Source: a virus
Reading direction: 5' to 3' (one strand)
IMG/VR virus record: IMGVR_UViG_3300006919_000010
Location: 1 to 43,350 of that record
Length of the DNA: 43,350 bases
Made by a program: the position numbers and the translations under genes. The notes beneath the pieces were generated by a model. It ran no database searches, was not told the origin of the DNA, and worked only from the letters and a program-made list of their open reading frames with translations. Positions 1 to 43,350 of the stretch are shown one piece after another. Every line of letters begins with the position of its first letter. The stretch's first letter is position 1.

Positions 1-123
1 CTCGCTAGACTTCGAATATGACTCAGGATACGGCATTCAGGAAATTTATGGTACAATATGGTTCGAAGACAAAACATGGGCCACCAGAGAAGAATATGAC
101 GGCTCAGAATGGTGGGAATACCA
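1..123. repeat. terminal direct repeat, left copy (123 bp)
   Basis: The first 123 bases are identical to the last 123 bases (43228-43350). The repeat lies inside a coding frame that continues across the join. This is what an assembler leaves on a circular or circularly permuted contig, and also what a phage with short direct terminal repeats would show. Sequence alone cannot separate the two. The position inside a gene rather than between genes favours the assembly overlap. Confidence 0.95.
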
Positions 124-166
124 AGAGCAACCAGAAATACCTAAGCACTTATACAAGATGACATGA
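1..166 (+). CDS. 3' part of a gene that crosses the genome join, unknown function
   Basis: This is the downstream end of the frame that starts at 43046. Because 1-123 equals 43228-43350, joining the ends gives one uninterrupted 115-residue protein that ends at the TGA at 164-166. The C-terminal part is rich in Trp, Tyr, Asp and Glu, with a WFEDKTW stretch and an EWWEY stretch. No family was recognised. The stop overlaps the next start in an ATGA at 163-166, which is typical of this operon and supports the frame being real. No function is assigned. Confidence 0.75.
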   Translation, partial: SLDFEYDSGYGIQEIYGTIWFEDKTWATREEYDGSEWWEYQEQPEIPKHLYKMT

Positions 167-366
167 ATTACAAAAAAATAAAAGAACTAACAAATAAAAT
201 AGAAGATATTGAAGACTTCATTGATTATATCGAAGATGCTCAAACAATCACTATCAAACCATCACCAAAAGAAATAAGAGCAATCAGCCAAGAAATGCCA
301 GTAAACGAAATTACTCAAGAAATCATTTACTGCATTAAAGAAATATTTATTCAAAAAAAACAATGA
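163..366 (+). CDS. small acidic helical protein, unknown function
   Basis: A 67-residue protein of mostly Lys, Glu, Ile and Asp, predicted to be helical (KELTNKIEDIEDFIDYIEDA near the N-terminus). No family was recognised. Its start codon overlaps the stop of the gene crossing the join (ATGA), so it is probably translated by coupling as part of the early operon that starts near 42.9 kb. It has no transmembrane segment or cysteine-rich motif, apart from one Cys near the C-terminus. Nothing suggests an enzyme; a small binding or takeover protein is possible but not shown. Confidence 0.6.
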   Translation: MNYKKIKELTNKIEDIEDFIDYIEDAQTITIKPSPKEIRAISQEMPVNEITQEIIYCIKEIFIQKKQ

Positions 367-395
367 CATTAAAAATGAACTTAAAACATTAATCA

Positions 396-659
396 ATGAA
401 TGTATATGAATCAGAGTCAACAGTAAACACTAATCTTAATTGCTCAATAGTAAAAGATGGCCCAAACCTATATTCAATAAGAATTGGACCTTTCTCAGCA
501 ATAATTGGACAAAGAATAGCAAAAAGAGAACCTCTACCTGATATACCACACAATAACTTAACACTAGCAGAAGCTAAGATATACATCAATTGGTGGCAAC
601 AATACATTGACAAACAAAATAAAAACCTAGATCAATGGAAGAAAAAAAAGAAAAGGTGA
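396..659 (+). CDS. small basic-tailed protein, unknown function
   Basis: An 87-residue protein with a beta-rich N-terminal half (IVKDGPNLYSIRIGPFSAII) and a helical C-terminal half ending in a run of lysines (QWKKKKKR), which may contact nucleic acid. The family is not recognised. The first ATG of the frame is used; there is no Shine-Dalgarno, only an A-rich leader. A 14-base sequence shared with two other leaders begins at its stop codon (655-668), and a perfect palindrome follows at 674-689, so this gene may end one regulatory unit just before the ubiquitin-like gene. Confidence 0.55.
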   Translation: MNVYESESTVNTNLNCSIVKDGPNLYSIRIGPFSAIIGQRIAKREPLPDIPHNNLTLAEAKIYINWWQQYIDKQNKNLDQWKKKKKR

Positions 660-673
660 AGGGATTGAAGACT

Positions 674-689
674 TTTCCTCATGAGGAAA
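674..689. promoter_or_regulatory. perfect 16-bp palindrome upstream of the ubiquitin-like gene
   Basis: TTTCCTCATGAGGAAA reads the same on both strands and lies 22 bases before the start at 712. It follows the shared sequence GGTGAAGGGATTGA (655-668). It could be an operator for a dimeric regulator or a small RNA hairpin in the leader. No loop is present, which favours protein binding to DNA. No further evidence is available from sequence. Confidence 0.5.
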
Positions 690-711
690 TAAAACAAACC
701 AAATAAGAACA

Positions 712-1071
712 ATGCCAAGAAAAAATAATACTAGTAAAACAACTACACGCAAGCCAGCAGCTAAGAAGCCAGCAGCTAAGAAACCAGCGGCTAAAAAGCC
801 ACCTGCTAAAAAGCCAGCAGCAGCAGCTAAAAAGCCACCTGCCAAGGGTAATAAAATACTAATCCGACATGGTTTATCACGAAGCAAAGAAGTGATTGCA
901 CCTGAAGGATCAACTATCGAAATGCTTCTCAATGACCCAGATTTAAGGGCTATCCTTGGTTATGGCGAAAACATCGAAGCTAAAAGTGAAGGAACTATCC
1001 TGTCTAAAAGCTCAAACCTAGCAGGAGTCAAAACAATCGACATTGTTACAAAGGCAAACACTAAAAACTAA
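712..1071 (+). CDS. ubiquitin-like (beta-grasp) protein with histone-H1-like tail
   Basis: A 119-residue protein in two parts. Residues 9-46 are a Lys/Ala/Pro tail built of repeated AAKKP and PAKKP units, like histone H1 tails, likely disordered and able to bind nucleic acid. Residues 47-115 look like a ThiS/MoaD or prokaryotic-ubiquitin beta-grasp domain: ILIRHG strand, a turn, EVIAPEGSTIEMLL (strand then helix), a central LGYGENIEAK stretch, then SSNLAGVKTIDIV. It is placed just before E2-like (1161) and E1-like (2027) genes, and a JAMM protein lies at 3554, which supports a ubiquitin-like role. The C-terminus is KANTKN, with no diglycine; the last glycine is residue 105. A strong terminator follows at once, so this product could be made in excess over the enzymes. 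The fold is inferred from pattern only. Confidence 0.55.
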   Translation: MPRKNNTSKTTTRKPAAKKPAAKKPAAKKPPAKKPAAAAKKPPAKGNKILIRHGLSRSKEVIAPEGSTIEMLLNDPDLRAILGYGENIEAKSEGTILSKSSNLAGVKTIDIVTKANTKN

Positions 1072-1096
1072 CCTGATAAAGGCACATAACCTGATT

Positions 1097-1138
1097 AAGG
1101 CACACACGCATATTATTTGCGTGTGTGCCTTTTTTTTT
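1097..1138 (+). terminator. strong intrinsic terminator after the ubiquitin-like gene
   Basis: AAGGCACACACGCA (1097-1110) pairs perfectly with TGCGTGTGTGCCTT (1118-1131) around a 7-base loop, and the T tract runs to 1138. It lies between the ubiquitin-like gene and the E2-like gene start at 1161. Part of the polymerase must read through for the downstream genes to be expressed, unless another promoter exists in the roughly 20 bases left, which is unlikely. Confidence 0.93.
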
Positions 1139-1160
1139 AACAAATAATCACCAATCAACT

Positions 1161-1856
1161 ATGAGAACAGACGATACAACAATACTAATAGAGGGAGACA
1201 AAGTCTACTCACAAAGAGTTACTAAGGAATTACTAAATGTAAGTAATAAATTCATTCAAGAATCTATAAACTTCCCAGTAACAATGCATGGAATAGTACC
1301 GCTTACAAGTCTAATTATAAGTAAGGGAACATATTTCATTGCAAGAGAAATACATGAAATCGAATTAAAAACATTCTTTAAGATCATTGCAGACATTAAA
1401 GAAACATATATTACACCATCATACCACGATGGAGCGGAATCAGCATACTATGAGCAAATATATAAAATACCAGTTAATGTAAGAATGTACTTTGTTTCGC
1501 AATTTGATAAATTCGACTTAATACCCAAACAATACTACGCATTATGGGAAGTTGATGGAGAATATTATCCAGCAGCATTCCCAAATATATATGTTGATGG
1601 AACTGTATGCTTAGGTGCAACTCCAAATGTAACTAACTGCAACTCCTATCTTGAGGCATTTGATTTAGCATTTGATTGCTTCATCAATAACACATGGAAT
1701 CTTGATCTCTATGCAGATAGATGTAAGTTTATAAAATTCAGAGAAAATTCATCTGGAACTTGGAATCAATTACATATAGGAACTAGCGAATTTACATCAG
1801 TAACAAAAATAATATCAACAGACTCAGTAAGGATCATAGGAAATGGACTTAGTTAA
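1161..1856 (+). CDS. E2-like (Prok-E2_D / PRTRC protein B-like) conjugating protein
   Basis: A 231-residue protein from the ATG at 1161. A GTG at 1125 in the same frame lies inside the terminator stem and is rejected. The C-terminal half carries the pattern known from PRTRC system protein B and related prokaryotic E2 families: ALWEVDGEYYPAAFPNIYVD followed by GTVCLG, with Cys150 as the candidate thioester cysteine, then a helix (SYLEAFDLAFDCFINNTWN) where the family has a WE..FF.S.FTH-like stretch. The N-terminal region (residues 1-100) is the usual beta-rich lead-in. In E2 enzymes the cysteine accepts the ubiquitin-like protein from E1 and passes it to a target amine. The gene lies between a ubiquitin-like gene and an E1-like gene, which fits. 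The leader has no Shine-Dalgarno. Assignment rests on motif and context. Confidence 0.7.
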   Translation: MRTDDTTILIEGDKVYSQRVTKELLNVSNKFIQESINFPVTMHGIVPLTSLIISKGTYFIAREIHEIELKTFFKIIADIKETYITPSYHDGAESAYYEQIYKIPVNVRMYFVSQFDKFDLIPKQYYALWEVDGEYYPAAFPNIYVDGTVCLGATPNVTNCNSYLEAFDLAFDCFINNTWNLDLYADRCKFIKFRENSSGTWNQLHIGTSEFTSVTKIISTDSVRIIGNGLS

Positions 1857-2034
1857 TAAAATACGTCTTAAATCAAGAGAAGCTTACCTAAGATTAAAAG
1901 AAAAAGAAATAGAGGTATTAAATCATCTATTAAAAGAAGAAATAATAAGAGAAATAAAAACACTTAAAACTAAACAACAATCAGAGATTGCTGATAAATG
2001 CTTAGAAATACTAGAAATAATAAACAATGAATAG
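1843..2034 (+). CDS. small coiled-coil protein between E2 and E1 genes
   Basis: A 63-residue, highly charged, fully helical protein (LKEKEIEVLNHLLKEEIIRE) with a heptad-like leucine/isoleucine pattern. It overlaps the end of the E2-like gene by 14 bases and the start of the E1-like gene by 8 bases, so all three are probably translated together. The family is unknown. The location suggests an adaptor or subunit of the conjugation machinery, but that is inference from position only. It ends with TAG, a stop rarely used in this genome. Confidence 0.6.
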   Translation: MDLVNKIRLKSREAYLRLKEKEIEVLNHLLKEEIIREIKTLKTKQQSEIADKCLEILEIINNE

Positions 2035-2701
2035 ATTAAATATATTGATAATTGGTGCAGGAGGGACTGCATCATACTTCCTGCCAGCAATCTCAAAGTA
2101 CCAAGGTCAAGATATAAGAATAACCATCATGGATGGAGATAAGCTAGAAGAACGCAATCTTGATAGACAATTATTCAGTGATATATCAATAGGAAAATAC
2201 AAAGCTCAAGAGTTAGCAAGAGTTTACTCACCAAGAGGAACAAATAATATAAGATATATTAATGAATATCTTACGCCAAACACACTTGATTATATCTCAA
2301 GCAAATATGACTGCATATTCTCATTTGTAGATAATAATAATGCAGTTAAATTAGCATATGATCAAGCATGCCACTTAAAAATCCCATTCATAATGGCAGC
2401 AAATGAGATGTTTGACGCTAGTGCTGACATTGTGCTACCAGAATGGCGAGGAACAAATCTATGTCTATATGAACGCTATCCAGATGTAATGACACCAAGT
2501 GCATCTACAGGAATTAACTGCACAGGTAGCCAAGCAGCAAGATTCCCTCAATTAGCAATAGCTAACAATACTGGAGCAGCATTAGCACAGCATCTATTCT
2601 ATACATGGATCATTTGCGAATTAAGCAATGAAGGAAAAAAAGTTGTGCCATATAGCATTAAAAGAACATTAAGTAAATTCGAGACATTAAGTATATCATG
2701 A
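2027..2701 (+). CDS. ThiF/E1-like adenylating enzyme (ubiquitin-like activating)
   Basis: A 224-residue single-domain ThiF/MoeB/E1 superfamily protein. Motifs in order: Rossmann ATP loop GAGGTASYF (residues 10-18); MDGDKLEERNLDRQLF (35-50) with Asp36/Asp38, Asn44, Arg47 and Gln48, the classical D..D.VE..NL.RQ signature; IGKYKA (55-60) with the conserved lysines; FVDN (100-103) with the Mg-binding Asp102; and Cys165 in NCTGSQAARFPQ, the likely catalytic cysteine, where PRTRC ThiF proteins have PSC. Such enzymes adenylate the C-terminus of a ubiquitin-like protein and take it as a thioester. The length is like stand-alone PRTRC or Bil E1 proteins, with no second E1 domain. It overlaps the next gene by ATGA at 2698. 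Confidence 0.88.
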   Translation: MNRLNILIIGAGGTASYFLPAISKYQGQDIRITIMDGDKLEERNLDRQLFSDISIGKYKAQELARVYSPRGTNNIRYINEYLTPNTLDYISSKYDCIFSFVDNNNAVKLAYDQACHLKIPFIMAANEMFDASADIVLPEWRGTNLCLYERYPDVMTPSASTGINCTGSQAARFPQLAIANNTGAALAQHLFYTWIICELSNEGKKVVPYSIKRTLSKFETLSIS

Positions 2702-3552
2702 ACATAACTGATCTTAGAGACCTAATTCATAGTCAAGTACATAAGTATATATCACATCAGAATTGTACAAAATGGAATATCGCAAATAGAGGAGTAGTAG
2801 TACCAATACTAAGTGATTATGGTAAAGAAGTCTACCCTAATTACAAGCTATTAGCAATACCAGATGCTAATTATGAACCAGATGACCAATGTTACTCACT
2901 AATAGTTAATCCTCAATGGTTCTATATGAATGTTAGATTAATTAACGCCTGGCTTGCTGCACCTGAGTCAACAATAACCAAGCATACCATATTGAAAGCA
3001 TTTGGCATTCATATTGATATTAATACTATTGATAGTTTTATAGATGATAAGAATAAATTTAATATTCAACCACTTATGGATGTTATTGAAATATTTAAAA
3101 AAGATATATTTCAACATACCAGAGACAGACAATATCAAAAAATTAACCTCAATGACCCATATAATGAACCAAAAATAACTATCACGTCCACACGAACACA
3201 AGCAAACGCAGGTAGAAATAATCAAATAAACTTATATGGTTCAACAATCACAATAACAAAAATATGGGAAGTAGACTACTCAATAGATCAACTATACCTA
3301 ACAAGTGATGAGAGGCAAGAATTAGAAGAAGCTGTAAATACACATGGTCCATCATCTCAGCTTGATAACCATATAGATAACCTAATAAAAGAAATAATAA
3401 ACAATTATGGTTTTGATTACTTTCAATCCTATGCATCAGATCTCGACCTGACAAATGAAGAACTAATGGAAGAAGAAATATCTAATATTATCATTGACAC
3501 CGATGATGATATATATGAACAACTAGGAATTAACACAGACGACGATTATTAA
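2698..3552 (+). CDS. unknown protein of the conjugation cassette
   Basis: A 284-residue protein, start overlapping the E1 stop (ATGA). I do not recognise the family. The N-terminal part (residues 1-100) is mixed alpha/beta with conserved-looking Trp and Pro (NPQWFYMNVRLINAWLAAPE); the middle has a strand-rich segment with many Thr and Ile (EPKITITSTRTQANAG); the C-terminal 80 residues are very acidic, ending in DTDDDIYEQLGINTDDDY. It lies between the E1-like and JAMM genes and keeps the same spacing, so it is probably a functional member of the cassette: a target, target-recruiting factor or regulator. No E2, RING or protease motif could be seen. Confidence 0.65.
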   Translation: MNITDLRDLIHSQVHKYISHQNCTKWNIANRGVVVPILSDYGKEVYPNYKLLAIPDANYEPDDQCYSLIVNPQWFYMNVRLINAWLAAPESTITKHTILKAFGIHIDINTIDSFIDDKNKFNIQPLMDVIEIFKKDIFQHTRDRQYQKINLNDPYNEPKITITSTRTQANAGRNNQINLYGSTITITKIWEVDYSIDQLYLTSDERQELEEAVNTHGPSSQLDNHIDNLIKEIINNYGFDYFQSYASDLDLTNEELMEEEISNIIIDTDDDIYEQLGINTDDDY

Positions 3553-3553
3553 A

Positions 3554-4699
3554 ATGAATATTCAGCAACTAATTAAAGACGGAAAAATATACTCAAAAAC
3601 AAGCAATCAATTCTTTGATACATATCAAGAAGAAAAAGTACCAAAAGCAGATAATATACCATTTGATTGGAAAGGAGGCTTAATTCCCTTTGATACATAT
3701 CAAGAAATTGTGAATTTCTTCTTATGGACATATGAATTATGGAAAGGAGAAAGCCAAGTAAGACTATGGTATAATACTGAAACTCAAGAATGGGCAACAT
3801 ATCCAATGCCTCAATTAATAACTAAAGGCTCTATGGCAACAACTGATAGTTATTGCGAAAAAATATCTAAATTATTCCCACCACCCTGGATTGATCTTGG
3901 TACTGGGCATCATCATTGTAATGCTAATGCTTTTGCAAGTGCTCAAGATATTAACAACGAACAGAATCAAGATGGATTTCATTTCACAATCGGAAATCTA
4001 AATCAAAATAAACTTGACCTTCATGCTCGTTTCAGTTGGTCTGGACAGCTTTTCCCTTGCCATGTTTCTGACTTCGTAGCAGCCCCAGAATGGCTTCATT
4101 CAGCTCCAGACAATACTTACTACCAAATTCTCGACATAATGCTCAGAACACCGCCAGAATGCCCAGATTTTCCAAAAGAATGGAAACAACAGGTAACAGA
4201 AAAAATTACAAAACCTGATCATAGTCATCATATTCATCATCCTTATCAAGGGTTATATCAAGGTTACAACTGGAGAGATTGTATAAACAACAAAAGTATC
4301 ATAAACGAAGAAGAAGATGTCTTAGAATCAAATGATATTGCTATGGAAATTTCTGACATTGCTTACACAGTAAGTGAAGCAATTATTGATAATCCATATG
4401 ATATCTTAGAAGCATTCAATGAATCAAAGCCAAATAATAGACAATCAATATATATTAAAGATGTTGAATCAATGATAGAAGCAGAAATTGCATATTCACA
4501 AATTAAAATAAGAAAAAAAGATGCACTTAAAGAAACCTTAGATATGTTAAGAGCTAAAATTAATAAAGATGAAAAGATCATACAAGATACAAATAACCTT
4601 GAAGAACTTAAATTGATGACTGGTGCTAGCATGCCAACAATAAAATCAATCAACTATGAGATATATGAAAACGGTATTAGTATCGAAGATCTAATATGA
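3554..4699 (+). CDS. JAMM/MPN+ metallo-isopeptidase-like protein (PRTRC protein A-like)
   Basis: A 381-residue protein. Residues 119-132 read HHHCNANAFASAQD, an exact HxH-x7-SxxD JAMM zinc signature (His119, His121, Ser129, Asp132), with Cys122 where most families have Pro. Around it the layout matches PRTRC protein A: strands with Trp before (RLWYNTETQEW, containing Glu79 as a possible catalytic Glu), then PPPWIDLGTG, the motif, an acidic patch DINNE, and strands FHFTIGNL and LDLHARFSW. JAMM enzymes cut isopeptide or C-terminal peptide bonds of ubiquitin-like proteins. The C-terminal part (about 270-381) is charged and helical with no known domain. It follows the 284-residue gene by one base and overlaps the nuclease gene by ATGA. 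The motif is clear; the substrate is inferred from the E1/E2/ubiquitin-like neighbours. Confidence 0.78.
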   Translation: MNIQQLIKDGKIYSKTSNQFFDTYQEEKVPKADNIPFDWKGGLIPFDTYQEIVNFFLWTYELWKGESQVRLWYNTETQEWATYPMPQLITKGSMATTDSYCEKISKLFPPPWIDLGTGHHHCNANAFASAQDINNEQNQDGFHFTIGNLNQNKLDLHARFSWSGQLFPCHVSDFVAAPEWLHSAPDNTYYQILDIMLRTPPECPDFPKEWKQQVTEKITKPDHSHHIHHPYQGLYQGYNWRDCINNKSIINEEEDVLESNDIAMEISDIAYTVSEAIIDNPYDILEAFNESKPNNRQSIYIKDVESMIEAEIAYSQIKIRKKDALKETLDMLRAKINKDEKIIQDTNNLEELKLMTGASMPTIKSINYEIYENGISIEDLI

Positions 4700-5193
4700 G
4701 ACCAGAAGCAAAATTTAGAGAGTGGTTTAAAAACGCCATACATCCACTCTGGAGAGTTAATAACATCGAGACATCCACAATGAGCGGATTTCCAGATATT
4801 CTTCTGGAAATCCCTCATGTGGGTGATATACCCATTGAACTTAAAGTAAATAAACCACGTCTTAATAAATACCAATACGCATGGATCACTAAACGTATGG
4901 GTATGGATCTGCCAGTAGCAGTATTATCCAAGATTAAGAATGAATACCATATATGGTATAAGCATTTTGAAGTCCAAGTAACTAAGGACAGATTAACCAT
5001 AATAACAGAACCAGACGATAAACACCAAGAAATAGAAAGCCTACAAGGATGTCTAGTGAAGATAATACTAATGAAGCAGTCGGACTGCGGAGCAATGAGA
5101 GTGCCACAACAATGGATCAAGCCATACCAAAAAAAAGCAATGAATCAACTCTCACACGACTCATTAATGCAGCAAACGAGCAAGAAATACTAA
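4696..5193 (+). CDS. VRR-NUC-like PD-(D/E)XK endonuclease
   Basis: A 165-residue protein. GFPDIL (31-36) and IELK (47-50) give the nuclease core Asp34...Glu48-x-Lys50, followed by LNKYQYAWI, the helix usual in VRR-NUC and phage Holliday-junction-type nucleases. The N-terminus (EAKFREWFKNAIHPLW) matches the family lead helix. Likely role: cutting branched DNA during replication or host DNA breakdown. The last ~48 codons overlap the next gene (start 5049) in another frame by 145 bases, unlike the 1-14 base overlaps elsewhere, so the true or ancestral C-terminus may lie near residue 118. Confidence 0.75.
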   Translation: MRPEAKFREWFKNAIHPLWRVNNIETSTMSGFPDILLEIPHVGDIPIELKVNKPRLNKYQYAWITKRMGMDLPVAVLSKIKNEYHIWYKHFEVQVTKDRLTIITEPDDKHQEIESLQGCLVKIILMKQSDCGAMRVPQQWIKPYQKKAMNQLSHDSLMQQTSKKY

Positions 5194-5648
5194 CTGCTCT
5201 CATTGCTGATGCTGAAGAACAATTAAAACAACGCAAAGAAGACCTAAGAAAAATAGTAGAAAATACAATCCCAACACTATTATCTGAAAGCGGACTTCAA
5301 GGACTAACTCTAAGAAGCGGAAAAACTATCTCTATTAAGAAAAGCTATTTCGCTTCAATTCCTAAAAAAGATCCAGTTAAAGCAACAGCAGCATTCAAAT
5401 GGCTCTTTGACAATGGATACAAGGATACTGTTAAAAGAATCATTAAAGCACCTATTGAATCATCAAGAGAAAAAACATTCTCTGAACTTGAAGACTATAT
5501 GGCTGAAAATAATATCCAATTCGATCTAACAAGAGACATTAACGCACAAACACTGAAAAAGATTGTGAAGGAGACGATGGAACAAGGGAAAGATATCCCT
5601 ATGGACGTATTTGGCATCTTCGTAAAAGAAGAGTCAGTAATTAACTAA
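5049..5648 (+). CDS. phage protein with N-terminal coiled coil, unknown function
   Basis: A 199-residue protein. After a low-complexity start, residues ~45-75 form a coiled coil (DAEEQLKQRKEDLRKIVENT) followed by a compact domain with TLRSGKTISIKKSYFASIPK and KATAAFKWLFDNGYKD. Proteins with this layout occur in phage replication regions just before ssDNA-binding proteins, but I cannot name a function. The start at 5049 is preferred because its N-terminus (SSEDNTNE) closely matches the start of the gene at 7951; a later ATG at 5112 is the alternative. It overlaps the nuclease frame by 145 bases. Confidence 0.7.
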   Translation: MSSEDNTNEAVGLRSNESATTMDQAIPKKSNESTLTRLINAANEQEILTALIADAEEQLKQRKEDLRKIVENTIPTLLSESGLQGLTLRSGKTISIKKSYFASIPKKDPVKATAAFKWLFDNGYKDTVKRIIKAPIESSREKTFSELEDYMAENNIQFDLTRDINAQTLKKIVKETMEQGKDIPMDVFGIFVKEESVIN

Positions 5649-5672
5649 AAAAAACTAAAGAACTAAACACAC

Positions 5673-6386
5673 ATGGATTATTCACAATATGCAAACGCTG
5701 GTCTTGAAAATAAGACCGATAAGGATGTAAACATTCCCGTCATTACTATCTGCCAAGCAAGCAGTCCTCAGTTTGACGCAACTAAACCCGATCACGCACA
5801 AAAAAAGATTGAAGACATCAAGCCTGGACACCTGTTCAATAGTGCAAATAATAAAATTATTAAACAGCCTATCGAGATAATTCCTTGTCAATACACTGTA
5901 AATTATCCAGAATGGAAATCAGGTGAATCTTCTGGAGCACCAGTAACAGTACATAAGGATGAATCAATCTTAAGAGAAACTGTACGCAATGATAAGAATA
6001 AGGACGTTCTGCCTAATGGTAATTACGTAGAAACAACTTATAATTTCCTTGTTATGTTTCGTGAGGCTGAATCAGATGAATGGCTACCAGCTATCATTCG
6101 TATGAAATCAACACAGATTAAGAATGCGAAAAACTGGATTACTGTGATGGATTCCATTAAGATGACAACTCCTGATGGAACTAAATTCACTCCACCAACA
6201 TTCTCGCATACCTACTCACTTACAACTGGCCCAGAAAATAATAAACACGGATCATGGTTTGGGTTTGTTATAAAAATCATTGGCCCTCAAGAAGACTCTG
6301 AGGTAGCCAATCAAGCTATTGGTATGTACGAATCAGCAACATCATACTTAGCCGAAAAGAAAGCTTTACCAGTCAGTGAGGACTGA
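5673..6386 (+). CDS. probable phage ssDNA-binding-like protein
   Basis: A 237-residue soluble protein, beta-rich, with a conserved-looking core: IKPGHLFNSANNKIIKQPIEIIPCQY, YPEWKSGE, LPNGNYVETTYNFLVMF, LPAIIRMKSTQIKNAKNW, GSWFGFVIKI. This is the pattern of a phage family often found in recombination and replication blocks and sometimes annotated as ssDNA-binding. It is followed by a hairpin and then the primase gene, which fits that role. There is no Shine-Dalgarno; the leader is A-rich. I do not see a clear OB-fold signature, so the role remains probable only. Confidence 0.6.
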   Translation: MDYSQYANAGLENKTDKDVNIPVITICQASSPQFDATKPDHAQKKIEDIKPGHLFNSANNKIIKQPIEIIPCQYTVNYPEWKSGESSGAPVTVHKDESILRETVRNDKNKDVLPNGNYVETTYNFLVMFREAESDEWLPAIIRMKSTQIKNAKNWITVMDSIKMTTPDGTKFTPPTFSHTYSLTTGPENNKHGSWFGFVIKIIGPQEDSEVANQAIGMYESATSYLAEKKALPVSED

Positions 6387-6406
6387 ACTCATAGTTGAAT
6401 AAGGAA

Positions 6407-6434
6407 AAGGGGGTCAGGTAAAACTGGCCCCCTT
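6407..6434 (+). terminator. stable hairpin, possible attenuator, before the primase gene
   Basis: AAGGGGGTCAG (6407-6417) pairs with CTGGCCCCCTT (6424-6434), with one G-T wobble and a 6-base loop. The following bases are ATTCTCAT, only weakly T-rich, so this is a weak terminator or an mRNA processing or stability hairpin. It separates the possible ssDNA-binding gene from the primase start 10 bases downstream. Confidence 0.7.
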
Positions 6435-6443
6435 ATTCTCATA

Positions 6444-7958
6444 ATGGATAACTTTCACCTTTTCCTAGCAGAAGTTTTTGCTGGATACCAAGATGGCTAT
6501 GGAGTCTCTATTGTCAATGATGATCATATTAAAGGAACTAAAAGAAGTGCAAAATCATTCTGGAAGCATGAAAAGCTAACAGATAAAATATGGCAAGAAC
6601 ATACTGATGGTAAAACATCTATCGGAGTATCACCACTTGGCGATAAATCAAAGATAAAATGGGGTGCTATTGATATTGATGAATATACTATTCAGTTAGT
6701 TGATCTAATTGATAAGATAGAATCAAATAATCTGCCAATAGTACTTTTTAGATCAAAATCAGGTGGAGCACACTTATTTGTATTCTTTACAGAACCAATA
6801 GAAGCTAAAATAGCACGGGAAGCCATGTCAAATATGGCAACAATTATGGGCTTCCCTGGAGTAGAAATATTCCCAAAGCAAGATAAAAGAAATGAAAAGC
6901 TACCCTATGGTAACTGGATCAATATACCATACTTTAATGCAGAAGAAACAGACAGATATGCAATAGATAAAAACGGTAACGCAGTATTAGCAGAGCATTT
7001 TAAGGATCACTTATTTGAAAAAAGAATAGGTAAACAAGCTGTTGAGTACTTTGCTAACCTAAAAGTCGATATTAATGCACCAAAAGAAGAAAATGAACCA
7101 CTCAAAGGTGGACCACCATGCCTTAATAAGCTCATTGTCGAAGGCTTCCCACCTAACACACGAAACAACTCACTCTTTAATTTTGGCGTCTATGCCAAGA
7201 AAGCAGCACCACAACGATGGAAAGAGTATATTACCAAATTTAATGAAGAATACATATCACCAAGCTTAGAAACTAAAGAAGTAAACAATATAATAAGGTC
7301 TCTCGATGTTAATGACTACAATTATAAATGTAATGATGTACCAATAGTCAATGTATGTAACAAAGCAAGATGTATGTCTTGCCAGTTTGGGATAAGGGCT
7401 ACCGATGAAATGCCAGCGTTCGGCAGACTTCAAAAAACCTTATCCGATCCCCCGCTATGGAGCGTATCTATAGTAGATGGCGGAGAAGTTGAATTAACTA
7501 CTGAGGAATTGCAATCACCAAGATTATTTCAAAAAAAAGCATTAGAAGCCTTTAATATTATTACACCAATCCCCAAGCCAGAGGAATGGAGAATGATAAT
7601 AAAAGGACTTCTTGATAACCTAAAAATCGTAGAAATACCAGATGACACAAACCCAAAAGACATGGTCATTATTCATTTGTGGGAATTTCTTGAGGGTCGT
7701 GTTCAAGCTAAAGAAAGAAAGGAATTACTGGCAGGTAAACCTTGGGAAAATGACAAAAAACATCATTTTTCTATGAAATCTTTCAAAAGATACTTGACTC
7801 AAGTGAAATTTAACGCATTACCTGATAACAAGATCACAACCATTGTGAAAAATATTAAAGGATTACAGCACAGATTTATGAACATTCAGGGGAAGGGAAT
7901 GAACCTCTGGGTGTTACCAGTAAGAGAAACCCAAAACGAAAATACAGAAAATGAGTGA
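6444..7958 (+). CDS. archaeo-eukaryotic (TOTE-type) primase / primase-polymerase
   Basis: A 504-residue protein. The AEP catalytic core lies at about 55-165: GAIDID (74-79) with Asp77 and Asp79 binding metal, SKSGGAHLFVFF (104-115) with His110, VEIFPKQ (140-146), and GNWINIPYF (156-164). This order is the one seen in TOTE-type primases of phages and mobile elements. A Cys-rich segment near residues 290-315 (NVCNKARCMSC) may bind zinc. The C-terminal ~100 residues look like a small helical or winged-helix DNA-binding part. It probably makes primers, and perhaps DNA, for phage replication; no other polymerase gene is present. It overlaps the next gene by 8 bases. Confidence 0.85.
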   Translation: MDNFHLFLAEVFAGYQDGYGVSIVNDDHIKGTKRSAKSFWKHEKLTDKIWQEHTDGKTSIGVSPLGDKSKIKWGAIDIDEYTIQLVDLIDKIESNNLPIVLFRSKSGGAHLFVFFTEPIEAKIAREAMSNMATIMGFPGVEIFPKQDKRNEKLPYGNWINIPYFNAEETDRYAIDKNGNAVLAEHFKDHLFEKRIGKQAVEYFANLKVDINAPKEENEPLKGGPPCLNKLIVEGFPPNTRNNSLFNFGVYAKKAAPQRWKEYITKFNEEYISPSLETKEVNNIIRSLDVNDYNYKCNDVPIVNVCNKARCMSCQFGIRATDEMPAFGRLQKTLSDPPLWSVSIVDGGEVELTTEELQSPRLFQKKALEAFNIITPIPKPEEWRMIIKGLLDNLKIVEIPDDTNPKDMVIIHLWEFLEGRVQAKERKELLAGKPWENDKKHHFSMKSFKRYLTQVKFNALPDNKITTIVKNIKGLQHRFMNIQGKGMNLWVLPVRETQNENTENE

Positions 7959-8283
7959 AGATAACACTAATGTACGTAACGAAAACGCAGTAGATCCTTT
8001 TGAGGCTCTACAAAAAGCTGAAGCTGCTGCCGAACACAAGGTAACACGCAACTTCGGAGGTGTGCCTAGCCCACTACCTAAGTATAAAGATGTAATTACT
8101 ACACTCCGTGAAAAGGGATTTACCTTTGAAATGGTAAGCGAGTTCCTTAAAGCGGAATGTAAGATTGATCACGGTGCTGGCCCACAAACCATTCGTAATT
8201 ACCTTGTAGAAGAAGGTCTTTATGAACCACCTAAGCGTAATGTAGCCAAGAAAGACGAAGAACAAGAAACACAATACGCCTAA
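7951..8283 (+). CDS. small helix-turn-helix-like DNA-binding protein
   Basis: A 110-residue protein. Residues ~50-95 (YKDVITTLREKGFTFEMVSE, then a linker and QTIRNYLVEEGLYEPP) look like a helix-turn-helix unit of the type seen in plasmid and phage accessory DNA-binding proteins. Acidic and basic tails flank it. The N-terminus SEDNTN resembles that of the 5049 gene. It sits between primase and UvrD-like helicase, so it could load either one on DNA or act as a regulator of the operator-like palindromes at 42.3-42.5 kb; both are guesses. Confidence 0.6.
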   Translation: MSEDNTNVRNENAVDPFEALQKAEAAAEHKVTRNFGGVPSPLPKYKDVITTLREKGFTFEMVSEFLKAECKIDHGAGPQTIRNYLVEEGLYEPPKRNVAKKDEEQETQYA

Positions 8284-9795
8284 ATGAACCCTGATAAGAC
8301 CGAAATTATTCTCGGCCCTCCAGGAACAGGTAAAACCACTAAACTTCTAGAAATACTGGAGAGGTCGCTAAAATCATTTAGGTCAGAAACTATCAGCTTC
8401 ATATCATTCACACGGAAGGCAGCCAATGAGGCTGCCTTTCGTGCGTGTGAGGCACTTAATAAAGAACGGGACGAGTTCCCGCTTTTTCGTACTATGCACA
8501 GCATAGCTTACGAATACTTAAGTATCAATAGAAGTAATATAGTAATACCAAGTGATTATTTTACAATAGCCAAGAAAGCAGGAACATTTATCAACTTTAG
8601 TAAAGGAGATAAGTTTAACAATCCAGAAGGATTAGCAGCAGGTAATAAAATACTGTCTATCATATCATATGCTAAAAACAACGAAGTAGAGCTAAAAGAA
8701 GCATGGGAAATACTAGGCGGAATTAACTGGATAGAAGTAGAAAACTTCAACAAAATATACACAACCTACAAAAAGGAGAAAAATAAGTTAGACTTTGACG
8801 ACATCATCCATAAATATGCCTCCGAAGGTATAGTGCCTAATATCAATGTATTATTCATTGACGAAGCACAAGACTTAAGCAAAGCTCAATGGAAGATGGC
8901 TGAAAGACTATCTAAGAAAACTCATGTCAACTACGTTGCAGGAGATGATGACCAATCTATCTACCAATGGGCAGGTGCGTGTACGGAGTCTTTTATTAAT
9001 CTTGAAGGTAAACCGACCACCTTATCATATTCTTACAGGATACCCAAGTCCGTACACAGCCTTGCTATTTCCATTACTAAAAAGATTAAAAATAGAAGAG
9101 ATAAACATTATAAGCCATGTGCTGACCGAGACGGAATGGTTATATTTCTACAAGATATATTCCAAATACCTTTTTGTGATAAAGAGAGTTGGCTACTTCT
9201 GGGAAGAAACAACTCTCAATTAGTGTATTATGAAAAATTATGTGAAGAATATGGATTACCATTCGTTAGCGTTAATCCTGATGAAGCACTTAATAAAATA
9301 ATAACCGCTGTCACCACTTGGAAAGAATTAAGGGCGGGAGGCCATGTTCTAGCCAAGAGAGCCAAAATCTGCTACGAATATATGCGTCCAGTCGAAAGAG
9401 TTGCTCTAGGCGGTAAAAAGAAGCTCCAATCGCTTAATGATTCGATGAATCTGTGCATGAATGACCTCAGGAATCAATATGGCTGCGTTTGCAGTGATTA
9501 TGATTGGGATTATGCACTAGATAAACTGGATGATAAAGGTAGAGCATACCTTAAGGCTATTGAATCACATCCTGACTTCTATGAACCTAAAATAACAATA
9601 TCAACTATTCATGGTGCTAAAGGTGGAGAAGCTGACAATGTAGTACTAGCCACCGACATGGGCCAACTAACCTACCGATCATATACCGAAGAAGACCAAG
9701 ACGCTGAACATAGAGTCTGGTACGTTGGTGTAACAAGAACCAAAAATAAACTATATATAATACAACCACAAACAGATTATTACTATGAACTCTGA
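8284..9795 (+). CDS. UvrD/Rep-type SF1A DNA helicase
   Basis: A 503-residue protein with all core motifs in order: Walker A GPPGTGKTT (11-19), SFTRKAANEA (motif Ia), FIDEAQD (motif II), GDDDQSIYQWAGA (motif III), SYSYRIP (motif IV), STIHGAKGGEADNVVLA (motif V) and VWYVGVTRTKN (motif VI). SF1A helicases unwind DNA 3' to 5' using ATP. At ~500 residues it is a compact form, with short 1B and 2B parts and no nuclease domain. The start is 3 bases after the previous stop. It probably acts as the replicative or repair helicase with the primase. Confidence 0.93.
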   Translation: MNPDKTEIILGPPGTGKTTKLLEILERSLKSFRSETISFISFTRKAANEAAFRACEALNKERDEFPLFRTMHSIAYEYLSINRSNIVIPSDYFTIAKKAGTFINFSKGDKFNNPEGLAAGNKILSIISYAKNNEVELKEAWEILGGINWIEVENFNKIYTTYKKEKNKLDFDDIIHKYASEGIVPNINVLFIDEAQDLSKAQWKMAERLSKKTHVNYVAGDDDQSIYQWAGACTESFINLEGKPTTLSYSYRIPKSVHSLAISITKKIKNRRDKHYKPCADRDGMVIFLQDIFQIPFCDKESWLLLGRNNSQLVYYEKLCEEYGLPFVSVNPDEALNKIITAVTTWKELRAGGHVLAKRAKICYEYMRPVERVALGGKKKLQSLNDSMNLCMNDLRNQYGCVCSDYDWDYALDKLDDKGRAYLKAIESHPDFYEPKITISTIHGAKGGEADNVVLATDMGQLTYRSYTEEDQDAEHRVWYVGVTRTKNKLYIIQPQTDYYYEL

Positions 9796-10036
9796 AGACA
9801 CAGAACAAAAAATAGAAACAAAAAGCGAAGTCCCTAGGCAGACCTATATCCCAGGAACTATTGAAACCATTGATGAAGCAATTCAGACAATGGCAGTAAT
9901 TAAAAATGATGTAAATAAAGAAATGCAATACTTCGATCAATGTTACCGAAGACTAAGTTTATTAATTATTAACTACAATAAACTTAATGCACAACTAGAA
10001 AAAATAATACACTTACAAAAACAAAATGAAAGCTGA
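9785..10036 (+). CDS. small coiled-coil protein, unknown function
   Basis: An 83-residue protein. The N-terminus is acidic (NSEDTEQKIETKSE), then a long helix with heptad-like hydrophobics (IDEAIQTMAVIKNDVNKEMQ onward) forms a probable coiled coil to the C-terminus. It overlaps the helicase gene by 11 bases. The family is not recognised. It may be a helicase partner or a structural small protein of the replisome, judged from position only. Confidence 0.6.
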   Translation: MNSEDTEQKIETKSEVPRQTYIPGTIETIDEAIQTMAVIKNDVNKEMQYFDQCYRRLSLLIINYNKLNAQLEKIIHLQKQNES

Positions 10037-10082
10037 TATACCACAGCATTTAATAGATGATCTACAGGAGAGATATATATGA
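10026..10082 (+). CDS. possible 18-residue micro-protein or coupling leader
   Basis: A short frame MKADIPQHLIDDLQERYI. It overlaps the preceding stop and ends in an ATGA with the next start, so it bridges the 42-base gap in the same overlapping style as the rest of the operon. Its end carries AGGAGA, a Shine-Dalgarno-like sequence just before the gene at 10079. It may be translated only to couple the next gene. Evidence is limited to position and spacing. Confidence 0.35.
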   Translation: MKADIPQHLIDDLQERYI

Positions 10083-10270
10083 AAAGCATTAAAGATTGGC
10101 TAGGAGAAAACTATCCTAAAATACTATGCGAATATCAATTATTAATAAAAGATGAAAAAGAGACTAGATCTGAAAATCATTATGCAGTATATTTTCAAAT
10201 GAAAAAAGAAAGAGGGGAAGAACCATTATTATATGATGACTGGATAAGAAAAGGAAGACCATTCTCATGA
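10079..10270 (+). CDS. small protein upstream of SNF2-like helicase, unknown
   Basis: A 63-residue protein with alternating charged and aromatic residues (KSIKDWLGENYPKILCEYQL, then EEPLLYDDWIRKGRPFS). No family was recognised. It is one of few genes here with a visible Shine-Dalgarno-like AGGAGA, about 9 bases upstream. It overlaps the helicase start by ATGA. It is possibly a partner of the helicase. Confidence 0.6.
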   Translation: MKSIKDWLGENYPKILCEYQLLIKDEKETRSENHYAVYFQMKKERGEEPLLYDDWIRKGRPFS

Positions 10271-11730
10271 TATTCAAAACTAAGCCATACCAACACCAGC
10301 TCGAAACTTACGAGCTAACCAAAGATAAAGAATACTTTGCTTATCTTATGGAAATGGGACTAGGTAAAACTAAAGTCACTATTGATGTTTTTAATAATCT
10401 ATACTCAAAGAATGAAGTAAATGCTATACTTGTCCTTGCTCCAAAATCAGTCTATATGAACTGGTATAAAGAGTTTGAAATACACTTCAATCAAGAAGTC
10501 TATGCCATTGCACACCACTCATCAAGCCTTGGAAAAAAAGATAAAAATTCATTAAATTATGTAATAAATAGCCAAATACCAATACCTAAAGTATTACTAG
10601 TAAACACTGAATCAATAAGAAGTAAAAAAGGCTTTACAGCTTGTTATGACTTTCTTAAGCTAAATAGAGTTATGATGGTTGTAGATGAATCAACAGATAT
10701 AAAAACCCATAACTCTAAACAAACAGTAGCAGCTACTAACCTCGGAACAATGGCTAAAGTAAGAAGAATACTTACTGGAACGCCTATTAGCCAAGATCCG
10801 CTTGATCTATATTCACAATTTGAGTTTCTTAAACAGGGCATAATGCAGTCAACTAACTTCTATGCCTTTAAGTACACTTACGCAAATATAGTTAAAATTG
10901 ATCTAGGGCCAGGAAGACCAAGCTATGAAAAGGTTAATGGCTTTATGAACCTAGATCAATTAAAGAAAATAATAAAACCTCATTGCGTAAGAATACTAAA
11001 AAAAGATTGTCTAGATTTACCAAATAAAATATATTCAGTTAGAGAGCTAGAACTTAGTGCAGAACAAAAAGCGTACTATAATCAGCTAAAAGAGCTAGCT
11101 ATAATAATGCACGAAAAAGGAGAATTAACAGTTCAATCTGCATTAGAAACTATGAATAAATTGCATCAAATCACTTGCGGACATCTTAAGCTAGACAATG
11201 GAGAAATAATCAGGTTTAAGGATAATAATAAACTAAAAGAAATAAACAGAATAACAAAGGAATTAGACAATGAATCAAAAGTTATCATCTGGTGCAACTA
11301 CCAAGAAGACGTTAGAATACTCCATGAAGAAATTAAACAATCAGTCACTTATTATGGGCCAAACACAATCGAGCAAAGACAAAATGCTATCAAAGATTTC
11401 CAAGAAGGTGAAGCTAAGTACTTTATTTCAACTCAACAGTGCGGCGGTAAGGGTATTACTCTAACAGCAGCACAATACGCAATATATTACTCTAATGGAT
11501 ATCGACTACTCGATAGACTACAATCAGAAGACAGACATCATAGAATAGGACAAACAAAACAATGCCATTATACGGACCTAGTTATAAAAGACACCATCTG
11601 CGAACGGGTAAAGCAATCTATTCAAAAAAAAGGAAATGATGCAGAAGAATTTTTATCATCAATGAAAAGTATTAAAACAATAACAGATAAAATCGAAGAA
11701 AATCCTGCTGAACTCCTTAAAATAATATGA
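10267..11730 (+). CDS. SNF2/DEAD-like SF2 helicase
   Basis: A 487-residue protein: Q-motif-like YQHQLETYEL near residue 8, Walker A MGLGKTK (about 31-37), LVLAPKSVYMNW (motif Ia), VVDESTDIKT (motif II as DEST in place of DEAH), LTGTPISQDPLDLYSQFEFL (motif III, typical of SNF2), a Q-rich GGKGITLTAA (motif V) and DRHHRIGQT (motif VI, an exact SNF2 signature). SNF2-type phage helicases remodel DNA-protein complexes or branched DNA. Motif II with Ser in place of Ala or Cys is unusual but has the acidic pair. No nuclease domain is attached. Confidence 0.92.
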   Translation: MIFKTKPYQHQLETYELTKDKEYFAYLMEMGLGKTKVTIDVFNNLYSKNEVNAILVLAPKSVYMNWYKEFEIHFNQEVYAIAHHSSSLGKKDKNSLNYVINSQIPIPKVLLVNTESIRSKKGFTACYDFLKLNRVMMVVDESTDIKTHNSKQTVAATNLGTMAKVRRILTGTPISQDPLDLYSQFEFLKQGIMQSTNFYAFKYTYANIVKIDLGPGRPSYEKVNGFMNLDQLKKIIKPHCVRILKKDCLDLPNKIYSVRELELSAEQKAYYNQLKELAIIMHEKGELTVQSALETMNKLHQITCGHLKLDNGEIIRFKDNNKLKEINRITKELDNESKVIIWCNYQEDVRILHEEIKQSVTYYGPNTIEQRQNAIKDFQEGEAKYFISTQQCGGKGITLTAAQYAIYYSNGYRLLDRLQSEDRHHRIGQTKQCHYTDLVIKDTICERVKQSIQKKGNDAEEFLSSMKSIKTITDKIEENPAELLKII

Positions 11731-11993
11731 ACAAAAAAATTGATTACCTAACTAAACCAATAGGCGAACCACAAGAGCGTCACGATACGCACGTTAAAAA
11801 ATCAAGAGTAGAAAAATATGACAGAAAAAACCTGTATGTATCTAAATGCGGAATGTACAAGTTTAATAGCTTATCACAATTAGTCAATTACGGATGGAAA
11901 TACTTTTGGTCAAATAGACCACAAGATCCGCCATCAGACATACTGCAAACCAATGTAATGAATATTAGCGACCCAGATGAAAACCATTATTAA
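11727..11993 (+). CDS. last gene of the early operon, unknown small protein
   Basis: An 88-residue protein. The N-terminus is basic (HVKKSRVEKYDRKN), then CGMYKFNSLSQLVNYGWKYFW, an aromatic-rich stretch, and an acidic C-terminus. The family is not recognised. Its TAA at 11991-11993 overlaps the TAA of the opposing 2742-residue gene (TTAA at 11990-11993), so the two operons meet with no spacer or terminator. Confidence 0.6.
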   Translation: MNKKIDYLTKPIGEPQERHDTHVKKSRVEKYDRKNLYVSKCGMYKFNSLSQLVNYGWKYFWSNRPQDPPSDILQTNVMNISDPDENHY

Positions 11994-14900
11994 TCAAAAG
12001 GATTAATGCTCTCATCTGCTTGCAACCATACCCCTGAACCAAGCTTTTCTAAAGCATTATCACGGCCCTCTATCCACTCTCCATCATCAAAAAGTGAAAT
12101 AGAAGGCTGAAAAACAAAACGGTCAAAAGCAGCCCTACCTAAAAAATGGCTTTCAAATGGCATAAATGCTCTACCAGCCTGAATAGTCTTAGAACCTAAC
12201 GTCCCTGGACTCTCAGCATCAAGGATATTAAATACCTTATCTGCCTTAGCCTTAGGCACTCCTAAATGATAGTTAGCTATCCTATTAAAAAAAGGCTCAT
12301 CGCTATCCCATTCGCCAGATAACATGGAAGTGTAAATTCCACCAAACCCTGAGCCAGCAATAGCACCCCAAGCAGCAGACTTGCCCCACAAGCGAGGCTC
12401 TCTATTACTAAGCATATCTTTAATAAGATTAAGTAAATATGCAAGCATTACCATATAGCCCATAAAGTAAGCTGTACGTAATTGACTCTGAGGATTGCCA
12501 CTAATTAAGTCGGCCATATTTTTACCAAAGTGCTTCTTAATAAAAGCCATAGGATATTGATGATAGAGAGCCATATTACTAAGAATCGCTCTCTGCCAAG
12601 TACCTGACTGAAAACCAAGAGTAGTAAGAGTACGCTCTAAATAACCAGGCATAAGAACACCCTTATTCATTTCAGTATTAAGCATCTTCTGATATTTCGT
12701 ATCTACCTCATCAGCAAGCTGCTTGTACAATGAATCAGTGACCTCTGTGTAGCCCTTACTTATTGCGAGAACCTTTAAGGCTTCAGGATTAACATCTTCA
12801 ATTCTTGAAATAATATCAAAGTCTTCAGAAAAGCCTTCTTCGCCCCAATTTATTTTCTTGGAGTTAGACCTAATAACATCCCATTCATATTGATTAATAC
12901 CATATTCTGCGAATGTATCACGAGTACCTTGAGGCAATGAATCAAAATCCATATCCTTAGCACTACCAATACCAGTCATAAAAATCGAAGTAAAAACAGT
13001 CCTACCAAGATCCATAACATGATTCATACCAGTAACATCAAATACGAACTTATTCCAAGTCCTCATCTTATTCATATTTGATCCAGAAGATCCAGTAGCC
13101 CTAAGCATATTAGTAAGAGTCAACGCAGCAGTAACACCAATCCGCTTAATCTCATGCTTACGCTCAGGATGTTTTTTTATAGAATCAATAATAGTACTCC
13201 ATACTGGCTTATGGATGAGATCTCCAATGGAATCATCTAGCGTCTTGCGAATTGTTCCAAAGTCACTAAGAGAAGTAACAGCTGCCATGCCGATAGTTGA
13301 CGGAATAAAAACACCGAACTTCATAAAGTCTTCAATAGCTGTTATTGTATTATTGGCAGAAAGGTCATTAAGACCAAGTGCCTCACGAGCAAAATCCTCA
13401 GGGCCACGCTTAGCGACATTATAAAAGAACCAGTGATAAGGATAGAGCCAGTCCTTGTGCTTACCAAAGTCTTCCTTAACCTTAGGAAATATGTCACTAA
13501 AGAAATCCATAGCCTGCTCCATAGGAGAGTTAAACTCAGAGGACTTGCCAGTATGAATCTCGATGGCTAAGTTATTAGCAAGTGTACGCCTATCCTCGAT
13601 AAAGCCAAGGTTAGGATCATAAGAGCCAAACTCTTCCATAACCTTCATACGATCCATTGGCGTGTTATAGAAGATAGTAGTCTGTAGCTCTGAGCGGTTA
13701 GAGCGATAGAAGTCACCACTGCCAACATCACCATCTTCCTTATTAGGCTTCAAGTAACCAGATCTATCAAGAGTCATATCGTGAACCTTGTCGTAATGAT
13801 TAGAGAAGAATAAATATTCAGCAAACTTAGCAAGCGTTAGACCTCCTTTATCCTTGTAATATCTTTCTAAATTTGGATCATGACGAAAGTTAGCTTCTGC
13901 TAACTTCTCAGGAACAATTTCGTCATGGGGTATAATAACAGTCTGTTCACCATTCTTATATCTCTCAATAAAAGCTGCTCGATCATTACCAAAAATTCTC
14001 TCTCTATTAAGATACATCTGAAGGCCAAGCCACTTAATTGCATAAATAGAGCTATTGTAAGCAGAAGTATTAGAATTATATTCCCACTGGTAGCCATCTG
14101 AGTAATAAGTATCCATCTCAAATGTCTTAGCATGATTGATGTCAACCTCATTCAGCATATAGTCAATAAAGTCCTTACGACCATCATCAACTGTCTGCAT
14201 CTTGTTGTTTAACCTATTAAGCAGCTCACTCTCTTTCCTGCGAAAAAAGATGTCTTTTATATTGCCAAGGTCAGACTTAATGGAATCACCTATCGAGTGA
14301 TCAGAAATAAGCTCAGCATTCTTACTCTTGCCGCCATTTTGCATGAAGATAGCATTCCAAAGCATAGGCACACCACGCATGGTATTGACCTTGATCTCAC
14401 CTAATATACTATTATACTCATTGATCTTCTTGAGATTAGCATTGTACAAAATCTTGCCGATAGCAACAGCATTCTTATCAAGATAGACATCTTGATCACG
14501 CCACTTAAAGGTATGGTCAGCACCAAGTGTTTCACCTTGTTCAAGCAGCATGTTTGCCATATTGTATTTGGACTGAAATTCCCTATCGGCCTTCATGTAA
14601 AGCTCAGTAAGACCAGCCTTATCAAGCTCACCATAGAAATCACCAAGGAATTTATGGATATAAGTGTCTCTAGTATTCTCTATAGATTCTAGGGTCTTAT
14701 GAAAAGCTACCTCATGGTTACCATCGTTGTCCCTAATCAGCTTATCAAAGTCGTTGTACTTCTTGATCCTGTGAAGCAATGATCTAAGCTCGGTAAAGTA
14801 ACCAGATGGCGTTTCAAGTTTATTATGCTGTTCTGGGGTAAGAACATTAATATAACGCTTATCTGTTTGACCTTCAGCACCCTTATTATTTCTCCAGTAA

Positions 14901-17900
14901 TTAAGAGCCTCTATTTGTTTTATTATATCTTTAATTTTACCCCTAAAGACTTGAGGTATGAGAACGTCATCGTAATGTGCGTTAATAGTACGACCAACCT
15001 CGACCTCCTTCTCGTTCATGCCTTGGAGCTTATTATAAACCCAATTCATGATCTGATTTTCAGCAAACTTATGACCTCGGTTCTTGGCGAAAACCATAGC
15101 AATAAACTCCTGGGCAATATTCATTCGGCTTAATAGCCCTTCAATATCATCCATGCCGTCAAACCTATCACGAAAGTCAGAAGGAACCTTGTCCTTAAAA
15201 TTAGACCAATCATAATAATCAAAGAGTTCCTTATAAGATTCTGGGTCAAGTCTCTTTAGATCATTAAGAAGAGCCTCAAAAGCATGTTTTCTCTTTTCAG
15301 CAGTAAACTCACCAATACTATCCCTAATCCTGTACTCAACCATAGCGTGAGTCACCTCTTCTCTTATAGCCAGGGCAACAGTATTGCTGCTCTGACTATC
15401 AATGAAGCTTCGACTGATCTTAATGCTATTATCTGATGGGGAGTATATGGCAGACTTAAGAGAGTCATCAAAAACGAGCTTAACACCCATAGACTTGATC
15501 AGGGTCATTAAGCCCTGCATGACATCATTGAACTTATTCTTAGTCGCTGGATCAGGCTTAGGCTCGTCACCCTTGCCTCCGACTTCTTCATTGACCTTAG
15601 CTAAGATAGCATCAATAGGCCCACCATCATCGAAAGTAAAGATTGGAGTTCTTAGCCACTTGATACCTAGCTCGTCTTCTAGTTCGCCACGAAGAACAGC
15701 GACATCGTTATGCAGTTGGTCAAGGTGAGTATCAAGATTTACATAACCAAGGCGATTATCGGATTGAACATTAGGCCTAGTCAATAGTGGATCAGCAGAG
15801 TTATCATAAGCCTCCATAAATGAAGTATTGATCTTATCTCCATTATTAAACATAACATTCTCATTATCAATATGAGAGATATCCCTATGATTGCCTGTAA
15901 GTTGATTCTCTGTATTAGTAAGAATCTTTTCCTCGCCTTCAACCTTCATAGAGCCAAACTCAGACTCAAGCACATTAGCAATATGTCTATGCATATCATC
16001 AAAGTTCTGCTGCGGAGTGCGATCCTTAAGATTTTCATACTCTATACCCTTACCAAAGATAGCTTTAGAGCTACCAGCCTGAATACCTATAGCATCAGGG
16101 TTAATTTCTTGACTCTGCTTAGCCCAAGCAAGTATATCCTGCATATACTTAGCAGCAGCATTAATGTTAAGCTGTTTGCCTACCTCTGGAGATTTAAGCA
16201 GACTAGAATCACCTGCCATGTAAGGCTTGCTTACATTATTGCGGCTAAGGATGTCATGCAATCTACCCCTACCTGACACATGATCACCAGGAAGAATAAA
16301 AAGATTATGACCTTCCTCAAAACCAGCAGCAAGAGCTGCCTTCTTAGCGGCTTCACCCTCGAAAGATAAGCCTTTATTATCTGTTTTACTAAAGATAATA
16401 ACAGAGTCAGCTTGACGCATATTAAGTGAATGCTGACCGACCCTATCCCAGAAAGCTGTCTGACCGCTTGTACGCTCCTTGTTCAATTCAGCCAGCCCAG
16501 ACTTCGCATGACCAGTCAAAGCCGCTCCACCTTCCTTAATTTTGCCGTCCTGAACGGGCGATAACTTCAATATTCGAGTCCTTGCCCGATATGGGAACCG
16601 TTTCTTCAAGTCTTCGCCAGTTATACCGAGCTTTTCGGCCCAAGAATCAACAACCTTAGGGTTCCATTGATACCTAACGCTTATTGAGCCGTTATCATGC
16701 TGCTCATATAAGAAGCCCTGGGGCTTGTCGCCACCTTCAGGATTATCAAGACGTGATTGTGCTGCCTCAAGATTAAGATGTTCAACAGTCTCTAAGAACT
16801 TATCAGGATCAATAATAGGCTTGAGGTTTACAGCATCAATCAAATCCTCGATAAGCTTCATAGTCTGACCAACTTCATGCTCATTAATGTTATCAGCAAT
16901 ATTCTGAAGGAAACTTGCAACCTGTTTAGGCGTATTTATGTCATCCTTAAGAAACTGACGAATAACGCCCTGAACTCCCTCAAAGTATCTTGATCTATGA
17001 TACTTATCCTTCTTATCGCCAAGGTGATCAATAAGCGTATCAAGTTGACCTTTCATATTAGTCATGCGGTCAAGCGGAGCAAGTTCGGCCTGTATCTTGG
17101 CGGCAGCATCCTTAGAGGTAGCACTAATACGAACAGGAACCTTAAGGCTATTCCAGTAAAGATCCTTACCATCTTTGGTATTCATACCAAAGAGATGGCG
17201 AATATAAGCCTCATATTGAGCAAACTTATCACTAGCCAGTTTTTGCTGACGGATAAGACGCTCTAACTCTGAGCGTCTGGCGATTGTGTCAAGGGAATCT
17301 GAAGGATCTTTAACGGGCTTTTCACCAGCAGCTATCCTTCTTAATCTGTTACGATTCTTAGCCTGTTGTCGTCTCTTAAGCTCCTTTAATCTTCTGGGCT
17401 TATCCATCTTCTCAAGTTCAAGAAGCTCAGCAATCTCCTTATTGGCAGCATCAGTAACCCTAAGAAGCTCAGCCTCAACTAGCATCCTATGTTTCTTAAG
17501 ATCATTAGAATCAGGATGAATACCGCTATCAAGCATCTCACGAAGAGTTGGCATGCCTTCTATTCTGTAGTCGGCTATTGCTTTAGGCACATAACCAACC
17601 TCTATGCCTTTCTCAATAAGATCTGGTGCTTCTTTCTGAGTGCCATCATAAAAATCCTTAGTACGCTTAGAGTCATACTCAGTACGCTTAGGGTCATACT
17701 TACGCTCGTAAGCGAAATCATCCCTTTGTTCATAAGGAGACTTAGGGGAATTAGAGTGTGCGACATTAACATCCCTGCCGAAATTATCGTAGATATGAAT
17801 ACCACTATCGAGAGATTCAACTTCCTCGATCTTAAAAACTCCGTGATCACTACTGGTCTGATCAATTAAGAGACCAAGTTCATTGCGAACCTGTTCAGTC

Positions 17901-20218
17901 TTCTGGTTAGAGAGAACAATAATATCACCAGCTTTTAGGCCACGGCCATCGACCCCTGGAAGCGAACCACTACGCTCAATGATATGCTCATATTTACCAG
18001 CCTTAAGATCAGCGATATTATGAGAAGGGAAATTCCTAAACTGTCCGTTATTGTCTAGCTGTATATGCCTGAAACCAGTAGTAGCAACTACACGATCAAT
18101 ACCAGCAGGAATGCCCTGTCTATTGGCTTTTAAGGCTTGACCCCCAATGCTGTTCCTAGCAAAATTAGAAAGATTGAAATTATCAGCAAGGAGTATAGTA
18201 GAAATATTATAGGGTTTTTCATGGTATATATTAGGGCCATTATGAATGATACCCTTATCTTGCTTAAATTTGCCACTAAACACATCACTAGCCAACTGAG
18301 TGATCTGAGCATCATCAAGGCCAAGGCTATAAAAATAACGCATAGCCTCTGGAGTAAGCTTAAAGGTAAAGAAATTATCAGGCAGCTTAGTTACTACATT
18401 AGCTCCCCAATTCTGACCAGTAGGATCAGTGCCAAGATTATAGATACCATTATTAATTTGTGCATCACGAAAAAGAATAGGCTGACCAAGAGCATTAAAT
18501 AAAAAAGGAGAACCATCAGGGCCATAGGTTCCAAGTGTATCTGTATAAACCCTATACTCTGGCGGAAATGGATTGTACTTAGTATAGCGACCATCCTCGA
18601 CCTGCGTGCGTCCACTAAGAACAGACTCAGAGATAATAGAGAGAGCAATATCATGAACTGCCTGCTGCTGATCTGCGTCAAGCTTTGATTCCTTGCCAAA
18701 GAGTGGCTTAGAATCTGGGCCAATGTCACCACGAGCAATAAGATCTACTGCATAAGAATAGGCAGCTGGATAAAAATTCTTAAAATCATCAAGAGAATAA
18801 CCAGAATCAATAGTAAGCTTAAGTTGCTTGCTGATGGTGTCAGTCAAAGCGTAAGTAAGCATCTTGGTCTTTTTCTCATCAAGAAAAGACTTGGCCTTAA
18901 TAAGATCAGCTTCGGCTGGATTAGCAGCCATACGCTCAAGTTCAGCTTGCATCTTCTGCATACGCTCCTCTGGAGCAAGAATAGTAAAGTCTTCAGCTGC
19001 TGCCTTAAGAAGGTTAAATACAATATTATCAGGACTACCACCCTCAGTGAAAAAAGACATGAAGAATGAACGCTTCTCAGCCATACCAGCAGCATCATTA
19101 TTCATATCCATTATGCCATACTCAGTGTCAATAGCTTTAAGAACATTATGGATAGTATGAAAATCTCCACCATGCTTCTTGAGCCAGTCCTTCATAATGT
19201 CGTTCACCTCACTGACTGGAACCTCATCCAGACTGCGACCCTCAGCATCTATCTGAGAGAAAAACTGATGAGTAAAACTCTCATCAAAGCGATAACGCTT
19301 AGGGCCACCAATAAACATACCGCCAGCAGTACTAGCACTCTGAGCTAAACCAGTAGCAAAGTCTGCCATATGAACAATACCACCAACATTAGAACCAAGC
19401 ATACCATAAGTAATAGCATTACCTAATCTTGGTGCATAGATATTAGCCATATGCAAGCCACCACCAAACCCAACAGAAGCAACGAGTGAATAAAAAGATT
19501 CTTGACCAGTATATGGAAGGTCAAGGTAAGAGCGACCAGCGACAATAATAGGCTCACTCATAGCATAGCCAACAGCACCTAGCTTGATGCCGTCTTTAAT
19601 ATTAGCCATAATGGTCTGTTTCTTAGCTAGATCATCAAAATATTTATCGAAACGACTCCTGATATTCTTATTAGCCGTAGCACTAATACCCTGTCTCCTA
19701 AGAAATTCAGCAATAGCCTCTTGACCGCTTATAGTTGATTGAGCCATACCTGGAGCAGCCTTCTGCACTCCCTTTAATGCCCTAACTCGTCGCATGGCCG
19801 CACTCTCCCTAATGATAGGAATCATATTGATAGGATCACTGAGCGTACCAGTCAGTGAAGCAGCCATAAGGCCAAGGCTAGGAAGCCCAGTGATCTTTTC
19901 AGAAGAGTCAGCTAATACACGTTTATTAAAGTCACGATTACTCTGAATAGTGTAAAGGGCAGCAGCCTGACCCTCCGTCATATTCTCATCCCACTGATGA
20001 TTCCTGATACCTAAGGCATCAAACTTAGAGCGAGTGATCTTGTTCTTATGGCTGGCAAAGCTCTTCTTAATGTTATGATCATTAAGGCCTTGCATAAGCA
20101 AGCCAATAGAATTATAACCCTCAAAAGAGTCAGTGTAAGCATGACCAAGAGCACCAACATAATCTTGGGCTAGATCAGGGTTGGTATAAGGATTCGAGTA
20201 ATATTCTGGTAATGGCAT
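11990..20218 (-). CDS. giant internal virion (ejection) protein, gp16-position
   Basis: A 2742-residue protein, the last of three genes downstream of the tail tube, where T7-like phages encode the internal virion proteins gp14, gp15 and gp16; gp16 is the largest and is ejected to span the host envelope. It is about twice the length of T7 gp16. Seen features: long helical charged segments around residues 880-960; a Rossmann-like stretch near 1266 (ADSVIIFSKT...NLFILPGD) that recalls SLOG/YspA nucleotide-binding folds; a gluzincin-like EEVTHA near 1620 with Glu where HExxH has its first His; and hydrophobic helices near 2590 (AYFMGYMVMLAYLLNLIKDM) that could insert in membranes. A lytic transglycosylase motif was not identified. 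Domain calls other than position are tentative. Confidence 0.75.
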   Translation of the reverse strand: MPLPEYYSNPYTNPDLAQDYVGALGHAYTDSFEGYNSIGLLMQGLNDHNIKKSFASHKNKITRSKFDALGIRNHQWDENMTEGQAAALYTIQSNRDFNKRVLADSSEKITGLPSLGLMAASLTGTLSDPINMIPIIRESAAMRRVRALKGVQKAAPGMAQSTISGQEAIAEFLRRQGISATANKNIRSRFDKYFDDLAKKQTIMANIKDGIKLGAVGYAMSEPIIVAGRSYLDLPYTGQESFYSLVASVGFGGGLHMANIYAPRLGNAITYGMLGSNVGGIVHMADFATGLAQSASTAGGMFIGGPKRYRFDESFTHQFFSQIDAEGRSLDEVPVSEVNDIMKDWLKKHGGDFHTIHNVLKAIDTEYGIMDMNNDAAGMAEKRSFFMSFFTEGGSPDNIVFNLLKAAAEDFTILAPEERMQKMQAELERMAANPAEADLIKAKSFLDEKKTKMLTYALTDTISKQLKLTIDSGYSLDDFKNFYPAAYSYAVDLIARGDIGPDSKPLFGKESKLDADQQQAVHDIALSIISESVLSGRTQVEDGRYTKYNPFPPEYRVYTDTLGTYGPDGSPFLFNALGQPILFRDAQINNGIYNLGTDPTGQNWGANVVTKLPDNFFTFKLTPEAMRYFYSLGLDDAQITQLASDVFSGKFKQDKGIIHNGPNIYHEKPYNISTILLADNFNLSNFARNSIGGQALKANRQGIPAGIDRVVATTGFRHIQLDNNGQFRNFPSHNIADLKAGKYEHIIERSGSLPGVDGRGLKAGDIIVLSNQKTEQVRNELGLLIDQTSSDHGVFKIEEVESLDSGIHIYDNFGRDVNVAHSNSPKSPYEQRDDFAYERKYDPKRTEYDSKRTKDFYDGTQKEAPDLIEKGIEVGYVPKAIADYRIEGMPTLREMLDSGIHPDSNDLKKHRMLVEAELLRVTDAANKEIAELLELEKMDKPRRLKELKRRQQAKNRNRLRRIAAGEKPVKDPSDSLDTIARRSELERLIRQQKLASDKFAQYEAYIRHLFGMNTKDGKDLYWNSLKVPVRISATSKDAAAKIQAELAPLDRMTNMKGQLDTLIDHLGDKKDKYHRSRYFEGVQGVIRQFLKDDINTPKQVASFLQNIADNINEHEVGQTMKLIEDLIDAVNLKPIIDPDKFLETVEHLNLEAAQSRLDNPEGGDKPQGFLYEQHDNGSISVRYQWNPKVVDSWAEKLGITGEDLKKRFPYRARTRILKLSPVQDGKIKEGGAALTGHAKSGLAELNKERTSGQTAFWDRVGQHSLNMRQADSVIIFSKTDNKGLSFEGEAAKKAALAAGFEEGHNLFILPGDHVSGRGRLHDILSRNNVSKPYMAGDSSLLKSPEVGKQLNINAAAKYMQDILAWAKQSQEINPDAIGIQAGSSKAIFGKGIEYENLKDRTPQQNFDDMHRHIANVLESEFGSMKVEGEEKILTNTENQLTGNHRDISHIDNENVMFNNGDKINTSFMEAYDNSADPLLTRPNVQSDNRLGYVNLDTHLDQLHNDVAVLRGELEDELGIKWLRTPIFTFDDGGPIDAILAKVNEEVGGKGDEPKPDPATKNKFNDVMQGLMTLIKSMGVKLVFDDSLKSAIYSPSDNSIKISRSFIDSQSSNTVALAIREEVTHAMVEYRIRDSIGEFTAEKRKHAFEALLNDLKRLDPESYKELFDYYDWSNFKDKVPSDFRDRFDGMDDIEGLLSRMNIAQEFIAMVFAKNRGHKFAENQIMNWVYNKLQGMNEKEVEVGRTINAHYDDVLIPQVFRGKIKDIIKQIEALNYWRNNKGAEGQTDKRYINVLTPEQHNKLETPSGYFTELRSLLHRIKKYNDFDKLIRDNDGNHEVAFHKTLESIENTRDTYIHKFLGDFYGELDKAGLTELYMKADREFQSKYNMANMLLEQGETLGADHTFKWRDQDVYLDKNAVAIGKILYNANLKKINEYNSILGEIKVNTMRGVPMLWNAIFMQNGGKSKNAELISDHSIGDSIKSDLGNIKDIFFRRKESELLNRLNNKMQTVDDGRKDFIDYMLNEVDINHAKTFEMDTYYSDGYQWEYNSNTSAYNSSIYAIKWLGLQMYLNRERIFGNDRAAFIERYKNGEQTVIIPHDEIVPEKLAEANFRHDPNLERYYKDKGGLTLAKFAEYLFFSNHYDKVHDMTLDRSGYLKPNKEDGDVGSGDFYRSNRSELQTTIFYNTPMDRMKVMEEFGSYDPNLGFIEDRRTLANNLAIEIHTGKSSEFNSPMEQAMDFFSDIFPKVKEDFGKHKDWLYPYHWFFYNVAKRGPEDFAREALGLNDLSANNTITAIEDFMKFGVFIPSTIGMAAVTSLSDFGTIRKTLDDSIGDLIHKPVWSTIIDSIKKHPERKHEIKRIGVTAALTLTNMLRATGSSGSNMNKMRTWNKFVFDVTGMNHVMDLGRTVFTSIFMTGIGSAKDMDFDSLPQGTRDTFAEYGINQYEWDVIRSNSKKINWGEEGFSEDFDIISRIEDVNPEALKVLAISKGYTEVTDSLYKQLADEVDTKYQKMLNTEMNKGVLMPGYLERTLTTLGFQSGTWQRAILSNMALYHQYPMAFIKKHFGKNMADLISGNPQSQLRTAYFMGYMVMLAYLLNLIKDMLSNREPRLWGKSAAWGAIAGSGFGGIYTSMLSGEWDSDEPFFNRIANYHLGVPKAKADKVFNILDAESPGTLGSKTIQAGRAFMPFESHFLGRAAFDRFVFQPSISLFDDGEWIEGRDNALEKLGSGVWLQADESINPFD

Positions 20219-23181
20219 TATCTTATTAAGTCGTGAGTTAGTTGTGCTAGTTCTGATGTTTTCATCTGTATCGACTGCCCTTTGATAGTTAAGACCTCAG
20301 CATTACTAAGGCCAGAGCCTTTGGTACGCATACCAAGAGTACTGGTATTAGATGCCCTATCGTGCATCCATATTAAGTTATGATTCAAGGCATTTAGATA
20401 AGCCTTATACTGTTTATTGAGAGTCTTGTATTTGTTAGGATTAGTTGTAATGCCTAATACAGACTTCAAGCGATCATGCTCAGTGATAGGAACTCCACCA
20501 ACAGTAAAATTCTCAAGATCACCATAGTCTTTAGGCAACCATTCGGCTCTTGTGTACTGGAAACGCATACCCTGTACATAAGGCTTAGCTGGCTGGAAGT
20601 TCATAGATGTTTCAGCGGCATAACCAAGCTCCCTCTCAATAGCATTATCAACAACATCATTATGCTCCATACGGAAATTCCAGCGGGAAAAACGGCCACC
20701 AGTTATTAGATTAGTGGGATTCACTGCTGAGACAATCTTTTCAAAAGGTGATTGAATTAATTCAGGATTATCCTTGATATAAAGAGCAAGGGGCTTACCA
20801 TTAGCATCAGCAGTAAATCTAACATTACTTTGTATTGATTGCTTGATAAGATTAGCGGCTTCTTTGCCATTGCCTTCCTGAGCGATAAGGAAGTCCCTTA
20901 ATTGATCCCATGCCTTTACATTAGCCTTATTAACTCCAGTACGCTCACCTGCCCACTGGTCGTAGTATTCTAACGCTGCATGAATCTCTGGACCATAATC
21001 ACCAAGTTCATTATCGAAGACCTCTCGCTCATCATCAGTTACCTCAGATGAACGAGTTCCTTTAATGCCTTCGTGTAGCATGGAAACCATATTATCACCA
21101 ACCATGCGAGCTAAAGCAATGCTACCATATTTAATTAATTCCTTATCATCATCTTCTTTACTGGCTTGATCATTTACAGAGGTCCAAAACATATGCTGAC
21201 CATAGTGACCAATCTTCTCGTAGTAAGAACGAACTTCATTAAGTTGCTTAAAGCTTCTAGCAGAAGCAACTGCTGACCTAGCAGAGCGATGAGGGATAGA
21301 GCTAATAGGATAGCCTTTATAGATTCTATTAAGCTTACGAGTGTGCCTAGTGTACTCCATTAAAGGCTCATTAAGTGCAGAGTAATCTGGCTCTTCGCCG
21401 CTATTAAGTGCAAGAGTTATATCATTGTTGACAGAATCAAGTTTATCTGTAATCTCTTTAAGCTTATTGGCATCAGCCTCCTTAGTAAGATTCCTAGCTC
21501 TACCAGCCTCAGTGGTGGGATCAAACTCTTTAGTAAGTAACCACTGTCCATAAGTGCCAGGAGGATCACCAAAATATTCAGACTTAGCCCTGTTTATTAT
21601 ATTGATCATCCTGTTAGCAAACCTATCCATATTATCCTGAGCAACAATGAAAGCTAACTCTGGATTGTCTGATCTCTTACTAAGATTAATACTAAGCTCA
21701 CTGGTTATATGCTGAAGAACATCTTCATTCCAGTTTCCAGTGTAAGCATCTTTCCAGTTGGCGGAAACCCATAACTCACCATCGGTTAAAGAGCTGCCTT
21801 TAGGTCTGGTAACATGAAACCATGAATAGTCATCCTTAAAGAGTGCGGGAATACCGCCAGTGGATAAGGATTCGAAGGTATCAAGGATAGCAGTATTAGT
21901 TGCTACCTCATTGAACTCTCTAAGATCACGGTCAGTTTTCTCAGTACCCTCATAAGCAACCTTGGCCTTATCATAAACAGCATTGTGAGCAAATCTAGTA
22001 TTATCTGACCAATCTGTATTAGCCCTTGAATTAGTAGCAGTAGCAATAAGCTTATTGGAGTCAATAGATAGTTGAGATAATTCCTTGGAATTAAATTCAC
22101 TAAGCTTAGTTGCGTCCTTCTCAAGACCTAGTAGGGATCGAAAGTCAGGGTTGTGCCTAACTAAAGTATTTATTAATGACTCATCAAGGTTCTGGGCATA
22201 ATACTGACCCATTGTGGATTTGCCAGCAGGAATCAGTGAGGTATTCTTAACAAATCTACCAACAACAGCAGCTACCTTAGCATCAACTATAGATCTCTCA
22301 TTAGGAGATATGTCGGACACATTGGAGATATGATCATTTATCAAATCCTGAATCTCATCGAAAGTTGCCTTAACATTAGCAGGTGTAGTATCATTTAGTG
22401 AAAGATCATTAATGCTATAAACAATATCACTAAGCATATCTTCACGAATAGTAGCAACAGCCTTCTGCTCGAATTGGTCAAGACGTTCACGTTGCTCGGC
22501 CTTAGGTAAGAACTCAGCAGAGTCTTCAATCTTTGTAATAGCTTTAGAAAGAAAAGAAGGATTGGCTCTAATCTCGTCTAATTGATCCTGCTCAAGCTGC
22601 TCAAGTGTATTATTAGCCTCACCCTTAATATACGCTTCCTCCCTTGCCGATATGGCATTAATAAAGCCAGAGCTAGCAAAGAAGCCAGTCATCTCTTGCT
22701 CAAGCTCATCTACTAGCTTATTACGCATATGAGCATAACGCCTGTTGACTTGTTCGAAGGGGCTGGCCTCACCAGCATCTTCATCAATAAGACCAGAAAA
22801 ATCAGTGGCATCTCCTTGTCTGGTTCGCTCAATATTACCCAGGTAGCTATTAAGAATCTCTCTAGCACCAGTAAGCATATCCTCACTTTGATTAGCAGGA
22901 TCATCAATATAAGCAACAAGCTCCTTCTTGAAGTTACTAACCATAAGGTTCTTAGCAACCTTACCTTGATTGTACTTCTGTGTTGCCCTAGTATCCTCAA
23001 GATGAGCAGCCTTCTCCATCTCACCCTTAGTAATCTTAGCACCAAGGTTCCTCATCGACTGGCCAGCATTAGCAATACCAGCACCATTAAAAAGTTGACT
23101 AAAGTTTACAGCAGGAGCCGAACCAAATGATGGTGCTGCCCCTAAGCTTTGGTTATTCTGGTATAAAGGTATTGAACTCAT
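20218..23181 (-). CDS. internal virion protein, gp15-position
   Basis: A 987-residue, largely helical protein, with Ala/Ser-rich N-terminus and many Asp/Glu/Lys-rich helices (residues ~180-250 around EEAYIKGEANNTLEQLEQDQ). It sits between the small gp14-like and giant gp16-like genes, overlapping them by ATGA at 23178-23181 and TAATG at 20218, so the three are translated together. In T7 the homologous protein forms the inner-core tunnel. No catalytic motif is visible. Confidence 0.75.
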   Translation of the reverse strand: MSSIPLYQNNQSLGAAPSFGSAPAVNFSQLFNGAGIANAGQSMRNLGAKITKGEMEKAAHLEDTRATQKYNQGKVAKNLMVSNFKKELVAYIDDPANQSEDMLTGAREILNSYLGNIERTRQGDATDFSGLIDEDAGEASPFEQVNRRYAHMRNKLVDELEQEMTGFFASSGFINAISAREEAYIKGEANNTLEQLEQDQLDEIRANPSFLSKAITKIEDSAEFLPKAEQRERLDQFEQKAVATIREDMLSDIVYSINDLSLNDTTPANVKATFDEIQDLINDHISNVSDISPNERSIVDAKVAAVVGRFVKNTSLIPAGKSTMGQYYAQNLDESLINTLVRHNPDFRSLLGLEKDATKLSEFNSKELSQLSIDSNKLIATATNSRANTDWSDNTRFAHNAVYDKAKVAYEGTEKTDRDLREFNEVATNTAILDTFESLSTGGIPALFKDDYSWFHVTRPKGSSLTDGELWVSANWKDAYTGNWNEDVLQHITSELSINLSKRSDNPELAFIVAQDNMDRFANRMINIINRAKSEYFGDPPGTYGQWLLTKEFDPTTEAGRARNLTKEADANKLKEITDKLDSVNNDITLALNSGEEPDYSALNEPLMEYTRHTRKLNRIYKGYPISSIPHRSARSAVASARSFKQLNEVRSYYEKIGHYGQHMFWTSVNDQASKEDDDKELIKYGSIALARMVGDNMVSMLHEGIKGTRSSEVTDDEREVFDNELGDYGPEIHAALEYYDQWAGERTGVNKANVKAWDQLRDFLIAQEGNGKEAANLIKQSIQSNVRFTADANGKPLALYIKDNPELIQSPFEKIVSAVNPTNLITGGRFSRWNFRMEHNDVVDNAIERELGYAAETSMNFQPAKPYVQGMRFQYTRAEWLPKDYGDLENFTVGGVPITEHDRLKSVLGITTNPNKYKTLNKQYKAYLNALNHNLIWMHDRASNTSTLGMRTKGSGLSNAEVLTIKGQSIQMKTSELAQLTHDLIR

Positions 23182-23696
23182 GGTTTTGGATAAAAGATAC
23201 TTGCTACATTAAGGGCAGTACTAAAAAGGTTAAGGCCAGTGGATGTCTTAGATGACTGTTGAGCGTACTTAATAGACTTAGCTGCATTATGTTCTAACTG
23301 TTCAGCTTGCATACGCAAAGCCATAGATCGAGTCTTGCCGACCATTCTTTTCATGCCTCTGGCTCTTTGCAAGCTTTTTCTGGATGATCGACGGATGGCA
23401 TCGGCACTCGCCCCGCCAGCTAGCCCCCTGCCAGCGAAAGAGGCATCCTGTTTGCTCATTGCCTGCGAAATTGTCCTAGCAAATTCCTGATCCTCAAGAT
23501 AAGTAAACATATCCTGATAACTAGCACTAAGACGATTATTGGCAGCAGTATCATACATAGACCTAGCTTGAGAATAAACAGAAGCAACACTACTACTTAT
23601 CTGAGACTGCCTCCCTAAGCCATCAAGGATAGTGCCACCTATTTCTAGACCTCTACCAAAAGTCCATGCTGAAAATTTCTTCTTATCACCACTCAT
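23178..23696 (-). CDS. internal virion protein, gp14-position
   Basis: A 172-residue protein, Ser/Ala/Arg-rich and helical, with Gly-rich AGRGLAGGASADA (about 89-101) and an RRSSRKSLQRARGMKRMVGK basic patch after it. This is the typical make-up of the small internal virion protein of T7-like phages. It overlaps both neighbours by 4 bases. There is no cleavable signal, and only a short hydrophobic C-terminus (NLFSTALNVASIFYPKP). Confidence 0.7.
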   Translation of the reverse strand: MSGDKKKFSAWTFGRGLEIGGTILDGLGRQSQISSSVASVYSQARSMYDTAANNRLSASYQDMFTYLEDQEFARTISQAMSKQDASFAGRGLAGGASADAIRRSSRKSLQRARGMKRMVGKTRSMALRMQAEQLEHNAAKSIKYAQQSSKTSTGLNLFSTALNVASIFYPKP

Positions 23697-26600
23697 TTCT
23701 TAATATCTAACTCCGTTCCTATTGATAGAAGGTTAAGCCTGTTGGCAGAGAATGAAACTATACTGAACTGTTGACGCTCATCATTGCCGAAATCAAGATC
23801 AGCTTCCACTATACCTGTAAACTGATAATTGTCAGAATTATGCTCATACATACTCTCTGATACAATGCTAAATGGGCCAGTGTCTTCAACAAGAAGATCA
23901 ACTTTATTAAGCCTTCTAACTCTACCAATACTGCCGCCACCCTGTTCGATTGAGCCGATAAACTCAAGTGGGAGAGGAGTAATGACACAAGGAAAGGTGA
24001 AGCCAAGGGAATGGCCAGTAATTATGCTACCCTCATTATGGGAATACTGAGCACCACCGCCACGTATCTTTACATAAGAGTCATAATTACTACCATACAA
24101 AGAGTTCCTCATAGCATGAAGATCATCAAGGATAATTAGCAATTCATCGGATTGAGAGACAAAAGCATTATCGGTTGTAGATGGCCTATTACTAACACTG
24201 GGAGCTTTTACAGCAAAAATAGAAGAGGATATGCCCTCAAGGGAGGCATAAGCACCTTCTGCTGCTATTGCCTGAAATATTGTACTAAGGTGAGAATTAA
24301 ATCCAGATGTGCTCGTCTCAAGATCAGTTATATCAAGGAAGACTAAAGCAGGGTTAGCTTGATAAGGCATAGCAAAGCTGCCATCAATCCTATCTTCCAT
24401 CTTTATGTGAAAGTCTAAATGATTTTTATTATTAGCAGTATTGCTTTCGTAATATGAGTCAGATAAATCAGTAGAATAAGGCTCAAGGATCTCTAAGCAT
24501 AGGAAATCAGAATCAGAAGGAGTTAGAATATCTGAACTATGATCATCATCCGTAACAATCCTATATGAAGCATTGCGATAAGTTGCCATAAAGAACTTGT
24601 CAGATGACCTTCCATCATTAGCAGGAAGAGAACAAAGAGATATAACAGGTGCTCCAGTATGAACCCAGTTATTAGTAACATAGTCAGCTTCAAAAAAAAC
24701 AGCAGAAGTATGCCTTTGTACGCACTGAAAATACATACCATTATGCATTACAGTATCACCCAAGAGATACTCAGTACTAGCAGCCCAAACAGTAGTCTCA
24801 TAATCACCTATGCCACCAGCGGGAGTAGAGGTATAGGGCTTAAGCCCACTAATACTCCAAGGGCAAGCAGCAACAATCCTGTTCTCTTTATCATAGGTCA
24901 AAGCAATAAGACGACCACGCTTAGTCCTGAAGAGAATAAGATTATTAGGATGTGAAATGTAAGCCATATCCTGAATGGGATCAGCATTACTAAAAAGGTG
25001 TTGAGCAACGACAGATATATTAACAGATCTGTAACTGTCATTCTGAAAGGAGTAAGTAAGTTCTCTAATTGCCTTTCCTGGAGCAGCAATGAAGATAATA
25101 CTGCCATCAATAGTGAGAGCAGAATTAGAGAAGCTTCCAAAATCGGTTTGCTTTCTAACATAAATATTAGTCGGAGCAAGAGTAGCAAGATCTTCTGAAG
25201 CTGCTACCTTATATTCGCCTGTTGTAGTTCCTATAATAAGATTCTGGGCAGATGACACCCATTTAATCATACCAGCACCAGTAGGCAGCCTGTATGATAT
25301 AGCAGAAGTGGCTAAGACTTCGCCAAACTCATCAGTAGGGCCAAAGTTTCTGTAATCATTAGATGAACTAAGATGCCATAAATCAGGAGTAAGATTACCT
25401 CCGCCAAAAAAGACACGATCATCAATAACTTCAACGACTGAAGGGTAATTAGCCTCATCATCATCATCAGTTTCGCCAGAAGCATCATGGTAACAGCCAA
25501 ACTGCCATATATTAGTAGAAAACTGTTCCTTACCATTTTTGACTACAGGAGGGGCAATGTCAAATTTAACATTAACTTCTGATGAATTATATATCTGGAC
25601 CCATTTTCCTGAATCTAGATCAGTGGAAAAGACACCTGATGTGTGTACGGATTCACAATTATAATATTTACCGTCATTAATAACTCTGTCATCTACTGAA
25701 TAAGATGTAGCTGCTACCCATTCAGTAGCCTCACTATCAGGAATGATTTCATATATCCTTCCCCAAGCCTTCTCGCCATTAAGCTCAACTCTAATAAACC
25801 TACCCTTGTCTCTAGTGTAGTGAAATACTTCCTTATCAGAAGTTATATTATAGGATATAACCCTATCCTTAAGGTAAAGAGACTCACCGTCAGGAAGAGA
25901 TTCTATTGTTCCTTGAGTCCAATTACCTGCAGTGAGGTCATTAGCAAAAACAGAAGAACTATGAGCAACTAAGCACTTATAGTAAAAATTATTTTGATAA
26001 ACCCAATCATCTACCGAATATGATACTCCTGTAGCCCAAATGGGAGCATTGTAGTCATCTATATGAACACCAGTGGGACTCTTACCTGATGTCAAGTAAT
26101 GAACCTCACCAGTAACAGCAGTTACTTCAATAGCATCCATAATGACTTCAGTTTGGTTCTGAAGCATATTATAATCACCAGCAGCATCTTTAGCCTGCCA
26201 GGTTCTTACGGTATTCTCACCATCAGTATGACTTGATTTAAAAATTTTCTGACCAACATATCTATCAATCCTAAACCAAGTAGATTCTATCTCACCCGAC
26301 ACATTTCGCTGACTATGCTTAATGTAATTACCCTCAAGCGATTTAGACCATATTGCCGTATCGCTAAAAAGCATAGTAACATTCTCAATAGAAGTGTGAT
26401 CAGACTCAATAATAGCCTTATCATCTACATTGATAGCTATAGGATTATATGACTCAAGATAAAGCTCGCCCTTAGCGATAGAATGAAGAGAAACAACTGA
26501 ACCTAATAATATATTTGAGTTGTTTGAATACTCTACAAAATCACCAATAGCTAAATTAGTATGAGATTCAATTAATGCTGTTTTATTGCTTATTACTATT

Positions 26601-27763
26601 GAAACATCTGAGTTTTTCTTAAGCCTTAATGATATACTATCATTGGATTGAGAAAAATTACCACCAAGGGGAAGCTGCTTGCCTTTAGATGACTCAAGAT
26701 AAGGGCCATCACTAAAGGAAAAGACTCTTGCTGTCCATTGCCTCCAATCATCAACACCAGAAACAGTATTACCTTTTAGCCCCCTAGATATAACTATAGG
26801 CTTATGATTCCTATGAGTAAGTATCAATGAACCATCATAAACAACATAATCTATTTCATTTAATTCAGAAGCAGAATAAGAGAAAGAAAAACCATCACCT
26901 ATTGTTATTTCGGTATTAGCAACAAACCTAGTTGTCTCCTGAGATAGTCCCCAAGTCTGATTGCTGCCAATAGTATTACCATCGGTAAGGCTCCAGCCAG
27001 TAGTCGGAAAGTCTAAATCACTACCATCAAGACTTGAATATGTCCATCTTATTGTAGACAGTGACCCTGATGACTCACCTGCACCCATATACCACCTAGC
27101 TGGTGTATATGGCTTCCTTGATGTAAATCTATATTTCTTTTGCCTTTCAGCAAAAACAAAAGAGCCAGGACGGCCAGGAAACTCATACCTATCACCAGTT
27201 ACCCTATTAACAAGATAACCTAAAGAGGATGAACCATTAAAGAAATTAGAGCCAACATGACTAACACTAGAACTACCAAGCCTGTGATCAAAAAAGTAAG
27301 TGTTAGAATCAAGTGTAATTGTACCATTATTATTCCAATTAGGAATAGTAAGAACCTCAACTTGAATAACTCCATTGACAACCTTAACCTCATCATCATT
27401 GGTTTGATACTTAAGTAATTCAAGGTTATTATTACTGTAAATATACCCCTTTACTCCAGTTGTGGTTTTTACCAGTATAAGAACGTAAGCTTCTGTTGCT
27501 GAAAAGACAACGGGGATAGTGCGGCAACCAGTAACCTCTGAACGGCCATCTCCAAATGATAGAGCAATATCCTCATCTGTAACATTAAAAGCATGGACAG
27601 CCTTAGTACCATTACGCTTACTAAGGCTGCCCTGTGGGGTAACTACACAGTTCTCACCTCTAAGAATCCCGTTCTGGTAGCGTTCATGATCTATACGGCC
27701 AAGAAGATTGCTAGCAATCTCACCAGCAGAAAAATTAGATTGAGTTGGTTTAGTACTACTCAT
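23693..27763 (-). CDS. tail tubular protein B (nozzle) with carbohydrate-binding-like insertions
   Basis: A 1356-residue protein. The N-terminus (NFSAGEIASNLLGRIDHERY, NGILRGENCVVTPQGSLSKRNGTK) is the hallmark of T7 gp12-type tail nozzle proteins. It is much longer than T7 gp12 (about 800). Three internal modules of about 45 residues, near 572-617, 681-725 and 985-1035, share W..(S/T).Y...D.V.....YY.C...H.S..F..D...G.W, like small chitin- or cellulose-binding-type modules. They probably bind host surface glycans. The protein overlaps gp11-like and gp14-like genes by 4 bases. Confidence 0.88.
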   Translation of the reverse strand: MSSTKPTQSNFSAGEIASNLLGRIDHERYQNGILRGENCVVTPQGSLSKRNGTKAVHAFNVTDEDIALSFGDGRSEVTGCRTIPVVFSATEAYVLILVKTTTGVKGYIYSNNNLELLKYQTNDDEVKVVNGVIQVEVLTIPNWNNNGTITLDSNTYFFDHRLGSSSVSHVGSNFFNGSSSLGYLVNRVTGDRYEFPGRPGSFVFAERQKKYRFTSRKPYTPARWYMGAGESSGSLSTIRWTYSSLDGSDLDFPTTGWSLTDGNTIGSNQTWGLSQETTRFVANTEITIGDGFSFSYSASELNEIDYVVYDGSLILTHRNHKPIVISRGLKGNTVSGVDDWRQWTARVFSFSDGPYLESSKGKQLPLGGNFSQSNDSISLRLKKNSDVSIVISNKTALIESHTNLAIGDFVEYSNNSNILLGSVVSLHSIAKGELYLESYNPIAINVDDKAIIESDHTSIENVTMLFSDTAIWSKSLEGNYIKHSQRNVSGEIESTWFRIDRYVGQKIFKSSHTDGENTVRTWQAKDAAGDYNMLQNQTEVIMDAIEVTAVTGEVHYLTSGKSPTGVHIDDYNAPIWATGVSYSVDDWVYQNNFYYKCLVAHSSSVFANDLTAGNWTQGTIESLPDGESLYLKDRVISYNITSDKEVFHYTRDKGRFIRVELNGEKAWGRIYEIIPDSEATEWVAATSYSVDDRVINDGKYYNCESVHTSGVFSTDLDSGKWVQIYNSSEVNVKFDIAPPVVKNGKEQFSTNIWQFGCYHDASGETDDDDEANYPSVVEVIDDRVFFGGGNLTPDLWHLSSSNDYRNFGPTDEFGEVLATSAISYRLPTGAGMIKWVSSAQNLIIGTTTGEYKVAASEDLATLAPTNIYVRKQTDFGSFSNSALTIDGSIIFIAAPGKAIRELTYSFQNDSYRSVNISVVAQHLFSNADPIQDMAYISHPNNLILFRTKRGRLIALTYDKENRIVAACPWSISGLKPYTSTPAGGIGDYETTVWAASTEYLLGDTVMHNGMYFQCVQRHTSAVFFEADYVTNNWVHTGAPVISLCSLPANDGRSSDKFFMATYRNASYRIVTDDDHSSDILTPSDSDFLCLEILEPYSTDLSDSYYESNTANNKNHLDFHIKMEDRIDGSFAMPYQANPALVFLDITDLETSTSGFNSHLSTIFQAIAAEGAYASLEGISSSIFAVKAPSVSNRPSTTDNAFVSQSDELLIILDDLHAMRNSLYGSNYDSYVKIRGGGAQYSHNEGSIITGHSLGFTFPCVITPLPLEFIGSIEQGGGSIGRVRRLNKVDLLVEDTGPFSIVSESMYEHNSDNYQFTGIVEADLDFGNDERQQFSIVSFSANRLNLLSIGTELDIKK

Positions 27764-28728
27764 CGAGGGGTTCCAGTAGTATTGTAAGAAAGTCTGCGAG
27801 CGTCATAAATTGTTGGGCCATAACGATCGCTATAAAAAGCATCTACATCAAGATCATAAGTACCATCCTCTTGAGAATCAATAGTACGAGCAGTGCTTAA
27901 AGACCTCCTAAGCATAGATTCAAGCATCTGTAAATGTTCCTTATCTTGCTCAATACTCCATGATAAATGATAAGCAAGATAAAATGGAAACACCTCTGCC
28001 ATAAGATCGTCAAAAGAAGAGTAATCAATATCCTCTATATAAGAAAACTCATGTTGCTGTTCACTAATATGAATATAATCACCTTCAGCTCTAAAGTCTC
28101 TTTTGTCTGCTGTATGAGCATTAAGGAAACGAACTGGTCGGGTAGACACTCCATAAGTAACAGGCTTAAGAATGCGGCAGCCGTAACCATGAACACTTCG
28201 AGAAGAGTCGTTAAGGTCATCATAACTAATAGCAGTTATTCTGCGGATGGCAGTATCCGTTTCATCCCAATCAGTGTTCCATGTCTTCTCTTCAAACAAA
28301 ATAGGCGACTGGCAAGAGAAAGACTTATGCTTGTCGTTGTAATTGTAAGTAGTAGTAAGGGTATCATCCATGAATGTCCAACGCCCATTGGTATCCCTGC
28401 GAATACCATAATTAGTGCCAGTCCACTCACGATTACTAGACTCATAACCAACATCAGTAGATTGATAAGTAAGAACATCATCTTCTGTAGTTTCATCTGG
28501 ATACTCTACAGTAATAGTTACAGTGTTATAAAGAGGCATACCAAATGCTCGCCTAACCGAGCAATTGAAAGGATGCCTACGCAAAAAAGCTCGCTTAAGA
28601 TTAGCGATCCTTTCTTTAATAACCTTTAAAGCTTTATTCTTAGTGCCAGTAGTGTACTCAGCACTTGTGACACTCATCTGCCCCAAATGAAGCAACGCAG
28701 CATTAACAATTTCTAACTCTGTAGCCAT
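27760..28728 (-). CDS. tail tubular protein A (gp11-like adaptor)
   Basis: A 322-residue protein. The start ATELEIVNAALLHLGQMSV and KERIANLKRAFLRRHPFNCSVRR are the conserved N-terminal signature of T7 gp11-type gatekeeper or adaptor proteins that link portal and nozzle. The middle carries strand-rich segments and the end a helical VFPFYLAYHLSWSIEQDKEH stretch also typical of the family. It follows a terminator that separates it from the capsid genes, and its start lacks a Shine-Dalgarno (leader AATTTTTATT). Confidence 0.9.
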   Translation of the reverse strand: MATELEIVNAALLHLGQMSVTSAEYTTGTKNKALKVIKERIANLKRAFLRRHPFNCSVRRAFGMPLYNTVTITVEYPDETTEDDVLTYQSTDVGYESSNREWTGTNYGIRRDTNGRWTFMDDTLTTTYNYNDKHKSFSCQSPILFEEKTWNTDWDETDTAIRRITAISYDDLNDSSRSVHGYGCRILKPVTYGVSTRPVRFLNAHTADKRDFRAEGDYIHISEQQHEFSYIEDIDYSSFDDLMAEVFPFYLAYHLSWSIEQDKEHLQMLESMLRRSLSTARTIDSQEDGTYDLDVDAFYSDRYGPTIYDARRLSYNTTGTPR

Positions 28729-28730
28729 AA

Positions 28731-28766
28731 TAAAAATTGCTAGGGGCCGTTGGACGACCCCTAGCA
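28731..28766 (-). terminator. intrinsic terminator between head and tail genes
   Basis: On the minus strand TGCTAGGGG pairs with CCCCTAGCA (plus 28758-28766 and 28738-28746) around an 11-base loop, followed by AATTTTTA. It lies after the capsid and head/neck genes and before tail tubular A. This is where T7 also puts its main late terminator, allowing more capsid than tail message. Confidence 0.85.
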
Positions 28767-28797
28767 GGTTGATGATTATTAACAGAACCCAACACGA

Positions 28798-29739
28798 TTA
28801 CTCGTGAAGATAAGTTAAGTTAAGTTGAAGCATTGCATCGGCAGCGAAGTCCACTGTACCAGATACACCACGAATACCAACTCCAAAAGAGCCAGGATTT
28901 ACGCCACTAACGCCGTCAGGCACAGGGCAAGCATCGCTAATGTCGATAATGCCGAACTCCTGAGTCCAGTAGCCAGCAGCATAACCAGTAGCGAACGATG
29001 TTACTGCTACGTGATCAGTGTTACAACGATAGACTTCATTAGAATCAATCACGTAATCACCATTCACATAGGAATATGTATCACTAACACGTTCCCAATA
29101 GCCAGCAGCCAAGTCAGCAGCAAATGTAGAGTCAGTAGAATTATAACTCTCTACGCACTTGTAGTAAACACCGCCATCAAGAACACGCTCGCCAACTACA
29201 CCAGAAGTTCCAGGGGAATAAGCACCAGGCAAATCCCATGCATAAGCACTAGGCTTAAGCTGAACGAGCTTAGGATTCCAGTAAACGTCAGTGCCTCCAG
29301 TGTCATAGCCAACTTCCAAAGGAAATTGGCGAGCCAACTGAGCAGCGACCTCTGGCATAATAGTACCACCAGTATCACCAACAGTATTATTTCCAGCAGT
29401 ATTGGAATGAGGTGTAAGCTGAGGCACTAGAACCACATGCTTGTTAGTGTTAGTTGGGTCTGCTGGATTATAAGCAATAAGCTCAAAATCAGCAATATTA
29501 ACACCAGTATTAACAACTGGAGAAGCCTTAAGGTTTACGCTCATAAGGCGAATACCAGGCTCTAACTCGAAGAAACCAACTACATCACCAGCACTAGCGT
29601 CAACTGCGTTCTCGACTCTTACCATAGCAGAGCAAGCACGAAGACGACCACGAAGATCACCACGATCAAATGGAGCACGAGCACCACTAGAACGAGCGTT
29701 AATTAATGCCTGTAAAGGGGCAGAATATTGAATAGCCAT
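28798..29739 (-). CDS. capsid-associated (decoration or neck) protein with glycan-binding-like repeats
   Basis: A 313-residue protein. Residues 1-160 are beta-rich (DVVGFFELEPGIRLMSVNLK). Residues 173-217 and 220-261 are two copies of a module with Y...G..V.....YY.C....S...FA.D...GYW, the same pattern found three times in the tail nozzle protein. A last strand-rich part (GVSGTVDFAADAMLQLNLTY) follows. Placed directly after the capsid gene and carrying the only strong Shine-Dalgarno in the window (AAAGGAGGT), it is likely made in high amount, as expected for a capsid decoration protein; a neck or head-tail role is the alternative. Confidence 0.7.
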   Translation of the reverse strand: MAIQYSAPLQALINARSSGARAPFDRGDLRGRLRACSAMVRVENAVDASAGDVVGFFELEPGIRLMSVNLKASPVVNTGVNIADFELIAYNPADPTNTNKHVVLVPQLTPHSNTAGNNTVGDTGGTIMPEVAAQLARQFPLEVGYDTGGTDVYWNPKLVQLKPSAYAWDLPGAYSPGTSGVVGERVLDGGVYYKCVESYNSTDSTFAADLAAGYWERVSDTYSYVNGDYVIDSNEVYRCNTDHVAVTSFATGYAAGYWTQEFGIIDISDACPVPDGVSGVNPGSFGVGIRGVSGTVDFAADAMLQLNLTYLHE

Positions 29740-29747
29740 TTTATTTT

Positions 29748-29756
29748 ACCTCCTTT
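29748..29756 (-). promoter_or_regulatory. strong Shine-Dalgarno of the capsid-associated gene
   Basis: Minus-strand AAAGGAGGT lies 8 bases before the ATG at 29739. Nearly all other starts in this genome lack such a site, so this gene is set apart for high translation next to the capsid gene. Confidence 0.85.
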
Positions 29757-29759
29757 CTA

Positions 29760-30635
29760 TTAAGATGCGGGACCGACGCTGATCTTGCAGACCATTTCGC
29801 CCCACATACGAGATGCGTTAAAGTGACCCTTAACGTAGGGTTGCCAAGCATTACGCTTGTCGGGGCGACGATCAATACTAAGATCAACTGCCTGATTCAT
29901 TGCAAGGCAAATTCCATGAGGAACCCAAGCAAAACAAGTACGGGTACTTGTAGCTTTTGTCCAAGGAAGACGCTGAGTGCGAATAAACTTAAATCCAGCA
30001 AAGGTATCAATATGCCCCTGTGCTAATGCCTTAACAGTAGCATAATCAGAGCTTGTTACCTTTTCAAGAGCAAGCATTTGGTTAATCTCACGAATAGAGA
30101 GTGCCATAATGATAGTTTGGCCATCTTCAATCTGCTCCTGCTCAAGCATCTTTTCTCTAATCTCAAGAAGGGCAGCAACAGACATGCCACTAGAAGCACT
30201 AACAGTAATACCACCATCAGCTTCAAAACTGCGTGTAGTAGAGCCATCTTTACCAGTGTAAGCAGTTCCATCCATAGCCTCAATGATAACATCATCAACC
30301 TTACGACCCAATGCGTAAACAGCATTCTGTACGTAAGAAGATGTAGGATCATTAAGAAGACGGATCTTGTCCTCCTTATCAATTAAATCAGCCCAATCGA
30401 AGTCACGAAGGCCAATACGCCTACGAGAATGAGGCGTTTCCAATAACGGTGTATCACCGTGGCGGTCTTTAATCTCGACCGCATCAACAGGTCCAATTCT
30501 GTCGTAAAACTCAAACTCACTAGACTGAGATTCCTCAGTAACATAAGGTCGCAAGCGAGAGCCTTTTTGTTGGAACTGTATCTCGATGTTGTTCTTATAC
30601 GTATTGTATAAGGCAGTATCAATTTGTTGAGACAT
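29760..30635 (-). CDS. major capsid protein
   Basis: A 291-residue protein in the gene order scaffold - this - head/neck protein - tail tubular A, the position of the major capsid protein in T7-like phages. N-terminal stretch LYNTYKNNIEIQFQQKGSRL, central RKVDDVIIEAMDG (spine helix end), IREKMLEQEQIEDGQTIIM and a C-terminal VKGHFNASRMWGEMVCKISV agree with the HK97-fold family Phage_capsid_2 (coat proteins with IDDV..MDG and .W.....G..R.W.E.V..I). There is no Shine-Dalgarno, but a good sigma-70-type promoter and a 5' hairpin precede it. Confidence 0.88.
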   Translation of the reverse strand: MSQQIDTALYNTYKNNIEIQFQQKGSRLRPYVTEESQSSEFEFYDRIGPVDAVEIKDRHGDTPLLETPHSRRRIGLRDFDWADLIDKEDKIRLLNDPTSSYVQNAVYALGRKVDDVIIEAMDGTAYTGKDGSTTRSFEADGGITVSASSGMSVAALLEIREKMLEQEQIEDGQTIIMALSIREINQMLALEKVTSSDYATVKALAQGHIDTFAGFKFIRTQRLPWTKATSTRTCFAWVPHGICLAMNQAVDLSIDRRPDKRNAWQPYVKGHFNASRMWGEMVCKISVGPAS

Positions 30636-30700
30636 TTTTCAGTTTTTAATTAAGGTTTACTTTTTTTTTGAGCTACCCTTTCGGACCCGATGAATGCAGG

Positions 30701-30728
30701 GATTAGGACCAGTGAAGCTACCCTAATC
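30701..30728 (-). promoter_or_regulatory. 5' leader hairpin of the capsid message
   Basis: GATTAGG and CCTAATC (7 bp) flank a 14-base loop in the ~100-base leader of the capsid gene. On the minus strand the leader also carries two GGGTAGCT copies and a TCGGGTCCGA near-palindrome, suggesting more structure. It would form near the 5' end of a transcript started at the promoter at 30737-30764 and could protect the message or control translation. Confidence 0.6.
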
Positions 30729-30736
30729 TTATTGCA

Positions 30737-30764
30737 AAAATACCATACATAAATAAATTGTCAA
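30737..30764 (-). promoter_or_regulatory. sigma-70-like promoter for the capsid gene
   Basis: On the minus strand TTGACA (plus 30759-30764) is followed, after 16 bases, by TATTTT (plus 30737-30742). The -35 box overlaps the scaffold stop codon. Start of transcription is expected about 30730, giving a leader of roughly 95 bases with hairpins before the capsid ATG. Confidence 0.55.
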
Positions 30765-31609
30765 GAAGCTTTTGGATAAGCTACTTGGTGAAGATTAGAC
30801 CATCGTTCAACAGCAGCATTATGACCAACATTAGATCTATTGCCTAAGGCGTCCATAAAGTCCCTGTCAACCATAAGGCGTTTAATTTCAGCTTGAGCAC
30901 CAGCAGCACCACCAATATCTAAGCGAGGTGCTCCACCACGACCATCATCTTCCATAAAGTTCTTACCTATATCAACAAGAACCTTGACCATGCGTGGATC
31001 GTTTCCAAGGCCAGATTCTTTAAGAAAATCACTAAACTCATCATTTCCAAACTTTCGAATAAGCTCATTAGCAATAGTAATATTAGCGTCATAATCATCG
31101 CCATAAGCATTACGAAGCTCATTTACAGCATTATTGACCTTAGTTTCATGGTTAGCAAGAGACTCACGATGCTCATTGATGCTAGTCTCGAGGATCTCTT
31201 TCATAATAGCATCACCCTGACGCTTAGAAATACCATGCTTATGTAAAAGTTCAGCAAACTTATCAGTAGAACCGTCCTCAAGAGTAAATGTCTCAGGGAC
31301 ATCCTCAAGAGTCTTTAGATCAGGAAGAGAATAGCCCTTATGATCTTCTGGTTTACCAAGTGATTTATAGTGATTATCCCAATCATCATCAGACCAGTTA
31401 TCGCTAGGTGCTGGTATCCTATTAACACCGATGAGCTTCTGTGAATGGATATAAGACTTAGCTAAGCCGCTAATATCTTTAATATCATTAAGGGAGACAT
31501 CGGTTTTAATGTCATCTGGAAGAGAATCTTTCCAGCTACCAGCATCACCGCCGCCGCCACCGTCACCGCCGTCACCGACAATATCATATAATGGAGTTCT
31601 TAATTTCAT
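30761..31609 (-). CDS. scaffolding protein
   Basis: A 282-residue, acidic, mostly helical protein with a Gly/Asp-rich N-terminal linker (DGGDGGGGGDAG), then SWKDSLPDDIK and DWDNHYKSLGKPEDHKGYSLPD, the conserved start of many podovirus scaffold proteins, and long helices with Glu/Asn. It lies immediately upstream of the capsid gene and after the portal, as expected. The protein directs procapsid assembly and leaves the head afterwards. The final part (GGAPRLDIGG...NLHQVAYPKAS) may be the capsid-binding tail. Confidence 0.85.
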   Translation of the reverse strand: MKLRTPLYDIVGDGGDGGGGGDAGSWKDSLPDDIKTDVSLNDIKDISGLAKSYIHSQKLIGVNRIPAPSDNWSDDDWDNHYKSLGKPEDHKGYSLPDLKTLEDVPETFTLEDGSTDKFAELLHKHGISKRQGDAIMKEILETSINEHRESLANHETKVNNAVNELRNAYGDDYDANITIANELIRKFGNDEFSDFLKESGLGNDPRMVKVLVDIGKNFMEDDGRGGAPRLDIGGAAGAQAEIKRLMVDRDFMDALGNRSNVGHNAAVERWSNLHQVAYPKAS

Positions 31610-31620
31610 TTTGGTTTCTG

Positions 31621-31854
31621 TTATTTTATTTTATCAAGAAGGGATAATAGGAATAGCCTAGCACCCTCATTCAAAGAAGTATGGTGAGGATCGCCTTTAA
31701 CAAAAGTAGTTTTATAATAAAAGCATCCTTTCTTCATATCTTCAAGCACCAACTTAGCATCAGGATTAGTAGAATTAAAAACACTACGATAGGCTCTATC
31801 CAATTCCTCACGTTGAGTTCTTACTTGTTCTATTTGTTCTTCTTGTGTAATCAT
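31621..31854 (-). CDS. small protein between portal and scaffold, unknown
   Basis: A 77-residue protein: a helical N-terminus (EEQIEQVRTQREELDRAYRS) then VFNSTNPDAKLVLEDMKKGC and HHTSLNEGARLFLLSLLDKIK. Similar small proteins follow the portal gene in many podoviruses. No function is known to me. It overlaps the portal by ATGA and is 11 bases before the scaffold start. Confidence 0.75.
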   Translation of the reverse strand: MITQEEQIEQVRTQREELDRAYRSVFNSTNPDAKLVLEDMKKGCFYYKTTFVKGDPHHTSLNEGARLFLLSLLDKIK

Positions 31855-33446
31855 CCTTGTAGTAAAGCTTGAGCCTGGGCCATGTCCTTAGTAGCACCAG
31901 CAGCCTCCCTAGCAGCAGCAACACCCTCTTGTGCGTTTTGCTTCTGTGCATTCTGTTCACGTATAGCTGCTATCTCTCTAGGAGGACGCATGATCTTTGG
32001 TGAAGAGTTAGAGTTCTTAGCCTGCTCCTGAACAAAAACATCAAAATCAATAGCATCAAGAACATCAGGCTTAATATCAGCAAGAGGAACAATGCCTTCA
32101 ATAAAACGTCTGGTATTCATATTCTTAGCATTACGCTGTGCCTGATTAGCTGGAGACGTATAAGAAACATCAAGGCCACGGCTAAGAATAAAATCAGGTG
32201 GCGGCGGAACTAAATTATATTTAATAGCGTCAATAACAGATCGCTTCACCATAGGACCAGCCATCTCAGATTCAATACGACCAGTCATAGGAGCCATCAT
32301 TCTGAGCTTCTCATCACGACGATCCATAACCTCGGTAGCGGTCATCTGGGTGGAGTTCTTCTGTTGCAAAATCCAATCAACATAGAAGCATTTAATAATA
32401 TGCTCACGCTTCTGATCCTGCATCTCTAACCCAATATCAGGGCGACCACCAGTAAGAAGAGGCTCTGCTGGATCTGTACCTTCTTCACGAAAAATTAAAC
32501 CACTTGGAACAGTATGTATAGGAAGAAGAAATCCTTCACTAACAAGCTGAATAGGTGGATCAACCATCTTCTCTGCTCCCTTGAGAATAACCTTTTCAGT
32601 CTTATTAATCATACGAATAGTAGGCAAACAGGTATGGGCAGGTGAACGACCGTACAACTGACCAGCAAGCTTAGTCCATCTAGTCACATAATAAGGGAAC
32701 TGATCAAAACCAGACTCAAGGAACATATGCCCAAGATCAGGAGAAAACCAGGATGATTCATAAGGCATATTAGTATTACGTACACGCTCAAAATTGGAGC
32801 GACGACGAGGTTTAACGCAATGATATATATCAAAGCAATGGGAAGAATCAGTTTCATCTTTAATCTTCTTAGGGGTATTCTCAAAACCAAACTTATCAAG
32901 TATCTGGAACTTATTCATCCTGCGGACTCTAAAGACAGTATCAATAAAGCCATTAGAATCTTCCCCTATCCAACAGTCAGCGAGAGGACATGACATAAAA
33001 ACCCAAGTCTTAGATACCACATCCCACTGCTGATAAATAATACCAGTACCAAACGAACCAATATCTAAGTAAGACTCATGAAGCGTTTGGTCAAGCTTAG
33101 CAAAGGCCGAGGTAAAATGAGACCAGATAACAGAAGCTGTATCCTCAAGCCACTCAAGAGTATCCCAATCGTCAATAAGCTCTCTAGGCACTCCAGCGAC
33201 CTCAAGATCAAACCAACGATTAGAGGGATTAGTAATATGACTATGTAAACCAGCAGCAAACTGCTCCAACGCCCAGGGAGCAGTGCCATCATGTATATCT
33301 ACAGTGTGGCTAGCAATATTGCTATTAAAATCATTAGCATTAACATGAACCAATGCACGTATATCACGCCAATCGCTCTCCCATTGAGAGCGGCGAGTCT
33401 TGCACTGATCAAGATAATTAGAAAGAGCTTTAACTTTATTATTCAT
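31851..33446 (-). CDS. portal protein (T7-type head-tail connector)
   Basis: A 531-residue protein of the Head-tail_con family: N-terminal LDQCKTRRSQWESDWRDIRA, central DIGSFGTGIIYQQWD, YGRSPAHTCLPTIRMINKTE, and MTATEVMDRRDEK, all in the family order. The portal forms a 12-subunit ring for DNA entry and exit. The Ala/Gln-rich C-terminus is usual. Size matches T7 gp8 (about 536). It overlaps both neighbours by 4 bases. Confidence 0.95.
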   Translation of the reverse strand: MNNKVKALSNYLDQCKTRRSQWESDWRDIRALVHVNANDFNSNIASHTVDIHDGTAPWALEQFAAGLHSHITNPSNRWFDLEVAGVPRELIDDWDTLEWLEDTASVIWSHFTSAFAKLDQTLHESYLDIGSFGTGIIYQQWDVVSKTWVFMSCPLADCWIGEDSNGFIDTVFRVRRMNKFQILDKFGFENTPKKIKDETDSSHCFDIYHCVKPRRRSNFERVRNTNMPYESSWFSPDLGHMFLESGFDQFPYYVTRWTKLAGQLYGRSPAHTCLPTIRMINKTEKVILKGAEKMVDPPIQLVSEGFLLPIHTVPSGLIFREEGTDPAEPLLTGGRPDIGLEMQDQKREHIIKCFYVDWILQQKNSTQMTATEVMDRRDEKLRMMAPMTGRIESEMAGPMVKRSVIDAIKYNLVPPPPDFILSRGLDVSYTSPANQAQRNAKNMNTRRFIEGIVPLADIKPDVLDAIDFDVFVQEQAKNSNSSPKIMRPPREIAAIREQNAQKQNAQEGVAAAREAAGATKDMAQAQALLQG

Positions 33447-33730
33447 GATAAGAGACCAGTAGGCTCATTACCAGAAGCAAGAAAAGATCTATGTTTCCTT
33501 GTTTTAGATGTGCCACTTCTTGGTATTGTAGTAGCCATTTGGCCAAATTTAACTGGAGCAGGTGGAGCCGAAACCTTAATAGCACTAGGGGCTAATTGGT
33601 TTAAAGCTTTCCTTTGGTTGCGAGCACTAGCATAACTAGCTACTGCGGAAACAGCAGTAGCAGTAGCAGTAGCCCTAGCAGAAGAACCAAAGAAGGTATC
33701 AGTAACCCATTCAAATAAATCGCTAAACAT
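33443..33730 (-). CDS. small Ala-rich protein upstream of portal
   Basis: A 95-residue protein: amphipathic N-terminus (FSDLFEWVTDTFFGSS), an Ala/Thr/Val-rich helix (ATATATAVSAVASYASARNQ), then a basic Pro/Ser-rich tail. Such proteins often precede the portal gene in podoviruses and are thought to be minor virion or membrane-active proteins; the function is unknown. It overlaps the lipoprotein gene (TAATG) and the portal (ATGA). Confidence 0.65.
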   Translation of the reverse strand: MFSDLFEWVTDTFFGSSARATATATAVSAVASYASARNQRKALNQLAPSAIKVSAPPAPVKFGQMATTIPRSGTSKTRKHRSFLASGNEPTGLLS

Positions 33731-33849
33731 TATTCATTATCCTTCTGTGGAAGTTTAAGCTTAATATCAACCTCACCATTAGGGCCAGCAGTGAAAGTCA
33801 TACAGCCAGTAAAGAACGAGAAAATAGCAATAAGGATTAGTGATTTCAT
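33730..33849 (-). CDS. 39-residue lipoprotein, candidate outer-membrane spanin subunit
   Basis: The frame MKSLILIAIFSFFTGC followed by 23 residues has a lipoprotein signal with lipobox FTGC (Cys16) and a short mature peptide containing TAGPNGE and KLKLPQ. Small lipoproteins of this size and position are typical of Rz1-type o-spanins, which span the periplasm at the end of lysis. The upstream neighbour stop overlaps its ATG (ATGA) and the next gene overlaps its stop (TAATG), supporting translation. No matching i-spanin with an N-terminal anchor was found beside it, so the spanin role is a hypothesis. Confidence 0.6.
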   Translation of the reverse strand: MKSLILIAIFSFFTGCMTFTAGPNGEVDIKLKLPQKDNE

Positions 33850-34430
33850 TTAAGTTTTACAGTTTGGGTTAGATTATCAAAAAAGCATTCAGAAGGTTTC
33901 TTGTCAATATGATAAGCAAATTCTTCAATAGCAGCTTCCTTAATATGCTCTGGAATTACTGTCTTGTAGCCTGTCCTAGCACCAATCTGGACACCTAGCC
34001 AAGCAGCGAGAGCTTTACGCATCATGCGTTTATACTTCTTCCTAAACAATCTATTCCACTCTTTAATATCAAGTTCATCACGGAGGGAATCGAGTTCAGC
34101 ACCAATACGCATCAACCCTTCTCTAATGAACGCATCATATAAAAATGCGTCTGCCGTAAAGCGAGAATATTTAATATTAGTATTATTAGAAGGGGTGAGT
34201 ATTCCAAGACAAGCTCCATCATGCCAGTCACCAGTAAGAGGAAACTCTCTGGGCTGGACAAATAAACGAAGTGGATAAGGATTAACTGAAGGCCCATCAT
34301 TAGTGAAGCCACGAAGAACTGTACCATGAGTAGTAGAAAGGTTATCTAGTAATACATTAAAATCCGAACCACAAAGTTCTTTCTTTGCAGGATTGTTATA
34401 AAACTTAAATGGTGTTTCGTAAACCTTCAT
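33846..34430 (-). CDS. DUF1353-like protein
   Basis: A 194-residue protein. RGFTNDGPSVNPYPL (the family has GF.TD.ASVP), WHDGACLG (HD pair) and RFTADAFLYDAFIREG (AD..F...L...G) fit DUF1353 in order, followed by the usual Arg/Lys-rich helix and WLGVQIG. DUF1353 proteins are widespread in phages near tail or lysis genes; their function is unproven. The HD and AD residues look like a metal or active-site set. It is coupled by ATGA overlaps to the coiled-coil membrane protein and to the lipoprotein gene. Confidence 0.65.
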   Translation of the reverse strand: MKVYETPFKFYNNPAKKELCGSDFNVLLDNLSTTHGTVLRGFTNDGPSVNPYPLRLFVQPREFPLTGDWHDGACLGILTPSNNTNIKYSRFTADAFLYDAFIREGLMRIGAELDSLRDELDIKEWNRLFRKKYKRMMRKALAAWLGVQIGARTGYKTVIPEHIKEAAIEEFAYHIDKKPSECFFDNLTQTVKLK

Positions 34431-34750
34431 TTATTAAGAAAGGCATTAAAGACTAAACCGATAGTAGGAACAGCAAGCAAACCACCTACAGCAAATAAAA
34501 CCTTCCAGATAAAATCAAAACGCTGATTATTAGTAACAACATGCTGGTCAAATAGATCCTTATCGGCCTTCTTTTCAAGATCGGATTTTAATGAATTAAT
34601 AGACTTTTCGATCTGCCTATCAATATGATCGTAAAGATCTTTAACTCTATTAATCTCTCGATCCTCCATAGCTTGTAATTTATGATTAATCTCTTCACGG
34701 AAATCATTCATTAATTTATAAAGATCTTTTATATCAACTTGATCGCTCAT
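34427..34750 (-). CDS. coiled-coil protein with C-terminal membrane helix, XhlA-like holin partner
   Basis: A 107-residue protein. Residues ~8-70 are a charged coiled coil (DLYKLMNDFREEINHKLQAM), and residues ~80-103 are a single hydrophobic helix (FIWKVLFAVGGLLAVPTIGL). This is the layout of XhlA-type holin-associated proteins. With the DUF1353-like and lipoprotein genes it could form the lysis block. The single TM segment alone could also make it a simple membrane anchor. Confidence 0.6.
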   Translation of the reverse strand: MSDQVDIKDLYKLMNDFREEINHKLQAMEDREINRVKDLYDHIDRQIEKSINSLKSDLEKKADKDLFDQHVVTNNQRFDFIWKVLFAVGGLLAVPTIGLVFNAFLNK

Positions 34751-34786
34751 ATCTTTAGAAGTGATCTTTGCAGAGCTTTACATTCA

Positions 34787-35572
34787 TTACAGCGTGAGAA
34801 CTTTGCTCGAATCAATTAATTCTAGATTATGATTTTCAGGGTCTATGAAACCTATATCCTCGTTCAGGTTTGTTCCAAGAATTACATCATCATTAGAAGA
34901 ATAAGATCCCGTTGACAACGTACCAGTCGTAGAAGCACTTACTTGCCCGTTTACGTCGATTATTTGAGCGATACCGTTCAAGAACTTCGACGTAAAGTAG
35001 GCTCCAGTAAAGATGGTCTCTGATCCGTCAATCCCGCTCGCTTTCAGATACATACTACACCTATCCATAGTAAAAACGGGAAAAGGGCCGTTGTTTCCAA
35101 GGCTAGCTTGTAAAAATATACTTTGATTATTGCCAGGAGAAGTACAGGCTCCAGAAATCCAGCAAAACTTCATTGAAAAGCTTCTATGTATATAGAAAAA
35201 TCTACTTGTCGCTACCATTGAACGCCTAAATCGACAATCTGTCGCTGTTATTAAATTCAGGTTATCGTTCGTGTCGTTCCAGCGTCCATTAAAAGCAAGA
35301 GTATTAAAAGTGGTATCGTAAGCTACGTTATCTACTCCGAAAACCCCCTCAGAGGTTGTGGACGAGATTTCCTGTAAAGATCTAGCAAAGTAGTTATAAC
35401 CTCCTTTAATTGTTTGAGTACCAGAAATAGTGGAATCTCCAATTACAAGAATATTTCTATCAGCTCCTCCAGTATAAGTCGGAACATCTGCAAATGATCT
35501 ATAAGGATCTCCTTCTGTTCCTGCTCCTCCAGTGCCTCCAATAGTTAAGTTTAAATATAATTCAGCGTCCAT
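34787..35572 (-). CDS. beta-helix tail spike or receptor-binding protein
   Basis: A 261-residue protein. The N-terminus GGTGGAGTEGDPYRSFADV is the start typical of phage beta-helix proteins; then many short strands with Asn/Thr/Ser turns and aromatic residues, and a tail FIDPENHNLELIDSSKV as found at the end of such helices. It is next to the tail fibre gene and thus likely part of host recognition. No enzymatic residues could be recognised. Start ATG at 35572; the leader has repeats. Confidence 0.55.
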   Translation of the reverse strand: MDAELYLNLTIGGTGGAGTEGDPYRSFADVPTYTGGADRNILVIGDSTISGTQTIKGGYNYFARSLQEISSTTSEGVFGVDNVAYDTTFNTLAFNGRWNDTNDNLNLITATDCRFRRSMVATSRFFYIHRSFSMKFCWISGACTSPGNNQSIFLQASLGNNGPFPVFTMDRCSMYLKASGIDGSETIFTGAYFTSKFLNGIAQIIDVNGQVSASTTGTLSTGSYSSNDDVILGTNLNEDIGFIDPENHNLELIDSSKVLTL

Positions 35573-35595
35573 TTTACTTAATTAGTTAAATGTTA

Positions 35596-35648
35596 GGTTG
35601 TTGTTGAGTGTTAAATTGTTGTTGAGTGTTAAATTGCTGTTGAGGTTA
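35596..35648. repeat. 18-bp tandem repeat at the end of the tail fibre gene
   Basis: The unit TTGTTGTTGAGTGTTAAA occurs twice in full and once in part (with one change), running from the intergenic gap into the last codons of the fibre gene; the second unit holds its stop codon. It may be slippage-made and marks a join between receptor-binding genes. Confidence 0.75.
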
Positions 35649-37383
35649 TTTTTTCCAATCTAGCCATAGCTCTAAGTTTTCCCGTAGTAGCGTCTCCTGT
35701 TTGATGATCGGTATTGACATCTATTGTAGTGTCGGTACTGAAAGAAATAGCAGTAATTCTGTGTTTCCCGTTACAGGAGGTTCCATTACTGCCAAATACT
35801 AAAATATGATCTCCTACACTAAGTTCTTGTGTTAAATCTATTCCAGATACCGTAAAACGGATAGTTCCTAAATTATTTGCTGAAGTTATGCCTAAAGTGT
35901 GATCTGTTCCATCTAAAACTCTGCCAGCACTTTTAACGCAAAGAAACTTCTTATCTTGAGTTAAATTAGAATCTAACTCATCTCCATCAGCGTCTAAAAT
36001 AGAAGAAGGAGCTATGTTATTAAAACCTTCTTCCCCCACTGTCGCATATAAAGAAAATTCTGAAATATCTCCAACAAAGCTACGAACTCTAGTAGGGGTT
36101 CTATCATAAAGCTTTGCTGCAGGGGTATCCCCCTTACTTGCTAATATAATAGGAGGAGGAGAAGCTCCTGCACTTAATATTTGCATATTACGGGCTAAAG
36201 GAAAACCTGCGCCTGAATCACTATTACCTGTAATGAGGGAATAATTTTCAGATGTTCCTAAACCTAGTAAGTTATCTCCGTCTAAAGCTCCTTCAACATC
36301 GAAAGCTTCATACTTATCAATAGAGGAAAAAACAAACTGATATTTAGTTCTAGTAGCAAAATCAATTAAATAACCTTTATTACCGAAAACGGACATAAGA
36401 GAACCTGAGCCTGAAACCCGTGGACCTAATCCTTGATATTGCAAAGCTCCAGGGGGAGTGCTTGATATATCTAAGCCTTTAAGTGAAAGTTTAGATATAG
36501 AATCTCCAAATTTAGAAATGAACTCATTAGAGTCTGTAGTCCTAAATAATCCATCACTTGCAGAATCAATAGCATTTTGCCACGTATCTTCTCTGACACT
36601 TTTAAATACTGTTTCTCCGTCTGTAATATCCGATGCACTATGAGTATGGCTAACAGCAACAAGAGGAATTTCAGCAAAACTTAAAACAGTAGTTCCAACT
36701 GTAATCGGATCAGATGTAGTGAGAACATAATGATAACCATATTTATCACTATTACTATCTGTTACATACACTGTTAAACCATTAGTGACTTCAGCATCCT
36801 CATCGCAATCAGTTGCTCTTGTCCAAGATCCAGAGTCGGTGATGTAAATACCATTCTCACTGGCATCGGTTTGCTCTGTAACCAAAACCCTAGAGGCAGA
36901 GGTTAAGACACTATTTAAGGTCTGCTCTCCTGATAATGTGATATTGCCCTCACCTTCAGTGGTTGTGACTACGGGATCTTTGTGATCAATACCAGCAGTA
37001 ACAGAATCCACTAGAGCTAAAATCTTCTCGGCACTAAAGACTTCATCATTAGCAGTTGAAGCGTCATTTAAAACATGCAGTCTACTATCATTGGATTGAA
37101 CTACCTTACTAGCCGCAACTTCACCATCAGTAGCCTGTTGAACAATCCCTCGCTGAGAAGTGCTCGAGTTAGGGAGGTTGGCGACAGAAACCAATGCGGA
37201 CCCATTAAGTTGAGCTAACTGATTAGCACCATTGACATCAGTAATCAAGCTGGCAAGGAGATTGGCTAGGGCAGAATTAATCTCGACATTACCATGAGCA
37301 GGAGTGCCGCTGGGGTCATCCGTGCCAGAAAGGTAATCAGTCGCAATTGGAGTAAAAGTAGGATATGAAGATTGCTTAGGCAT
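35629..37383 (-). CDS. tail fibre protein
   Basis: A 584-residue protein. The N-terminal ~90 residues (FTPIATDYLSGTDDPSGTPA then EINSALANLLASLIT) and STSQRGIVQQATDGEVAASK (a fibre signature found in many phages and prophages) are followed by an inserted IDHKDPVVTTTEGEGNITLS domain of the kind that continues fibre shafts (with LVTEQTDASENGIYI). The C-terminal half is beta-rich with no named enzyme. It probably mediates binding to the host. It overlaps the 49-residue gene by TAATG. Confidence 0.85.
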   Translation of the reverse strand: MPKQSSYPTFTPIATDYLSGTDDPSGTPAHGNVEINSALANLLASLITDVNGANQLAQLNGSALVSVANLPNSSTSQRGIVQQATDGEVAASKVVQSNDSRLHVLNDASTANDEVFSAEKILALVDSVTAGIDHKDPVVTTTEGEGNITLSGEQTLNSVLTSASRVLVTEQTDASENGIYITDSGSWTRATDCDEDAEVTNGLTVYVTDSNSDKYGYHYVLTTSDPITVGTTVLSFAEIPLVAVSHTHSASDITDGETVFKSVREDTWQNAIDSASDGLFRTTDSNEFISKFGDSISKLSLKGLDISSTPPGALQYQGLGPRVSGSGSLMSVFGNKGYLIDFATRTKYQFVFSSIDKYEAFDVEGALDGDNLLGLGTSENYSLITGNSDSGAGFPLARNMQILSAGASPPPIILASKGDTPAAKLYDRTPTRVRSFVGDISEFSLYATVGEEGFNNIAPSSILDADGDELDSNLTQDKKFLCVKSAGRVLDGTDHTLGITSANNLGTIRFTVSGIDLTQELSVGDHILVFGSNGTSCNGKHRITAISFSTDTTIDVNTDHQTGDATTGKLRAMARLEKITSTAI

Positions 37384-37532
37384 TATGATTCATCAAGGAT
37401 ATAGCCACCATTCTCATCAAGAATAGCAGCATTAGTTTCATCAAGGATAGCGGTAGCTGGAATACCGACGCCACCACCACTAAAAAAAGAGGCAAGAGTA
37501 GTTGTAGTTAAGTTATGTAGATTAACACTCAT
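37383..37532 (-). CDS. small protein with ILDE repeats, fibre-region
   Basis: The frame encodes 49 residues, MSVNLHNLTTTTLASFFSGGGV and then three ILDE-containing units (AILDETN, AILDENG, YILDES). The TAATG overlaps on both sides (37532 and 37383) argue that it is translated. No family was recognised; it may be a short accessory peptide of the fibre or a remnant of a longer repeat protein. Confidence 0.55.
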   Translation of the reverse strand: MSVNLHNLTTTTLASFFSGGGVGIPATAILDETNAAILDENGGYILDES

Positions 37533-37792
37533 TATCCAAAAACAAGCTGCACTGATCCACTAGAAGAATTAACAGTAATAGCGGTAAAGCGACCAAGGAT
37601 CGGGGTTGTAAATCCTACGCCAGTAAGACCTGTGCAATTACCAGTAGCAGTATCAAGTACAACAGCAGTAGTACTGACAGGAATAAGGGCATTAACATGC
37701 TGCCCACCTGCTCCTGTCCAAGACTCACCCTGGTCGAGAATTATTGAGCCAAATTGCCCATCATTTGAACGAGTTCCTTGCTGATGTTCCAT
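37532..37792 (-). CDS. small virion protein of the fibre region
   Basis: An 86-residue, beta-rich, Gly/Ser/Thr-rich protein (EHQQGTRSNDGQFGSIILDQ at the N-terminus; the end is SSGSVQLVFG). Its shape suggests a short head or tail fibre or decoration protein. It is the first gene after the large terminase terminator, and its stop overlaps the next start (TAATG). The family is not recognised beyond this. Confidence 0.6.
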   Translation of the reverse strand: MEHQQGTRSNDGQFGSIILDQGESWTGAGGQHVNALIPVSTTAVVLDTATGNCTGLTGVGFTTPILGRFTAITVNSSSGSVQLVFG

Positions 37793-37802
37793 TTTATTTA
37801 TT

Positions 37803-37845
37803 TATTAAAAATTATGCCATCCCGCCTGTTCCGAAGCGGGATGGC
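37803..37845 (-). terminator. intrinsic terminator after large terminase
   Basis: On the minus strand GCCATCCCGC pairs perfectly with GCGGGATGGC (plus 37816-37825 and 37836-37845) around a 10-base loop, followed by ATAATTTTTAATAAA. It lies between the large terminase and the small virion gene. This would separate packaging genes from structural genes. Confidence 0.88.
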
Positions 37846-37889
37846 TGCCAAGAAGCAATAGAGATACAACTATCAAAAGCAGCAGGAAA

Positions 37890-39206
37890 TTACGCAAAAA
37901 TATCGTACTTGTCAATAGCTTTTGTTGGGAGTTTTTGGCGGGAATCGCCACGGCGATATTTAGTAGCACCATAAGCAACACCACCAAAGGCATCAGCACC
38001 ATTACTAGCCCAATCGTGAAGAGGCTCTGCCGACCATGTTTGCAACTGCTCATCATACTTCTTACGATAAGAACGCAGGCACTGAATACCACGCTCACAG
38101 CGTGTCTTATCAATCCATACAGAAGGAAGTACATTCCTTACATCATCAATTCTATCATGCACTGACTCTACCTTAGGAACAATAGTAGGCCGTATGCCAA
38201 GATCTTTCTTAAGCGTCTCAAAGCGAGACTTACCAGTACCCATCTCCCTCACCTTAATATCATGCGGAAGATAATGTTTGCCATACCGATAATCAGCACG
38301 ATGCTTATCGGTGAGCCGCTTGGCGTAGAACGGAAGACCTTCACCAGAGTTCTCATAATAATCAATAATCCTAACTTCCTTATTATGAAGCTGAAAAAAC
38401 CATATAGCTGTAGAATCCCTAACACCCAAGTCCCAAGCAGTATGCACTTCAAGTAATGGCTCGTGAGGAACATTAGTAATCCTATTATCCTCAGCCATTC
38501 TGATCATTTGTGATGAATAATAAGCACCCTCAATAGGAGCCTCAAATGAACACCAATACTCCTGCTGAATAAGAGCCTCAGCCATACCAGTGTCCCTATC
38601 ATCCTGAATAGCTTCTGGCTTTACAGCATGAGTATCATCAACAGTAAGTGTTTGACTGAACCACTTAGGATTATCAGCTGCCTTATCATGAAGATCCTTA
38701 GCAAAGTTATGACCCCGTGGAGTAAAAATAAATAAAGCCCAACCATCATTCTCCGATAGGATTGGTCTAATAAGATCAAAAACATGAGGATTCATCAATG
38801 ACCACTCTGAGAACACTACACCAATGGGGTTTGATCCTACCAAGGAATCAGGATCATCAGCACCCACCACCTGATAAAGCGAACCATTCTTAAGCTTAAT
38901 GGTCATCTCCGTAGAATTACTAGACTCAATAAGAGGATTAGGTATATGCGAAAGAAATTTACGCCCTGTCTTAGTAGCACCATTCCATACAATCTTCCTG
39001 CCCTGCTTATAGGTAGGCAGCATATGCCAATAAGTACCCACCCGCATATGCGACATAGTAGCAATAAGATTAATAGCAGCCAGATCCTTACCAGCTCTGC
39101 GATGCCACACTATGGAAGCACGTTTACCGCCATCCATAAAGTACTTCCATACAGGATACTGATAATCCCTTGGCTCCCAATCAAAAGGTAATGTTATCTT
39201 ACTCAT
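37890..39206 (-). CDS. terminase large subunit
   Basis: A 438-residue protein with Walker A WHRRAGKD (about residues 34-41), Walker B GVVFSEW (about 128-134), coupling motif FTPRGHN, and a C-terminal nuclease domain with AWDLGVRDSTAIW (first metal Asp), HYLPHD and DAFGG for the remaining acidic positions. This is the terminase/gp17-type ATPase-nuclease that pumps and cuts phage DNA. The size is near the short Terminase_6 type. The start overlaps the end of a small gene by 8 bases. Confidence 0.96.
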   Translation of the reverse strand: MSKITLPFDWEPRDYQYPVWKYFMDGGKRASIVWHRRAGKDLAAINLIATMSHMRVGTYWHMLPTYKQGRKIVWNGATKTGRKFLSHIPNPLIESSNSTEMTIKLKNGSLYQVVGADDPDSLVGSNPIGVVFSEWSLMNPHVFDLIRPILSENDGWALFIFTPRGHNFAKDLHDKAADNPKWFSQTLTVDDTHAVKPEAIQDDRDTGMAEALIQQEYWCSFEAPIEGAYYSSQMIRMAEDNRITNVPHEPLLEVHTAWDLGVRDSTAIWFFQLHNKEVRIIDYYENSGEGLPFYAKRLTDKHRADYRYGKHYLPHDIKVREMGTGKSRFETLKKDLGIRPTIVPKVESVHDRIDDVRNVLPSVWIDKTRCERGIQCLRSYRKKYDEQLQTWSAEPLHDWASNGADAFGGVAYGATKYRRGDSRQKLPTKAIDKYDIFA

Positions 39207-39402
39207 GATTTAAAGGGCAATCATGATATATAATATCATTAATCTTTGCCAAAACTTGATATGGTAACCGATAATTGTCCTGATTCCGTTGCTCCAGAAC
39301 TATCATTATCTCCCGTATCTTCTTGGGCTGGCTGTTTAACCAATTCTCCGCTGCTGTCTGCTGAGATGGTAGCGGTATTATCATTTGCTGTATTTGTGAC
39401 AT
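39199..39402 (-). CDS. small gene overlapping the small terminase C-terminus
   Basis: A 67-residue frame. Its last 45 residues (NWLNSQPKKIREIMIVLEQR onward) look like a folded amphipathic helix pair, more protein-like than the disordered Ser/Thr/Asp-rich C-terminus of the 198-residue gene it overlaps in another frame (39239-39402). Its stop overlaps the large terminase start by 8 bases, the usual coupling here, while the small terminase stop lies 33 bases upstream. It may be a separate coupling peptide or an alternative C-terminus made by frameshifting. Confidence 0.45.
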   Translation of the reverse strand: MSQIQQMIIPLPSQQTAAENWLNSQPKKIREIMIVLEQRNQDNYRLPYQVLAKINDIIYHDCPLNHE

Positions 39403-39835
39403 TATCTAATGCTTCTTGTTTAGGTACGCCTGCGTGTGACAGGACAAAGTTATTAATATAAACCTCAAATTGTGCTTCCACTCCCTTATCAGGGTCGCTA
39501 ACCTTCATGGCAGGAGCAAGGTATCTAAGAAACTCCTTATGGATTGAAACCCTAAGCGAAGGATCAACATCAATAGGGACTCTCATCTTCTGCTTAGGAA
39601 TATCAGGATTATCAACTATTGCATAATCCTTACCCATAGCCAGATCTATTAACGACTGGACAGGATCATACTGGTTCCTCTGGAGATATACCATGAGGGC
39701 ATTTCTCATATCACTAGGCTTCAGGCGTGGAGCTTCCTCGCCATCTTTAGTAATCAAAGTCTTCGCTTCCTGAGCGGCTTCCTTCAAGCCTTCTCGTAGT
39801 TTCTTTCCCATTTTCGTCCTGGATTTCGCTGGCAT
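39239..39835 (-). CDS. terminase small subunit (probable)
   Basis: A 198-residue protein. The N-terminus is basic (PAKSRTKMGKKLREGLKEAA), then helical MRNALMVYLQRNQYDPVQSL and RVSIHKEFLRYLAPAMKVSD, as in several podovirus small terminases or DNA maturases, and a disordered acidic C-terminus. It is the first gene of the minus operon, directly before the large terminase. Small terminases recognise phage DNA and load the large subunit. Assigned mainly by position and size. Confidence 0.65.
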   Translation of the reverse strand: MPAKSRTKMGKKLREGLKEAAQEAKTLITKDGEEAPRLKPSDMRNALMVYLQRNQYDPVQSLIDLAMGKDYAIVDNPDIPKQKMRVPIDVDPSLRVSIHKEFLRYLAPAMKVSDPDKGVEAQFEVYINNFVLSHAGVPKQEALDNVTNTANDNTATISADSSGELVKQPAQEDTGDNDSSGATESGQLSVTISSFGKD

Positions 39836-39922
39836 TTCGGAAGACTGCCACAGGGGCCGTAAAACGTCAAGAAAAAAGGGTACATTTTTTTAGTGATGGT
39901 CTTAGGCATGGTGATAATAGAG

Positions 39923-39937
39923 CTTTGCATTGCAAAG
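39923..39937. promoter_or_regulatory. CTTTG-N5-CAAAG palindrome before the minus operon
   Basis: CTTTGCA T TGCAAAG is a perfect 15-bp palindrome 88 bases upstream of the small terminase start. A second CTTTG-N5-CAAAG occurs at 42435-42449 upstream of the early operon. They may be binding sites for one regulator of both arms. Confidence 0.55.
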
Positions 39938-39990
39938 TATAAGTTCGGAGTTATCGGGCAGATTATGCGGGTTGGAAGCTAATGAAACAC

Positions 39991-40027
39991 AAAAAAGATT
40001 TTGGGGCCCCCCCCCTTCATCTTTTTT
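39991..40027. terminator. bidirectional-looking A6 / G4-C9 / T6 hairpin
   Basis: AAAAAAGAT (39991-39999) pairs with ATCTTTTTT (40019-40027), and GGGG with CCCC of the 9-base C run inside. It has a T tract on either strand, so it could stop transcription from both sides or act as an origin melting site. It is placed between the divergent arms. Confidence 0.6.
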
Positions 40028-40061
40028 GTAGCAAGCCATGACCAGTGACGCAGCTGGAGCG

Positions 40062-40116
40062 AGCCATCCTATACCAGCCATCCTATACCAGCCATCCTAT
40101 ACCAGCCATCCTATAG
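40062..40116 (+). repeat. iteron-like tandem repeat array, four copies of a 14-bp unit
   Basis: AGCCATCCTATACC repeats at 40062, 40076, 40090 and 40104, the last ending in TATAG. Degenerate copies with consensus RCCATCCTRTAC recur at 40430 and at 41952-42180, always in the same orientation. Together there are about 14 copies around the gene pair 40658-41886 and none noticed elsewhere. Such arrays often bind a replication initiator or a regulator. Confidence 0.85.
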
Positions 40117-40138
40117 TAGTGCTACGCACAGTCACATT

Positions 40139-40241
40139 AGGATGTACCCCACAGCCCTTGGGGGCTAGTGGACTACATCCTTTTGATTAGTCACTGGAAC
40201 ATGCCCCACAGCCCTTGGGGGCTAGTGGACCATGTTCTTTT
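40139..40241 (+). ncRNA. twin hairpins with identical core and covarying outer stems
   Basis: Two hairpins, 40139-40181 and 40197-40237, share an identical 27-base interior (40147-40173, 40204-40230) that folds as CCAC-AGCCC-TTGG-GGGCT-A-GTGG. The outer stems differ (GGATGTA/TACATCC and GAACATG/CATGTTC) yet pair perfectly in each. Both end in TTTT. This is pair-preserving change, strong evidence for a structure with function, in RNA or in single-stranded DNA. It could be a tandem terminator, an RNA element or part of an origin. Confidence 0.7.
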
Positions 40242-40249
40242 AGATAACC

Positions 40250-40265
40250 GCCCACTAGGGTGGGC
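40250..40265 (+). other. third hairpin of the noncoding array
   Basis: GCCCAC-TAGG-GTGGGC is a 6-bp stem with a 4-base loop. Its CCACTAG can also pair with the CTAGTGG found in both twin hairpins just upstream, so it could switch between local and long-range pairing. Confidence 0.55.
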
Positions 40266-40272
40266 TGTTAAT

Positions 40273-40338
40273 GACCGCAGCTTACCCATAATGACTTCAT
40301 TCGTGCCTCATAAACCCATTATGACTAAGCTGCTGGTC
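40273..40338 (+). other. long nested hairpin
   Basis: GACCGCAGCTTA (40273-40284) pairs with TAAGCTGCTGGTC (40326-40338), with a small bulge, and inside CATAATG (40287-40293) pairs with CATTATG (40317-40323). Two nested stems with a conserved spacing support a folded RNA or DNA element. Confidence 0.6.
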
Positions 40339-40429
40339 TTCATTCATTCATCGTTCTACTTTCTTTTCTTTTTTAATATCATTCATTCAAAAAAGCTAGA
40401 TAATTTTTTTATTAAATCTTTCTTTCTTT

Positions 40430-40442
40430 ACCATCCTATACC
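40430..40442 (+). repeat. single iteron-like copy
   Basis: ACCATCCTATACC matches the consensus of the arrays at 40062 and 42074 and lies on the same strand, between the nested hairpin and the GC-rich repeat. Confidence 0.7.
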
Positions 40443-40478
40443 TTTTGTTAGGGGGTTATAGCGTTAGCCGTAGACAAG

Positions 40479-40503
40479 GGGCCGTGGGCCGTGGGCCGTG
40501 GGC
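40479..40503 (+). repeat. GC-rich 7-bp tandem repeat
   Basis: Three and a half copies of GGGCCGT, unlike the AT-rich surroundings. The G runs could form non-B structures. It lies about 155 bases before the first plus-arm gene. Confidence 0.75.
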
Positions 40504-40541
40504 GGGAGCGGCCAGCCGCAAGCGTCTGACTCGCTAATAAT

Positions 40542-40586
40542 AGCGGTCTTTAGACTGGCTCGGGTGAGCAGTCCATTGAGACCGCT
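40542..40586 (+). other. nested hairpin before the plus arm
   Basis: AGCGGTCT (40542-40549) pairs with AGACCGCT (40579-40586) and, inside, GACTG (40553-40557) pairs with CAGTC (40569-40573). It is the last of five structured elements in the 820-base noncoding region and ends 71 bases before the first plus-strand gene. Confidence 0.6.
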
Positions 40587-40612
40587 TAGCTCTTATTCAT
40601 CATCATGGTGGT

Positions 40613-40643
40613 GGTGAAGGGAGTGATGTTTATTAACACCCAA
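40613..40643 (+). promoter_or_regulatory. shared leader motif, copy 1
   Basis: GGTGAAGGGAGTGATGTTTA is followed by TTAACACCCAA. The first 20 bases recur with one change at 42897-42916 before the gene at 42930, again followed by ACCCAA, and the first 14 in part at 655-668. It probably marks the start or the leader of each transcription unit. Confidence 0.55.
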
Positions 40644-40657
40644 CAGAAAGTTATAAA

Positions 40658-41047
40658 ATGATTAAGGTCAAAAGCCTCAACTTCGACACCAACAAGCTCA
40701 TCGTAATAATGGACGGTAAGTTCCGTATCTTCGATATCATTAAAGATGACATCGGCGAAAATCGTGCAATCTACCTGCCATCCATGTATAAAGATGACGC
40801 GTCTCAAGACGAATTTCGTCCACGTTACTCCAAAGCCCTTGACTCTGGTGAAGGTCTCTTAAAAGAAGCAGCACCAGACAAAGATTGGCTCTGGAACGGT
40901 TACTTGAAACTCGATGGTAATTATTACCAAGTATTTATCTATGAGTCATCAACGACCATCCGTGAAGTCGATACGGATGATGATAACTTATTAACCATCG
41001 ACGAGTGGTTAGAAGAAAAAGCACAATATCGTATTAGCCGTGTATAA
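40658..41047 (+). CDS. acidic protein with EF-hand-like loop, unknown
   Basis: A 129-residue protein, first gene of the plus arm. Beta-rich N-terminal half (NKLIVIMDGKFRIFDII), then WLWNGYLKLDGNYYQVFIY, then DTDDDNLLTIDE (residues 105-116), which fits an EF-hand calcium loop (acidic at 1, 3 and 5, Leu at 8, Glu at 12; Asn in place of Gly at 6). It is less AT-rich than the early operon and differs in codon use. As the first gene read from the central region it may act early against the host, but no family is recognised. Confidence 0.65.
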   Translation: MIKVKSLNFDTNKLIVIMDGKFRIFDIIKDDIGENRAIYLPSMYKDDASQDEFRPRYSKALDSGEGLLKEAAPDKDWLWNGYLKLDGNYYQVFIYESSTTIREVDTDDDNLLTIDEWLEEKAQYRISRV

Positions 41048-41077
41048 TCTCCAGTATCGTATTAGCTATGAATAATC
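41027..41077 (+). repeat. 28-bp-period repeat linking two genes
   Basis: TATCGTATTAGC-containing 23-base units at 41027-41049 and 41055-41077 differ at three bases. The first holds the end of the 129-residue gene, and the second holds the start codon (41068) of the next gene. A local duplication may have made this gene junction. Confidence 0.65.
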
Positions 41078-41886
41078 ACTGGATAGCACCCGAACACATT
41101 TCCCCATACCGTTCTTCATTGAGCGGTATGGAGGATCTCTCAGTGTTCTACGATGAGACAGATGATGGTTATCATCACATTGACGGTCTCCATGACGGTC
41201 TCCATATTAACAAGGATGGAGACTATGAAGTGGCTAATGAGTACCTAGACACGGAAAACTACCGTGCACAGTTACCAGAGTCACTTGGCATATGTCCACT
41301 CCTTGGACACCAAAAAGTGTTCTGGGAAGAGTGGGAGTATATCGACAATAAAGGTAAAAAACGGAGGTCATGGATTAAGCATGACTTCCAAGATGAGTTC
41401 GACAGAAGTCAGCAACGTCCCAATGAGTCAAAAAACTTCGAGAAACTTGACGGAGTATTACCAGACACAGGTGTACTCATTAAGGATGGCAATCGTTGGA
41501 CTGTTACCGACGATGTCATGGAGCTTCCAGACTTTTGGTCTGAACCCTATGGATGGCATAATGAGCCTGAAGTAGATGGTAGTAAGCTCGTCACTCATGA
41601 TTGGGATGACGTATTGGTTGATAGTCAACTATCAGCTCTTGCTTACGCTAAGAAGTGTAGGATTGACGCTGTCGATGATGAAGTCAAAGAGCAGCATGAG
41701 AAAGAGAAGATATGGACTAGGATCGACGAACGAAGAGACAGAACGCTCGAACGCATCGCCAAGCGGTACGGTCGAAAGAAAAACGTTACTCTCGTCATTC
41801 ATGACCCGCTATCAAGCGATAAGCGGTCGTGGATGGCGGTCGGTGACATCAAGACCTACTCAGGTGTCATTGATGAATCAGAGTAA
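41068..41886 (+). CDS. large acidic protein, unknown
   Basis: A 272-residue, Asp/Glu- and Trp-rich protein (for example EPYGWHNEPEVDGSKLVTHD) with a basic helix near the end (ERRDRTLERIAKRYGRKKN). No domain was recognised. The high acidity could fit DNA mimicry, as in some phage anti-restriction proteins, but this is a guess. It is followed by a strong terminator, so this two-gene unit is separate from the early operon. Codon use and composition differ from the early operon. Confidence 0.65.
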   Translation: MNNHWIAPEHISPYRSSLSGMEDLSVFYDETDDGYHHIDGLHDGLHINKDGDYEVANEYLDTENYRAQLPESLGICPLLGHQKVFWEEWEYIDNKGKKRRSWIKHDFQDEFDRSQQRPNESKNFEKLDGVLPDTGVLIKDGNRWTVTDDVMELPDFWSEPYGWHNEPEVDGSKLVTHDWDDVLVDSQLSALAYAKKCRIDAVDDEVKEQHEKEKIWTRIDERRDRTLERIAKRYGRKKNVTLVIHDPLSSDKRSWMAVGDIKTYSGVIDESE

Positions 41887-41894
41887 CAACCCAC

Positions 41895-41930
41895 AGGGAG
41901 GCCAGGCTAACGCTTGGTCTCCCTTTTTTT
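41895..41930 (+). terminator. intrinsic terminator after the two-gene unit
   Basis: AGGGAGGCCA (41895-41904) pairs with TGGTCTCCCT (41915-41924), with one G-T wobble, around a 10-base loop, followed by a T7 tract (41924-41930). Confidence 0.88.
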
Positions 41931-41951
41931 GTGCATTAGCCATGATTAACT

Positions 41952-42180
41952 ACCATTCTATAACTACCATCCTATACAGGAACGCATTTATCGTGCCCGA
42001 TCCTCGATGTACAGCTTTTCTATCAAAAAGCTGGGAAAGTGATGGGCCAGCAAGCTGTCTTCTACCACATGATACCATCCTGTACCTACCATCCTATACC
42101 TACCATCCTGTACGGGGAGCCATCCTCAACGGGGAGCCATCCTATACCTACCATCCTGTACGGGGAGCCATCCTATACGG
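41952..42180 (+). repeat. second iteron-like array, nine copies
   Basis: Copies of RCCATCCTRTAC or close variants start at about 41952, 41966, 42074, 42088, 42102, 42119, 42136, 42150 and 42167. From 42074 the units are 14-17 bp apart and alternate ACCT and ACGGGG ends. The strand is the same as in the first array. The stretch 41978-42073 shows nothing further. Confidence 0.82.
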
Positions 42181-42296
42181 GGACAAAGCGGGGTGGGGCA
42201 ATGGAAACACCTTAGCCGATACACAATGACTGATACCTACCCACAGTCTCAAAAAAAAGTACCCAAATCAGCAGCCAATAGATACAAAAACACCAA

Positions 42297-42334
42297 ACAA
42301 TATTTGCACACAAAATGTACAATATTTGTACACA
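42297..42334. promoter_or_regulatory. operator-like palindrome and direct repeat
   Basis: TGTACAA-TAT-TTGTACA (42316-42332) is a perfect palindrome. The motif ACAATATTTG(C/T)ACACA also repeats directly at 42297-42312 and 42319-42334, 22 bp apart (two helix turns). This is the pattern of tandem repressor or activator sites before the early operon. Confidence 0.65.
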
Positions 42335-42434
42335 CATGCCAAATACCAATAAAAAAGCTCTCAACATAGGCCACCAAAGGGCTACATCAATAAAGAACAC
42401 TCCGAAAGGAAGTCCCTCAATCAATACCTAAGGA

Positions 42435-42449
42435 CTTTGGATCGCAAAG
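42435..42449. promoter_or_regulatory. CTTTG-N5-CAAAG palindrome before the early operon
   Basis: CTTTG GATCG CAAAG matches the arms of the palindrome at 39923-39937 with a different centre. The two lie before the plus and minus arms respectively. Confidence 0.5.
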
Positions 42450-42488
42450 TGCCGTATTATGTCCAATTTCTCCCTCCAATACATCGTT

Positions 42489-42535
42489 TTTGATCAATCA
42501 AACAAGAGGAAAAAGGCAAGCTTTGATCAATCAAA
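42489..42535. promoter_or_regulatory. two copies of palindrome TTTGAT-CA-ATCAAA
   Basis: Copies at 42489-42502 and 42522-42535, with start points 33 bp apart, about three helix turns, so both would be on one face of DNA. A 70-residue frame (42459-42671) runs over them, but the repeats explain that peptide's repeated FDQSN, so a regulatory role is preferred. Confidence 0.6.
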
Positions 42536-42605
42536 CAGAAAAAAGACTAACAAAAAGAGCCAAAAAACTATCGAAAAATCCAATAACCTATTACTTTTTA
42601 CACTG

Positions 42606-42836
42606 CCAATAGGTCAAACCAATAGGGCCGAGATCTTACTATTTAAGCGGCTTGAAGGCCAAATGTATTGAAAATATTGGATTATTGGCAAAAGAGGAAA
42701 AAACAATATCTGGCAACCAAAACCAAACTCTAACCCCTTCCAATAATCAATAGATCCAATACAATCCGCTTAAATCCTAAGAGAAAAACCCTATTGAAAC
42801 CCCCTATTGAAATTCAATTTTCAAAAAAAACCAATA
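42606..42836. repeat. scattered CCAATAGG / CCTATTG motifs
   Basis: Short motifs CCAATAGG (two near 42606-42628 and one near 42829) and CCCTATTGAAA (two near 42790-42810) lie in both orientations in the AT-rich stretch before the early operon. They may be minor binding sites. No clear -35/-10 promoter was found in the same stretch. Confidence 0.4.
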
Positions 42837-42896
42837 GGTCTCTGTTCCACAATAACAAAGCCATTATCTCGCTGTCGCCCAGACACAACAATAAAG

Positions 42897-42922
42897 GGTG
42901 AAGGGATTGATGTTTAACCCAA
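42897..42922 (+). promoter_or_regulatory. shared leader motif, copy 2
   Basis: GGTGAAGGGATTGATGTTTA then ACCCAA, ending 7 bases before the first early gene. It matches the leader at 40613 with one change in 20 bases. Confidence 0.6.
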
Positions 42923-42929
42923 TCAACAA

Positions 42930-43049
42930 ATGAAAATACTTGAAAAACTATTAATAGCAACAATCATCATTATATGCACATCGTGCATATGCTTATTTAT
43001 TCACCTCTTAACAACTGGCCTTGTACTATCTATCGACGCAATACTATGA
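42930..43049 (+). CDS. 39-residue membrane protein, first gene of the early operon
   Basis: The frame encodes MKILEKLLIATIIIICTSCI followed by a second hydrophobic part (LFIHLLTTGLVLSI) and ends IDAIL. It is almost all hydrophobic with three cysteines near the centre, so it is a small inner-membrane peptide; TSC could mimic a lipobox but lacks a typical context. The shared leader motif lies just upstream, and its stop overlaps the next start (ATGA). The function is unknown. Confidence 0.6.
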   Translation: MKILEKLLIATIIIICTSCICLFIHLLTTGLVLSIDAIL

Positions 43050-43350
43050 AAAACGCTAAACAAGAAATTGAAGAATTAATGTTGCAAGTATCATCACTAA
43101 CACAAGTAAGATGTGCAACAATCACACACTATAAGCCATACTTAAATGATGCTAAGCCCAAACCTCAGCCAAAAACCTTCAATCTGCCAATTCTCTACAC
43201 AGCAAAAGAAGCAGAAGATTTTCTCGACTCGCTAGACTTCGAATATGACTCAGGATACGGCATTCAGGAAATTTATGGTACAATATGGTTCGAAGACAAA
43301 ACATGGGCCACCAGAGAAGAATATGACGGCTCAGAATGGTGGGAATACCA
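43046..43350 (+). CDS. 5' part of a gene that crosses the genome join
   Basis: This frame starts at ATG 43046 (ATGA overlap with the membrane peptide) and is open to the window end; it continues at 124-166 once the 123-base redundancy is removed, giving 115 residues. Predicted to start with a helix (KNAKQEIEELMLQVSSLTQV), then a basic/Pro linker (DAKPKPQPKTF), then a mixed domain with the Trp-rich end described at position 1. No family was recognised. Confidence 0.75.
   Translation, partial: MKNAKQEIEELMLQVSSLTQVRCATITHYKPYLNDAKPKPQPKTFNLPILYTAKEAEDFLDSLDFEYDSGYGIQEIYGTIWFEDKTWATREEYDGSEWWEY
43228..43350. repeat. terminal direct repeat, right copy (123 bp)
   Basis: Identical to bases 1-123; see the left copy. 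The stretch lies inside the gene that crosses the join. Confidence 0.95.

What the first reader, a model, noticed from the sequence alone, without database searches (positions are those of the whole stretch)
712..4699. Phage-encoded ubiquitin-like conjugation and removal cassette
Four linked early genes look like a full pathway: beta-grasp protein (712), E2-like protein with VCLG cysteine (1161), E1/ThiF-like enzyme with ATP loop, D..D..NL.RQ signature and candidate Cys165 (2027), and JAMM protein with exact HxH-x7-SxxD (3554). Seen: motifs and tight overlaps. Known: PRTRC and Bil systems in bacteria use this set; Bil modifies phage tail fibres as defence. Inferred: the phage uses its own pathway to mark or protect host or virion proteins, or to counter a host pathway. 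Full E1-E2-JAMM sets on a small podovirus are unusual.
Basis: partly seen in the sequence, partly recalled or inferred. Interest (0 to 1): 0.95.

Follow-up and report, generated by a model that had tools for sequence, protein, structure and literature searches.

The report
Phage-owned ubiquitin-like tagging system
A small virus of bacteria carries its own complete ubiquitin-style kit for attaching a small protein tag to other proteins and removing it, and dozens of related marine phages share the kit with a tag that ends in alanine instead of the usual glycine; what it tags is unknown.

Summary
Window 712-4699 encodes a ubiquitin-like protein (Ubl), an E2, an E1 and a JAMM peptidase, plus two unassigned proteins (63 and 284 aa). 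The E1 is a clear ThiF-family enzyme (Pfam 3e-15). The Ubl model matches ubiquitin folds. E2 and JAMM are related by profile to Prok-E2_D and Prok-JAB through close relatives. All catalytic residues are present. The cassette is not a curiosity of one phage: scans of viral contigs found 70 records of the same E1 clade, plus three in bacterial bins (74 loci with the window). All 47 loci with enough flank hold Ubl, E2, E1 and JAMM in order. Close pairs are under purifying selection. The nearest known kind is the PRTRC/'6d' operon of plasmids; CBASS, Bil and sulphur-carrier systems fit worse. What differs: phage ownership, no ParB, and a modifier that has lost the terminal glycine. It ends in -KA in 51 of 54 distinct Ubls. 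The window's own ends in -KN, which may not be conjugatable. In most loci checked the Ubl is cut off from the enzyme genes by a transcription terminator, suggesting modifier excess. Targets are unknown; the position next to replication genes is the only hint. PDB fold search did not confirm the E2 fold.

The parts
712..1071 (+). Ubl modifier, 119 aa: Lys/Ala/Pro-rich N-terminal tail (residues 1-46) plus 73-aa beta-grasp core ending KANTKN (no terminal Gly)
   Evidence: top PDB hits are Ubl/ubiquitin domains, probability 1.00, TM to target mostly 0.6-0.79; 24-35% identity to the Ubls of 13 related phages
1097..1140 (+). Intrinsic terminator between Ubl and E2 (14-bp stem followed by a T-run)
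   Evidence: -26.2 kcal/mol, z -7.5; hairpin plus T-run at the same place in most relatives, with different sequence
1161..1856 (+). E2-like conjugating enzyme, 231 aa; PN-x7-C150-x-G (FPNIYVDGTVCLG)
   Evidence: N142, C150, G152, D182 invariant in A7; Prok-E2_D hits 5 of 17 family members, best 5e-8; profile match to plasmid E2s, E 2e-7; PDB fold search negative
1843..2034 (+). 63-aa protein; relatives have a 63-130 aa ORF in the same place (group A with GRKRGAILRYI motif); function unknown
   Evidence: no family match
2027..2701 (+). E1/ThiF-like activating enzyme, 224 aa; G10xGG, D36, D38, N44, R47, Q48, K59, D102, candidate thioester Cys165
   Evidence: Pfam ThiF 3.4e-15, PRTRC_ThiF 4e-9; named residues invariant or nearly so in 74 clade members
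2698..3552 (+). 284-aa protein between E1 and JAMM; present in group B phages only; function unknown
   Evidence: no match to any library or to E2/PRTRC profiles
3554..4699 (+). JAMM/Prok-JAB peptidase, 381 aa; E66, H119xH121-x7-S129xxD132; about 190-aa C-terminal extension
   Evidence: Motif invariant in A9 and in 72 of 73 clade JAMMs; Prok-JAB hits 9 of 19 members; profile match to plasmid and large-phage JAMMs, 9e-11 and 9e-18

Best explanation
This is a complete, reversible ubiquitin-like protein-conjugation pathway owned by the phage, related to the PRTRC-type ('6d') E1/E2/Ubl/JAB operons of plasmids and large phages. Proposed steps: E1 adenylates the C-terminus of the Ubl and loads it on Cys165; it passes to Cys150 of E2; E2 attaches it to target amines; the JAMM trims Ubl precursors and removes the tag. 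Shown by sequence: homology of E1, E2, Ubl and JAMM, intact catalytic residues, conserved gene order, purifying selection, and a terminator that probably leaves Ubl in excess over the enzymes. Inferred: actual conjugation, and the target. My best guess at the target (about 30%) is proteins of the early replication stage, phage or host, because the cassette abuts the replication genes and its plasmid relatives sit with ParB or DNA polymerase III genes. In this clade the chemistry must accept a non-glycine end, usually alanine.
For: E1: Pfam ThiF 3e-15, PRTRC_ThiF 4e-9. E2 family: Prok-E2_D 5e-8 in relatives; hhalign E 2e-7 to plasmid E2s. JAMM: Prok-JAB 1e-4 in relatives; hhalign 9e-11 and 9e-18. 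Ubl: AlphaFold model matches Ubl domains. Full set in 47 of 47 evaluable loci of 74 (20 E1 clusters at 70% identity). Catalytic residues conserved. dN/dS 0.03-0.30 in the close pairs L021/L022, L021/L027 and L031/L032. E1s of these cassettes form one clade, 100/99 support. Terminator between Ubl and E2. Plasmid relatives with ParB or DNA polymerase III genes. Relatives in Bacillus phage KLEB27-3 and in L064-L067 encode tandem Ubl precursors that would need a processing peptidase. GenBank labels the E1 and E2 homologues of Salmonella phage Arash 'structural protein', a label given after mass spectrometry of purified particles (PMC10585845).
Against: No biochemistry. The E2 model (pLDDT 74) finds no E2 in PDB; its best structural matches are uncharacterised phage proteins and the phage ME3 E2 candidate. 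The window's Ubl ends in Asn; in CBASS, C-terminal Gly or Ala work but Ser, Val, Arg and Trp do not (PMC10097602), so this particular Ubl may not be conjugated as it stands. No direct evidence for a target. The Ubl profile did not match PRTRC protein C by hhalign (only two-sequence alignments were available).
Confidence: 0.8

Rival explanations
1. Sulphur-carrier system: E1 and Ubl make a thiocarboxylate for thiolation of a base or metabolite, with E2-like and JAMM proteins as accessories.
For: E1 also scores with ThiF/MoeB models; ThiS/MoaD are beta-grasp proteins.
Against: No rhodanese, desulphurase or other sulphur-transfer gene among the window ORFs scanned; conserved E2 with PN-x7-C; E1 Cys positions 96, 115, 146, 165, 197 give no CxxC pairs; modifier ends in Ala or Asn, not GG.
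Confidence: 0.06
2. Weapon against other genetic elements: the phage tags proteins of competing phages or prophages, as Bil tags tail fibres, to block superinfection.
For: Bil uses the same four activities against phage assembly (PMC12687455, citing the primary papers); E2 is the fastest-evolving of the four in close pairs, as expected of a target-recognition part.
Against: Cassette sits in the early region beside replication genes; no Bil or complete CBASS model matches; no direct evidence.
Confidence: 0.2
3. Counter-defence: the JAMM, E1 or Ubl interfere with host Bil/CBASS/Bub conjugation.
For: Those host systems use related E1/E2/JAMM enzymes.
Against: A mere inhibitor would not need a complete own set of Ubl, E1 and E2 kept together in 47 of 47 loci; the Ubl C-terminus is unlike host ones.
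Confidence: 0.15
4. In this particular phage the pathway is decaying: the Ubl lost its conjugatable end (Asn) while the rest persists.
For: Window and L036 are the clade Ubls that end -KN and -KQN; 51 of 54 end -KA with or without a short tail.
Against: All enzymes are intact with full motifs; L036, another phage, has a similar end; a short cleavable tail is an alternative.
Confidence: 0.15

Closest known systems
PRTRC system / operon type 6d of Iyer et al. 2006 (PMC1779556), plasmid-borne
   Same: Separate genes for small Ubl, E2 (Prok-E2_D), ThiF-like E1 and JAB; E1 scores with PRTRC_ThiF
   Different: On a phage; no ParB found; Ubl without terminal Gly; extra 63-aa and 284-aa proteins not matching known PRTRC proteins; scores far below the PRTRC curated cut-offs
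E1/E2/JAMM sets of large phages (Salmonella Arash gp246-248, Bacillus KLEB27-3 gp194-196 with tetra-Ubl gp199, Acinetobacter ME3)
   Same: Phage-owned, same activities
   Different: 180-235 kb phages; where a Ubl was found (Arash, KLEB27-3 and IMG/VR kin) it ends in GTKG/GVKG, sometimes in tandem; gene order E2-JAMM-E1; outside the window's E1 clade
Bil (BilABCD) anti-phage system
   Same: Ubl, E1, E2 and JAMM peptidase
   Different: BilA has two Ubl domains and a reactive C-terminal Gly; BilD has inactive and active adenylation domains plus a Cys domain (PMC11354881); window E1 is a single 224-aa domain and no Bil match was found
CBASS type II Cap2/Cap3
   Same: E1, E2 and JAB activities; C-terminal Ala accepted on the modifier (PMC10097602)
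   Different: Cap2 is an E1-E2 fusion and the modifier is the cGAS-like enzyme, absent here; only weak adenylation-domain similarity

Membership tests
PRTRC / Iyer type 6d operon | ThiF-family E1 of PRTRC type | tested here: met
   PRTRC_ThiF E 4e-9, but 36 bits against a cut-off of 145: related, below curated membership
PRTRC / Iyer type 6d operon | E2 of Prok-E2_D type | tested here: met
   Relatives hit Prok-E2_D (5 of 17, best 5e-8); window itself has no hit but aligns with invariant PN-x7-C and by profile to plasmid E2s
PRTRC / Iyer type 6d operon | JAB peptidase (protein A) | tested here: met
   Window PRTRC_A only 0.05; relatives Prok-JAB 1e-4; motif invariant; profile match
PRTRC / Iyer type 6d operon | Small Ubl with highly conserved C-terminal glycine | tested here: not met
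   Ubl present, but ends -KN; clade ends -KA
PRTRC / Iyer type 6d operon | ParB-related gene in the cassette | tested here: not met
   No ParB match among the cassette and neighbouring ORFs scanned with Pfam and NCBIfam
PRTRC / Iyer type 6d operon | Largely helical third protein of the operon | tested here: inconclusive
   284-aa protein has no match to the large third protein of gamma plasmids by profile
Bil | BilA-D composition: tandem-Ubl BilA, two-domain BilD E1 with Cys domain | tested here: not met
   Single Ubl core and single 224-aa E1; no matching PADLOC model; it is not known here whether that release holds Bil models
CBASS Cap2/Cap3 | E1-E2 fusion with CD-NTase and Cap3 | tested here: not met
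   Separate E1 and E2; no CD-NTase found in the cassette; only partial E1-E2 matches
ThiS/ThiF sulphur carrier | Ubl with C-terminal GG | tested here: not met
   Ends KANTKN
Ubiquitin-like conjugation (any) | Covalent Ubl-substrate conjugates | not testable with these tools
   Needs biochemistry or proteomics

The most novel reading that the evidence does not exclude
A clade of small phages runs its own orthogonal, reversible ubiquitin-like modification during infection with a glycine-free modifier (C-terminal Ala, in two phages Asn), used to control phage or host proteins rather than for bacterial defence.
Probability: 0.5. Interest if true: 0.9.

Novelty: new variant of a known kind. Interest (0 to 1): 0.78.

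Why it matters
Known bacterial ubiquitin-like pathways are mostly discussed as defence against phages; here phages own the entire pathway, conserve it and keep it under selection. It would make the unexplained PRTRC systems testable in a small genetic system, tell whether an E1-E2 cascade can use a modifier without glycine, and warn proteomics that the remnant on lysine would not be Gly-Gly by sequence. By residue masses from general knowledge, trypsin would leave Ala (+71.04) in most of the clade and Asn (+114.04, isobaric with GlyGly) for the window's Ubl.

Tried and rejected
Single-protein scans of viral contigs with E1, JAMM and primase found nothing; only a four-sequence E1 alignment reached the relatives, while a 12-sequence alignment was too divergent. 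E2 as a PDB-recognisable UBC fold: not obtained. 284-aa protein as a second E2 or as the large third protein of gamma PRTRC plasmids: no profile match. 63-aa protein: no match. Membership in Bil or CBASS: rejected. Reading the window's Ubl as cut after 'TKA' four residues earlier (TKA|NTKN): possible, but it would shorten the tail relative to aligned sisters, so not adopted. Literature: no open-access paper found that describes complete phage-encoded E1/E2/Ubl/JAMM sets; key bacterial Ubl papers were not held, so priority is not settled.

Full report
What was checked. The window is one whole virus record of 43,350 bases. Its first and last 123 bases are identical, so it is probably a complete genome of about 43.2 kb. 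It has a T7-like/HTVC010P-like podovirus gene set: head-tail connector/portal phrog_332 at 4e-116, major head protein, AEP-TOTE primase, UvrD and SNF2 helicases. The nearest GenBank genome by portal (MW202510, 38%) shows no cassette in its annotation.

The genes. E1 (2027-2701) is a clear ThiF-family enzyme (Pfam 3.4e-15; PRTRC_ThiF 4.2e-9). It carries the residues matching MoeB's adenylation site (Gly41, Arg73, Lys86 and Asp130 of MoeB are named in PMC12355090) as G10/G12, R47, K59 and D102, plus Cys165. In 74 clade members the adenylation residues are invariant and Cys165 is Cys in 73. E2 (1161-1856) has no direct family hit, but relatives hit Prok-E2_D (5 of 17, best 5.1e-8), the family profile matches plasmid E2s (2.2e-7), and the motif Asn, 7-8 residues, Cys-x-Gly is invariant across the 17 aligned members. 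A PDB fold search with a medium-quality model found nothing, so the UBC fold itself is not shown. JAMM (3554-4699) has Glu66 and HxH-x7-SxxD, with E, H, H, S and D invariant in 19 relatives; relatives hit Prok-JAB (9 of 19). The Ubl (712-1071) model is a ubiquitin-like beta-grasp with many ubiquitin and Ubl hits, behind a 46-residue Lys/Ala/Pro-rich tail not seen in the 13 aligned relatives. Two more genes, 63 and 284 aa, sit inside the operon and have no assigned function.

How widespread. Single-protein scans found no relatives, but an alignment of distant E1s did, and a clade alignment extended this. Seventy-four loci, the window among them, belong to the E1 clade: 20 clusters at 70% E1 identity. 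All 47 loci with enough flank hold Ubl, E2, E1 and JAMM. The profiles were trained on up to 19 of these loci; the rest are independent. Of the first 22 records, 10 carry the podovirus portal (one of them only marginally) and 10 a relative of the window's primase. Of 53 loci with at least 5.5 kb downstream, 37 have homologues of the window's replication-region genes. In the group-A phages JAMM follows E1 directly; in group B (window, L017, L033-L038) a 201-440 aa protein lies between. Three clade members come from bacterial bins (L071, L072, L074), probably phage contigs or prophages.

Selection. In the close pairs L021/L022, L021/L027 and L031/L032, dN/dS is 0.03-0.12 for E1, 0.10-0.16 for Ubl, 0.10-0.21 for JAMM and 0.23-0.30 for E2. 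More distant pairs have dS near saturation. The system is maintained, and E2 changes fastest in these pairs.

The modifier's end. Ubls of PRTRC plasmids and of large phages end KTNG or GTKG/GVKG. In the window's clade the end is -KA: 40 of 54 distinct Ubls stop exactly there, 11 have 1-15 further residues, and three differ (window -NTKN, L036 -NTKQN, L038 a fusion). E1s of the glycine-free cassettes form a single clade against the glycine set (100/99), so this looks like one evolutionary change. In CBASS, cGAS with a C-terminal Gly or Ala is conjugated, while Ser, Val, Arg and Trp are not (PMC10097602). Alanine is therefore plausible; asparagine is untested and is the weakest point for this particular phage.

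Expression. Between Ubl and E2 lies a strong intrinsic terminator (-26.2 kcal/mol, z -7.5). Twelve of the 17 loci I inspected have a hairpin followed by a T-run at this place, with different sequences (the count is by eye; L036 has a hairpin without a T-run, and L020, L021, L022 and L027 lack it). This suggests that the modifier is made in excess of the enzymes; it is inferred, not measured.

Relation to known systems. The architecture is that of operon type 6d of Iyer et al. (PMC1779556), which I equate with the PRTRC families of protein databases. Two of its defining features were tested and not met (terminal glycine, ParB), so I call it PRTRC-like and not a PRTRC member. PADLOC gave only partial CBASS E1-E2 matches on E1. 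Large phages already carry glycine-type versions. In Salmonella phage Arash the E1 and E2 homologues are labelled 'structural protein'. The Arash paper gave that label to proteins found by mass spectrometry in sucrose-gradient-purified particles (PMC10585845). The gene numbering of its table and of GenBank does not match fully, and its authors note that abundant enzymes may be carried over. Bacillus phage KLEB27-3 encodes four head-to-tail Ubls, 57 aa each, nearly identical in protein but only 79-84% identical in DNA, like a polyubiquitin gene.

Verdict. A reversible ubiquitin-like conjugation pathway is the best reading (0.8). The target is a guess; replication-stage proteins lead, with rival-phage attack and counter-defence as alternatives. 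Shown: homology, motifs, synteny, constraint. Inferred: catalysis, conjugation, target, Ubl excess.

Noticed in passing
L069:6931-7638 (minus strand; Bacillus phage KLEB27-3 gp199) and L064-L067:334-1413: Polyubiquitin-like phage genes: 4 and 6 tandem Ubls, each ending KAGVKG or KAGTKG, with short C-terminal tails; in KLEB27-3 the protein repeats are nearly identical but the DNA is only 79-84% identical.
   Followed up: partly
L046:2091-2471: Two tandem Ubls, each ending KRTGTKG, then ND, upstream of E2, JAMM and E1 genes.
   Followed up: no
L016:107-307 (Salmonella phage Arash): A 66-aa Ubl ORF ending RRTGTKG is not annotated; the annotated gp251c overlaps it in another frame.
   Followed up: partly
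L015:1730-4840 (Acinetobacter phage ME3): The JAMM gene appears split within its active-site motif (MDIH ... then the rest) by about 2 kb that includes a tRNA call and small ORFs; possibly an intron or homing insertion.
   Followed up: no
L039, L053, L061, L062, L068: Sister loci with two E1-like genes, in four of them next to a JAMM close to this family; a 131-aa ORF ending IGG follows the second E1 in L039.
   Followed up: no
window 1-123 and 43228-43350: Exact 123-base direct terminal repeat: the record is probably a complete genome.
   Followed up: yes
window 1843-2034: Small ORF between E2 and E1; in marine relatives a 108-119 aa protein with a conserved GRKRGAILRYI motif sits there.
   Followed up: partly
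window 11990-20218 (minus strand): A 2742-aa protein, only its C-terminus matching virion structural families.
   Followed up: no
L038:840-1556: Ubl-like domain ending KKAGRKS fused to a further 160 aa or so of unknown nature, far upstream of the E1.
   Followed up: no
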